The position numbers and the translations under genes are program-made. 64,000 nucleotides of DNA from Panorpa germanica (taxonomy: Eukaryota > Arthropoda > Insecta > Mecoptera > Panorpidae), in the NCBI GenBank assembly GCA_963678705.1, contig OY783203.1, positions 6,014,001-6,078,000 on the forward strand. The letters run 5' to 3'. Of this stretch, positions 1 through 64,000 are shown piece by piece. Numbering within the stretch: the stretch's first letter is position 1; each line of letters opens with the position of its first letter. Below the pieces are notes generated by a model that had not been told where the DNA came from, searched no databases, and saw only the letters and a list, made by a program, of their open reading frames with translations.

Positions 1-40
1 GGATTTGTAATATATACAGCGATTTAGTACATCAATCAAC

Positions 41-252
41 AAAAAGTCGTTAGAATTTTATAAAGATGGAATTACCTCAAAATTATTATGAGTCGGTAGG
101 CCCAACTTATAATAAACTTGAGGTTATTCCATCTTTATTTTTAAAATTCGTATATAAGTGCAAGCAGATCACAATTATTGTGCTTTTTATTTCTACCCTA
201 AAGAAGAAATTGTTTCGAAATTTTTCACTTGAAAAAATTCTAACGACTTTTT
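41..252. repeat. Short foldback (nested inverted repeats)
   Basis: An 18-bp perfect inverted repeat has arms at 41-58 and 235-252 (AAAAAGTCGTTAGAATTT and its complement). Inside it lies a second pair, 66-81 and 118-133, with one mismatch. GGCCCAACT near 101-109 is also complementary to AGTTGGGCC at 255-263. No protein is expected here; the 66-aa open frame crosses the stem. It may be a small foldback element or part of the neighbouring tRNA-like repeat. Confidence 0.55.
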
Positions 253-258
253 TTAGTT

Positions 259-325
259 GGGCCTGAACTGACAGCCTTTGGCGTTGTTAGCAGTCATGCT
301 AACCACTAGGCCACCAAGCCACTAA
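259..325 (-). repeat. tRNA-like SINE head, degenerate
   Basis: On the minus strand the stretch reads like the 5' end of a tRNA-derived SINE. It has an A-box-like TGGCCTAGTGGTTAGC and, ~40 bases on, a weak B-box-like GTCAGTTCAGGCCC. It does not fold as a functional tRNA and belongs to a different family from the common SINE of this window. Weakly similar A-box-like text occurs at 19280-19310 and 55265-55285. Confidence 0.4.
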
Positions 326-349
326 TTAATATTTATAACGACTAGTATT

Positions 350-1860
350 TTACGAAAACAAAACACTTAAATATAATTAAATTTGTAGAACAGTTTTGAA
401 TAAAATACATTTTTTTTAAATAAGACAAAATATTATTTATAATATTTATGTCAAAAAATAAATAAAGAACAATTTGAAATTCAGCAAAGGTTTACTTTAT
501 ACAGTACGGATATAGGGATATAGCTGTACTCCATACAGGCATATCGGGAACAGGGTACAGAAATCTAGATATATGTTCGAATCCACCCAGATAAATCATA
601 ATAAGTTTTCAACGGACCGTAGTCCATGGCTACACAAATATCTAAACGGTAAACAAATATTATCATGAAAAATCTTCTTTATATAAGCCGTTTATTTTGA
701 AAATGGAACAAATATCTTTTTGAAGAAAATTAAGTTAAGAATTATTCCCACTACTGTTTTAATTTTGTGTTTAATTTTAATTGTATAGCATATGGGAATA
801 TGCGTTGTCATTCTCTCCATTACTTTTAATTTAAAATTTAATTTACGTTTACTTCGTTTTTTAAAGCCTTATAAGTTTCTAAATTAAGAATTAAAATTAG
901 CTATAATCTCCAAATCTTTATTTTTAAAAGAAGTTAGAAGTTTGTTAAAAATAAAGAAGTAAAAACAATTTCTATTGCTATTGTTATTAAAGACAGAAAT
1001 TTTAATTATTTCACTTTCAATTTTGTCAAAATTTATATTACTAACGACGCATGCGCACCAACTAAATTAACTAAACACAAATGAAAACAAAATTTTAAAT
1101 GTAAAGAAAGAAATTCAAAAGAACATGATTATGCTAATATTTTCCAAATAACCTCTTGTAACAAGTATATATTATTGTGGCTAACACTTGTGGCACATTT
1201 AGCCTGTGTGACACATATGTACCGCGTGCCACCTACTGTCTAAATAATTTGTATAGAAATAAATATAAAAAAGTAATGTAAGTATCCAGTAGCTGTCAGC
1301 TTTATTTAATGTTTGTTTTTATTGATAATAAAACGCCAGCTCGGCAGGGGTCCGCCTGCCTCCACCGCCGCCGCCGCCGCCGCCGCCGCTTGTTGAAATA
1401 TAATCTACGAAACAACAAGATATTTAAGTTTGTTTTAATTACAATACTTGTATAACAGCAGTAACTAGTAATCCTTAATGATAAAATTGCACAAACATTC
1501 ATTTATTCATTTAGAAACATATTTCTTAATAAATTTAAAAAGGAACATAAAAATATTTAATATAAAATAATATTCCTAACTTCAAAATTTTGTATAAAAA
1601 GATAATGTAAATATGACAGCCAATTAAAAACGTGTTAGAATGTTATGTGGGGCGTGGCTTAAGGGCGCTGTTGCTGTACAAATAATAGGATATGATGGAG
1701 TCAAGGTTTTGTAATACATATTCTTTCGTGGGATTGAAAATATGAGTAAAACGGTGTTTTTGAGTAACGAGTAACATGGGATTGTACCTGCAACCCTCTT
1801 TTAGAAGATAGTTGTTTGATAGGAAACGTAAATTAAACCATATTGTGGTATTTCAAATAA
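350..1860. other. AT-rich intergenic stretch, no gene seen
   Basis: Very AT-rich DNA with no frame showing coding character. It contains a (CCG)n tract (annotated separately) and, near 1152-1240, text like the CTCTTGTAACAA...TGTGACACA motif of repeat family R5. The 66-aa minus frame at 1302-1502 with an arginine run is simply the translated CCG repeat. Confidence 0.6.
1365..1389. repeat. (CCG)n microsatellite
   Basis: About eight CCG units in an otherwise AT-rich setting. Flanking sequence (1340-1364) is also locally GC-rich. Nothing shows that it is translated. Confidence 0.85.
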
Positions 1861-1868
1861 AATTTACG

Positions 1869-1935
1869 TGACACAGTAGGCGAGAGCATTGATGTTTGAC
1901 GCTTAGTGTTCGGGTTCGATCCCCGAACCATAATT
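1869..1935 (+). repeat. tRNA-derived SINE, head fragment
   Basis: Matches the first ~67 bases of the main SINE family: GACACAGTAGGCGAGAGC, then the B box GGTTCGATCC. The body is missing or diverged beyond recognition, so this is a truncated copy. Confidence 0.75.
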
Positions 1936-2107
1936 ATTTACTGTAGCAGCAATATTCTTGTGTTAAAGTCATTTTACACGATCAGTTCAGACTCAGATTT
2001 AGATTCAGATTCAGACGAACGGTTAGATTATTGTAAACACTACGATTTGACCGTCGAAAAGTGTGCGAAGAAAGTTTAAACTGTTGTTTCTTACTTGGCC
2101 GCAACCT

Positions 2108-2361
2108 CCCAGTAAACAATTTGGTGAAGTGCCCTATTTTGTGACGTTTCTATCACTATTTCACTTCAATTATAGTTGGCATCAACTTTATCTTCATTTG
2201 TATTCCGACAGGTGGAGTAATTTCGCCATTTATAGCCGACAAAGTAGACATTTTATATGAAAAAATGTGAGAAACTGAACTATAAATGAACTTTTTTATG
2301 ACAAAAAAATCATGTCGCATCTTCAATATGATGTCAAAGTGACTCCAAAATATTTACTGGG
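2108..2361 (-). mobile_element. 254-bp MITE with CCCAGTAAACA termini (copy A)
   Basis: A non-autonomous element bounded by terminal inverted repeats beginning CCCAGTAAACAATTTGG on one end and ending in the complement TTTACTGGG. It is the reverse complement of copies at 26770-27023 and 57207-57460, and all three have the same length. No transposase is encoded; the 65-aa frame is incidental. No target-site duplication is obvious, so the superfamily is left open. Confidence 0.8.
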
Positions 2362-4620
2362 CTGTTATGCATAATAGTTTTAAAACGACCAACAACTGGT
2401 ACATTGTGCTCTTACACTTCGCTCTTATGTATCTTTAACAATGAACAAACATTTTCGAACAAAAACACCAATGTCAACACCAAAGAGACAGTTCTTAAAA
2501 CATTGTCTTTAAAAACTGTTTTAGTAAACAAAACACATTACCATCTGGAGTCGGTAAGATCAAAGGAAAACACGTTTGTTGTTGATTTTGAGTCTGCTTG
2601 GTTTGAACACGCAGTTTTGTTTTTGTGAACATTTGCGCTTGTCAGGTGTTGTTTATCATGTTTATAATTTTTATGGGACACACAGAAAAACACTAAAAAC
2701 AAAACCAGTCTCTTCAGTGTGAACAGTCTGTTTACGAAAAACAAAACTGTTTTAAAATAAAACAAAATATGTTTTTGTTTTGTTTTTTGACAACAAAACT
2801 ATTTTCAAAACTGTCTCTCTGGTGTGAAACCGGCATTAAAATTGTTTTGGGAAACATAGGAAAATTCTCAATGTAAACATAAAATAAATTTCCATTTTAA
2901 CATATAAATTGTGTTGTTAAATAAACATATAAAAGCTATGTATATTGAATTAATGAATAAAGATTATAATAATTAATTTAAATGAACGAGTATAGAACAA
3001 ACACTTGAAATTATTAGAAACAAAAAAAAATATACTCATAGTCCGGGAAATAAATAAAGAGAGTGAGTCTACTACTACTACGTCTCGTCTACTTCAGTCT
3101 CTGTAGCATTGTATTGTAGTTTTATGTAGTGTTAATAATTGAAAAAATTCCCGCACAAATAGAAACAAAACATTAAGTATTACAAGACATAAATTTTGTT
3201 GAATTCAACAGCTAAATTCGCTTGCATCTATCTGCATTGTTTGTAGTTTTCCACTATTCAAGTCTAATGACTGCTTGTTAGAAGTTTGAAGTAATGACTT
3301 TTAAAATAAGACTGGAATACTTTATCAGTTAGTTAGAGCGATGGATCAGGTTGTAAGAGTTTTTCTTTTAAATTTATTTATTTGGCTTTAGCTTATTCAA
3401 CCTTCTTGATATAATAGTAGGGTAGTTTAGTATTTTAGCAACTCTGGCTTCAACTTACTTATGATGTAGTAAATGAAAAAATGCGGGAAACAAATTGTAG
3501 AATAATTATTTTCCACAAAATCATAATATAACAACTAAACAAAAATGTATGTTGAATCTGACGAGTTTTTGAAATTTTTAGTGAAGTTCTCTATTTTGAA
3601 AATACTTTTGAAATAAACAAAAATTGGCAAAAGAAATTTTGCCCCTGCAAATAAGGAAAGATTGCCAAAAAATGTTTGTGGTAGCCATTTTGTAAATTGA
3701 TACTTCCAAAGGAGAACTACCAGCCCACTTTCTACGCCATTTTGAAATTTTTCTTGAATTACATTGTGTTGTGTATTTAAGGTTCATTCAACATAACTAA
3801 AGCTGACTTTTACGTAAACAATATAAAACACAATGTTTTGTAACCTATTTTGTTGTTTCTTTTTTTAAATATCTACTCTCCTGTACATTAGCATAGTCAT
3901 AAAAAAATTTAGAACACCTTTTCAAGGGTGTTCAAATCTTTGGAAGTCCTTTTTAATTATTAAGCATGTTTTGTATTTTGCGGGTCATTCATTTACCATA
4001 TTTTTCATAAGCTGAAAGTTCATTTTACTCGATTAATAAAAAGAGCACTGTACTGACAAGTTTTATATTTTAGTATTAGATAGTACGGAGTTATGCATAG
4101 TAAAACTAAAATTATAATTAAAACTAAAAATTCAAAATTATTAATAATATTAGTTTTATGGTTTCAGACCACATAGAAAAAATTAAGTTTAAAAAACAAA
4201 TTGGTACCAAAATACGATTACAGCATAAGCTATTTTAACCGCTGTATTTAAAGTCTAACACACCTGGATCCAAAAAACTTGTTTGTTCCGAGATTATACA
4301 AAGTATATAACTTTGCGACGTAAATCATAGACCCTTAGTAGATGTATTACTTCTAACTTTTGTACTTTTTTTTATTTCTTAACTTTTCATGTGTATGTGT
4401 GTTACTTTTTTTTTTTGGGTTATATTTTATTTTTTTTTAAATTTTAAAATATAATTCTTTATATATTACTCTCTCAGTTCGGAAATGAACTTCAAAATTG
4501 AGTTTGAGAAACTTTTAGAATATATAAAATAAATTGTACCAACAAATATTTTTCATAACAACGTAATAATTTTAAATTTATAATTCTACTTATTATTTGA
4601 TATAAATTTAAATAAAATTA
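2362..4620. other. AT-rich intergenic stretch
   Basis: No gene supported. From 2484 to 2825 the words AGAGACAGTT and AACTGTCTCT flank a segment rich in AAAACTGTTTT, suggesting an old foldback repeat. The short frames at 2404-2765 read through it on both strands and are not believable genes. Confidence 0.5.
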
Positions 4621-4690
4621 CGACACAGTGTGCGAGGGTATTGATACTTGACAATGACTGCTGTGTCTTCGGGTTCGATCCCTGGATTAA
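4621..4690 (+). repeat. tRNA-derived SINE, head fragment
   Basis: Begins CGACACAGTGTGCGAGGG and carries TGCTGTGTCTTCGGGTTCG with a B-box-like GGTTCGATCCC. The similarity ends after the tRNA-like part. Confidence 0.8.
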
Positions 4691-5079
4691 GTTAAATTGA
4701 TTATATATATTAACATAATTTTATTTTTAATATACTTATCTAATTTTTATTTTAATTTAAACATTATAATGTAAAAGATTATTTTTTTTCTGTTAGCGTG
4801 ATACCAATATTTAATTAATTCCATATATTATAATAAATTATGTATTCAATTTTAATAGATTAATTACTATTTTATTAATTTCCAGTTTTAATTAGTTTAA
4901 TATTGAATTCAGTGCTAGTTAAATAATTAATTATTACATTTAAATGATTTTATTAGTTTTTTATTGATTCCTGTTCAGTGTTCTTTGTAGATAGTGTTAC
5001 TGAATCGGAATCGATGAGTAGAATTCTTTATAATTAATCATTGTAATCGCGGGAGAATTGCAAGGCACTGTGTCTTGAG

Positions 5080-5130
5080 TATAGTGGCACCCGCCGCGCG
5101 GCCCGAGAAATACGAGCATCAGTGCCTGCG
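5080..5130. other. Small GC-rich pocket
   Basis: The short run around GCCGCGCGGCCC contrasts with the AT-rich surroundings. There is no convincing frame, splice signal or promoter context, so only the composition is reported. Confidence 0.4.
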
Positions 5131-5406
5131 GAGATATAATTTGAATAATATCTTGGCTAAGCATTAAATTAAAATGTACATACACTCTTATATGCGGTTA
5201 TTGTAAAATGAACATGAATTTGTAGTAAACGCGTCAAATGTTAATAATCTTAAAATAACTTATACACATTATATAGTGTAAAAGATGTATAATTTGCAAG
5301 GAATGTAATTCAGCTATCCATACTTAACCCTTTAGCAAACTATGCTTTATATGATTCGCCATTGTTCTAGGAGAATATCGTTTATGATTACACGTTATGG
5401 TTGATA

Positions 5407-6075
5407 AGTGGGGGTAAGGTCAAAACGATAAAAAAGAAGCATATTTTCGATAATGTTTTTTGACGACACAGTAAATATATAATTATTTCTATAATTACTA
5501 TATGATAAAATGACATTTGAAGAATACTTTGTAAAATTTTCACAAATGAATATCAAGAAAGGAGACATTGACAGCGAATCTCCGCAGATGTCACCAAAAA
5601 AAATAACACTGCGGTGCCACTCATACCCACCCATCACTGAATTTTCTGGAAAACCAAAATGAATTTATTAGTTGATAAGTTTCCGCAGTTAACGCTGTCG
5701 AGTTTTTATTGATTTTTAAATTTTTTACAGCACTTAGAAGACAAAATCCGATTTTTCATAAAAAGAATCAGAAACTTTGTTATTTTAAAATTCCTTAAAA
5801 TTAAAGAAACTCGATAGCGTTACCTCGGCATTTATGTCAAAAAAGAGTGTGCAAAATTTCAAAAGAATCGGTCCAGTAGATTTTGAGCTAGAGAGGACAC
5901 CGACTCTGAAAATACTATGTGTGAGAAACCGCATTTAAAAGTTTCTCAGAAAGCAGACCAGAGAGGTGAAGACTTAAAACTCTATATCTCCGACAGTTTT
6001 ACTCCAATCGAGTTCAAATTTTTACACAATAAATACACACTTAATATGTTGTGCAATAACAAATAAATAAATAAA
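5407..6075 (+). repeat. Interspersed repeat R2, copy 1 (~0.67 kb)
   Basis: Long near-identical match in the same orientation to 56451-57155. Both contain GGTCAAAACGATAAAAAAG or a close variant, a shared GACAGCGAATCT block, and end near a segment reading ATATCTCCGACAGTTT. The middle has an internal inverted repeat (AACGCTGTCGAG near 5691 against CTCGATAGCGTT near 5810). No transposase or reverse transcriptase frame is visible. It is probably a non-autonomous element of unknown class. Confidence 0.8.
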
Positions 6076-6079
6076 AGAA

Positions 6080-9000
6080 AATAAAAAAGAAAAAACTTTT
6101 CGGGTTAATATTTGGTTTAGTTTCACCAATAAAGAAGGTTACGTGTTAAAATTTTAGATGAAAATCATTGGAGTATTAAATTATTTTTTTAATGTAAAAT
6201 ATTCAAAGTAGGTAAATAAGTGAATAAAATTAACATAAATTAATATAGTAATTAAAAATAACATATAATTAAGACAGAATAATAATTATGGGTAAAAAAT
6301 ATAAAAGGTTTTTCTATTCATTTTAGTCGATATGTCGATTTCTTCAAACCTTAAAATGTACTGTTATATGAGAATGTATTGGTTTGGTACATAATAAAGA
6401 AAACTTGGTTCGCCAAATCAGCATATGCAAAACGGGAACGTTATAAATCAGAGTGAGGCTCGTTTCTACGTCATGTTACATCTCAATCCAACGTGGGGCG
6501 TCTCAGAAAAGAGGAGGAAAAGAAATACATACTCAATATACTAATACTAATGCTACGAGTATTAAACTTAAACTTAACTTGTTTTGTTGATTGGATTGTC
6601 CAAAATATTTAAATAATGAAGACTTTTGAATTAGATATAAATTATTTAAAATATACTTCTATAATTGTTTTAATTTTTTAACAGTGGCGTAGTGACATTT
6701 TTGATTTAATATGTAAAAGTCTTTTTTATAGTCAATGGCTTATGCTTATAACTTATTTAACATTTTTTTCGTTTTCTTTATAATCTATTATATAGAGGGC
6801 CGTTATATCGAGGTTATGTTATATTTGAAAATTTAAATTCTTCTTCAAATTTACGTAATATTTCAGTTACATCAATTTTTTAGCTTCTTTATGCTTAATA
6901 TCTTATGAATTACGTAGAGTCGTACGTTACGTATATTTTTGTAAATAAGTATCTAAATATAATGTTGCCCAGGGTTTTATTTACATTTTTGTAGCATTGT
7001 AAACAGACAGTGCTACAGTTACACGATATTATAATAAGTGGAATAGTCGTTCAATTATAATAGGAAGATTTTTTGTCTTCCTGCTACTACTCAAATCACT
7101 GTTTGATATTTTCTGTTGATTCTTAAAAAATAGGAAGCTAGACTCCTTTATATTTTTCTTATCTTCAGAACAATTGTTTTTTTTTTCTAAACATGTTTTT
7201 TATGATGTTTAAAAAATAACATTTTATGTTTTTTACATTGTCATATTTCTACCGTAAAAAATGTTTAAACTAATTTTTTAGCTTTTTATTATACAAATTC
7301 GCAATAGGGGTCTATTAGCAAGTAAAAAATAACTGTAACTTTTAAAGTAAGTACACAAAACCCTTAAAGTCTGTGTGTGTGAGACATTTTTGTTAAAATG
7401 GGGCCCCATAAATAATAATTAGGTTACTAGTGTCAGGAGAACACTTGTGATTTAAATAGAGGTCAGGTCGTCCATATTTTTGCAAAAAAAATTGGATTCC
7501 TTGTTTTGACTAATGTCAACTTATAAACGTATGTGAAAATATTGTGCAAGAAAAAAATTCTAAAATAGGCTCCAGCACGATGTTTAAAGACACCACTGTG
7601 CTAATGAATAATAGTTTTCAAGTATATAAAATACTGTCCTATTTATTTATTATACAAAATAATTTTTAACTTCATAAATAAAATAAATTGTTATTTATTA
7701 TTAGATTTTCCTATGATAAATCTATGATTAGCATGTTGTTAAATCAGTCCGTTATTTATTACGTTTAAATAAACATTGTAACGAATATTGTGTGGACACT
7801 ACTATTTCAACCGTGTTTGCATATTTAATTAAATATTATCGACCACATATGTAATTAATTAAATAAATATTCACGTTTTTAATACAATTACAATGCGAAA
7901 CCATATAACTACAATATTATTATATACTACATAGATACTATACATAAAACCATATACATGAGTACAATGTTAATCATTTTGTAGTTTATATTTATATGTA
8001 TCATAATATTCTGTTGTTGTTCAAATTATTTAGAACAGTTTGTTTTATTATTAAATAACTGTAAAACATTTAAATATATAATAAACATATTGAAATATAA
8101 AATGAATACTAGCGAAAGTGTCCGGTTTCGTCCGAGTTTTGTCGAACACTAAATATTGTTATATTTAACACAAAAATTATTATTATATTTAGAATTTAAA
8201 AAAATCTTAAATTCATACTATAAATAAAATTTATCGCAAATAAAGCCTGGTAGTATATACTATCACTGTATAAATATATTACTACAATGTTATATTTACT
8301 AGATAAAGAAACAAATTACGTTTAACACAAATTAAAAATTTATTAATAAAATCATCTTATTTTGATTATATTGACGACACAACATAGTGATCGAGAGCAA
8401 ATATAAATTGCCAAAATAAAAAACAGTAGTCCATTGAATAAATATTCACTTATCTAATTAAAGTGCAATAAAGTTGAATTGCATCCCCGTGAGATGGTCT
8501 GTGTATGCACCCCCGACAATTTCTGCCCTCTTTCTGTTTACTGTTTTTATAAAATTTATGATTTACTTTATTTACCCCAATAAAAGATATTGTGGGTCCA
8601 AATAAAAGAAATACATTTTTTAAACAATTTTTTTTAAGTTAAATATTTTTTGGTTAACACCGCTGCGTCGGTTGATCTTGCCGTAACTGTTTGACCGTGA
8701 AATTAAAATTATAAAAAAATATGAAATATGTTTTTAGGTATACACTAACCTTGAAATATTATTTTGTTTGTTTATCAACAATGTGTTTGTTCAAAATATT
8801 TTTTTAAATGTTTTTGTCTCAAAATAAATTATTCATCATTTTAAATTTCCGGAAGACAGCGTGAAGGTCATAGGTTACAATGTGTTAATGGGAAATTTAC
8901 ACACAAGTGACCACCAGGTTTTTTTTTTGAATAATAAGTTAAATTGTTTACAATTTATTGCTATTGTAGTAAATTTATTACTTTCAAGGATACTCTATAT

Positions 9001-10800
9001 GTATACTCGTACGAGAATATTTTTCTTGTAGTCATAAAATATTGTTTTATTTATATCTACCTGTTATGCTATTCTTAAAAAAAGCATTTTGATAGACATA
9101 GCCCAATACGAGAGAGAATGTTTTTCACAGTGATAGTTCATTTGAAAGAGCATTATCGTACCAAGATAACAACGCTTCTTATTTTGCTTATATTCTTTCT
9201 TCATTAAAGAAACTCGTATATACTAAATTATAATATCAAATCAACTTTATTTCAATAGACATACATTGTATAAATAAAATATTTTTGACAAAAGAAAGTT
9301 ACTTAATTGGATATGAATATTGATCTCACCTGTTGCAATATCTTTACACTATACATTGAAACTATTTTAATTGAATTATTTTGTGTATATAGTATATTAG
9401 TATTAAATCATTAAACAGTTTGAAACTTAATAAGAACACGAGTAAAACTCGTGTCTCTAAAGTTTTTAGAATTGTAGGAAAATTATTAAATACTTTATTA
9501 TTTTTTTTTTTTTTTTTTCAAAATTATCTAACACTTTTTCATTTTGTTACAGGTGAGTGGCAGTTCTTGTAAATAATTTCGTCGTCCGTGCGTCGCAGAA
9601 AGAAAATCAAAAAATCAAAAAATCAATTCAAATTAAAATAATTATATTCTCTATAAAATATAAAACAAAAAACAACAAAAACAATATGTAATGAATTTAT
9701 GTATTTTTATTTTTATTGGTTTTCGTGTCAGTATACTGTCCACTAAGTGTTATATAATAATTATTATATTTTAAAAATATATAAAAAATATAATTTATTA
9801 ATGATAGAAATATCATTAATAAAAGAAACTAGTAAATATTAGATTGTAAGAAGCAAACTATAAAAATGTACATATTTAATTACCGAATATACGTAAAAAA
9901 CAAAAATAAAATATATTAAAATAATAAACAGACTTAACAGACCTTACAAAAACGTCATAGTGAAAATCCGTAAATAATGAAAAATAAATTTTCCATTCAA
10001 ATTGGTTGCAATAACAATTCAATAACAATGACATTATGAAAATAGTTCCTATAAAATAAACAAGATACAAGATAAAATAAATGCAAATCTTGCCACTCGC
10101 TCTGTTTTGCTGTAAGACATTAGGATCATTATTTATTTATTAAATTAGCGTAAATTAATTAAGATAAAATGTTGTATTTTATAATAAAATCACGAGAAAA
10201 TGCATTGGTTAATAAAATTATACATGTACCATACGAACGAGTACGTGTATGTATATGTATAATGTATATGTATTAGAATAAAAATCTTAAAGATCATTTA
10301 GTCATTTACTAATTAAAGTTAAATACATACGAGTAAGAGTAGTAACTTATTTTAAAATAATTCATTGCAATATTGGTGCAATAAATTTTTTCGTGTGATA
10401 TGTGTTTTAGTAATCTTGAAACTGTGGTCCAAGCCAACGTTAACTGTCAAAGAATATTAAGTGCGATAACATTGCGATAAACAGATTATAATAAATAAAT
10501 CATTTGAATATAATACGAATTAAAATTGCAGAATGTAAGATAACCAGTATGATAAAATATAGGCGCAACATAGTGTGGTAGGTACTCGTAAATCCATTAA
10601 TAAAATGTACGTCAGATAGTGAAAAGTGCAATATTGCAGAGCTGCATTCCTTGTCAGTTAGCACCATGACTAATGTCCTGCTGTCATGTATCCGTCACGT
10701 GTAAAACATGAACATGGTGGTGCCCCCCCCCCTCTACATCTCCCCCTAATTCTCGTAGGCTCTCGGGGCAAGGAGTCCCCGTGGATCACATCTTGTTGGA
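6080..10800. other. AT-rich intergenic stretch, no gene seen
   Basis: About 4.7 kb with no supported coding frame. A likely fragment of the main SINE head (GACGACACA...CGAGAGC) sits at 8373-8400. A poly-T run lies at 9503-9519, and a poly-C run at 10722-10733. Nothing else stands out. Confidence 0.6.
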
Positions 10801-10803
10801 GTA

Positions 10804-11255
10804 GGCCATCCGCACATGGGGCGACTGGTTGCAAATCTTAGCCCCGAATCTGCCCGAACCGAATGAGAATGGAACTGTGTTGTTAGTGAGAGAACGCACG
10901 TGTAAACGAGTAATAAAACACAAGGCACGAATGAAACTAAACTGGTAGTCGAGCCGTGAATCTCTATAGAATTTTTAACAATAGCAAAACAAGGGATTAT
11001 TGACTATTATGTTATATTTGATAGTATGTATGTATTTAAATACTTTTCAATAGTATTCGTTAATATCTCTGTTGATGATGCCATCATCAAAACCATGCAA
11101 CCAGGTTTCAAGAAATTGACTTGCGGCAAACGTACTCAAAATCAGTTTAGTTACGTTCGTCTCGTTCTCTCACTAATAACACAGTTGTAATCACATTCGG
11201 TTCGGGCAGATTCGGGGCTAAGGTTTGCAACTAGTGGCCTCGTGTGCGGAGGGCC
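10804..11255. mobile_element. PIF/Harbinger-like MITE with long inverted arms
   Basis: A 452-bp palindromic element. The left arm (10804 to ~10945) begins GGCCATCCGCACATGGGG; the right arm (~11130-11255) is its diverged reverse complement ending GTGTGCGGAGGGCC. Both share a block reading CCGAATCTGCCCGAACCGA. A 3-bp GTA flanks it on both sides (10801-10803, 11256-11258). Similar terminal sequence at 14591-15006 is flanked by TAA. GG-starting TIRs with 3-bp duplications fit PIF/Harbinger. No transposase is present. Confidence 0.7.
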
Positions 11256-11339
11256 GTATGGTGCACCGGTACGCGGGTACGCGATACAACTGTTATGCAT
11301 TTCGTATTGTAGATGAGTTAAATGTGGACTATACGTCCA

Positions 11340-11960
11340 GTTCTCTTGCTCTCCGGACTCCGGACTCGGGACTCCGGCTCAAATAAATCACCGTGCTAAG
11401 CAATGCAGCGAAACTATAACTCAAGAGAACAACATAACTAACATTGCAGCAATCGAGAACGAGAAATATCTTCATTTCATTATTTATTCCTTCGTACACC
11501 GACACAACACATCGGCATTGGGCATTGGGCATCGGGCGTCCTGCAAGCCGGTGGTGGTGTGGCGGCTCCTATCGGTATGGCCACTTGGGCCGGAGTACTT
11601 CGGGTACTCCACAGGCCACAGTCTCCTCCAGAGCCGTATCTGTATGCCTTGCTACGGGACGGTTCTCTAGTTCTCCCGTGGATTGCGGACTCGTGGTGGT
11701 GTGGTGGCGGACTGTACACCGTACAGCGTGTATCGCGCGCTTGGCGGCTTGGACGCGATGAATTATGACTCCAGTCGTGTTGGCATTGCCTTAGCCCCTT
11801 AGCCCCATCTCTACCCTCTTCACACTGCTCTTTACTCACCCTATATTTCTGTACAACGAAATGTTCCCTCCTCAGTTCTCAGTCCTCAACTATTCCCGTA
11901 CGTCCCTGTCAGCCTTCCCGCTGCGAACAGAGATCAGGGAATCCAATATGGCGGCTTGCA
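11340..11960. promoter_or_regulatory. GC-rich island, candidate promoter region
   Basis: About 600 bp of GC- and CpG-rich sequence in a strongly AT-rich region. It starts with tandem CTCCGGACTCCGGACTCGGG and ends at 11946-11955 with ATATGGCGGC, which resembles the YY1/Pho-type element often found at transcription starts. Overlapping open frames on both strands (11444-11839) reflect GC content. Which strand would be transcribed, and whether it is a promoter at all, is not settled by the sequence. Confidence 0.35.
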
Positions 11961-12499
11961 GCCTGCAGCCTGTAGCCCATTGCATTGCATTTATATATAT
12001 TGCACATTATATTTACTCGAAAAAGCGGATAAATTATTAATTTAAATACCAGAGAGCGTCAAGTCGATAAATCAACACACTAATTAACATTGGCTTGGTC
12101 AGTATTGGATACAAATACTCGCACAGTTCATATATCACTTAATATAACTAGAAACAAGCGTTGTTCAAAATTTGTGCCATTTGTCAGCCGATAAATACAC
12201 TCCAGAACATGCCGACATGCCGACAAATATCGACAAATATGTCGGCAATATAGTCCTACCTAAATTAAATACGTAATTACTATAGAATCAAAGCAGATGC
12301 TGGTTATATACTTTTATTTAAATTTAAAACTAACGTAAAATGTAACGTCTGCTCCTAATGAAATGATTTTGCATTACGTATATTTTAATTATTAGTACGC
12401 GAACAAATATATAGTAAATGTTAAAGATTAACGCGTTGTATACGATTAGTGTTATAAGTAATCTCCTCTGACTGATAAAAATGACACATCTTAGTGGAA

Positions 12500-12620
12500 C
12501 GAGATGTCAAAACAAATACAAAGTACACCTACTGTACCAGCAAACCTGACTCGGACCTTGGTGGTCATAATGCGGGCCTTGGTCCATGGTCCGTGGTCCG
12601 ATCCGAACCGATGTTCCCAA
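12500..12620. other. GC-rich pocket with imperfect tandem words
   Basis: Contains close repeats of GGTCC (GGTCCATGGTCCGTGGTCCG). Both strands are open for ~68 codons. There are no coding hallmarks or clear splice sites. Confidence 0.35.
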
Positions 12621-12959
12621 GGGGCACACGTAGAATTATTAAGAATAGTTTGTAAGTTACCTGCGTCACATATACGTAAATTCAAAAATTTATTCAAAAT
12701 ATTTGTGTAGTACCGTGTGAAAATGTATTGTTTATATATGATTTTGTATTATAATGAATTTAAAAAATAAAACAAAATTCTGTTAAATTAATAAATAACG
12801 CTTTTTTATTATTATTATAGTTTTATAGAAAACCTGTTTTATCCATTGAAATAAAAACTAAATTTAGTGTCGCGTCAACAGCACAATATGTCATATACTA
12901 AATTTCAATAAGAAACGCAGAAAGAAAATCCGATAAAACAGAAAATAAAAAACATATAA

Positions 12960-13320
12960 AAAGTTGATGTAATGTGAATTTAATTTACAGAGTGTCGCGC
13001 TAAAAGTAGGCCCGATCCGTCGTGGTGTGGGGTCACCCCAAAAACCCCACCCCACTACGCTCCACTTTACCCTTACCCCATCACCATGACGCCATGTGAT
13101 ATCTTCAAATGTAAAATAAATGACATTTTTCGAATACTAGCATACCACCCAACGTCAAGCTGCACTAAAATATGTTTTCTGTCGATGTGAACGATGAAGA
13201 CGTTTGATCAGAGTCTAAAAAGGGGGCATTATATTTAACCAAATATTTTAATTAGTTGTCCTAATCGTTGTGTGTTAATAACGTCTCCAAGAGGAGGGGG
13301 GGGGGATGCCGCAGGATTGT
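12960..13320. other. Mixed composition, G/C runs
   Basis: Contains a hairpin-prone GTGGGGTCACCCC at ~13027-13040, CCCCACCCC at ~13045-13055 and a G-run at ~13294-13304. No gene is seen. Confidence 0.4.
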
Positions 13321-13686
13321 TGGTGTATCATGAATGATAGTGGAAAGATACAAACATATTTACGCTGGTATACGGTACAGAGTACAGCACAGTCAGTTAT
13401 CAGCAAATATAAATGGCAAAAAGAACATACCATGCACAATAGCAATAGGGGTCAGTATTAGAATGTACCCAGCCTGTAGCAGAGAAATGTTAATATCTAT
13501 GAAAAGAGTAAATCATATTACAGTCTAAGCCATCCCTATAAGTATCTCTGGAACATTTTACAATATCGAAATACGATAGCACGTAAGAGCGTTGCCAAAA
13601 GAAGAGACTTTGTCAAGCGGGGGTGACATGAGCCCCATTCCCTTTTACTAACTTGTGCTTGAACTGATAGTGGGGTTGGAAAACAC

Positions 13687-13735
13687 CCCCATACTCGAGT
13701 ATGGGGTACGGGTTTTGTACCGATGCGAGTCGGTA
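13687..13735. repeat. Two adjacent perfect palindromes/hairpins
   Basis: CCCCATACTCGAGTATGGGG (13687-13706) is a perfect 20-bp palindrome. TACCGA (13718-13723) and TCGGTA (13730-13735) then form a second stem with a 6-base loop. Function is unknown. They could be protein-binding dyads or the centre of a small foldback. Confidence 0.6.
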
Positions 13736-14252
13736 TGATTTGTCGCGCGGCTAAGCAATAAAAGGGGCACAAATTTAGATAATGCATATTTTACAGACCT
13801 TTATATCATATACTCTATATTTTAAGTGTAATACCTCGAATATGTGTTTTCTGTTTGCTGGTTTTGGTTCTCACTGGTCGCGTCGCCTCGCGTGTGTTTT
13901 CACATAAACGCTGTAGCGTTCACCATTCGACGTTCACCATTCTGAATTAATTGACTACAGCAATTATTAACACCGCTTTGTTATGTGCTTTATTGAGTAG
14001 TTTTCGCAGTCATTATGAATTTAAATTCATTTTGTACTTACTCTTTGAACCATTCATTAAATAGGGCTTCGAGGTTCATTAAATCAAATATTAACACATG
14101 TTTTTAGCTACAATCTGATTGCATTTATTAAATACAACCGCAATTGTTTTATACTACTACTTTCTTACCAGTGACGGAGTGCCCTAACCGCAATCTATTT
14201 TTGAGACCCCTTAGTAAAATACAGATCAATGTTAACTTTACGTAATACTCTT

Positions 14253-14370
14253 TCCGCCTTACAAATAAACATGTTATAAAATTTATACCAGGTATAAATC
14301 CCGTTCGGATAGGCTTATTATCAGTTTATACCAGGTATACATTTTATAACAGGTTTATTTGTAAAGCGGA
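14253..14370. repeat. 118-bp near-perfect hairpin (snap-back MITE or hairpin RNA)
   Basis: Left arm 14253-14298 starts TCCGCCTTACAAATAAAC and right arm 14325-14370 ends GTTTATTTGTAAAGCGGA. The 46-bp arms differ at only four positions and the loop is 26 bases. The terminal-to-terminal palindrome fits a minimal foldback MITE. A transcript would form a long imperfect stem of pre-miRNA size, but nothing shows it is transcribed. Confidence 0.75.
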
Positions 14371-14590
14371 TAAATTGTTAATTGAACTTCAGAAACGGAA
14401 TATTAAAAGCGGGCTTTTGTACAATGATCCGCCACTGCTCTTAACATATTACCTAATATGAATTATGATGCTTTAGTGCAAATATCAAGCTACAACTGCG
14501 GAATAAAAGGTAGGTATACTTGCAATACATACTTATAAATAACCGTTTCTTTTACGTACTTGGAATTAGATATTCAAAAATGAAGACTAA

Positions 14591-15006
14591 GGCCGTCCGC
14601 ACATGGGTCGAATGATTTCACCTTAGCCCTGAATCTACCCGAACCGAATGAGAACGAAACTGTGTTGTTAGTCAGAGAACGCACGTGTATTCGAGTGAGA
14701 GAACACACACGGCACGAACGAAACTAAACTGATTTGATATGGGTTTTGAGCGACAGGGCAATTACGTTGCATGCTTTTGATGGTGACATCATGAGCAGAG
14801 ATGTGCACAAATATTATTCAAAAGTATTTAAATACATACATACATACAAATTCATCAGAAATCGACACAATAAAATCCCCTATTATGCTATTTTTAAAAA
14901 TTCTATCGAGTCGCGAAACATGCAGCGACATGGCTCGTTTTTCGTTTTCGTTGGAAACTTCATTGCGCGACTAGTTTGCAATTAGTAGACTCGTGCGCAG
15001 ACGGCC
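14591..15006. mobile_element. PIF/Harbinger-like MITE with TAA duplication
   Basis: A 416-bp element with termini GGCCGTCCGCACA and the complement TGCGCAGACGGCC. The TIR similarity continues with mismatches to ~30 bp. It is flanked by a perfect TAA on both sides (14588-14590, 15007-15009), the expected PIF/Harbinger target. The left ~150 bp match 10804-10945 and the whole matches the degraded copy at 39285-39655. The 83-aa frame inside recurs in that copy but has no transposase features. Confidence 0.8.
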
Positions 15007-15159
15007 TAAGAAACAGGACGGTGTTAAGGAAGATTTGTCTTTGTATGTAGTAAAAAAATAAAACAAACGTAATCAACACTAAAAATTTGTCTTAAGACTG
15101 TCTGACTCTTACAAGTGCGCGTATTTTCTTAAACGACTTGCTGATGTGTGTGTCCCGCA

Positions 15160-16900
15160 CTCCTTGTAACGTATTGTCACACATTGTGGAAGTAACTCTA
15201 TAGAAGTCGAATTTTAGGTTGTTACCATCACACTTTGAAGACTCACCCCTATCATGATAACTACCAAATGAAAATGGAATTGTTGCTTGAGCGGCTTCTG
15301 GGCATATGTTATGATGTTTACCGAGTTAAAGCGAGAGAGTTAGCTATATAGCACGGGACCTGTCAGAAACACTCTTGTTGACGCTACAAGATGTTTATGA
15401 GGCACATTTGTTTACTAAAACATATCACTAACTTGTAAAATTGATAGGAAATACATATAAAAATAAATAGTACATATTAAACAACATATTAAAAACTTGA
15501 AAATTACATAGAATTTTAGTTTATATCTAGCTAATTCTCAACCACTTTATATCACTAGTTAATTATGACATATGTCTAAATAATTTACCTAAAAAGTAAA
15601 TAAAACAAATAATAAAGTTTGAAACTATTATCCACTAAACTGATCGTCAATATCTTATCTTTTTCTTTTCGCGTAAAAATATCCACATATATAAATTTAT
15701 TATTACGTTGTAAAATATAGCAATAAAAATATAAATGATGGCTTCAACAAAGCTATCACACAACATGCATCTATCATTTTCTACATCATCCCATAATGTC
15801 AATATACATTTAAAGATATAATAGTTGAGAATGATTTCACGCTGAGATACTTTATTATCATTGAAGTATCGAAAACATAACCTCACTTAAAAGATCTATA
15901 TCATTTTTTTTTACATTGTATAGTTCATTTCACAATAATAAAGATTTTCGTCTTTAAACAATATACTTATGTTTTACGAATGTTTGTTTTATTATTTTAA
16001 TTGTTATTGAACTTTTATTATATTACCCTGTAACACACTAAGGTTTATTTGACACATATTTTTTAGATTAACTGTCAAATTACATAACCTATAATATCGA
16101 TACTTGTTACTATACTTATTGTGTTCAAATCTTTTAGATTAACTATTTATAGTAAAATAAATCATGAAATTATAAATCAGTTTTGAAGTGAAAATACTAA
16201 AACAAATCACGATAAATAAAAGTAAATATGTTTGTTAGTTAATGCGTGATCTACCACAAGACATTTCACATACTATAACTTAAGGTAAGTATATTTTTGA
16301 ATTGTTTTCGCATTAAAGAGCACGATTTAAAGTAAGTACAAATAATATAAGTTGGTAAGGAACTTAGAAATTATACAGTTAGTACAGTTAGAAATAAATA
16401 GGCAAATGTTTTATGTTTTAGTACATTGGTTTGATATTTATATACACATATTATTAACATAAACTTTCTAAAGTGTTCTTATTAAGGAAAAAAAAACATA
16501 CAAGATAACATAAACACTGGCTGAATAGTTTTTAGGTTAATTTTAAGATGGCTCACCTGTTGTAAATATAAAGTTTCTTTAATATACAAAATATATACTG
16601 ACATTTTTTACTAAATTATAAACATAAATTACGCCACACAAATTTCACGGTTTCTTAACTCCTCTTGTAACAACTTGTCACACATTGTGAACCTCCACCT
16701 GTATTGAGGCCACATATTTAAAAAAAAAAAATTGTTTTTATCTTATTTAATTTTTTAATCTTGTTATTTCTTTTTTTTAAATCTAACGTCATAAACCTTG
16801 TGATTCCTCTGCCCCCCTCTTGTCTAGTTTTGTCCCACATTGCATGTGACGTAATAATTGGTGATCCCTTAGACGATTTTTATAATTCTTATTTTTACCA
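15160..16900. repeat. Scattered copies of repeat R5
   Basis: CTCCTTGTAAC...TTGTCACACATTGTG occurs at 15169-15197 and again at 16660-16692, there preceded by AAATTACGCCACACAAATTTCA (16629-16650). 16805-16862 has a diverged related block ending in TGTGACGTAAT. Similar ATCCATAAATTACGT starts occur at 29242 and 58067. It looks like a non-autonomous DNA element in several decayed copies; ends are not defined. Confidence 0.5.
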
Positions 16901-19480
16901 TTATTATATTATTCTGATATGTTATGTTTAAGATATAGTACCTCTTTAGTATCTTTAGTAATTTATTTAACGTGAACTAATAGCTTTGGGTGATCTTTGA
17001 ATAATTATTTAATTTTAAAGGCCATCCTTAAAAAGTTACTAAGTTAAAATTAAATATTATATTTGATAAAATTTAATAAATCAAACAGCAATCTGTTTAT
17101 ATATTTTATACAAGTCCATTTTTCAATTGTGTATCAAACAATTCTTTATGATCATCGTGATAGTATAAATTTTGTTTGTGTTGTTTTTTTTCCTTTATAA
17201 ATAAAAGAGACAAAAGATATGAGTACATATATGAGAAACACATATTAAAGTACTCCCGGACACGGAAACTGTTATATGGCCACATTACTCTGGAGCATTA
17301 TCGCTTGACCATAAAATTACCATTTCCTATAAATGTTTCCCGTCTCCCCTAAATCATATCGATACCTCTGTCTTCTCTTTCGTTCTCATTCTATATTCTA
17401 TACCATATTGTATAGTTACATTAAGTGTATATATATATATATATACAATATTATTAAAAAATAATGAATTATTGGCGCCATTTGAACCTATAAGTAAGGA
17501 TAACCTTTTTAGGAAATCTCTAGAAAGTAAAAATACAAGTGACGGCGCGAAAAGAGAGTACAGACTGTAGTGGAGCCCCATTTCAAAAGGCTATTATGAT
17601 AGTATGACTGGATACAATAGTTAATTTTGCCGAAAAACAATTGTAATTTGTTCCAACGATTCTACCGAGCTGGTCAATTGTATGTATTCCTTTAATTTTC
17701 TGAAAATTATGCCAAATTCAATTTTTGAAGCATCAACTTAGTCAATGTCAAGAGGAACTAGCCCGAATACACAGCGTTCTGGTATTAGGCATAGATTCTC
17801 TCTGCCACTGTGCCGTTTCAAAAATATTTAATAATACAATTTTTAGCGGGTATACAAAATGGAAATATTATATACACTGAACGAAAACTGTGTGTGAAAT
17901 GGGTCTTTTATACGATCGGATCAGGTTTTCAATTTGTTTCAGATTCAAACGAACTTTCTGTCCGTATTTCGTATATGTAAACAATAAAATCTGAACGGGG
18001 CGCGTCTGAATCTTCCTATATATTCTTATATTCTTATGTTTGGTACTGAATTTTGTATGGTAGCTCGAAAACGGCTGCATCAATGTTTTTGAAAATTTCC
18101 TATTTCGTATAGAAAAAAATTCTAAGACATTTGGCGTCCCTGGATTTTTCCCTGAATTTCCTAGAAACCCGTAATTTTGGAAAAACTGAAAAAAAGTTGG
18201 GGTCTTTCTTGCTGTATTACTTTTTATTCATAGAAGATAGAAAAGTGAAATTTTGCATGTGTATTACAATGGTCAATGCTGACATTTTTCAAAAATTAGA
18301 AATTCAAAAATAGAAAAAGGGGGCGTTGAAAAAATTCGGGGGCTCGGTAGGGAACTTTGGGGCAAGTTCATATTCTAGATTGTAGAATAATTAAGTATAT
18401 TATTAATAAAAAAAAATTCAAAATTTTATTTGGGGGCACGGGAGCAGTTTTTGCTGAGAGGAAAAATTATGCTAGAAAGTAAACCTTGGTAAATTATTTA
18501 CGAATCGAATCGAAAAAAAATCTCAAATTTTGAAAAAAAGTTTGTCAACTAACGCATAAATTGAAAATATTTTTTATTTTGATAAAAGAAATATATTTTT
18601 TTAATTAATTTATATGAAAAATTATTTCTTTTTATATGTAAAATTTATATAGAATGAGTTAAATATTGCAATTTAAAAATGTAATTAAAATTTGAAATAA
18701 AATTACGAATTATTTTATTAAATTCAAATCATACACACTAAAAAGACGGGTAAACTCTAGTATATTTAGATATACAGATCAATAAGCAGACCATTCTATA
18801 AAATTTAGAATCGAATGGCAATCTGATTAAAGATCTGATCTTAAGGGTAAGTAACAATGCTCGCCCAGACTACAGATGAACGTACTTCGTTAAGCCAAGA
18901 CATTTTAGCAATTTGTATACGGAGATGCTTACACATTTTATTACATTTCTTATATAATATATAATACACTTGCAGAGATAATATATAATAACAATATTGT
19001 TGCAACAATTCATATCATACGAGTACTCTGGTAATAAACATAATATTATTATTATATAATTTAATAAATAATAAAAAAAAATGTAATAATTTTGTGTAAA
19101 TTGTTTTTGAACACGATATCTATTTTGTTGTGAAAATTAATTTAATATCAAATTATTTTCCTTAGCCTGGTGTCTAGTGATTTAAATCACCTTTTCCCAC
19201 ATTTAGTGTTGGCTGAGTCTCCGGAGGTAATTCACTAGACCGTAGTACATGTTACTCATAGTTGAAATAAAATTAACCAGATGGTCGCTTAGCATGACTG
19301 CTGGCCATTTGGATTTCAGAGATTTTACAACATGTGATCAATTTACGTATGAGTATATATATTTTACGTAGAAAGTAGAAACACATCACATAGCCGTATA
19401 ATCATGGACGTCCGCAAAAAGTTTGTCAAGAGAGGGCGAAGGTTAAGATTCCATTGTATCTAGTGGTCTATTGTATATAG
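16900..19480. other. AT-rich intergenic stretch
   Basis: No gene is supported. 18150-18200 contains AATTTCCTAGAAACCCG...TTTTGGAAAAACTGAAAAAA, an inverted match to 49233-49280. Frames at 17354-17581 and 17868-18083 lack coding features. 19153-19237 carries a GTCTAGTGA / TCACTAGAC inverted pair. Confidence 0.5.
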
Positions 19481-19486
19481 CAGATA

Positions 19487-19566
<80 letters not shown>
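19487..19566. repeat. (TA)n microsatellite, ~80 bp
   Basis: An uninterrupted run of about 39 AT dinucleotides. It creates the 75-aa Tyr/Ile-alternating frame on the plus strand, which is not a gene. Confidence 0.97.
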
Positions 19567-19568
<2 letters not shown>

Positions 19569-20306
19569 CTGCTGTATAGTGTTCAATTCCAGGAGAGAAC
19601 ACGAGGGATTTCCACGTTTACCCCTACCTGCGGACGCCCATGACTATAGTTGTACCATACTTGCACACGATGCTATATCATCTACTAGACCCGTATAAAT
19701 CATTTGGAATTAGATGAATTTTTAATCTGACGTGACGCATTTGGTAGTACAATACTCTCTGGTGGTGGTGATCTAGAGACAGATTACAGTTTCACGTTTA
19801 ACGATATAATTAATTTTAATTAGCTTTTACTTGTTAATAGTAAAAGTATATTTGCCGCGATTCAGCCCATATTCGGTTGTTTTATCAAACCCGCAGATTT
19901 TTAACTGGATAAAATTAAAAATAAATTTAAGGAGGTTTCCAAGAAAATAACTTTTGTTACGATTTTTTGGAAAATTTAAATATATGTTTTATTTATGTTC
20001 TACATACGCAGAAAAAGTTTCAATACCTCTTGCGGTATTAAATTTTTATATATTGACTGATAACTTTGCATTTGAAAATACAAATCCTACACACTAACTT
20101 GAAAAACTTAGAAGACAATAATTGAGAATGTAAGAAATATTGTGCAGTAAAAAAATTACAGCAAGCGGTATATAATAAGTCACTCATAGACAATCGCAAT
20201 TATGGACTGCTTAAAGTAGTCAGCATAAGATAAATCCTAATCGAACCGGGTGTTTTAAAAAAACAAAGAAGGAAATGATAATTAATAATAAATTAGCTTA
20301 TTTAAA

Positions 20307-20528
20307 ACACAGTGGACGAGAGTATTGATGCTTGGCGATGACTGCTGTATATTCGGGTTTGATTCCTGAATTAGAGTTATATTTTACGGGTAAAATTGAT
20401 TAAGTATTTACATAATCATAAACTTATTAGGCAGTGATGTAGCCTACATATATATGACCATGAAACCACTGCCAATATTTAAAAGTTAAAAGGACGCCGC
20501 TGTTAAATAAATCAAACAAAAAAAAATT
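20307..20528 (+). repeat. tRNA-derived SINE, near full length
   Basis: Head ACACAGTGGACGAGAGTATT, B-box-like GGGTTTGATTCC, body with CATAATCATAAACTTATTAG and a 3' end AACAAAAAAAAA after GTTAAATAAATC. It is diverged but retains the full order of head, body and A-rich tail. It lies about 100 bp downstream of the stop of the minus-strand gene. Confidence 0.8.
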
Positions 20529-20627
20529 ATTATAATTTCATTTTCTTTGATTAAACGGCGTACAAAAATATTGATATTTACAAATAATTTAGTTTACTTA
20601 ATTTACACAATAAATTTAATTTAACTA

Positions 20628-21091
20628 TTAATTTAATTCCATCTTACTGTCGTCTTCTGTAAATTGATCTGCATCTTTCTGTGTTCCATTATCCAAATTG
20701 ATTGACAGCCTACCATTGTTAATAGAGGTGCATGTTTCAAAGTCAGTATCCTCTGTTTGGAGGAGTTGGTTTCGATAATTTGGTTTTGTAGTATTTGGTG
20801 TCATATTGTAAAACCCATCAATATATGGACATGAACTTAGATCTGGTGATACTACTATTCTTTCATTGGCGCTTTCAATTAAGCTATGGTTTAATTCATG
20901 ACTAAATGACGGATTTGAAGATGGTGATATGATTGTATCCACCTCATCGTCATCATCATCATCATCATCGTCATCATCATCATCGTCATCAGGAATACCT
21001 GAAAATGTAACTGTTTTAAACTTTGAACCATTTGGTGCCGAGCCGGGTCGGATGCGATTTAAGGCATCCACTTTAGTTAGATTTAAGTGTT
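20628..21091 (-). CDS. Unrecognised gene, exon 2 (C-terminal part, Asp-rich)
   Basis: Second and last coding exon of a two-exon minus-strand gene. The acceptor ATTCCAG at 21098-21092 joins in frame to the donor of exon 1 by completing a GAA codon. The exon encodes about 154 residues ending in a stop at 20628-20630. Its start reads EHLNLTKVDALNRIRPGSAP; then come a short conserved-looking KFKTVTFSGIP and a run of 15 aspartates from a GAT/GAC repeat (about 20948-20995). The rest is a polar Ser/Asn/Asp-rich tail ending KMELN. No membrane segment or catalytic motif is visible; the tail looks intrinsically disordered. The frame is uninterrupted over 464 nt in AT-rich DNA, which supports real coding. 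I do not recognise the family. The Asp run could vary in length between individuals. Confidence 0.6.
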
Positions 21092-22030
21092 CTGGAATTA
21101 CATTTCTAGAAACGAAATTTTAAAGTTATACAAGAGTTTCTAAAAAGAATTGTACAAAAAATTAATCGCCAAATTGTTCAACCCGATTTCTCCAATGATA
21201 TAGGAAAAATGTAAGTCAGCTTTAATTTCAAGGACTAAGAAATGTAGTTTTTTGAAAATACTATTATATAGATATTTTGATTGGATTTACTTTGTTTAAT
21301 TTAAAGATAAGTCTAAAATATTGGTTGCAAAAAAACAAAAATATAAGATCATCATTTAATTTCTATAAAAAGTAAATACAGAAAATCGAAAAACCGCTAT
21401 ATAGTCTAATGCTACCATAAGAAATGACCTCAACATGACAATCTGACAATCTGTCAGATGCCTCATATTATTACCAAGTGAAAAATAACGGAAACGACTT
21501 CAACTTCATTCAAATTTAGTTGCCAACAGTTTGCTGAATACCCTAAAATGCAATAGATTAAAGAGACGTGTACCAACAAATTTATTCGCAGAAAAACACC
21601 AACACCTTACCAATTCATTTATTAATTAGGAGAAAGTGGATCACTGGATCCACTTCTCTTAAATGAATACTCCAATACCATAACACTTATTTAATATCAT
21701 TGAGATGATAGATTGTAAATTGGCCAAGTTAAATTAAGTCTGTTAATTGTTGTGTTATCACAGTGGCACAACATAAATTGTTTTGGTTTTGGTTTTGGTG
21801 TAAAGTCTGTAAGTGGTTTATCTTGGGCGAAAGAATTTCTTAGACAGCTTGTCCTGAATTCTTTTTTTTCAGAAACATACTTACATAGTACATCTGTCAC
21901 GCACAAGGGATATTCGCTGATCAAGTGTATATAAAGCACATTTAATTTCTAGGCTATGGTTACCCTGGGGCCACCTTACTTTTTGGATGATGCGCTAAAA
22001 ATAAAGATAACCTAATACACTTACTCATAC
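21092..22030 (-). other. Intron of the two-exon gene
   Basis: The 939-nt intron begins GTATGAGTAAG at 22030, a good donor, and ends TGTAATTCCAG at 21092. An earlier AG (GTTTCTAG, ~21110) would put the join out of frame, which decides the acceptor choice. Small open frames on both strands at 21697-21939 lie inside it and look incidental. Confidence 0.5.
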
Positions 22031-22286
22031 CGGGCCTTGGTGTTTCCAATAGTGGTTGATAATGTGATCTTCTTCGCGATGAACAGACATTTCCTTGATA
22101 TATAATTATAGTTGGTATATCAACACGTGATCTCTTTGTTGAGGTGTCTTCATTGACTGAATAATTGGATTTCATTGTTCCACTTGTCCCATCACTCCCA
22201 AAATTTTCAATAAGGTTATGTGATCTTTTTAATAATAATTTGCTATTTGATGAATTAGCAGAACCATTCGACGGAGTAAACTCCAT
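22031..22286 (-). CDS. Unrecognised gene, exon 1 (N-terminal part)
   Basis: First coding exon. The ATG at 22286-22284 sits in a strong context (TCTAAAATGG). An in-frame TTG further upstream is not needed as a start. The exon encodes about 85 residues beginning MEFTPSNGSANSSNSK. It then has basic patches (KLLLKRSH, TKRSRVD) around a hydrophobic PTIIIYQGN and ends SHYQPLLETPRP, one base into a split codon. TKRSRVD could be a nuclear localisation signal, which is inference. The donor G|GTATGAGT is strong. Joined to exon 2 the product is about 239 aa. No homologue could be named; a nuclear or regulatory disordered protein is a guess only. Confidence 0.58.
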
Positions 22287-22301
22287 TTTAGAATTTTGCA
22301 C

Positions 22302-24120
22302 AATTTATTTACAGAAAATTCTATGAAACAATAATTTGATTACATGGAATGATGTATATTCTTAAAAAAATAATAGAACTCTTTTGTTTTGTAATTTTAA
22401 TCTACTTGATATTGACAATATGTAATTTGAGTTCAGTTGTTTTTCTTTTTTTGTAAATCTGGTAATAAAAGTTTTGTTTTGTTCAGTTTTGTTTAAATGA
22501 TGTCAAGAACTGTTGTTTTCTCAAGAATCAAGAATTATTACACTGGCAAATAAAATGAAATTTTTTATTTGTTGTCGGAATAGGAAGAACTTAGGAAGAA
22601 AAAAATATTCTTCAATTGTCAGAAATGTCATTAAATTTCTTTTTAGTTTTATTTTTAATATTACAGACAGTTTATGAGATAGATTAGATGTGACGTCACA
22701 AATGACACTTACGATTTACCGCCCCCACTCCATGGTCAAATCTTGAGGACTCCCATCTCTATATATAATATATATATATAATTTCAATTTTACTTTTAAT
22801 ATAAACAATTCAGCTCAATATAAATAAAACGTAATCCTGTCCAACTTAATTAATACAATGTTTTTATTTGAAAATTTAAAACCTATTTTTTCATTAAAAT
22901 TTTAAATTGAATTTTAATCTAGAAATAAAAGGATACAGAGATTTCTGGATTTTGCTATTCGCCATTCGCGTAAGGGTAATTGAATTTCAAAAGGGGTTGG
23001 AGGGTGCTTTTATACGTTGAATCAAGTATTACGTTTATCTACGCTTAACATGAATACATACATTTTATATAATTTATAACTATGTATATATATATATATA
23101 TGCAACATATATATATATTCTCTCGCAAGCAAAGAGGAGAACAGTACCTTTTAGGAGTGATGTATTATATTGTTCATTTGATTTAGAAATAACAGAACTT
23201 TGCTGTACGAGAATATGCACCATCTACTTCTCGGAATGATATACGAGTATGATGGTTGATGTCGTACAAAATGAAACAAATTCTATTTTCATCGTCTAAA
23301 CTTTTATTACAATTATACACAGGGTTTTCTCTAAGTCAGTGGTTCCTAAACTTATTATGCTCATGGACACCCCAAGTGCAATAACTCTAAATAACTGTAT
23401 TATATAATAATTACAAAATTACCTTTGTTGTCTTAAATGATATGAAATAAAATAGAAGTAAAACAATTTTATATTTAAAGTAGTATTTACTGAAATTATA
23501 AGTTTTTTTTCACTTTGATGGAATGAGATTATTTATGTAGAAATAAAAAAACTTTGTAAAATGGATATTAAAATTTGTCCTCACTTTAGGAGAGACAAAA
23601 TTTCAAGAGAGAACTTAAACTAATAAGACAGAATAATTATAATAATAATTCCTAATTTCCTTTTCATGCCTGCACTAAATGAACGTTAGTAGAACATGGA
23701 TAGGGAAACAGGAAAGCAATAATCGTAATAATAAAAATATGTAAAATTATTTTACTCGTACATTAATTTGTCCACGCATCCCCATAGTAATTTATTTAGG
23801 ATGATTTACTTCACTTCGCCTAAGACTAGTCTACAAATTTATCAAAGATTTCCTTTACAAAAGCTTTTCAGTAATGTAAATGTAATGTAACAAATTAACT
23901 CTACTCGTGAGAAACGATTCATTTGTGTTCTTTACACTATGTTACGATATCTCGCAAAGAAAAGATAAAGAAAACTACTTCCGACACACGTTGTACTTGC
24001 CAGGAAACTAAAACAAGTAAAGTAAATAGTTCAACTACTGGAAGTATTTATGTTTCATTAAAAAAGTATTAATTTGTTTAAAAATGAGGTTATGTTTTTT
24101 TAAATTAGGTACTCGGTAAA
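22302..24120. other. AT-rich intergenic stretch upstream of the two-exon gene
   Basis: It should contain the promoter of the minus-strand gene, but no clear TATA box or initiator could be picked. A perfect GTGACGTCAC (CRE-type palindrome) lies at 22690-22699, and a (TA)n-rich patch at 23083-23120. No other gene is seen. Confidence 0.45.
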
Positions 24121-24125
24121 TACAG

Positions 24126-24239
<114 letters not shown>

Positions 24240-24319
24240 TAGAGTGGCCCTTAGTTTCAAAGTAAAATTCTTTTTTGCGGCACCCTCCCATTTGGTGCCA
24301 ATGCTTTAAAAAATGATCT

Positions 24320-24795
24320 GTGTAAAATTTTAGGTCAATCGGATAACGGGAAAACGTGCCCCAAGAGCCTCGAAAATTGAAAAATCACAGATTTTTCTTT
24401 TAAAATTCTTATATCTTGAGAAATATTAATTTTATGCAAAAACTTATTACGCAAAAGTTGTAGATCTAATAAAAATACAAAATAAATAAATCATCTATTA
24501 CTTTTTCTCGTATAACTAACAATTTTCGAGAAATACGTGAAAATCAGTTCCTTTACTATAAATCCACGAGAATCGAAAAATTACAAAATCACGATTTTAT
24601 ATATTTATTTTACAAAATATTTATTATACACAGAAAAGTGTATAATAAAATAATATAATTAAATAATATAGTATAATGTATTTAATTATTATTTCGCAAA
24701 ATAAAAAAAAAATTAAAAAAATGTATGGGGTTTTTTAATTTTCCGGGCTCTTGGGGCACCCTTTCCCATTATCCGATTGATCTGAAATTTTACAC
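24320..24795. repeat. Foldback repeat with 59-bp arms
   Basis: Arms 24320-24378 and 24737-24795 are inverted copies with 7 mismatches in 59 bp. Each contains TCAATCGGATAA and GTGCCCCAAGAGCC. The interior is AT-rich with no coding frame. It is probably a non-autonomous foldback or MITE. The true ends may extend beyond the arms. Confidence 0.7.
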
Positions 24796-25007
24796 CTACT
24801 AATTTAAATTAAATCAATAAAGGGTTTCCTTTGCAACTCAAATTGTATATGAAATATAACCAGGTTTTGTTTATATAAAATATTATTAGTGTGTAAGGTA
24901 TTGCATACATGTTGTATTTGGTGTATGTTGGTATTAGTAACGGGTTAAACAGTGTCTACGTATGTCGTCTATGATTCTATGTCCCTTAACACGTGATACG
25001 TGCAGCC

Positions 25008-25209
25008 TTATCTATTTCTTTTAATTCTCTTCTTTCCTAATTTGTTTTCATTTCTTATTACTATATTTAGATCTTCATCCTCAACCTTTACCACTATGAA
25101 GTTAACGTCATTAGGTATTACTAGTTCTTCTTCTTCTCTTTTATTTTTATTTCCTACTACCATTTCATCATCCCTTCTTTTCTTCTTCTTCTTCTTATTT
25201 TGTAACTTA
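25008..25209 (-). pseudogene. LINE-like fragment, possible endonuclease-domain remnant
   Basis: On the minus strand a frame of ~66 codons reads a Lys-rich stretch, then KREEEELVIPNDVNFIVVKV and EDEDLNIVIRNE before a stop at 25008-25010. The pattern of polar run, short beta-like V/I strand and DLNIVIxN resembles APE-type endonuclease segments of non-LTR retrotransposons. The frame breaks upstream with apparent frameshifts. The 109-aa plus-strand frame over the same bases is the antisense shadow. This is resemblance only. Confidence 0.3.
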
Positions 25210-25485
25210 ATTCAATATCATTTTCTTATTTTCAAATATCTCTTTCGCATACTCATTATATTATCTGTATCTACAACTAACTTCGTATATACTAAAAACT
25301 CAATACTTTCAATTTTTGTTTTATTCTAACTTGAAATTCATGTATAGCGCTTGATGTAAGTCACATGTATAGTGCTTCTCTTTCCCCCCACCTGCACTTG
25401 TCGCTACATTCTACTCCAAGCTTTACTAACCTCTGTGATAAGACTAGTACTACTAGCTAAATTACCTAAATTCATTAAATATTCC

Positions 25486-25668
25486 GTCGATACAGTAGAC
25501 GAGAGCAATGATGCTTGACGTTGACTGCTGTGTCTTCGGGTTCAAGCCCTGTACCAGTATTATATTTTCTAAAGCCACGACACCAAAATACTGTCAACAT
25601 TGTAGGCGGTCGATGGTGATAGGACTCAGCATTGGAAATAGGCGGAAGTTAAATAAACTAAATAAAAT
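25486..25668 (+). repeat. tRNA-derived SINE with internal deletion
   Basis: Head GTCGATACAGTAGACGAGAG, B-box-like GGTTCAAGCCC, then a jump from TATATTTTCTA directly to AAGCCACGACACC. It ends at GTTAAATAAACTAAATAAA. The central ~90 bp present in other copies are missing. Confidence 0.85.
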
Positions 25669-25699
25669 ACGTCCTCTCTCTTTGGTGTGATTTATATCA

Positions 25700-26320
25700 T
25701 AGTTCAAATGAATGTCTATTAGAGTATTATTTTATTTTTTGTGAAAGCAATAATAATATTACCAGAATTTCTAGTTGAGTTTAAAAATAGTTTCAATACT
25801 ACAAAATGCAGCAATAGAATATTTTTATCATGTTATAATAAATAAATCCATTCCAGTTATTGAAGTCCCACGTTCGACATATTCAAAGCAATTAATAAAA
25901 TCCGCTGAATAAAAATTGTGAAACAGATATAAAAGAGTCGAGCCAAAAAGGAAGTAGCATGGACCACGACAAAAAATCTTTCACCCCGTATATTTCGAGT
26001 AATACTGAATGCGCAATTCGTAGACTCACAAAATAATGTCAGAAAGTACAAAAAGTATAAAAAGTACATACGATATATTATTTCGCGGATATACACAAAC
26101 ATGCTGGCAAAGATTTGTTGCTAGACTCTGAGCGCGTTTCTTTGGTTGTTGGTTGTTTCTCAACTTTTTGAGTTCATAGTATATGGGAAAATCATGGCTA
26201 AAAAAGAAAAATAATGTTGTATAAAGAACATTATATTGAAATTCAACAAAAATATATAAGTAATGATAAAGCGAATTGCGCATAAGACTTCTAAAGGTAA
26301 ATTTATTTTACAAGTTAATT
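25700..26320. other. AT-rich intergenic stretch
   Basis: Only overlapping low-quality frames (25857-26283, minus). No domain, splice pattern or repeat is recognised. Confidence 0.5.
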
Positions 26321-26328
26321 CTATTGAT

Positions 26329-27243
26329 CAGAGTCGGCCCGAAATAATGCGGAGCCCGATGCAAAGTTGATTTGGGTGCATAAAAATTATAGTTTATTAC
26401 ATTTAGCTATTTAATACATTGGGAAAATTATTATTATAATTATAATATAAACTGTAATTTGATACGTAAAACCCAAGAAACTCATTCTCTAAAGAATTGT
26501 TCTTAAACATTTTTTTCTTTGGGGTAACCCATTTTTGTAAAATAATTATTAAAATATCGGCAAAAAATGTTTCAGTTAACGTAAAGTAATTTCGATTTTC
26601 CCCAATTTGTAAACATTTTTAACATAACTTAAATATTAACATAAAATATTTATGACCAAAAATTCCGCTAATTGGTAAGTGCTAATTCAGTAAAGTAGCG
26701 TACCTTAGACGGGCCCCATATCAAAATATGTTGGGGGGCCTAAATGAAGGGTAAAGATTGTTCACAAAACCCAGTAAACATTTTGGAGTCACTTTGACAT
26801 CATATTGAAGATGCGTCATGATTTTTTTGTCATAAAAGAGTTCATTTATAGTTCAGTTTCTCACATTTTTTCATATAAAATGTCTACTTTATCGGCTACA
26901 GATGGCGAAATTACTCCACCTGTCGGAATACAAATGAAGATAAAGTTGATGCGAACTATAATTGAAGTGAAATAGTGATAGAAACGTCACTAAATAGGGC
27001 ACTTCACCAAATTGTTTACTGGGTAGGAACAAAAACGCTTGCATTGAATTAAAATAATTATATATTGATTATACGTTATTACTTACAATTAATACTCCTA
27101 ATTACTAAGCTAAGTACAGCCTGAGAGTTTAAGTGAGATTGTGGATAACATTTTTCGAAGTTTTGCTTACACAAGTTTGGGGCACTTGTAGCTCGGGGCC
27201 CCGTATCATTGATACGGCAGATACGGCGCTAGCTACGGCACTG
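26329..27243. mobile_element. Possible hAT-like remnant hosting a nested MITE
   Basis: Starts CAGAGTCGGCCCGAA and ends ACGGCACTG, so both ends give CAG(A/T)G(T/C)CG when read inwards, as in many hAT elements. Inside, GGGCCCCAT (26711-26719) and GGGGCCCCGT (27197-27206) are GC islands, and the 254-bp MITE copy B is inserted. No matching 8-bp duplication was found, so the ends may be wrong. Confidence 0.3.
26770..27023 (+). mobile_element. 254-bp MITE with CCCAGTAAACA termini (copy B)
   Basis: Begins CCCAGTAAACATTTTGGAG and ends CCAAATTGTTTACTGGG. It differs from copy C (57207-57460) at only about 7 positions and has no length difference, pointing to recent spread. No coding capacity. Confidence 0.88.
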
Positions 27244-27955
27244 ATAATATTTCAAATTTGTCAGCGGCGCAGGGATATGCTTCCTGACTTCTGATTTCTG
27301 AGCGGCTCTGCTTCTGATACACAATAAATTAAAATTTAGCATTAATTATATAGGGTGTTTACGGTCTTCTATTTAACCCTTTAACGTGCAGGTCAAAAGG
27401 ATTCAGTAGTTTTTAAAAACATTGTTTTATAAGTTGTATAGTAATATAGAAAGATAGTAATTGTTACATTTTCTAGAATCAGCATGGAAGTCATCAAACG
27501 AATTCAATAATAACACCTTGTGGTTTACCCCATTAATTATTAAAGAGACAGAAATGACTGATTCAATCGTTAATAACTTCTATAATATTAAGAACTAAAT
27601 TTAAAAAATTTGAAATTTGAAGTTTTTGCCAACTTTATATAAATTCAGTTATGATTAAAATGATAAGTAGAAAATCATAAATACCCTGTATACTTATGTA
27701 ATCTATAAACTTATATATCTATCTTTTCTTTATTGTGCTCCAATAATATTTTATTCCACAGATCTATGAACGGTAGATTGGCAAAGCCTTTGGATTATAT
27801 AACAAAGTCATATAAATATATAAAGTTGAAATAAGAGTGCCACAGCCACAGCTACTGCTACTGTTACATTTTAAAATATATAAGAAAGTACGATAAATCT
27901 TACATAAATATTTTAGCCATAGATCCTTCGGATCGTACTCAACGAGAGATATACC

Positions 27956-28282
27956 GTGGCTGAAACACGGTCTGACAAGGCATTATTTTCCCTAATCCAT
28001 GAACAATCCCCCAATTTATTTTCCGCTAAATATATAACTCCGGGACGCGCAAGGTGGGCCCCAGCAGCTCTAGTAGCCCAGCAGCCCAACAGCCCAACAG
28101 TCCCAGCAAGGGCCCATGGCCTTACGAATGCATTCGCTGTTTCACCCTACTACCACCCCCGAAGAAGGGAACCAACACTCGACATCGTCACTTGTGATAG
28201 TCGTGGGCGGTACGCAGTTTTGCCTTACCCAGGGACAAAACGATTTAAGACAGAAGAAAACTTAAAAATTAAGAATCCTTAA
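27956..28282 (+). other. GC-rich open frame, coding status doubtful
   Basis: A 108-codon open frame starting at GTG, without an ATG. It covers a GC-rich pocket (28045-28130) with short repeats of CAGCCCAACAG. The predicted peptide is Pro/Ala-rich in the middle and basic at the end. It resembles no family I know. It could be part of an exon, but no convincing splice acceptor or donor frames it. Confidence 0.2.
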
Positions 28283-28289
28283 AGGTAAA

Positions 28290-29230
28290 CAGATAGTGAG
28301 ATACTACACGCATGGGGGTAGGGGGTGGGGGTAGTACAGGCACGTATGCTATGTAACTACGAAGAAGTACGAACTAGGATCACAGGATTCGTAATGAAAT
28401 GAAATATACTCCAACTGCTAAAGTGTTATATTATGCAAACTAAAGTGAAATAATACGGGAGCTTATGGTAATCAAAACAGGCTTAAGTAAAGTATGCGAA
28501 AATATATCTTAGGATCTTAAATATAATACTCGATGTATTTAAGTTAAATCAGATCCTCTGTTCTTGTTCAAAACAAATAGGTATTATACTAAAACTAGAA
28601 GTTTAAATTAAGAAAAACATAGTATGGTATATTCGTATATGTATTCGTACATCTCTTTTATGGTATATATACTTATACATATATAAAACAGAGAAGTTTT
28701 AATTTCGCCAACGAAGCTACTATTTCACTGCTGATAAGAGAAGAAGAATAGGTCGCCACAGGCTGCCAATTCACAAAATAATAAATAGGATCTGATAAAC
28801 ATATTTTATTGCAGTTCTTAGATCCTTATATCGTATAAATGTACAGTAGTTATTATCGAGAAGTTTATAAATTCCATAATAAATAAAAAAATTCAATATT
28901 GTTTTCGTATATTATATATTTGTTTGATTGATCATACTCGTATTTGATTCTTATTCCAGATTCTCTCTGTTAAAGTCATACATAATCCTAAATATGCGTA
29001 ATTATTTAATAAATATACACTTCCTTCAATTGTAGATTTCCGAAATATTTTAAACGAAATGTTAAACTACTTAATTAGCGGAAAAGATGGATTAAGCGGA
29101 TAGTAGATTCAGCTACCTCGTATACGGTGTCATCGTGGTATCGTAGTGGACGTTGTGGAAACAATGATTCTTTATGAGTTGCTGCTTTCTCCAAATTTCA
29201 ATCTCAAGCCAGTCGTGTTGAAGCACACAC
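28290..29230. other. AT-rich intergenic stretch
   Basis: No gene or defined repeat seen; a GGGGGTAGGGGGTGGGGG purine run lies at 28314-28331. Confidence 0.5.
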
Positions 29231-29234
29231 TTAA

Positions 29235-29375
29235 GGATCATCCATAAATTACGTCACATTAATTTCATGGTGTTTTAACCTGTTAAAGTATGTTTTTTTT
29301 TCGAACTATCATACGAATCGCGTAAACATATAAACAAATAAATATACACCTTGAACATTATAATATAGGAAAGGT
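29235..29375 (+). repeat. R5 start joined to a LINE-like 3' tail
   Basis: ATCCATAAATTACGTCAC (29242-29259) is the start seen in other R5 copies. Farther on, CATACGAATCGCGTAAACAT and GAACATTATAATATAGG (29349-29367) match 49326-49377 and 53977-54001. A shared 3' tail ending at AATATAGGA is what a truncated retrotransposon family would show. Confidence 0.5.
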
Positions 29376-29518
29376 ATGTACTGTGCAAAAATGTAAATGA
29401 CTTTTTTCAAACTGTTATATTTCATTGAAGAAAAGACCGAGTTTAATCCAACCAGAAATACGTCATCATAAGATAACAATCCGTTGTATTCGCATATATT
29501 TCAAAGCTAAGTCATTTA

Positions 29519-29779
29519 TTTATTTGCGTTATTTAAGGGTTTAATCTTGAATTGTTCTTTAGACAAAACATAAGAAAGCCGTGCGCAGTGCGCGTGCTGT
29601 TTATATTTGTAAACGTTAAACAGAGAGATTTTGTTTCCCAGTAGTTGGAGGTAAATATCCACTACTTCCACAGCCTCTGCTTCCCTTTTAAACGAGGACG
29701 GAGGACGGATATATGCTAAGTGCCTACCTACCCAATTATTTGCATGATAATAATCATGCCATGGCGATGCTAGCGCCAT
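29519..29779 (-). pseudogene. LINE endonuclease-like fragment
   Basis: An 87-codon minus-strand frame with ATG at 29779. Residues ~33-54 read EAEAVEVVDIYLQLLGNKIS followed by LFNVY. This matches the general pattern of APE-type endonucleases of non-LTR retrotransposons, where a strand ending in isLfNVY precedes the active-site region. Catalytic residues cannot be verified and the rest (QHAHCARLSYVLSKE) is not alignable by eye. It is most likely a decayed insertion, not a host gene. Confidence 0.35.
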
Positions 29780-29968
29780 TTATCTCCAACTAATACCTGT
29801 GTCACGTCAGACTATATCACGATACACGATTTTTTAAATCTACAAAAATATAGTTAAAATATACAAGAAATGTTAATTTGTTCAAAAAAATGTTAAACAT
29901 TTAGTTGTAAATGAATATAAGATTCTTAATTAGATATTGTAAGTAGTAATTAAGATTGAGTGTATTCA

Positions 29969-30070
29969 GTGCCGGCCCGAACATTTTTTGCATTCTAGGT
30001 TTTACCCCTCCCCCCACCTCTTCGTCTTCTTTTTGGTTAAACACCAAAGTGAAAGAGAGGAGAAACAGTG
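29969..30070 (+). mobile_element. Possible hAT 5' end
   Basis: CAGTGCCGGCCCGAAC at 29969-29984 looks like a hAT terminal repeat and resembles CAGAGTCGGCCCGAA at 26329. No partner end or target duplication was identified. Confidence 0.25.
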
Positions 30071-30540
30071 GCAGGTAAAATCAGTTCATCAGTTTGTTCT
30101 ACACCGCGATCCATACTCCGTTTTTACATTTTTTGCCTTTTTAAGTAAATTCTGATTGTTTTTATTACACATCAAACATACAAGCATGTCTGTAGAATGT
30201 TTGACAAAATTTTAGACCGAATTGTATCTAGTGAATATTTGTCTCAGACTCCATCGTATTTAACGTAAACTGTTGCCACCAGGTAGGAATTACCTTTGGT
30301 TAAAAGACTAAACCGACCGTCACAGGATTACGGCATCCGAAAAAGTAACAAGTTAACTAGATACAAATGTTAAAATCTAAAAAGAAGATAATTTAAGACA
30401 ACGTTAAAAATAATCGAGAGTTAAGCAGTTTGCCTACAAATCCGAAATTATTATTTGTACAATTTTGGAACATACTCATAACTTTTCGACTTCTTATGTT
30501 ACACATAGAAAGAAAAATATTATTTTTTTTTTTTTTTCTA

Positions 30541-30783
30541 ATTGTTTCAATGCAGAAGAGTTCTATCGCCGTAGACCTTCTACTATGTTGGCATTTTTTT
30601 AGTGTGTCGTGGTCTCATATATGTGAACTAAACTGCTGCCTGTCAAGTTTATAATTATGTATGTACAATCATAATTAACTTGATAACAATCAAACCCAGA
30701 AAATATAACTCTGGTTCGTGGATTGAACCCAAAGACACAGCAGTCAGCGTCACACACCAATGCTCTCGCCCACTGTGTCGTCT
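30541..30783 (-). repeat. tRNA-derived SINE, near full length
   Basis: Read on the minus strand: CGACACAGTGGGCGAGAGC head, then a body containing AAAATGCCAACATAGTAGAA, ending near TTGAAACAATTAG. The full head-plus-body order is preserved. The 62-aa plus-strand frame is its antisense. Confidence 0.85.
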
Positions 30784-31334
30784 AAGTTATATTTCAAATA
30801 TTTGTTTCTTTAAACACAAACTACACTTATTTATACTTTTCATATTTTTGTTTATAATAAATTTGTGAAATATATCATAATACAATAGAGAGAAGAGAGA
30901 TGCTGTGCCTTACTCCCAGAGCTTTTAATCTTCTCAGATATCATAGCCCTAGTGCTTGCCCTCGTGTCTAGTGTGCGGGATAATAATGGAGCGGACATAC
31001 TTTTCAAATGAAGAAAATAATTCAAATCAAGTTTTAATGATCCATGATTTTTTCTTTATTATAATTTGATTGGCATCTTAGGACAATTACAATACCATTA
31101 TAATAGTATTACTTTACATTAAATTAATTTACAGATTGTGTGAATTACGAAGTTAGCGAAGAAAAAAACCAACTGAGAACCAAACCATTTTTAAAAACCA
31201 TTAATGAGACCATCTTCTCCATAGAGTATTAATTTTAAAAATAATTAATTTTTTAAATTGTTGTAGAATATATTTTGGGTATTTCTTCTTCAAAATCATT
31301 AAAAAGAATTGTAATCAGAACCTTTGTTTTATTC

Positions 31335-31608
31335 ATTTAATTTATTTAACGTCTTATCCTTCTGACGGTTTCTTACAATAGTTGGCAATATTTATGGTGT
31401 CCTCATATATGTATATATGTCACGTATGTGATTCATATATGTGAACAACACCACTACCTAATAAAGTTTCTATAATTAGGTTAGTACATAATTAATTAAA
31501 CTTAAATAACAACTAAACCCAGAAAATACACCTCACTGGTCCGGGGATCGAACCCGGAGACACAGTAGTCCAATGTCAAGCATAAATACTCTCGGACACA
31601 GTGTCGTT
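31335..31608 (-). repeat. tRNA-derived SINE, full length with insertion
   Basis: Minus-strand head ACGACACTGTGTCCGAGAG, a good B box GGTTCGATCCCC, body and 3' GTTAAATAAATTAAATGAA. It has an extra ATATATG-rich segment near 31405-31445 relative to other copies. Confidence 0.85.
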
Positions 31609-31609
31609 A

Positions 31610-32145
31610 CGAAACTATTTGATATAAAAATTACATACACATTTTGGACATATAGGTAAAACGATATTCAATTCATAAAACATTTATTTAAAGTAACAAC
31701 CGGTATTTTACTTTTTCCGTGTACCCGTGTATGTTCATTAGACACGTGTAAAATTACACGTTGTTTATTGACGTCGTGACAATGATTCAACGGTGATAAC
31801 AACGTCCGGTGGATTTTAATTGACATAACTAAGAATAGGAAACTGTAAATCAAAGTCTGTGAGAAAACTTAATAGGTGTCGTTAAAGATTTTAATTGTAC
31901 TTGAAATTTAAATTAGAAATATAGTACCTTGTAACTATAAAAGTAAAGTAAATTCATTCTAGATGGATCTTGATTTACCCCAGAGACACTGGGTTTGTGT
32001 TCTATGTCTTAATTTCTATAATAGTGTACTATATATTTATAAATTGTGTTACTAGAACCTCAAATGTTCAATTATTTTTTAATAATTCCTTATATGTTAA
32101 GAGATATTAACAATTGAAAAAGTCATTTTGTCTCTTTAATTATTA
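31610..32145. other. AT-rich intergenic stretch
   Basis: No gene is supported; the 61-aa minus frame at 31668-31853 has no recognisable features. Confidence 0.5.
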
Positions 32146-32147
32146 AG

Positions 32148-32625
32148 GGGATTCAACGTTGTACACATTCCAAGTGTATGTGACATCACAATCCTTGTGT
32201 AAGGTTACCAACCTTATAGCTCATACATCTCTGCTATATGTATTTATATATCAAATATTATTTACAGCTATTTCAAGGAACAATCAAATTTCAATATTAT
32301 GTCTGCCTTAGCAGGGTTAAATAAAATAAAAATTTATTATTCTTTGATTTGGCTTGATTATTTGACTGCCAACAGCTACAAAACATTACCACAGCACTGA
32401 CTTACTCAACAAATAACTGAGGTTAAAATGCATTTCACGTCATACAAATATGGGCGACCATTTCTAGCGCTAAAACTACAATTCAAACTTTAAATTGCTA
32501 TATCTCCGTCAATATTTAGATATTTAATAAAATAGACACACCAATACACATTTATTACCATCAATTTCAATCAACAATTGAAAAATTGACTACTAAAAAA
32601 TGAGGACACAAGCCCATTGAGTAAA
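32148..32625 (+). repeat. Interspersed repeat R3, copy 1 (~470 bp)
   Basis: Matches 48766-49230 in the opposite orientation. Shared blocks include CAACGTTGTACACATTCCAA, AAGGTTACCAACCTTA, TTTCTAGCGCTAAAACTAC and GAGGACACAAGCCCATTGA. No protein frame is conserved. Truncated pieces of its last block appear near 47262 and 55207. Confidence 0.85.
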
Positions 32626-32936
32626 TAGTGACTGGACAAAAAGGACAGTACCTTTTAAATTTAAGAAAAAACATATTTTCGTAACTAAATATTGTCAATA
32701 TAATTTTTTAACCCCTAGCACATACGAAATAAATTTCCTGGATACGTAATTTAGAGAAAACGCATTTGTTATTGGTCGCCTAGATTGTATGATTTTGAAA
32801 GATAGTGCACATAATCAGAGGTCAGAAGTTAATTTTAATTTTTCATTGTGTCGATTTTTATTGTTTTATTTTTGGAAAAGCAATCAAAATTATGCGGACC
32901 ATAGTTGAACTGAATCTTTTTGTAGAACATAACATA

Positions 32937-33010
32937 CTGTGCACCTGAAGATGTCTTTGAGAGGAAAGCCGAAAACTGGTGTTTTAAGTAGTTGGTTATT
33001 AAAGTAAATG
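32937..33010 (+). repeat. Retroelement 3'-end-like motif (CTGAAGATG...CGAAAACTGG)
   Basis: CACCTGAAGATG, a short imperfect stem, then GCCGAAAACTGGTG and TTATTAAAGTAA. A related arrangement occurs on the minus strand at 41626-41657, and CCGAAAACTGG recurs at 61235. Such CTGAnGA...GAAA cores recall hammerhead-type motifs in some retroelements, but the fold here is imperfect. Confidence 0.3.
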
Positions 33011-33019
33011 AATTTAGCG

Positions 33020-33768
33020 AATTGGGTGTTTTTAACCGGTAAAATTACCATACATACAATATATAGGCTTTGAATTCTACATTGATCATCTTAGGGCACA
33101 TTAGAACCTCCGATTTTAAAGGTCCTCCGAAAGTTTGTTGTGGATATTTATATTTTTGAGTAATCAGGATGTTAATACACATTTTATGTTACGTAACCAT
33201 AAAAAAATACTTAAAGAACACTTTTTACTGTGACTTCTTAGGACTAACTGTATAAAACCATACTTTATGGCTACCTACAGCACACTCCTTCATCTTCGCA
33301 TAAGTCTGGATACTGTAGTGTATACATACAAATTTGAAATATATATATATTTAAGGCACTAATATTTAAATTGAGATAGTTGATATCTGAAGTTCAGTAT
33401 TTGATGGTATTACTTAGTATTTAAAACAAGGAGGCCTTAAAAGGGTCTAGGGTGCATGTTACGTTTGAAGTACTTCAACTGTTACTGCGTAAGACTGTAT
33501 ATTATATATTTTTAGTACATTTTCCTAGATATATTTGTTTGAATTCTTCTTTTAGCTCACATTAAAAACATACAGAAGCCTAATGTGATTTTCATTTGAA
33601 ACAAACGAGAAACTGATAGTTAGAAGTTTCCGAATCATATTCTCCTTCATGTTGAACATATATTATAGTAATTTTAAAAATACTGTAAATATGAGACACA
33701 AACTGAACTGTCATATTTTACAATTTATTTAACTCGTTTAATCTAATCTCATACATACATACATACAT
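33020..33768. other. AT-rich intergenic stretch
   Basis: No gene seen. An ATACATAC microsatellite (33751-33768) directly abuts the TIR element that follows. Confidence 0.5.
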
Positions 33769-34629
33769 TATATGGACACTGTTATGCATTCATGTGTCAA
33801 GCGCCAAAATATTAAAAATTGAGTTAAGCACGGAATGTTGTTTCTAATACAATAAATAAGAATATTTTTTATGAACTATGTCATAAAAAAATTTGCATTC
33901 GATGTAAAAGCTTAAATTTATTATTACAATATCTCAATGCAGAATTCTCGTTTTGCAAAAATGGTTCATCCGCCTAAAGCATTAGGAAACACATTAGACT
34001 TCGCCATTGATCCTGATGATGAAGATGAGAATCAGTAATAATAAATCAAAAAGAGCACTAAAAAATAATATTACCTTAAATAAATAAAAAATAATAATTT
34101 TTATTCACGATTTTCATATTATTATTTAGAAATTTATTGATGAGAAATTTGTTATAACTTCCGTTTCAATGTTAGAATATATTAATATCACTTAAAAACT
34201 ATTGATGTAATTTTGATAAAAAGTTCGTATGTCACTGTTGATAAATTTAATAAAAGAATAATTCCAATAAAAATCCAATTCTAATTTGTGAAGTATAAAC
34301 CTTAAATTATTTTATTAATATAAATAGTCCATAAGTTAATTTGCTTTTATGTGTCAAGAGACTTTGAAACATTTTTACAAATTTAATTAAGCATATTGAA
34401 TTTTGCAATAATATTTTTTTATATTTTATCAGTTATTCTTTAAATTCATGATATTCCAATGAACAATTCATGAATATCTGTAATAGTTCTAATATTTACT
34501 TGCTTATATGATAAAAATAATTCTAATTATTCTTATCTGAACAATTTGAATTAGAAAAACTAGAATGTTAATTTTCTCAAATCCCAGTATCTGGCGCTTG
34601 ACACATGAATGCATAACAGTGTCCATATA
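33769..34629. mobile_element. 861-bp DNA transposon with 38-bp perfect TIRs
   Basis: TATATGGACACTGTTATGCA... at 33769-33806 is perfectly inverted at 34592-34629; both extend through CATGTGTCAAGCGCCA. The outermost TA on each side could be a TA target duplication, which would suit Tc1/mariner-like insertion, but this is not proven. The interior (AT-rich) holds one short ORF at 33937-34038 with an acidic tail. Identical TIRs suggest a recent or still mobilisable non-autonomous element. Confidence 0.75.
33937..34038 (+). pseudogene. Short ORF inside TIR element, possible transposase remnant
   Basis: A 33-aa frame, ATG at 33937, stop TAA at 34036-34038. The sequence includes VHPPKALGNTLDFAIDPDDE and ends EDENQ. 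The upstream frame is closed by a stop, so nothing longer exists here. An acidic C-terminal tail left near one TIR is what an internally deleted element would keep from a transposase 3' end. No catalytic residue is present and the parent protein is not recognised. Confidence 0.3.
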
Positions 34630-34751
34630 TAGTTCGTATTTTGAAATATTCAAATTGCATCCGCGTATCATATAACACTTTGAAATCTTTAAAAAAATAT
34701 AACTCTTGTAAAATTTTGTAAAGAATCTAGAATTTAAAAACCCGCTCCTAC

Positions 34752-34876
34752 CTTTGCTGCGGCAGTGTTATTTGCATTGTAGCAACACTCTCTAGCAACT
34801 CCAACAACTCCAGCACGTAAATCGCATTCGTCTTCTCAGCACCAACACCATTTGTTTTATTTCAGCTGTTAGCTGC
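34752..34876 (-). other. Candidate 5' exon with splice donor
   Basis: A GC-richer block on the minus strand ends in the good donor CAGCAAAG|GTAGGAG (donor at 34751). One ATG (34777-34775, context CTACAATGC) opens MQITLPQQ up to the donor. The same frame is open for 28 more codons upstream, including AIYVLELLELLESVAT, but lacks an earlier ATG. This could be a first coding exon or chance. Any next exon would lie at lower coordinates and was not identified. Confidence 0.25.
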
Positions 34877-35319
34877 CTAGGAAAGTGTCACATTATTCGT
34901 ATAAGTATTTCTTATACATTAGTTTGTATCAAAAATATAACACTTGGTTGAACCACGTGGGTTTCCTCTTTCTACTTCTTTCTAGAGAGTTGAGAGCACA
35001 AAACCTTCCGGGGATATAGTCATACCTATATAGTATAGTATGTCTAGCGTGTATACAACAACATATAGTGAAGAGAAGAGAAAACTTCAACTCTAAAACA
35101 AGAATGGTCTCTTTTACTATGTAATATGTAGTATGTAGTATGTAGTACGTAATACGATGTAGCTATATAGGATATGTGATATGGTCTATGTATCATGGCG
35201 TCGTTTTCTATATTAATCAAAAACTGTTATTATGTTTGTCAACACACAGTTATAGTCATTCAATACGACCTTTTTTAATTTTTCTTTATTGTTTTACGGC
35301 GATTTCAAGTGGTAGCTCA

Positions 35320-35660
35320 TATTCGTCGATCGTTGTCCTTTTGTAACTTGTTAATGAGGTTTCGTAGTGCTGCAATTTTAACTGAGTCGTTTGTCGTGAC
35401 ATGTGTAATAGTCCTCTGATGTTGTATTTTTCCCGGATGGCTTCGAAGTTATCAGTAGGTGTTATACTGTCATTTCACAATTACATATACTGCATTGAGG
35501 TGGAGGTTCTTTCTTCAGTTGATGTTGATGTGTTATTTTAGGGTGTCTTATTCTCAGCCGCCTTCCAGAATATTCTGTCCTGATTGTTAGATGTATTCCA
35601 TTTTGTAATTAATAGTTTTATTTCCTCTAATTTATTGTTTGCATCCAAAATACGTTTTTT
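35320..35660 (-). pseudogene. LINE ORF2 C-terminal (zinc-binding) fragment
   Basis: Minus-strand translation gives RTEYSGRRLRIRHPKITHQH then KKEPPPQCSICNCEMTV before a stop. This fits the C-terminal pattern of Jockey/I-type ORF2 proteins, where rLRIgHtrlTH is followed by a PPxC..C segment. Shifting frame continues with DNFEAIREKYNIRGLL, like the usual end of such proteins. Stops and frameshifts show it is dead. It differs from the LINE family at 45.7-58.3 kb. Confidence 0.6.
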
Positions 35661-36030
35661 TAAATTTATAAAATCTGTAATGAGGACAAAAAAACTACCC
35701 TATGTAAACTAAGATGATTATAATATGTTTACAATACAGAAAAAGTTGATGCGCAGTGCGCAGACAATCGTAAGAAAATTATCATTACATAACATTCGTT
35801 TAAAGTTAGGTCGGTGTATGATTCGTATGTTAAAAATGGAAATTTTAACAGTCAAAATTTAACAATTAAGTACCGCAGAGTATTGAAACATTTTCTAAGT
35901 ATTAGGAACGTCTTAAGGTGGTTGACTTACTATAAGCCTTATCGGTAAAATGTTATAAATGTTTGTACTAAAGGATACCATTATCTAAATATTCTGAAAG
36001 TAAAAAGTCATAATATATAAATTAATAAGT
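35661..36030. other. AT-rich intergenic stretch
   Basis: Nothing recognised. Confidence 0.5.
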
Positions 36031-36036
36031 AAATAA

Positions 36037-36312
36037 TTGATCAATAGTTCAATAGCCGGTAAAAGAGTCAGGCACGTTATTGTTATATACCGAAATTTTC
36101 CGGGTTCTATTTATTCGATAAAGTCATCTATATCAATCGTCTTATTTGTTGAAGAACTAAATTCAATAAATATTTTATTAACAATAACAATATTGATTAG
36201 AAGTTATGTCTGTATTAAACCACCCGAATACGTCTTTGCTATTCCACCAATATCCATAAATATTGAGAGACCATTTTCTCTAATGCCAATTAGAGTCGGA
36301 CGAAAGAAATAG
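36037..36312 (+). other. 91-codon open frame of unknown nature
   Basis: Open from a TTG with no early ATG to a stop at 36310-36312. The opposite strand over the same bases is also nearly open, with two stops, reading GIRENGLSIFMDIGGIAKTYS and FIEFSSSTNKTIDIDDFIE. This makes it unclear which strand, if any, once coded. It could be a decayed gene fragment of a mobile element. I do not recognise either translation. Confidence 0.25.
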
Positions 36313-36319
36313 GTTGTCA

Positions 36320-37200
36320 ATGGAAACAATTAAAGCAATTTTGATTTGTGATTATAATTTTAAAATGATATGCGCTTAATTTTATGATTATGTAAAAGAA
36401 GAAAATGATATAATTAAAAAAGTAAAAGTAACGTTAAAATATGACTGATCTAAAAAGGATTAGTCTGGCATCTTATTTATTTTTCATTTCATTTGTCCAT
36501 TTGATTTTTTATCAAAATAAAATAAAATATCGCCTACCTATTTTTTTCATGTTTTATTTATTTATCGTTTAAACGTCTCGTGTCAATGCTTGGTAATTAT
36601 AGCAACCCTAATTAAAACACGACAACTACCTTAAGCACCTGAACTCTTGTATATAGAGGTACGCTCAGGTTGAATGTCATTTTTCACCAGGTACCACAAC
36701 AAGAACCCACATAACACATTGTTAATGACCTTGAATTAAAGACTTATTGCATATTATTTAAATAAATTACACGAAATGTTTTACGGTAAATTAAAGTCGA
36801 TAAATGCATAAAACATGTCGTAAGTCAAAAAGGCCATGTACAGTTATCTTTCAAGAAGATACCTCAACCTCAAATCACCATGGAGTAAAAAAAGCGATAA
36901 ACGTCAACCTTTGTGTTTGTCCTCTTTTTTATACAATAATAAAATAGACCAGATCATATTTAGAATATAAATTTTTATAATTTATGACAGGTATACAAAA
37001 CTATGAATATTATACAAAAAATATGTTCAATTAGCTAAATGGTATTTTTTTAAAAGTATTATTTACCTTTAAAAAACCATGCGTAATAATGTTCAAGGTC
37101 ATAACGCTTTAATGTTTTAAACATATTGCACGCGTACTGTAAATGCAAAAAATTGAATAAAAGGATTCCTAAATAGAACCGTTAGCAATAATTAGAAACT
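36320..37200. other. AT-rich intergenic stretch
   Basis: No gene or repeat with definable ends. Confidence 0.5.
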
Positions 37201-37440
37201 ATTTGTTTATTTGGTTTCAGATAGTAGTTATAATATCGATGACCTCATACTATGTTGACAGTTTTTGTAGTGGCAAGGCCTCATATATATGAGTCCTGAC
37301 ACCGCTGCCTAATAAGTTTATGATATTGCATATAATAAATTTAAATAAATAGCAAATCAAGTTAGACTGTTGCAGGAATCGAACCCGAAGACACAGCATT
37401 TTGATATCAACGTCTCAGCGCCCTCATCCACTGTGCCCTA
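37201..37440 (-). repeat. tRNA-derived SINE, near full length
   Basis: Minus-strand head AGGGCACAGTGGATGAGGGC and B-box region GGGTTCGATTCC. The body contains GCCACTACAAAAACTGTCAA. It is older and more diverged than the 60823 copy. Confidence 0.75.
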
Positions 37441-37648
37441 AAAACTAACACTTTAAAATAACCATGTATAGCCCAAATCACGATAGTTCGGCGTTGACTA
37501 ATTCTTAAAAGAGGTTATAAAAGCAGTATAATTCTATAATACGATAATTAATTTTATTTTATTCGTTTCTATATATATTATAGAAAAATAAATGAGTCAG
37601 TGCTTTTTAGTTATATCGGCAGTTTATACCCCACAACTTGTTTTAAAT

Positions 37649-37684
37649 ATGAGTCGCCGCCGAACTCTCGTAATTTGAACTATA
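37649..37684 (+). repeat. 36-bp perfect inverted pair, left member
   Basis: ATGAGTCGCCGCCGAACTCT... is exactly repeated in inverted orientation at 42286-42321, 4.6 kb away. The GC-rich core contrasts with AT-rich flanks, and similarity stops sharply on both sides. See the finding for interpretations. Confidence 0.8.
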
Positions 37685-38251
37685 TAAACATTTTGAATTA
37701 AAATTTGAACGGATTGTTTGCACAACGCAATATTAAATTAACTAAATATGAGTTTCCACACAATGAAAACTGTTTGTATTGTAGGAGGCATATAAGCGCT
37801 ATAATGAATTATATTACAAATATATTAAATTATTATGGCACACAAATCAAAGGTTCATAATCTCTGGTGTTACGTCTGCACGTAAAACGGCGACAAAAAG
37901 TAAAGGTAAATTTTTAAGATTTAAACAATCAAATAAATTTACAAATACCGTTGGTTTTTTTACATTTTTGTTTTATTTTTTAAATAAGCGTTCACTTTCT
38001 TGCCACTTCCCTAAATATTTATTATTTATGGTTTTTCTTCAGTTATTGTGCAATATTTCAAGGTAAAATAAAATATTTTTCAATTATTTTTTTCTATTGC
38101 ATATCCTGCAAATATAAATGTATACTTAAAATTGAAATTTGAGGATTCTGTGTTATAGATTTGCTTTATTTTTACATTTAAACTGCAAGTTAACACTCAG
38201 TAATAGTAGTACTTATTAGGCTGTTGTTTAAGGTAATTATTTTAAATTAAC

Positions 38252-38428
38252 AAGACGAGAGTGCAATGTTTGCTGTGTCTCCAGGTTCCATCTCCGGACC
38301 GGAGTTATATTTTCTAGGTTTAGTTGTTAGTAAGATAATTTGATTATGTATATACATACATAATCAAAAACTTAACAGGCAGAATTCAGCATCGGAAATA
38401 GGCTGTTGTTAAATAAATTAAACTAAAA
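38252..38428 (+). repeat. tRNA-derived SINE with internal deletion
   Basis: Lacks the first ~20 bases and part of the tRNA-like region, then GGTTCCATCTCCGGACC, body to TTAACAGGCAG, and jumps to AATTCAGCATCGGAAATAGG. The tail is AAATAAATTAAACTAAAAAA. Confidence 0.8.
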
Positions 38429-38997
38429 AACATATTTTTTAATTCTGTATATTTCACAACCTGCATTTAAGTTTTAAACCTAAAATTAATACTAATACTC
38501 AGTAGGTGGGAATAGCCCTTTAAGATTAAAATTTTATTCAAAATATTTATTAAATATGTATTTCGGTTCATTTTTTATCTTCATCATAGGCCACTCTATC
38601 CATGTGCCGTGCACGCTTTTAGCATTTTAATATTTTTAATCGTTAAATTTGTCTACGAATAGCCTGTTTATTGCGTGTTACTACCAGAATTTATTATAAA
38701 CCCTATTTAAATGCATTGAGTTATTATTTGGTTGATACCTGATTACAACATTATTGTACAAATGTAATATTAAAAATATTTTAGTTTAAGGTGCTATAAC
38801 ATTAGAACCGTATACGCACTTATCATTGGCGCATGAATCTTTGCTGCCTATGTCTTTTGGGATTCACATGGTTAGAAAAGGACCAACATAGTCGGACGGA
38901 TACTCGCATATGTCGTTCCAATATGAGAAAGTTCATTTTTCTTATTTTCATATGCAAAAGAATGAAAAAATAATATCAAATGTTCATCAAATTTGTT

Positions 38998-39245
38998 TTG
39001 TTTATTTATTTTTTCTTAAAGTTGAATTCCATCTCCAACAACACCTTCTGTTGACAAATTTATGGTGTTGAAGCCTCATCTGTAGGCAACTCCGTCGCTT
39101 AATAAGTTCATATAAGCACATATATTTCAATAAATTTAATAAATTTCATATCAACCAAACCCAGAAAATGTAGCGCTGGCCCGGGAATCGAACCCGAAAA
39201 CACAACAGTTACCCAGCTTCAATGCTCTCGGCCACTGTGCTGTCT
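38998..39245 (-). repeat. tRNA-derived SINE, near full length
   Basis: Minus-strand head GACAGCACAGTGGCCGAGAG, B box GGGTTCGATTCC, body ending towards 38998 with TTTGTTTTGT-poor, A-rich sequence on the minus strand. It directly abuts the PIF-like MITE copy at 39285. Confidence 0.8.
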
Positions 39246-39284
39246 TTTTATTATTTAGGGTTTTTGAATAAGAGGTGTGTAACC

Positions 39285-39655
39285 GCACACCGCACATGGG
39301 TCGACTGATTTCAAACGCGAGCTCCGAATCTGCCCGAACCGAATGAGAATGCAACTGTGTTGTTAGTGAGAGAACGCACAAGCTCGAATGAAAAAAAACT
39401 GATTTGAATTTTGGTTTTGAGCGACTGTGTTTCTAGGTCGCAGGGTAATTACGTTGCATGCTATTGATGGTGACATCATAAGCAGAGATATGCACAAATA
39501 CCACAGAATACGACACTATAAAATCCCCTATTATGCTATTGTTAAAAATTCTATAGAGTCACGAAACACGGCTCGACATGGCTCGTTTTTCGTTTTCGTT
39601 GGAAACTTTGTCGCGTGGCTAGTTTGCAATCAGTCGATTGGTGTCCAGTAGGTCT
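39285..39655. mobile_element. PIF/Harbinger-like MITE, degraded copy
   Basis: Shares CCGCACATGGGTCGA, CGAACCGAATGAGAA, AATTACGTTGCATGCT and TTGGAAACTT with the 14591-15006 element in the same order. Both termini are mutated, and an internal ~45-bp stretch (ACATACATA-type) is missing. The 74-aa frame parallels the one in the other copy but is not a known protein. Confidence 0.75.
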
Positions 39656-39705
39656 TAAAATGACAGCTCTTGTTCTTTAAAAGACCCTTTAGATTTAAGA
39701 ACACA

Positions 39706-39941
39706 AACATCGATATATTGTAGTATTCATATTAAATCGATATTTTTGTTCAACTGTGTAATGGCTATCCCTATTATTGACATCTACGGGTGTCGGGTAT
39801 CGTATACGCGTACGGCGCAAACCGTGCCGTCGCGTCAGTCAGAGCCTCAGCGTTTTGCCTATTGCCTATCGCCTGGCGCCTGTCAAGACTTTAGAGACGT
39901 GCCTTCTCCTTTTAAACGTGCATCTATTTTTATTAGTCAGG
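39706..39941 (+). promoter_or_regulatory. Candidate promoter and first exon
   Basis: Two ATCGATAT motifs (39710, 39738), similar to DRE elements of insect promoters, precede a GC-rich block (39780-39905) with an initiator-like TCAGTC at 39835. The block ends in TTAGTCAG|GTAGGT, a good splice donor at 39941. A 69-codon frame from an ATG at 39761 spans the block and runs past the donor. The combination is suggestive but each part is short; no downstream exon was identified. Confidence 0.3.
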
Positions 39942-39959
39942 TAGGTCTCAGATAGTCAC

Positions 39960-41140
39960 TGATAGTGTTTAACAATTAGCGTAAACTCAATTCATTAATT
40001 ATAATCAATGTAAATGAAATCAATAGAAGAAATCTTGTTCATTTTGATTATTATTCAAACCTAGTGACTATACACACAGTAGGATGTACCTCTTATTAAG
40101 TAACATGTGTTGAATTACAATTAGATTGATATTAAACACAATACCTTACCAATTAATACTTTAAGTTTTCTACTTGCAGTTTTCACTTGTGTTAATGTTT
40201 TTTATCCTTTTGTATCCAATACTTTTATTGGGAACGAAATACAGATTGATATTTGAATAATTATTATAGTTAATCAGTATTTTATTACGACTCATATTTC
40301 TACCCAGTGACATCATTACAGGTATGCATTCTTTGACGTTTCATTGCGAAACCTTGACGATGGTAATAACATCTATCACCTTCAATTAAAGCCCCATTCC
40401 CAGCTTCTGTTTAATTATTAATTTTAGTTTTAATTTAATCCTGAATTGTAAATCACTTGCTTCATTTTAACGTATATTTATTTAATTTTGAATTACTCAT
40501 TCCCACTTACTGTTTCGATATTTAATTTATCAAATATCAAAATTGTATGTGGAATAATTAAAATTGCTATCTTTAATAACAATTACTAATAGAAATTGAT
40601 TTCACTTCTATATTTTTTAAAAACTAACATTAAACTTCTTTCAAAACTAAATCCTACTGCATTTTGACAGTTTGTCAAATTTTGGAGGTTATAATATAAT
40701 ATAGTTTTTCTTAATTTAATATTTTTAATTTAAAACATTGGAGCTTGTAAAGTTCTAAAAAAGTAAGGAAACTTAAAAAGTAAATTAAATTAAAAATGGT
40801 ACTGCGAAAGACTACGCGTAATGCCATATGCTAAACAATTAAATACAAAATACAAAATTAAATTAAAGCAGTGAGTGGGAATCATACTTAAAGCGTTTGT
40901 AAGTGATGTTTTTAATAATGATATTTTATGAAATAAAAAAATTAACATTATAACTTGGCGTGGTAGACTTCCATGTTTCATAATTACTGTTTACATATTG
41001 TTTTAATTTATCAAAAAAAAATTCTGCTTCTTATGTAGTTTTTGTAGTGCCAATACTTTGACAGATGGTCACAGTTTGTGGGTTATAATATAAAAATAGT
41101 ATTTATGTATTATAAAGACTTATTTTTTAATTTAAAAAGT
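39960..41140. other. AT-rich intergenic stretch with old repeats
   Basis: ATTCCCACTTACTG (~40499) is inverted at CAGTGAGTGGGAAT (~40869), suggesting an old foldback. 40553-40600 shares AATAATTAAAATTGCT...TAACAATTA with 52986-53020. No gene is seen. Confidence 0.45.
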
Positions 41141-41156
41141 ATTGAGTATGCATATG

Positions 41157-41336
41157 CAGACCCGGAGCCCGGAGCTTTAATGGGGCCCAGGCCTATTTTA
41201 AATTAACAATTAAAATTTATTATCTTCGTGTTTTAAGTTGGGGCTCTTTGAAAACGTAGACTCTTTGAAGCCCGGGCCATATGACACACTCAGTTATCCC
41301 CTCCCTCTACCCCCCTCTAACCACTATCTGCGGCTA
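41157..41336. mobile_element. Small hAT-like MITE with 8-bp duplication
   Basis: A 180-bp insert between perfect copies of TGCATATG (41149-41156 and 41337-41344). Ends CAGACCCGG and, from the other side, TAGCCGCAG fit the loose hAT terminal pattern YA-G. The interior holds GGGGCCCAGG and GCCCGGGCC. No coding capacity. Confidence 0.6.
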
Positions 41337-41421
41337 TGCATATGTATATCTAAAACGTACTCTAAAACTAAAATTTAAACTTGTGTAGAGTATGCAATTA
41401 AAATTAAAACAGCACACCAGT

Positions 41422-41485
41422 AGAAGTGTCTAAAGCAGTACAACAGTATAAAGAAAATTGGTCGAAAAATGCTTTAGACACTTCT
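41422..41485. repeat. Perfect 16-bp stem with 32-base loop
   Basis: AGAAGTGTCTAAAGCA (41422-41437) and its exact complement TGCTTTAGACACTTCT (41470-41485). It could be a transcribed hairpin or a tiny transposon remnant. Confidence 0.7.
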
Positions 41486-41625
41486 TTCTTAGGGTAAGGC
41501 TGCACTGCGGAAAAAAATAGCGCGTAAATATACTTATCCGTAATTCTGTAATATATTTATAAAATAAGAAAACAACCCTTTTATCATAGAAAACTTACTT
41601 TATTATAAAACGATACTACGATATA

Positions 41626-41657
41626 GCTTTCGACCCCCTATGCGAGGTCATCTTCAG
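41626..41657 (-). repeat. CTGAAGA-stem-GAAA motif (hammerhead-like core?)
   Basis: On the minus strand: CTGAAGAT, then GACC...GGTC able to pair across a ~10-base loop, then GAAAGC. The CUGANGA / stem II / GAAA order matches the conserved core of hammerhead ribozymes, except for one extra base before the stem. Stems I and III were not established. The same text type is common at retroelement 3' ends, which is the simpler reading. Confidence 0.3.
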
Positions 41658-42075
41658 GTAAAATAAATTATAAAACTCTCTATTCCCTTATCAATAGTGG
41701 TCCTCAAGTTAAACCATTGTAAGTCAGAATTGATATATATTATGAAAGAAAATATTATTACATAATCTAAAACCTGTACAGAAATACATTTGATCCTCAC
41801 AGTATAAGTTACATGGTTATAAACCAGTTTATAAACAAGTGACATTAAATGGAAATTTTAGTTTACTTTATGTGGTCAAACATATACTTCTGTACTTTAA
41901 AATAAATGTATTGGTCGATATCGTTGCGTGGCGGGACAACGGATATCCAATAACACCAATATTTGTCAAGTATATATCATACTCAGTTAATATAGTGCTT
42001 GGCGTGGTGAACAGTGGTGGCCATTTATTTTATGAAAGTCAAATACAAATATACGAGTATTTATTGCAAGTCCTT

Positions 42076-42155
42076 AGTGTGGCCGAATAGGTTGAGTCGT
42101 TGCTACAACACTCCGCTCGCTTTAAGACTGGGTTCGATTCCCATATTTCTGCGAG
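42076..42155 (+). repeat. Second tRNA-derived SINE family, head
   Basis: GTGTGGCCGAATAGGTTGAG gives an A-box-like start and GGTTCGATTCC a perfect B box ~45 bases on. It does not fold as an intact tRNA. Sequence differs from the main SINE. It ends close to the 36-bp inverted repeat at 42286. Confidence 0.6.
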
Positions 42156-42285
42156 ACTGGAAAAGGAAACCGTACTATCGCAAATATATGTTGAAAGCAG
42201 TATGTGGACCTAGGAACAACCCATTTCTTCTAAACTATTATAAGTAAACAAATAATAATGAAAGATTGCTCCTGAATATGTATGG

Positions 42286-42321
42286 TATAGTTCAAATTAC
42301 GAGAGTTCGGCGGCGACTCAT
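42286..42321 (-). repeat. 36-bp perfect inverted pair, right member
   Basis: TATAGTTCAAATTACGAGAG... is the exact reverse complement of 37649-37684. Neither flank is conserved beyond 36 bp. Confidence 0.8.
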
Positions 42322-42329
42322 ACATACAG

Positions 42330-44080
42330 TGTTATCAACTTACGGAAAAAAATATTATTACAAAATAATTAGCGAGGGCTATATAAATTACAAATTCTCT
42401 TTATTTTTGAACAGTACTTATACTTAAAAATGCATGGGTCTCATATTAAAAGACATATGTTATGAAGAAAAATATTTTTTATTAGACTCTATTTAAGACA
42501 CATTTGTAACACTTTCAGTTACACGTTGGCACTAACTATTATGTAACATTGTAAATATTAATTGATTATTAGTTATCAAACAATCAAACTCTTAAAATTA
42601 ATTGATTTTCCCATTAGATTTATATGACATCATTTTACAAATAATGTAATTAATTTAAATAATATTAATTATTAAATGCGGCCCTGGTAACATGTGTGAG
42701 GTCTTTTCCTCTTTACTTTGCATATGCTCAAAACATTTATTTTACAATTCGGAGTTTCAAATTGAATAAATCAGCCCACATCGTAAAACTAACAATAACA
42801 TTAATTAGTAATCAATCCTCATACTTGTAATTAGATTTACATTTGGACTAGGAAGATGCTAAATGTCACGTTTTGTTTTATTACTCACGATTTGTTAAGG
42901 AAGGTATTCTTGGGATTTGTTTTAATAATCATAACATTGTAGGCTATTAATATTTCTTAGTTATCAGGATATTAATTAATATTTAAAGGATAATTAATGG
43001 CTAATAGCACAATCCTATATCCTTACATAAGTCGGAATACTGTAGCAAGAGGCCATTCAAGAGGCGGTCCAGAAATTGTGACAAGATCTGTCAAGGGGGG
43101 TGGGAGGGGTTAATGAAAAGCGCAGTGACGTCACATGTGTTAAAAGAAATTTAATTTCTTGAAAAGAGTATAAATTTCTGTGACAGGCAATATCATAATA
43201 ATTCAAATTTATTTATTTAGTAAAAAGAAATTTTTTAAAAATCACACCAAGCGGTGTAGGGACAAACCTTATACGGGTGGAGAGTGGAGTCATAATAGCA
43301 GAAAATTTGTGTGACTAGCTAGTTGTAGAAAATATAATTCTGGTCCGGGGTAGATGAATTTAATTTCTTAGTTTTTTTTTACAAAAGAGTCCCCGAGCTG
43401 AATAAATGGACTCAAAGCAGAATTCATAACGTGGGCAATAGTTTGGGCCATTATAAGCTCTGGTTGATAATTTGGTTTTTCAGGTCTTATTTTTGTTCAG
43501 TCGAACATAACTGTAGCAAAAGAGTTCGATTACATTTTTCGTTAGTTCTTTGACAAAACTAGAATTGAAAAATCTATTACTTTCTTGCTGAAACGAGTGA
43601 ACACCTGCTTGTTCTTCTTCTTTTCCATGAATCGTAGTAGAATAGTCGAGATTCTATATGTACATATTAAGTAAAATAATGAATATTAGGCCTCCGAATA
43701 TAACGATGAATAAATATAATATTTAAATGAATTTAAAGTATGAAATGCACGGAGCAAGACATGTTTTGATGGGTGGGTGTGACACCAATATAAATTGTTA
43801 CATTTTTATTATTGTTGTTGTTTTATTTGTTGTTTTTTATTGCTTTATTGTGTTGGGTCAGGCATGCGATTGGTGGGTGAATCGTTTTGTAATATTTTGT
43901 CATATTCAATTGTTTGTTTATTACTGTTGTGTAATATTATTATTATTCTTTCTATATGGATGACTTTATAGATCACTTGTTTTAGTTTGTTAGATCATTC
44001 ATTTATTTTCATTCAATGTATTTTAATATTTAATTAGTTAACGATACTATCAATACTATCAAAGAATTATAAGAAATACT
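42330..44080. other. AT-rich stretch with R5-like piece
   Basis: 43078-43140 has TTGTGACAAGATCTGTCAAG, a G-run and a perfect GTGACGTCAC, probably an R5-related fragment. No gene supported; the frame at 43727-43963 is T-rich and hydrophobic by composition. Confidence 0.45.
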
Positions 44081-44086
44081 ATGCTA

Positions 44087-44102
44087 CTGCTCTATAGAGC
44101 AG
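44087..44102. repeat. 16-bp perfect palindrome
   Basis: CTGCTCTATAGAGCAG reads the same on both strands. Function unknown. Confidence 0.6.
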
Positions 44103-44395
44103 AAAACAGAAATTTGTTTTCTAATAAAAATCGATTTTATTTTTCAAAATAAATACTCTGTTTAAACTTCCCGCTTAATTTTATTGTAATATTCCTGACC
44201 AATCACAGCAGGGCATAAATTATAATTTATAACTCCGGTCATAAATCATAGACCGACTTCGCTTTTAATTCAGCAGTGAACCGTCGTTGCAATGTCTGTA
44301 GCTCATAAATAGGGCCTTTCCTATGAACGACTGAATAGAAAACGAACACGTTCCAGACAAAAAACTCATGATATGTAATAGAAATTAAGTAGAAT

Positions 44396-44417
44396 TTACT
44401 CCAAAATGTTTACTGGG
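44396..44417 (-). mobile_element. Terminal fragment of the 254-bp MITE
   Basis: ACTCCAAAATGTTTACTGGG is exactly the terminus of copies A-C. Only this ~22-bp end is recognisable. Confidence 0.65.
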
Positions 44418-44539
44418 TACTGGGACAACAAATGAAATCGGCTTCCTCTGCAACCTCTGAAAATATCGACCGTAACACTTTTATAAGAGAAACCATACAA
44501 ATATCACTGAAACCGTAGTTCTCGCTACATACAGACGCT

Positions 44540-44736
44540 CAGGGCCGGATTTAGAAGTGTGGAGGCCCTGGGGTAACGAAGGAGCGGATGCCCTGATTAT
44601 TTTCCGAATAAAAGGAACAATTTTTTTCCGTCAAGACTTTCAAAAATTTATTGCTTTTATCTTTATTGCGGGGGCCTCTCTCTTGTGGAGGCCCCAGGGC
44701 AGTAGCCCCACCTGCCCTCCCTCAAATGCGGGCCTG
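44540..44736. mobile_element. hAT-like MITE with 8-bp target duplication
   Basis: A 197-bp element with ends CAGGGCCGGATTTAGA and TCAAATGCGGGCCTG, flanked by CAGACGCT (44532-44539) and CAGACACT (44737-44744), an 8-bp duplication with one mismatch. Subterminal GGAGGCCCTGGGG and GGAGGCCCCAGGGC add inner complementarity. The 78-aa frame across it is incidental. Confidence 0.8.
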
Positions 44737-44749
44737 CAGACACTTACTT

Positions 44750-45320
44750 TTATCCCGCGAATGCTAGATACTTTTCTTAACGCAAAACAATGACTTGATA
44801 AGTGTTATTCGGACTACAGTATTTTTTCACATTAAAAAGCAATGCTTTATCAGCACATAAAATTCAGATTTTTCTATTGTATTTAAAAGTACAAAAGCAG
44901 CGTCTAATGATCGAATTTTCATTTTTCTTAATATTTTGAATGGCTTCCTAGGACCCTAAACTTTTTTCGCCATAAATAATGTTCGAAATGTCATGAAATT
45001 TTGACACATCTCGTTTGAAGATTTATCCTACGAACAGGTTTCAAAAGAAGTACGCTTCAAGAAAAAGGAGTACGTTTGGTTACTTTATATATAGAATTAA
45101 GTATACTCGTAAATAATTTCAATGTCGAAATATTATAAATGTAACGCTCCCATTTCATTAAAAACATTTCCCTTTTTTTAGATATTCATTTAAGAAACAA
45201 GATTATCGCTAGAAGCTGTAATAACTTTATTTTATTTATATTGGATCACATATTGGATAGAGTTAGTACAGGGATAAGAAACCTAAATCAGATGGACAGA
45301 TTTGTATTTATCAAATCGAA
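44750..45320. other. AT-rich intergenic stretch
   Basis: Nothing recognised. Confidence 0.5.
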
Positions 45321-45326
45321 AGAAGA

Positions 45327-45410
45327 GACGAGACAGTGGGCAAGAGCATTGACATTAGACTAATGTGTCTTCGGGTTCGACCTGTCACGGATTAGTTTTA
45401 TATTTTCTAT
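45327..45410 (+). repeat. tRNA-derived SINE, head fragment
   Basis: GACGAGACAGTGGGCAAGAG and TGTGTCTTCGGGTTCGACC with TTATATTTTCTATG following; truncated after ~84 bp. Confidence 0.8.
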
Positions 45411-45619
45411 GTTATCACCAAACAAATTTCAGCTGAAATCAAACACTTAATTAAAATGGGTCATTGGTTCTACAACGATTGGATAATTTTATATTTATTA
45501 TTATTTTATTTTTTAATGGTTTTGCCATTGGCACTACATCTTGTGTACATAACTCATTTATTTATATCTCATTGTACTTAATTCAATTTTGTTCATTATT
45601 AAATCTAAACATTTCAAAC

Positions 45620-45621
<2 letters not shown>

Positions 45622-45666
<45 letters not shown>

Positions 45667-45672
45667 TATATA
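45622..45672. repeat. (TA)n microsatellite, ~50 bp
   Basis: About 20 TA units followed by AAATATATA. It lies immediately beside the 3' side of the LINE fragment. Confidence 0.95.
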
Positions 45673-45699
45673 ATCAAATTTATCCTTATAAAAATAAAA

Positions 45700-46150
45700 A
45701 CAAAACTGCTACTGCTATTGCTTCGCTCCTCCTGCTATTCTCCATCCTTCGTTCCTCATTCCTTCTCTTTCCTCGTTCCTTTTCTCTATCTCCGCCATCC
45801 ACTTCTTCCCTTCACTCCCCAATATTATTTTTGCTTATTACCTTTTTCTCACATGAAAACTTAATGTGCTCCAATGTTTCTATCTCCGTTCTGCAAACCC
45901 TACAATTCTTTCCACGCTATTTGTCCAGTATCTGTTTCCTTTCTCCTCGTTTCCCGATCTAAATCTGGCGATCCTTCTCATGTTTTTTGCGTCTTTTTCT
46001 CTTAAATATTGTAGTATCTCCGTCTCCCAAATCCTTTTATATCTTGTGCTGTAATTGCTCTTCTCGATTTTTTCTATTCTTTCCTGTTACTGTCTCTTCT
46101 CCTTAGCTCCTCTTCTACACTTGTGCCTCATTCTCTTCTTCTCTCTGCCT
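45700..46150 (-). pseudogene. LINE ORF2 C-terminal remnant, copy 1
   Basis: Minus-strand translation gives MRRIARFRSGNEEKGNRYW then, after one frameshift, NCRVCRTEIETLEHIKFSCE. This parallels the better-kept copy at 50241-50675 (RRTARFRLGNEEKGNRYW, CRMCGAEDETLEHIKFEC). The CxxC...HxxxxC unit is the zinc-binding end typical of ORF2 in several insect non-LTR clades. The polypyrimidine look of the plus strand is just its antisense. Confidence 0.6.
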
Positions 46151-46179
46151 GTTGTAATTGCTCTACTCAATATAGGGTA

Positions 46180-48060
46180 ATTTTATATTTTTGGTTGAAA
46201 TAAGGTTACCCATCACTGTATTATAATACGTTCCTTTTTAAAGCATATATTGTGTTTGAAAACATGTTAACAGACACACCCAAACATAAACATAAACAAT
46301 AGATCATTTTATAGTAGATGATGAATGGTGCTGTAGCAATGTACCCATGTACAAATGTACCGTTCCGTTGTATGTGAACCAGTGTGTGCGCCAGTGATAA
46401 ACCCGCATCACCTCATTAACATTGATGAATTTACAAATAATAAATATTTTCGAGTGAATAAACCAGTGCACCGACAGCGAGCTAAATAATTCTTTATGGA
46501 CCAAATATGAAATTATGGTATTTTGATATTATATCTATGTACGAATATATGGTATATTACACTGTATATAGAGTATGGTGTATTGTATCTAAATGTTATA
46601 TAGCGTATGGTGTATTTTCATATAGAAATAGAAGCAAAGCCTTCGTATTATGTGGTGTGAACTGAATAGAAATATATCTGCACTTGATATTCTATGAAAG
46701 TTTGCATAAATAAATGATACTACTGAATAAACATACATTACTTTTATAGTCTAAAGATAAAGTTTGCCAAGTTTTATTTTTATCATACAAAACATTTCTC
46801 GTTAAACACAGTTATATTTATTTAAGGTTTATTTAACATAAAATAAGTTACCTTTTACGTAAGAAATGTTACCTAATAATATATAAATTATTTTTGGTCA
46901 ATAGGTAACAGGATATATTACATTTTTATTTGAATCTAGCAAAACACTATTGCTTAGTGATATGAAAAGAATGGGAAAGTAATTAAAAGACACAGAGAGA
47001 GGGAGAGAGAGAGACGACGATCAACTGGAAAGAAACGAAAGATATGAATTCTATTTTCGAAAATTTGTGCATATTTAAATGAAACGTTGTGTCAAAATTT
47101 CAAGTCAATCTACCGAACAAGCTGAATTTTTATATATATAAAGGTATAAGATCTTTCGATAAGAACTGTCATTTTAACTGCCTTTCAACTTCTTATTGTT
47201 TTATTGAAAGACCATATATTTTAAATAAAAATTTTAAAATTTGAAAGTTAAAAAAGTAAATTCACAAGCCCATTGAAATAATTGAAATTAAATAATTTTA
47301 GGTAATAGTTGTATTATACTTATATGTCTATTGCTTTTCTTATTTTTTAAGTATCTAAAAGTAGACGCAGCTAGATATAGCTATTTAAAATTTCAGTTTG
47401 CGACAGACTTTGAATACACTCCATTAGTATTAAAGCTTAGAATAATAAGTACTCAATTTTATTTATTTTGGTTACCATCTTTATAATATCAAACTTCTAT
47501 GTTTTTCTCGAAACAGCATTAGTAGTATATGACACTGCATTCTTAACATAAGCGTCGACAGATTCCATGACTCTCATCAAACTAAGACTGAGACTTATTG
47601 GAAAGACGTACACACATCCGCTACGAATCAAATGTGATCGGCTGAGATCGGCTATCCGAATAACGTTATCAATGTTCCAATGTCGACTAAGCCTTATAGA
47701 TACCACGCATATGCCTACTCTCTCACATTCCATCTAATCCGATATTCGAAATGGACATGACAGTGGCTTTTTACATATTGACCTTTTACATAATTAACAA
47801 AATAAGAAAATAAAACTGCATAAATAGAAATTGTAACGCAGTATGTAAGATTTCATTTGTTAGCGTGCTACAAGCCTAATAAAGTCTTGGTAGCCAACTT
47901 TTCCACATAAAGTACAGATTCATAGAAATTAAGGCATGGTTCAAATAAACAGTTAATTTTTGCGAAAAACAAATAAGTAAACAACACCCAGAACGGATCC
48001 CTAGTACTTGTTATTAAAAAATTAATCGATCAGAGTGCATTGAAGGCATTCAAGAGTAAA
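46180..48060. other. AT-rich intergenic stretch
   Basis: A GA-rich microsatellite (46993-47014) and an ACAAGCCCATTGA fragment of R3 (47263-47275). The 78-aa minus frame at 47497-47733 lies in a GC-richer patch but shows no recognised motif or splice context. Confidence 0.45.
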
Positions 48061-48240
48061 ATGTGTAATGTGTATGTACTCAACTCATATATTAAAATTG
48101 TATGCTGGTTTGACCAGAGTCCAATATAGTCATTGTACTGTACAATGGTATAGATTCATATACAACCAGCTGACCTATGCTAGACGGTATTGCCAAATCC
48201 ATAATTCATCACTGGTTGACCAGTCGGGCGCTATGGTGCT

Positions 48241-48337
48241 ATGTTCAGTGTGAGCACTGTACACTGGATAATGGACATGCTCCCGTGCGGAAAAGTACAT
48301 CCAGAATATTTTGTGTCTGAACGATTTCATCGGACAG
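48241..48337 (+). other. Weak exon candidate
   Basis: From ATG at 48241 a frame reads MDMLPCGKVHPEYFVSERFH after ten residues and runs into CGGACAG|GTATTA, a possible donor at 48338. Unspliced it stops six codons later. It may equally be a mobile-element scrap. Confidence 0.18.
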
Positions 48338-48487
48338 GTATTATCCATTAATAGGATGTAATGAAATTAGTTGGCACTTGTTATAAAAAAAAGTTAAATT
48401 TATAAATACTTGATATATATATGGTTATAGTTACATGTATTTAAGATTTATTTAACGTAAAAATAATTTTATTTTAAAAATTTACTT

Positions 48488-48734
48488 GTTTATTTAGATG
48501 CTGAGTTCTATTAAAGACGACCTTCTACTATGTTGGCAGTTTTCATAATGCCATGTTTGTATGTGTAAGTACATTGTTTGCCTCATGAAATAACTTTCCA
48601 TTATTTTGCAGGCACATTATCAATTTAACTTTCAAATCAATCAAACTTAGAAAATAAAGATATGGTCCGGGGATCGAACCCGAAGACGCAACAGTCTCGT
48701 GCCAAGATAAATCCTCTCGGCTACTGTGTCGTCC
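48488..48734 (-). repeat. tRNA-derived SINE, full length
   Basis: Minus-strand head GACGACACAGTAGCCGAGAG, B box GGTTCGATCCCC, body, and GACTCAGCATC-like 3' region. It lies head-to-head against R3 copy 2 with only ~30 bp between. Confidence 0.85.
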
Positions 48735-48765
48735 AGAAAGTATAATACAAAAAACAGTTTCTAGT

Positions 48766-49230
48766 GAATGGGCTTGTGTCCTCATTTTTTAGTGATCGAT
48801 TTTTTAATTGTTCATTGAAATTGATGTTAATAAATGTGTATTAGCGTGTCTATTTTATTAAATATCTAAATATTGACGGAGATATAGCAATTAAAAGTTT
48901 GAATTGTAGTTTTAGCGCTAGAAATGGTCGGCCATATTTGTATGACGTGAAATGCATTTTAACGTCAGTTATTTGTTGAGTAGGTCAGTACTGTGCTAAT
49001 GTTCTGTAGCTGTTGGTAGTCAAATAATAAAGTCAAATCAAAGAATAATAAGTTTTTATTTTATTTAACCCTGCTAAGGCAGGCATAATATTGAAACTTG
49101 ATTGTTCTTTGAAATAGCTGTAAATAATATTTGATATTTTGATACATAAATACATTTATGAGCTGTAAGGTTGGTAACCTTACACAAGGATTGTGATGTC
49201 ATATGCACTTGGAATGTGTACAACGTTGAA
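48766..49230 (-). repeat. Interspersed repeat R3, copy 2
   Basis: Reverse-complement partner of 32148-32625. It is contiguous at 49233 with a piece matching 18150-18200, so a longer composite element is possible. Confidence 0.85.
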
Positions 49231-49232
49231 AT

Positions 49233-49380
49233 TTTTTTAGTTTTTCCAAAATAAGGGGTTTCCAGGAAATTCCGGAAGAAATCCAAAAATCTTTTTTTTT
49301 TCTCTTCTAGCCCTTTTCGAGTTACCATACGAATCGCGTTAACATATAAACTTTCACTTGGAACATTATAATATAGGAGG
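49233..49380 (-). repeat. Composite repeat ending in LINE-like tail
   Basis: 49233-49290 is the inverted counterpart of 18150-18200. 49322-49378 (CCATACGAATCGCGTTAAC ... GAACATTATAATATAGGA) matches 29307-29368 and 53977-54001. The two parts have opposite relations to their partners, so this is a junction of two repeats. Confidence 0.5.
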
Positions 49381-49439
49381 ATATGTATATAAAGATATGT
49401 TATAGTAACTAAAAGAATAAACATGATATGAATAGTCAG

Positions 49440-50150
49440 TTATACATATGAATGTTTTGTGTTATAACCAGAGTTATATAAGGGAAATAAATTTTATATT
49501 TGTGCATTGGTGTGTGTGTGTGTAGTTTCATTGATGGTGAGTAATATTTATGGCAATTACTGTACACTATAATGCAGTACATCATCAGTGGTCGGCGTTG
49601 GAGGGAAGGAGTCTGCACTCCTCCACTCTTCCACTCCTCCAGTCCTCTAGTACACCAGTACACCAAACACCCTGCATAGGTTATGGGATAAAATATTATT
49701 TCACCTCAGGTCCGAACTTACATCGAATAACTGGTACCACCATATACATACGAATACTACCCCATACACACTTACATTGTATGTATACTCATATGTATAT
49801 AATACAGTACAAAATACATAGTTAAAACCGAATATAAATTAAACAGCTAACACGTCAATGAAATAACATTATTTATAACATTGTTGAAAGTTATGTGATT
49901 GTAAAAGTTCAGAAAAGATCAAATTTCAATGACATATTGGAGTTCTGTTTTTATTTTTTTATTGTAATTTATTGATGCGAGCTTTCAAGCACGAATGTAT
50001 ATCGATATAACTCGGAATATCGATATTTGTTATTCGATTATTATTTATATATTAATTGTGTATGCCTTTCGGCTTTACAATCTACAGTATTATATTTCTA
50101 ATACATTTCATTCCTATATACATTCCAAACTTAAAACTAAACTTAAAATA
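49440..50150. other. Intergenic stretch with CT-rich patch
   Basis: 49600-49670 holds repeated ACTCCTCCA-type words; a (GT)n tract lies at 49506-49521. Overlapping frames on both strands (49436-49825) show no domain. ATCGATAT occurs twice at ~49999 and ~50021. Confidence 0.45.
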
Positions 50151-50159
50151 AACTTAAAA

Positions 50160-50760
50160 TCTTCTCGACTTTTACTACTTCCAAAAGTGCTTTCTGCTTC
50201 TTCTTCTTTTGACCCTCTCTATTATTCTCCACCAGATTATTTATTCTCCTGTTTTTCCTTTTCTTCTTACTATTTCCGCCATCCACCTCTTTCCTTCACT
50301 GCCTCCCTTTAATAGCTGGCCAATATTCCTTTCGCTTGCTACTTTTTCCTTACACTCAAACTTAATGTGCTCCAGTGTTTCGTCCTCCGCTCCACACATT
50401 CTACACTTTCTTTCCTCACTCTTTTCCCAGTATCTGTTTCCTTTTTCCTCATTTCCCAATCTAAACCTTGCTGTTCTTCTTATGTGTTTTATGTCTTTTT
50501 CTATAAGGTACTGAGGCACATTATTTTCCCATAACCTCTTATATCTTTTATTGTAGTTACTTTTTTCTATTTTTCCCATTCTCTCCTGCTGTTGTGTCTC
50601 CTTATCCCTTCTCCTTAGCTCCTCTGCCACACTTGCGCCACCTTCTCTTCTCCTCTCTGCCTCCTCGATCGCCATTCCATTCCTTTCAAAGTATTCTTTT
50701 CTCTTTTTTGGACCTCCTTTCCCCCCATTCTTTATGTAATCCTCTCTTATTTTCTTTAAG
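50160..50760 (-). pseudogene. LINE ORF2 C-terminal region, best-preserved copy
   Basis: An intact 144-codon minus-strand frame (50241-50675) encodes a charged helical start (EEAERRREGG..., RRRDKETQQQERMGKIEKSN), then RRTARFRLGNEEKGNRYW, the zinc-binding CRMCGAEDETLEHIKFEC and a basic end. This is the C-terminal end of a non-LTR retrotransposon ORF2; the reverse transcriptase domain should lie upstream (towards 50800 and beyond) but is absent, so the copy is 5'-truncated as is usual for LINEs. Reading stays open, so it is younger than the copies at 45700 and 58210. The start codon choice is arbitrary. The clade cannot be fixed without the RT domain. Confidence 0.7.
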
Positions 50761-50799
50761 ATTTTGCTTTTGTTATTCGATTATTAATTATTAAAAATG

Positions 50800-51260
50800 T
50801 AACCTTTACGTAAAAAAATGTCACCTAATATAGGTATAAAGAACTGTGCCGTAAAGTGACGTTATTTCAACGAAATTTTATAGGATTATATTAAAAATAT
50901 TTTGAACAACACAATTTTAGGTAAAATTTAAAGTTTTAGACAGTGACGTATCAAGATTAATGGGGATGTGGAACATTACTGTTACGACCGTAGTTTTTAC
51001 CATTTAAGATTTTGTTGTTCGGAGAGTTAACAAAGCTCTGCAATTTAATTATCCCCCTCCCTCTCATAGCTCACGCGAAATCAATTATTTATAATCACAA
51101 CTAACTTTAAGCCTATGTTAACCTTTTTACCATTTTAAGGGGTCTATATTCGGGCGATGAATTGTATTTTATATAGACATAATTGGCTACAAACAAGTAA
51201 ACCGCCCTCCATGGTACGCCACTGGTCTTAAGAGTTAAATATTTCTATGTTTTGCGGTTT
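50800..51260. other. AT-rich intergenic stretch
   Basis: Nothing recognised. Confidence 0.5.
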
Positions 51261-51263
51261 TAT

Positions 51264-51510
51264 GGTCAAGAACCACCTAAACGTCCATACCCCTGACTGT
51301 TATGTCTTCGGGTTCGATCCTCGGATCAACGCTACATTTTCTAGGTTTCCTTGTTATGAAATTTATTTGACAATGTCCTTACATGATCTTGTGTTTATTA
51401 CGCAGTGTTGTGATACACATATATTAGTCCTCGACACCAAAAAAATTGCTAACTCAGCAATTGGACTCAGCTCAGCGAATATAAGCATACGATTAATAAA
51501 TAAACAAATA
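51264..51510 (+). repeat. tRNA-derived SINE, diverged near full length
   Basis: Head mutated (TATGGTCAAGAACC), but TGACTGTTATGTCTTCGGGTTCGATCC, TTTTCTAGGTT and CTCGACACC follow in the family order. The 93-aa frame crossing it is not a gene. Confidence 0.7.
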
Positions 51511-51519
51511 AATGTTTTC

Positions 51520-53940
51520 TGCGAGTAGATTCTGTGTGGATGGTTCGATACATCGATATTTATATTTGATGCTCATCCCTATTTTCAATCATCAGTGAGT
51601 TATTAAACCCTCTGGTAATTTAGTCATCATTCTAAATATTTTAGCTGGAACAACATCATTTACATCGGGTATAAAGCTGTGAACAAAACTCCAATATTTC
51701 ATAAATGGAATCCATATATTTTTATTATTTTTTATTATTTATTATTTATGTTTGTATTTATTGTAGGGTCAGAATTATTTCTTTTCATTATCGTAATTAA
51801 CGTCAAATGAATCTTCTACAAAACTCGATGAATATTGAACAGATATCGGAGAAAATATTTATTTTCTATTAGTAGGAGAATTAAAGTTACTGTTTCATGG
51901 AACTTAGAATGATGTCTACTTGGATATTGAGGCCCTTTGTAGCTAATAAACCAATTTATTACTTAACTTTATGTGCTGTTTGTTTGAGTTATAATAATCT
52001 ATTCTTAATGAACACTTTTCGTGACAAGACAATCTAACTCCCAATCTAAATATTATCAAATCATGCATTTCATTTAAGTAATTTAGAAAAACTTAACTAT
52101 TCTAAATAATTAGAAAAAAAGTAACACTTTCAAAATAAATAAATTTTTAATCTGTACATAAAAACGACAAAAAAAATTTAAAATAAAAATAAAAGTTACA
52201 CAAATGTATTTAACTTTTTATAAAAACCTTTCGAAAAAAATTATGTGGTAACACAAAAACAACATTTACAATTTAAATAACAAATGTAAATTACATTGCG
52301 CTAATTATGGTTTATCTGTGGAGGAGATCCCTACCTCAGTTAATCTTCATCAACGCCGCGGAGTAAATAATCTACACAGCAGCTCTATGTGCGTACAGTC
52401 TCTTAGAAAACAAGAACACAACCAGAACACAGCCAGATCGTTTCTACATCGGGTGTTCAAATCGAAACACAGGATGAAACTGATTTTATTTATTGTTAGG
52501 GTAGCTTAGAAAATAAGATTTTTATTTATAAGTATTTATCCCACTTCTGAATTGTTAAACATTACAACTACATTTTTATATATTGTTTATGTATTTATCG
52601 TATTTTAATCTAGACTTCAGGTTTTAAAAATACGAATTCCTTGTCACATGCGGTTTTAATTTGTCTTTAGTTAATTCAGTTTTTTTTTTATTACTAAAGA
52701 TTATTACAATCTTTCCTGCTTAGAGGACATTCAGTGATAGTTATGTAACAAAAGTGTCTTGCGCGGGATCCCTTAATTTTCTGATTCTGATTAGTTGGCT
52801 AATAGGTCCTGAGGTACTTTCTTTTTTAGTCTGCGGAAATATTGAACATTAGACAGTTGACCAAATTGTTTGGATGTTCAAGTATTCTCTCTTTGTATGC
52901 TTTGGTTCTAAGCACTATAATTAATTTAGTTAACTTTAGTAATATAAATGTTGACACTTCGACAGTTGGACAAAATTAAATATGTAATAATTAAAATTGC
53001 TGCTTTCAATAACAATTAGCAATATTGGCAGGTCTCCTAACCGATGTGTCAAAGTTCCAATCTAAATTTTGTCTAGCAAGATTCGTTTTGTAAATTATTG
53101 TCTCCTTTGGAAATGCAAATTTAAACGAAAGAATAGAAGTGGAAAGAGTTGTAGAAAATAATCAACGATTTTATGAATAAAAGCATCAATTAAAGATTAT
53201 ACTTATTTTAATAAAGAATTACAGTAGCTATACAGATGCACAAACCCTGTAGTTAAATTATAAGAAATGCATGTTAGAATATGCGTATATCTACTCAGTT
53301 TTCCGCTTTTCGGAATATTAAAGTTGTGTTTGAAGAAAACAAGTCATGAGATATACCGAACTTCTGACATGACAAATACATTATACATTATGCATTAAGC
53401 TTAGAATCTTAGAAGATAGGAAAAGAGAAGGAGGTCGGATTAAAGTGAGTTTTAGGGGAGTGCAAAAGAAAGTTATATATCGAAGTAACGTTTTTAGTAA
53501 TGTCTTTATTATAGATTGGAATTCTCGAAGAAATAAAACACTACAAATATCTTAAAAAAATAAAAGAAACGTATATTGGTAAACGTAACTTCTTAAAATA
53601 TCTTCTTTTCTTTAATTCTCACGTTTTTTCATGGTCAATAAAGATCCGGCAACAATGCGCGCAAAATTATCTCGAATAATGTAGAATAATTAACAGGACT
53701 TTTCGATGCATTTTGCAACGTTGGCAGTCCACTGTGTGCAGAGGTTTTGAATTTTTGACAATATTAATTGTTCTGAATATACTATACCACGCTGGAACTA
53801 ACTTAATACTTACAAATAGATAACAACGGGTATAAAATAGTTAATAAATAATTACAAGTTATAATTTATCTTATTATTTAATGCACCGTTATAATTCGCA
53901 AGAATTTCCCGGTTATTACACCAAATCAGCTTGTGAGATG
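51520..53940. other. AT-rich intergenic stretch
   Basis: No gene supported; 52318-52509 is a 63-codon frame without domain features. 52965-53030 shares short blocks with 40545-40600. Confidence 0.5.
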
Positions 53941-53944
53941 GACG

Positions 53945-54001
53945 GACCGACATACAAATAAATAACAAATAAATTTGCACTTGGAACATTATAATATAGG
54001 A
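53945..54001 (+). repeat. LINE-like 3' tail fragment
   Basis: GACCGACATACAAATAAATA leads into GCACTTGGAACATTATAATATAGGA, the tail shared with 29341-29368 and 49354-49378. It is truncated right before it. Confidence 0.5.
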
Positions 54002-54019
54002 TAGTAGTATGATAACACT

Positions 54020-54044
54020 ATCGATATTTAACACAAATATCGAT
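54020..54044. promoter_or_regulatory. Dyad of ATCGATATTT sites
   Basis: ATCGATATTT (54020-54029) and its complement AAATATCGAT (54035-54044) separated by 5 bases. TATCGAT-type words are DRE-like in insect promoters. No exon is evident beside it. Confidence 0.35.
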
Positions 54045-54299
54045 GATATATTTCTGTCGGTGCTCCTCCCTAAAACGAGGTTAGAGAAAAGTGGGGTGCT
54101 TGTAAACAGGAAAGACAAACTATCAAAAACTACAAAAATAAGATTTGTTGGTAAAGTTTTTAAATGTGTAACAGTATATAATACAACTGATGTATTTAAT
54201 TATTTATTACATAAAAATAAATATATACTTATAATAAATGTCATGTATTATTTATAAACAACATTTTTGTATGTTGTTGTTGAGTAAATAAAATATATA

Positions 54300-55780
54300 A
54301 CTATGTAGATAGTAGTAGTGTGCATATTATTCGTTTTGTGTACAAGTAGACAAGTACACGTAAATAAAAAGACTTTTGTTGCAGTGCAAATAACAAACAA
54401 ATCTCTGCCTCGTGGAAATGTTCTAAATATCTACGTGCTATACTACGTACGAGTAGTTGGACTATAAAAACTACAGCGGAATATATTGTTCATAAATTAA
54501 ATAATAAATATCATGAACGCAGGGAAATAATGATAATAAAGTAAACTTGAGCGAACGAGCTCTTTCCACAATAGGTTTTTTGAAAAATATTTGTTTTTAG
54601 TCTGAATTTTGTTTTTTAAGTCTACAATTAAATTGGACTCAAATAAATGAGTTTCTATAAAACTGATATATTATACATATTATATACATAAACAGTTATT
54701 TATTAATAAGTCGCCTGACAATAAAAATACCTAATTTTGTTCTGTTAAATTAAAGGTATTAAAAGGTATAAATTGTTTTTGCGTGTGATGATTCGCCATC
54801 TCTTTTATACAACAGAGTGTAAAAGAGATGCATACGAGTGTGTACGTCATACGCAGAATTAACACAAGCGGCAATTTTTTTTTATTTTTGCATCAAAGTT
54901 ATTAGCACTTAAAACAACGTATATATTCAAACACATTTACAATACATCATTTACATCTTATAGACACGAGTATGGGTACTTAAAATAAAAGAGATTAAAT
55001 TAGTTTTATTGATAAAGTCAATAAAGTTTTTCAGACTTTCCCTGTTTTCAAATACATTCCTCAGGCATATTACAACCGCCAAAATTAAAATTTTAAATAT
55101 CTATATATAACTTTTGGATTTATACAAAAATAGAAACGCTAATATACTTAAAGGAACCTGAATTTCAATGAAAAATTAATAACACGACCTCTAAAAAATG
55201 AGTTAACAAACCCATTGCTCTATTATTAAATAGAGCTACTTCTCATAATTTCCAACCGTTCTCATATAGCCTAGTGATTAGATGATCACGACCTGGCAAC
55301 GTCGCACAACGCGGGAAGTGTAAAATACCATAAAAGCACAACAAAGTAATGAGAAGTGAGTAAAGAGTAATGTAAACAAGTCGTGTTTTGGTCTGTATAA
55401 GAATGCAACGTTGTCAGATCTAAAAAACGACACAGTAGGATTATTTTTTATTACTGCGCATGTGAGACTGACCCAAAGAGACACTACTTTTTAATGTACA
55501 CAAGGTATAAACAGGTTAATTTACATAGGGAGATTTTCCCATAGGTTGACCATGACTGCTCATTGAGAATGTCCTTAACAAAAACAATTCATGCGGAAAT
55601 AGAATATAATAATATCCTCGTTCCAATCTAAATCTTACTTCACTCCGGAGTCCGGAAGTCTTTCGATTTATTTTCCGCTTGGAGAAATGCGAGGATGAAT
55701 TAAAGTTCCCCTCATGTAAACAGATACACTCAATAAAACTCCGAAATATTTTCATTAGGAAATCAACAATTTATTGCTAA
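54300..55780. other. AT-rich stretch, R3 fragment and tRNA-like text
   Basis: 55195-55220 keeps AAAAAATGAG...AACCCATTG from the R3 end. 55265-55285 reads ATAGCCTAGTGATTAGATGA, an A-box-like head without a clear B box. Frames on the minus strand at 55278-55755 have no known features. Confidence 0.4.
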
Positions 55781-55979
55781 TTAGTTCTCCTAATATATAT
55801 ATATATACTAACAAAAGTCTAGAGAAAAAAAAAGTTTCAGATAGATTTATGATAAAAATATAAATTAGCTTTAAAGACAGTATCTAAAACAAATAAAAGT
55901 TGATCTTGGAATACATATAGATTCATTTCCAAAAACTTCCATTCATATGTTCTCCTATTTCCAAACAGAAAGGAGTTGT

Positions 55980-56092
55980 GAGCACTGTGCGTGCGGTCGA
56001 CTGACGCCAGACTCTGTGTCTGTATGGCACTACGTCGGTACGACGCTACGTCGAGACTGCGATAGACCTTCCGCCAGAATTTCGTGTATACA
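55980..56092. other. GC-rich pocket
   Basis: CpG-rich block with CGACGCTACGTCGAGACTGCG-like words, open on both strands. Possible regulatory or exonic DNA; no splice sites chosen. Confidence 0.3.
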
Positions 56093-56450
56093 AGTTTTAA
56101 TTTCAACATTGAATAAACTACGAGTATTTCTCTATACAAACATAGATAAAAAAAATAGAAGAATTCATGCCATAAATATATCAAAAGAATAACCGCAAAA
56201 ACTCAGAACGATGTACAAAATGTATACTACAAAATGTGCATACACTATTATATACGAGGAATGGATATAAAATAACGAGACTGATGTTGTAAAACTTTTT
56301 GTGTTAAATTTATATATATTTAACTACACCCCTCCTCTATCACTACACTGCTCTATGCGCATTTTCCATTCTTCAAAACAGTGCTGAAAGTTTTATTTTG
56401 TGAGCTCGTTTTTCTTTACAGCTTTAACGGTCTGAAATCTTATTTCTCTA

Positions 56451-57155
56451 AGGGGGGATTAAAGTCAAAACGATAAAAAAGAAGCATATTTTCGATAATG
56501 TTTTTTGACGACACAATTATTATATAATTATTTCTATAATTACTAGATGCTGAAATGACATTTGAAGAATACTTTGTAAAATTTTCATAAATAAATATCA
56601 AGAAATGAGACATTGACAGCGAATCTTCGCAGACGTCACAAAAAAAAAGTAATATTGCGGTTCCACTTATAACTCATCACTGGCTTTTTCGGAAATCAAA
56701 AAACCAAAATGATTTCATTAGTTGATAAGTTTCAGCAGGTAACGCTGTCGAGTTTTTCTTTTTTTATTGATTTTTCAATTTTTTAAAGCACTTAAAAGTC
56801 AATATAATCGGTATATTGTATATTTCACGAAAAAAATCGGAAACTTTGTTATTTTAAAATACTCGTACGTTAAAATTAAACAATAAAAAAAACTCGACAG
56901 CGTTACCTCGGCATTTAAGTAAAGAAAGATTGTGCAAAATTTCAAAAGAATCTGTCCGGTAGATTTTGAGCTAGAGAGGGCACCGACTCTGAAAAAGCTA
57001 AGTGTGAGAAACTGCAATTAAAAGTTTCAAAGTAACACCAAAGCAGACCAGAGAGGTGAAGACTTAAAACTCGTATATCTCCGACAGTTTACTCCAATCG
57101 ACTTCAAATTTTACACCATAAACTTAATATGCTGTACAATAATATAAATACATAA
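56451..57155 (+). repeat. Interspersed repeat R2, copy 2
   Basis: Same orientation and order of blocks as 5407-6075, with several short insertions and deletions. It is followed ~50 bp later by the 254-bp MITE copy C. Confidence 0.8.
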
Positions 57156-57206
57156 AAAAAAGTTGCTAAAAGTAACTAATTCTAAACAATAATAAAACTA
57201 TTCTTT

Positions 57207-57460
57207 CCCATTAAACATTTTGGAGTCACTTTGACATCATATTGAAGATGCGTCATGATTCTTTTGTCATGAAAGAGTTCATTTATAGTTCAGTTTCTCA
57301 CATTTTTTCATATAAAATGTCTACTTTGTCGGTTACAAATGGCGAAATTACTCCACCTGTCGGAATACAAATGAAGATAAAGTTGATGCAAACTATAATT
57401 GAAGTGAAATAGTGATAGAAACGTCACTAAATAGGGCACTTCACCAAATTGTTTACTGGG
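57207..57460 (+). mobile_element. 254-bp MITE (copy C)
   Basis: One terminal base change (CCCATTAAACA) but otherwise a close match to copy B across its full length, ending TTGTTTACTGGG. Confidence 0.88.
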
Positions 57461-57469
57461 TTCTCATAT

Positions 57470-58190
57470 TTTCTTTTTGCGGTGCTTGCTAGATTTTTTT
57501 TATATTGTATACATATATTGTTTCTAATGTAATTTATTTTATCCTTTAAGATATATTGAAATACTTTTATAGAAATAGAGATAACGTTAATTAACAAAGA
57601 GTAAATACTTAATTTAGGTATTTTTAGTTACTTAAAAAGCAATATATTTTTAAAAAGCCACAACTTACGATACGTACGATATACTAGTAGTTAAAATCCA
57701 GCGAAACAAAACCAATACAATTGTAAAAGATAAACCCTTAGCAGTTAAGACACTCTAAAACACTGCACAAATCGTATGCATTCATATATGTAACTGTATA
57801 GTACATATAGAGATGTAAAAATGTAGATTTACGAACATTCACTGAGCAAATGCTAAATCTATTATTCTCTATATGCCTAGATAGTAAAAAGATCGCATTG
57901 CAGAAAGGTTTTAGAAACCATTTTCAGAGTTTTTATTCTTTAACTATTTAAATTATTACGATTTGTTTCTAGATTCAGTGACGTCACTTTAACGTTAATG
58001 GCATCACTGTTAATCACCACTCTTTATAAAAATTTCGTAATAATTACATCCTAATCGATATGACATCCATAAATTACGTTACACAAAATTATGGTTTGTT
58101 AAACTTGACTCCAAAATTTCACACATTAATCCTAATATGTTGTACATTAATATAAATTTTTTTTTTTTTAAATATATTAAAACCTGTCAA
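57470..58190. other. AT-rich stretch with R5 copy
   Basis: ATCCATAAATTACGTTACAC at 58067-58086 and a palindromic AGTGACGTCACTT at 57969-57981. No gene seen. Confidence 0.45.
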
Positions 58191-58209
58191 CCTAACCCAA
58201 ACGTGCCCC

Positions 58210-58335
58210 GTAACTAGTGCAGGTGAAGCGTTCCTTCTCACTAACAATCATAAAGTCGCATTCTCCATTATCTGCTCCAACACCTCTTTTTTTCGCTTAC
58301 AAATTCTGCAGAGCCTCCTCTCCATTTCTTCTCAA
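58210..58335 (-). pseudogene. LINE ORF2 C-terminal remnant, copy 3
   Basis: Minus-strand frame RRLCRICKRKKEVLEQIMEN followed by ATL and a stop matches the CxxC...LE(H)I pattern of the copies at 45700 and 50160, with the His replaced by Gln. It is a short, old fragment. Confidence 0.4.
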
Positions 58336-58833
58336 CACCTTTCACTCTTCTCTTCATTTCCTATTTTATATATCTCCAATTATTTATTTATAAGTAGTAT
58401 ATTACACGGCGTTTAATCACTTTTACATTATCACTATCACAATTAAAAACAAACACTTCAAACTAAAACACGATCATACACAACTTCTACTGAATTTTCA
58501 AAATATCAACATGTGTACTTAACGATTTATATTTTGGTTTAACACAACCAAATATTTTTTTAAAAATTCAAAAATCAAACTTATTCTAAAAAAATGCAAC
58601 AAGTGTCAAACATGCACATATATTTTCATCCCATCACCAAAAGAGCAGTAGTTTCCAAACTGTGGGAGATGGCACATAAGGTGCTCGGGAATATCGATAT
58701 CAATATACATAATCCCTACCTAAAACCTATATTTAACTAAAAACCCGCATAAAAAAAGAGGGTAAGATATTGGGGAGGACAGTACTACTTTTATTTAAGT
58801 TTGGAAACCACTGGAATATTAAAAAACACTCAC

Positions 58834-58872
58834 CATCGCTCATTGTCACTGCTTTGGAAACCATGAAGTGAG
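58834..58872 (-). CDS. Candidate exon C with possible start codon
   Basis: A 39-nt block bounded by TTAATTACAG (acceptor) and GATG|GTGAGT (strong donor). One frame is open and reads HFMVSKAVTMSDG, so an ATG here (58865-58863 or 58844-58842) could start a protein whose later exons lie at lower coordinates or have not been found. The exon-like blocks upstream have stops in most frames, which fits 5' UTR. Its short length keeps confidence moderate. Confidence 0.35.
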
Positions 58873-58951
58873 CTGTAATTAAAAAAAGTTGATTAGAAAA
58901 AAAAATAAACAAATTCGAATATATGTAGTACACATATCAATTGACAATTAC

Positions 58952-59027
58952 CTATTTTATAATCTCCTGGTGCAAGATGGTTCCTACCGCTAAAGATGAA
59001 CTGCTATAACTGAAAGCTGAAAGAAAT
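58952..59027 (-). other. Candidate exon D (noncoding)
   Basis: 76 nt between TTGTTGCAG and AAATAG|GTAATT. GC content is higher than flanks. The intron to exon C would be 79 nt, a typical short insect intron. Every frame contains a stop or ends in one. Confidence 0.33.
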
Positions 59028-59104
59028 CTGCAACAATAGAAATAATTTGTTTATAAAAATGTTTACCAACTTATGTATTAATTAAAAAAAAATGTTTAGC
59101 ATAC

Positions 59105-59175
59105 TTTATAATTATTAACAAAAATCGTTTTCATAAATCAGGTGAGCAGGCTGGTACGATCGTCTTGCAGTTCAT
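59105..59175 (-). other. Candidate exon E (noncoding)
   Basis: Begins after TGTTGTTACAG with ATGAACTGCAAGACGATCG. The donor is uncertain: GTATGC at 59104 gives a 77-nt intron to exon D; GTACCA further upstream is weaker. Confidence 0.25.
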
Positions 59176-59259
59176 CTGTAACAACAGAAAAGCATTGGTC
59201 AGAAAATAATTATCAATAACAAATAATAATATAATATCGACACTGAAATCTTGAATTAC

Positions 59260-59330
59260 CTATCTATTGGAAGTCCAGCACACGAATGCTTCTAGCATCT
59301 GCTTCCCCATTTCACTAACTTTTTTAAAAA
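59260..59330 (-). other. Candidate exon F (noncoding)
   Basis: Contains GGGGAAGCAGATGCTAGAAG and ends at GATAG|GTAATTC. The acceptor could be TTAAAATCAG (exon from 59330) or a later AG at 59319. The intron to exon E is 84 nt. Confidence 0.25.
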
Positions 59331-59748
59331 CTGATTTTAAACACTGCTACATTCAATTTTTATTTAAAACAGTTTTGTCCAATGTTTAATAAAGCTTTCA
59401 CTTTAGTTTAAAATACACAGAAACTAAATTTAATTTGTTTAGATTGATTAATAAAAAAAAATTATTTATAAATTTTATTTATCATAAATTATTTTCAAAT
59501 CAATAAATATTAAACGATTAGTAGCTTATCGCGCACGAAGCTATGACGCGAACGAAAACTGTAAGGAAAAAATGCATGCACACATTTCAAATATATATAA
59601 GTAATCCATTTAAAATTATATTTCCTAAGTTTGTCCTTTTATAACAATTTATAAAATGTTTTATTAAAATTAAACAAAATTAATCTTAAATGGATTAGGA
59701 GACACTTGTTGCAACACCATCACCAATTAATATTTAAAAAGAACTTAC

Positions 59749-59834
59749 GATCTGAACTCAGCTATTAATCATGCAGCAAAAGGATGCCATCGCAGCACAG
59801 AAGTGACCTTACTTGTAGCAGTCTTGTCGATATT
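59749..59834 (-). other. Candidate exon G (noncoding)
   Basis: 86 nt with a clear acceptor (T-rich tract then TTCTTATAG) and the best donor in the series (CAGATC|GTAAGTT). Stops occur in all frames, so UTR or noncoding RNA. Confidence 0.35.
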
Positions 59835-60385
59835 CTATAAGAATTCAAAAAAAAATATTTCAATTGAAAAAAATCAAAATATATTATTTGGAAAGATTTA
59901 AAATTGATTGTAAACGATAATTTTAAAATATGGAGATAAGAAAATTATAAAATATTAATTTAGTTATTGTAAATTATATTAAAAATACCTCAATACTATT
60001 AGAAAAATATTAAAATGTCAAAATATTTACAAGAAACAAGTACTACTTCTCATCAGCGATGATAAATTAACCTTAAAATATGTTCTACTATTTACTGAAG
60101 TATGTGGGCTATAATATTATTGCAAGAAATAAAATAAGATTAATAACTAAGTTGATAAGTTAAATAAAAATAATTATTATAAATGAAAACTAAGAATAAC
60201 AAAGATAGTTAATAAATAAACAATAGAAAATAATTACAATATCCGCGTCCCATTGTTTTCCGAGCCAGAATCAAAACACTGTACGTGGAGACACGATAAC
60301 AAGAAACACTTTCACCTTCTTATAATCTAAATTACATATCGGTATATTTTAATGATTTTACCACGTTGCACAACAAATTAAATAC

Positions 60386-60500
60386 CTGCAAAATATTATA
60401 GATATTACAGTCACCCACTTTGACAGTTGTCAAAAAGTTTAGTATTGCCCTATGTTCAATTTATTTTGAAGTGTGGTCAGTAAATGTATTGCCATGTGTG
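60386..60500 (-). promoter_or_regulatory. Candidate first exon / promoter of the spliced unit
   Basis: A donor TTTTGCAG|GTATTTAA at 60385 follows a block containing TTTGACAACTGTCAAA, an inverted repeat. The 5' boundary is arbitrary. If the exon series is real, transcription would start here or above. Confidence 0.25.
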
Positions 60501-60628
60501 TTTGAGCGATTCAGCGATTCATGCTACAATGAATAAATACATACATTTTAAAATATCTAAGAAAAATTAAATTTAAAATTTAATGTTTTAAATGTAATAT
60601 GTATTTGCAATATTAAAAAACCTAATAT

Positions 60629-60712
60629 TGAGGCCACAACACTATAGAAACTGCCAACATAGTAACTAGTCGTCGCAGATGATACAAGCCAGCATCGAAA
60701 TAAATATATCAC
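60629..60712 (+). repeat. SINE body fragment
   Basis: GAGGCCACAACACTATAGAAACTGCCAACATAGTA-type text and CAGCATCGAAATAAAT correspond to the 3' half of the main SINE; the head is absent. Confidence 0.7.
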
Positions 60713-60822
60713 AAAAAAATAATCGTCAAAGTAATATATATTAAGAAAAATCTAGAAACGTAATAAATTTAAATACATTCTCAGTGGTAGTTTTCATTTC
60801 AATTTTTAAATGTTAGATACAT

Positions 60823-61074
60823 TTTTTAAATTTATTTGACGTGGGTCTATTTCCGATGCTGAGTCCTATCATCGACGTCCTCTTATTATGTAGGCAGTTT
60901 TTGTGGTGTCGTGGCGCCATATATGTTACGGCACTGCTGCCTAATAAGTTTGATTATGTACGTACCTAATCAATTTAACAATGACATCCAAACACAGTAA
61001 ATATAGTTTTGGTCAGTGATCGAACCCAAAGACACAGCACTCAGTGTCAATGCTCTCGAACACAGTGTCGTCTA
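60823..61074 (-). repeat. tRNA-derived SINE, full-length reference copy
   Basis: On the minus strand: GACGACACTGTGTTCGAGAG head, GGTTCGATCACTGACC, body with GGCACCATGACACCACAAA-like text, GACTCAGCATCGGAAATAGA and an AAATAAATTTAAA end. About 250 bp, the complete order seen across the family. Confidence 0.88.
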
Positions 61075-61233
61075 GATATGTTCGGAAAAATCAAAATAAC
61101 ATAAATTTTAAAATGATGGGCTTATTTCAATAGTGAGGGTAATAAATATAAATTAGTGGTGAGAATTCAATAGTTTCGAGAGATTAATATTTCTTTCTAT
61201 GTATTTCATTCATTAAATTCCAGTGTCGTTATG

Positions 61234-62457
61234 CCCGAAAACTGGCGGCAAATGAAGCTGTATGTACCACTTATTGAAATAAAATTAATTCAATATTGGA
61301 GGCAATCCTATTAAATAATATTTTCTCCTTACCACTGTATTTTGTAACTCATTCAGAGATAAAAAAATTATAATCACAATATTTAAATTCTTTTGAATAA
61401 GACCAAAGTCTTTCGCGTTAGGTAGATATTCTTCTCGAAGGTGTTAACATTTGCTTCTTGTGCCATTTTTATTACAGTTACTTGATTTCAGTTTAAAACC
61501 CATCATCCTTCAAAAGAATCAAAACAAAGCATCTACATGGAGGTTTACTAGTATAACTATTAAAATAATTTCCTGCTCGGTTTGGCTAACTGTTTTCTAA
61601 AAGAAGAGTTGTACCACTATTGAAATAAGACTGTCAGATGTTCTTAATAATAATTGTAAATTCAAGAAAATAATTTTGCAATATTGTATGCTAAATAGTA
61701 TTTTTCATTTCAATTTTGTAATATGTTTCTATCTGTATTTCTACTTGAAAGAGGACATAAATAGAAATTAATAATACAACATATACACAAGGTAACAAAA
61801 ATGAAATGAAATTGTGAATGAATTATTTAATAATACATACATATTAACTGGCTGAACAAAATACATCTTCCAAACAATAACAGGTGTCTCCGTGTCTGCC
61901 CTGTGATTCCATACCTGCAGAATTAAGTCAACGTCGAGCGCAACGCTTAGGACTGTGTCAGTAAAATGCAACAAACAATTGTGCATGTCATGAATGGTTA
62001 TTATGCAGCTAAAACATAATAACACATGTACATCAAAGAGTATGTGTTTATGTTAACCAGAAAAAATAATGTACGTACTTACAATTTACGAATTAGGAGC
62101 CTGTAGTAACTAAAAAGATGATTGCAATATAGCTGAAAAGACAATATAAATCCAATCTGAATTACGCAGCTGAAGAAAATCAAAATGTCCGTCGCTTAAC
62201 ATTACACCTACTATGAATAAAATATTTTAGAGTTGTTCTAAAAAAAGGCACATCATAAATGTCAAACTTACAATTTAGACCATCGTCAACTGCACGTCAA
62301 AGTAGAATATACACCAGGTGTTGATTTGTAATAAACAAAGTTAATAAAAATGAATGCACATGTGTTAACAGCAGAAAATATTTTCACTGCGTAAAACAGG
62401 TTGAAACAAGTTTTCGTGTACTGAAGATAGACGTGAATATACTTGCGGAACCACAGT
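61234..62457 (-). repeat. Large palindrome, left arm (~1.2 kb)
   Basis: Reverse complement of 62791-64000 along its whole length, with roughly 85-90% identity by eye plus small indels. The outer end carries GCCCGAAAACTGGCGGCAAA; the inner end lies near 62457 (GACGTGAATATACTTGCG). An 85-codon minus frame (61768-62025) containing LQVWNHRADTETPVIV and KMYFVQPVNMYVLLNNSF is shared with the right arm. Differences between the two include both silent and replacement changes, so protein constraint is not shown. A CTGCAG|GTATGG donor-like site is kept in both arms. Confidence 0.85.
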
Positions 62458-62790
62458 ACACCGTACTCAAAAAGTTGTTTCCGCAAGTAGTAGGTTACAG
62501 TGTGAGATCTGCAACCAACCGATGCATTTTGACAGCCAGTATATGTTGGCGCGTACAGTACATTGCTAATGACAGTAGTATTAAACAATGGCTGCCTAAA
62601 CGATGCCAATGACATGTATCCACAAAAAAGAATTAATAAAATATCAAAGTGATTGATTTGTGCTTCAGATATTAGTTAAATATATTAAATTATTAATGTA
62701 TTAACAATGGCTAATTCGTTAATATTACACTCTAGTTAAAAATTATATATTTTTTAAGGTTAGTATTCATTCTATTAGTCATTGTTTTTC
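62458..62790. repeat. Palindrome spacer
   Basis: About 330 bp between the arms, unique within the window. It contains GCGCGTACAGTACATTGC and an AT-rich right half. No gene is evident; the 109-codon minus frame that starts here runs into the left arm. Confidence 0.7.
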
Positions 62791-64000
62791 GAGTATATTC
62801 ACGTCTATCTACAGTACTCGAAAACTTGTTTCCACCTGTTGTGTGCAGTGATAGTATTTTCTGTTGTTAACACATGTGTGTTTATTTTAATAACTTTGTT
62901 TATAACAAATCAACACCTGGTGTATCTTCTACTTTGACGTGCAGTTGACGATTGTCAAAATTGTAAGTTTGACATTTATGATGTGCCTTTTTTAAGAACA
63001 ACTCTAAAATATTTTATTTATAGTAGGTGTAATGTTAAGCGATGGACATTTTGATTTTCTGCAGCTGTATAATTCAGCCCTGGATTTAAATTGTCGTTTC
63101 AGCTACATAGCAATCACCTTTTCAATTACTACGGCCCCTAATTCGTAAATTGTATGTACGTACATTATTTTTTCTCGTAAACATAAACACATACCTTTTG
63201 CTGAATATGTGTTATTATGTTTTAGCTGCATAATAACCATTCATGACGTGGACAATCGTTTGTTTGCTGCTGCATTTTACTGACACAGTTCTAAGCGGTG
63301 CGTTTGACATTGACTTAACTCTGCAGGTATGGAATCACAGGGCAGACACGGAGACACCTGTTATTGTTTTGAAGATGTATTTTGTTCAACCAGTTAATAT
63401 GTATGTATTATTAAATAATTCATTCACAATTTCATTTCATTTTTGTTATCTTTGGTATATTTTGTATTATTAATTTCTATTTATGTCATCTTTGACGTAG
63501 AAATAAAGATACAAACATATTACAAAATTGAAATGAATTTGAAATATTTACAATATTGCAAAATTATTTTATTGAAGTTGCAATTATTTTTAAGAATATC
63601 TGACAGTCTTATTTCAATAGTGGCACAATTCTACTTTTAAAAAATAGTTAGACAAACCGAGCAGGAAATTATTTTAATTGTTATACTAGTAAAGCTCCAT
63701 GTAGATGCTTTGTTTTGATTCTTTTGAAGGATGATGGGTTTTAAACTGAAATCAAGTAACTCTAATGAAAATAGCACAAGAATCAAATGTTGACACCTCT
63801 GACACGAATATCTACCTAACGACAAAGACTTTGGTTTTATTTAAATGAATTTACATATTGTGATTATGATTTTTTATCCCTGAAAGAGTTACAAAATGCA
63901 GTGGTAAGGAGGAAATAATATTTAATAGGATTGCCTCCAATATTGAATTAATTTTATTTCAATAATTGGTACAGCTTTATTTGCTCCCAGTTATTGGGCA
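62791..64000 (+). repeat. Large palindrome, right arm, running off the window
   Basis: Inverted copy of 61234-62457. The last bases (CTCCCAGTTATTGGGCA) match the outer end of the left arm, so the true arm end lies at or just beyond 64000. A 76-codon plus frame (63243-63473) parallels the left-arm frame. Confidence 0.85.

Follow-up and report, generated by a model that had tools for sequence, protein, structure and literature searches.

The described systems closest to the locus reported here are conversion palindromes of sex chromosomes, foldback transposons, hairpin RNA (hpRNA) loci and roX-type noncoding RNAs. The locus lies at the end of a 64,000-nucleotide stretch of Panorpa germanica DNA (the window; C21:6014001-6078000 of a 464-Mb assembly, with other loci labeled by contig and Mb). 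Its noncoding character, its conserved stems and the small hairpin found in tandem in some family copies recall roX-type long noncoding RNAs, whereas the number of copies (about 100) and an excess on contig C21 that is only weak, about two-fold, set it apart. Like the sex-chromosome palindromes (PMC8981503, PMC3403216), it has inverted arms with gene-like units, and two related palindromes (C19:12.49 and C21:3.86) carry conversion-like sites; unlike them, the arms measure a few kilobases and are noncoding, several contigs are involved, and the pair in the window shows no conversion. Long inverted repeats, multiple copies and no coding capacity seen are shared with the Galileo and Foldback elements of Drosophila (PMC2775673), but the present family has splice-like blocks, neither a target-site duplication nor a common terminus was seen in it, and the palindrome is not the usual form among the family loci read. 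The Nmy/Tmy hpRNAs and the Dox family of D. simulans (PMC10292708) are likewise multicopy, with some copies arranged as inverted repeats; here, however, the copies are head to head, have outward-directed 5' ends and are spread over many contigs.

Structure of the palindrome

The original prediction had placed a large imperfect palindrome at the end of the window, and alignment and BLASTN bear this out, with its start, orientation, arm length and spacer correct to within a few bases. The inner arms (61232-62443 and 62792-64000) are 89.5% identical (BLASTN; E = 0), their local alignment with flanks comprising 1096 identities, 101 mismatches and 27 gap positions over 1224 columns, and they enclose a spacer of 348 bp (62444-62791). 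The palindrome is present where it was predicted, but the window cuts it. Once C21:6078001-6092000 was added and the self-comparison was carried past 64000, the arms grew to 57942-62443 and 62792-68001, about 10 kb in total; contiguity was verified with overlapping sequence at three junctions, including the window end. The full arms align as three blocks (88.1, 85.8 and 88.1% identity) and, without gap columns, are 91.1% identical (3732/4098). Their divergence is uniform along the length, bins of more than 200 sites showing identities of 0.87 to 0.94. About 990 bp (65528-66517) occur in the right arm and are missing from the left one. Of these, 734 bp match a LINE-like piece at 50038-50770 with 99.3% identity and are found in one arm only, so the insertion probably took place after the palindrome had formed. 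The bases just outside 57942 and 68001 differ, and the arms in the window accordingly show no target-site duplication.

Two collinear inverted copies, evenly diverged and with one junction inside the unit, are what an inverted duplication leaves, and among the readings proposed originally this is the best supported one for the locus. As a rearrangement the palindrome is of an ordinary kind. Less ordinary is the dispersed noncoding family behind it, in which a 23-nucleotide word matches exactly at 73 of its 126 places and splice-like sites persist.

The outer ends had also been said to share text with position 32970. The word in question, CCGAAAACTGG at 32969, is a lone 11-mer. With up to 2 mismatches it occurs 10 times in the window, where shuffled sequence leads one to expect 8.3, and a BLASTN search of the window with 61234-64000 as the query (E ≤ 1e-3) returns the arms alone. 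The count and the search together rule out a common origin. Some tRNA-like text, identified by eye, lies just past the right end of the palindrome (L029, about 285-355).

Anatomy of the unit

The palindrome is a head-to-head inverted pair of a noncoding unit of about 4 kb or longer. Its parts are as follows.

57942..62443, minus strand: left arm, a 5'-truncated inverted copy of the unit, without exon 1
62444..62791, plus strand: spacer, 348 bp, containing the exon-1-like block of the right copy
62572..62758, plus strand: exon-1-like block, ending at donor-like AAG|GTTAGTA; aligned at 17 of 19 other loci
62792..64000, plus strand: right arm, part within the window; runs on to 68001 (C21:6082001)
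59749..59834, minus strand: exon-A-like block of the left copy, bounded by TTCTTATAG and GTAAGT
59701..59713, minus strand: left half of inverted repeat IR1, TGCAACAAGTGTC; pairs with an inverse 13-mer about 1.1 kb downstream
59522..59543, minus strand: short GC-rich hairpin, TAGCTTCGTGCGCGATAAGCTA; tandem repeats in several other copies
58952..59027, minus strand: exon-D-like block; its mean pairwise identity of 0.91 ranks it with the best-conserved parts of the family
58834..58872, minus strand: exon-E-like block (mean pairwise identity, 0.93)
58797..58813, minus strand: left half of a stem of at least 14 bp, CAGTGGTTTCCAAACTT
58646..58662, minus strand: right half of the same stem, CAGTTTGGAAACTACTG
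58595..58617, minus strand: family 23-mer, GTGCATGTTTGACACTTGTTGCA; includes the right half of IR1

The unit starts near the exon-1-like block, with its donor-like AG|GTTAGT, and continues with blocks bounded by acceptor-like and donor-like sites, including the 3' domain. The spacer block has the same direction as the homologue of the right arm in all 17 loci that hold it, and spacer block and right arm together are collinear with copies at other loci. At C10:5.57 there are two copies, each with its own spacer block, so that exon 1 is retained on both sides. Downstream of the 23-mer, sequence is common to some copies only, and no 5' boundary was found; the unit is therefore one without clear ends.

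Two inverted repeats recur within the unit. The left 13-mer of IR1 lies about 35 nucleotides after donor A, and its inverse, within the 23-mer, lies just before an acceptor-like T-run. Both halves are found in 23 of 24 copies (18 fully paired and 5 with one mismatch), the exception being C10:5.57, with a one-base deletion; a matched double change is seen at C10:6.71. Six copies were picked for a variant 23-mer, and in two of these six (C4:4126094 and C21:28325726), which come on top of the 24 and bring the copies looked at to 26, the left half was not found. Pairing counts are given for IR1 and the 14-bp stem; those for the GC-rich hairpin and IR2 were set aside, since some rows, such as W_L and W_R, had the wrong partner assigned. 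Pairing of IR1 in RNA is suggestive only. In the last segment, 22 of 24 copies pair fully along the 14-bp stem, whose ends resemble hAT termini, so that the stem may be an old MITE. RNAalifold draws a closing stem and other stems in the 3' domain, with weak covariation. The GC-rich hairpin unit is repeated about seven times in tandem, with a 75-bp period, at 31117.1-31117.6 kb of C21.

A dispersed family

The genome search for further copies of the arm, which the original prediction had proposed, revealed a dispersed family rather than a single-copy sequence. With 61234-64000 as the query, 82 matches were found at the 40 candidate places scored, and the 3' domain gave 175 candidates, of which all 40 scored matched. 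The family 23-mer has 126 matches in the 464-Mb genome with up to 3 mismatches (73 of them exact), against 1 for the reversed control; the exon-D 22-mer has 94, 16 of them exact, against 2 for its control. Copies occur on most large contigs, and the family has roughly on the order of 100 copies. Twenty loci, namely the window and 19 others, were compared, some of them later extended with flanks.

Contig C21 carries a weak, about two-fold excess of copies, both among exact 23-mer matches (16 of 73, 7.5 expected; P = 0.003) and among the 100 places listed of the 126 (19, 10.3 expected; P = 0.007). At 48 Mb C21 is the largest contig, yet it follows contigs of falling size (11 others compared), which suggests that it is a sex chromosome, X or Z. 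COX1-like pieces are scattered on C16, C1, C3, C5, C21 and others, and are probably nuclear copies of mitochondrial DNA.

Rfam returned no match in the window and one in 57900-64000, far below the cut-off (E = 0.84), and IMG/VR held no exact match to the 23-mer. No such family was named in the literature listings surveyed, which cover part of what is in print and are no proof of absence from it. The family may already be catalogued in Repbase or Dfam.

Noncoding character and conservation

No conserved reading frame runs across the units; short matches scatter over several frames, and no frame of at least 90 amino acids common to the 20 loci was seen by eye. A coding origin of the unit was ruled out on these grounds. 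A Pfam scan of ten longer frames, nine of them from the 20 loci or the window (about 30 of some 126 places were read), gave neither a convincing family nor a transposase inside the unit proper. The low-complexity matches that it gave at C21:31.1, in the tandem repeat within the exon-B region of that copy, are read as chance on a repeat.

Splice-like signals were scored with nine patterns written from the alignment itself, in 15 copies (13 from 12 other loci and the 2 of the window). Six patterns match all 15 copies, donor E matches 14, and donors C and D match 12 each; the counts for donor B and acceptor C are upper bounds, because the two patterns fit donor D and acceptor D as well. The family thereby combines conserved splice-like sites with the lack of a conserved frame, the combination looked for in spliced RNA genes. 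Mean pairwise identity reaches 0.91 for exon D, 0.93 for exon E and 0.95 for the final 51 bases, compared with 0.77 to 0.86 in introns B to D, 0.71 in exon A, 0.63 in the exon-B region, 0.79 in exon C and 0.57 just past the 23-mer. Only exons D and E and the end segment exceed the introns; exons A to C do not.

In five of eight copy pairs the exon-like core had diverged significantly less than the 5' region. The test is biased towards constraint, since the alignment itself served to choose the core and some copies enter more than one pair. The respective divergences are 2.6 and 7.8% for C21:4.95 and C21:6.88 (P = 0.0013), 4.8 and 25% for C21:8.57 and C9, 6.2 and 45% for C3:0.65 and C1, 6.6 and 17.7% for C9 and C3:26.0, and 0.4 and 7.8% for the two arms of C3:26.0. 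Two comparisons of C19:12.49 with C21:3.86, pairs that are only 0.4 to 2% diverged, showed no lower divergence of the core (P = 0.58 and 0.74). The 5' parts differ by 8 to 45% in six of the eight pairs. Against the other loci compared, C3:0.65 reaches at most 86 to 87% identity in the 3' domain and mostly 65 to 78% elsewhere, its core being kept. A genome search for a processed copy, with exon D joined to exon E, gave no hit.

The window pair served as an inner contrast and showed no sign of constraint (core 8.0%, 5' region 8.2%; P = 0.53) and no conversion tracts between its arms, the divergence being even. The 23-mer is exact in both copies. In the right copy the donor-E pattern is missing, and the T-run that follows the 23-mer is broken. 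The pair seems to have formed once by inverted duplication and to have decayed since.

Head-to-head pairs at other loci and possible gene conversion

Within the 4.5 to 19 kb read per locus, inverted pairs were found at 4 of the 20 loci, namely the window, C10:5.57, C3:26.0 and C21:47.75, a number that is a lower bound since flanks were short at many other loci. No clear inverted pair was seen at the remaining 16, many of them with incomplete flanks; they showed a single copy, two copies in the same direction or a fragment. A piece of a polyprenyl-synthase gene (L037, 105-452) adjoins the C3:26.0 pair. Among the 100 places listed, neighboring 23-mers less than 15 kb apart are divergent in 7 cases, same-direction in 5 and convergent in none; at less than 100 kb the numbers are 10, 5 and 1. 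The left copy starts at unit position 490 or so in the window and at an estimated 1700 to 1800 at C3:26.0 and C21:47.75, and these differing start points mean that duplication occurred on at least two separate occasions.

C19:12.49 and C21:3.86, two further divergent pairs that were read, are both palindromes. They are about 96% identical to each other across about 8.5 kb, so that nearly the whole structure is present on both chromosomes. AT microsatellites are close to three of the four outer ends, and inspection by eye showed no target-site duplication at either locus. The grouping of informative sites changes with distance from the center: beyond column 2400, 14 of 14 group the arms within a locus; at columns 300 to 1500, 49 of 49 group them across loci; and at columns 0 to 300 all 58 do so, in a stretch that is partly spacer, in which the arms are not homologous. 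The pattern is conversion-like, such as would be expected from arm-to-arm gene conversion after the palindrome was copied to a second chromosome. Arm divergence is about 1% at C19:12.49 (outside the inner 450 bp), 3 to 9% at C21:3.86, 5 to 9% at C3:26.0, 9% in the window, 15 to 28% at C10:5.57 and 24 to 32% at C21:47.75. Head-to-head palindromes of such varied divergence are natural replicates for the question of when gene conversion holds arms together.

Origin of the palindrome and nature of the family

We consider it most probable, at roughly 60%, that the palindrome arose long ago by inverted duplication of one noncoding unit, a member of a dispersed family that looks like spliced RNA genes spread as DNA. 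The copy on the plus strand (spacer and right arm) would have been duplicated from intron 1 to past its 3' domain, and the duplicate inverted about 100 bp upstream of the exon-1 block, giving the head-to-head pair. Template switching or fold-back repair could have been the route, to judge from the structure. The resemblance to RNA genes would lie in the central, outward-pointing 5' end, the short exon-like blocks with GT/AG edges and the 3' domain closed by the 13-bp inverted repeat. Transcription, splicing, a function as RNA and the choice of the original copy are points that we infer from sequence. Counting against RNA genes are the fairly conserved introns B to D together with exons A to C that do not rise above them, the exon-D word being exact in only 16 of 94 places, the failure to find a processed D-E copy, the unit's lack of clear ends, and a dispersed copy number, about 100, more usual for mobile elements.

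That copy number and the presence of copies on most large contigs would also suit a nonautonomous DNA transposon, in which the 3' domain and the 13-bp repeats would act in cis and be kept in active lineages, the palindromes would be head-to-head dimers, and the exon-like signals would come from a captured piece of gene. This possibility would not surprise us, although we lean against it. The 13-bp repeats stand on both sides in 23 of 26 copies, a nearly whole palindrome is found on both C19 and C21 with most outer ends near AT microsatellites, the 14-bp stem resembles hAT termini, and some 1.3 kb downstream of the C1:19.8 copy there is the C-terminal piece of a hAT transposase (L032, 2296-2622). 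However, conservation passes the left 13-mer into exon A, so that the 13-mers are not the ends of the unit; target-site duplications were seen neither at the window arms nor, by eye, at C19:12.49 and C21:3.86; the frames seen hold no transposase inside the unit, the hAT piece being outside it and at one locus only; and C3:0.65 has diverged strongly from the other loci, yet its core is kept. The original prediction had offered a foldback transposon or the long terminal inverted repeats of a larger element, and its multicopy part stands, since the family is dispersed. In a foldback or Galileo-like transposon the whole palindrome would be the mobile element. Long inverted arms around a short middle and the near-identity of the C19:12.49 and C21:3.86 palindromes fit this; but an inverted pair at only 4 of 20 loci, left copies truncated at differing points, and no target-site duplication, shared terminus or transposase seen in the units examined make it unlikely.

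A third proposal, a source of hairpin RNA, fared worse. A transcript across both arms would fold, and Dicer-2 siRNAs made from it would silence other family members. The putative first exon sits in the spacer and is directed away from the opposite arm, which means that a native transcript would not span the two arms; with both 5' ends central, transcription would run outward and yield same-sense transcripts and no hairpin. The arms are also about 9% diverged, and at about 70 to 75% identity outside the 3' domain few 21-nucleotide reads would match other copies. An hpRNA locus is thus very unlikely, while a read-through hairpin across both arms is possible. Assembly errors are known to arise at inverted repeats, but an artefact, already argued against in the original prediction from the divergence of the arms, can hardly account for a difference of about 9% outside gaps that is even along the length, for the LINE piece confined to one arm or for the comparable inverted pairs found elsewhere.

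The reading as an inverted duplication of a unit resembling RNA genes can be taken further. There would be about 100 RNA genes in which pairing of the 13-mers loops out exons B to E, favoring exon skipping or circular RNA; they would be kept up one by one and partly by conversion repair in head-to-head palindromes, while the window pair decays. This extended form is rather unlikely. The family as a whole would be either a large set of RNA genes or a mobile element, noncoding and under unexplained constraint.

Other repeats in and around the window

A 254-bp repeat occurs three times in the window (2108-2361, 26770-27024 and 57207-57461; 96 to 97% identity) and is probably a young, short mobile element. 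The LINE-like 3' piece at 50038-50770 is matched, at 99.3% identity, at C21:6079539-6080272. Pfam gave weak reverse-transcriptase zinc fingers in two LINE pieces, the match at C21:6079539-6080272 being below the cut-off. An inverted repeat pair of about 465 bp (92.5% identity) lies at 32152-32618 and 48767-49230. A dispersed repeat of about 200 bp, with identities of about 69 to 75%, was found at 30558-30784, 31433-31607, 37235-37398, 48503-48733 and 60861-61074, and each arm of the palindrome contains one copy of it.
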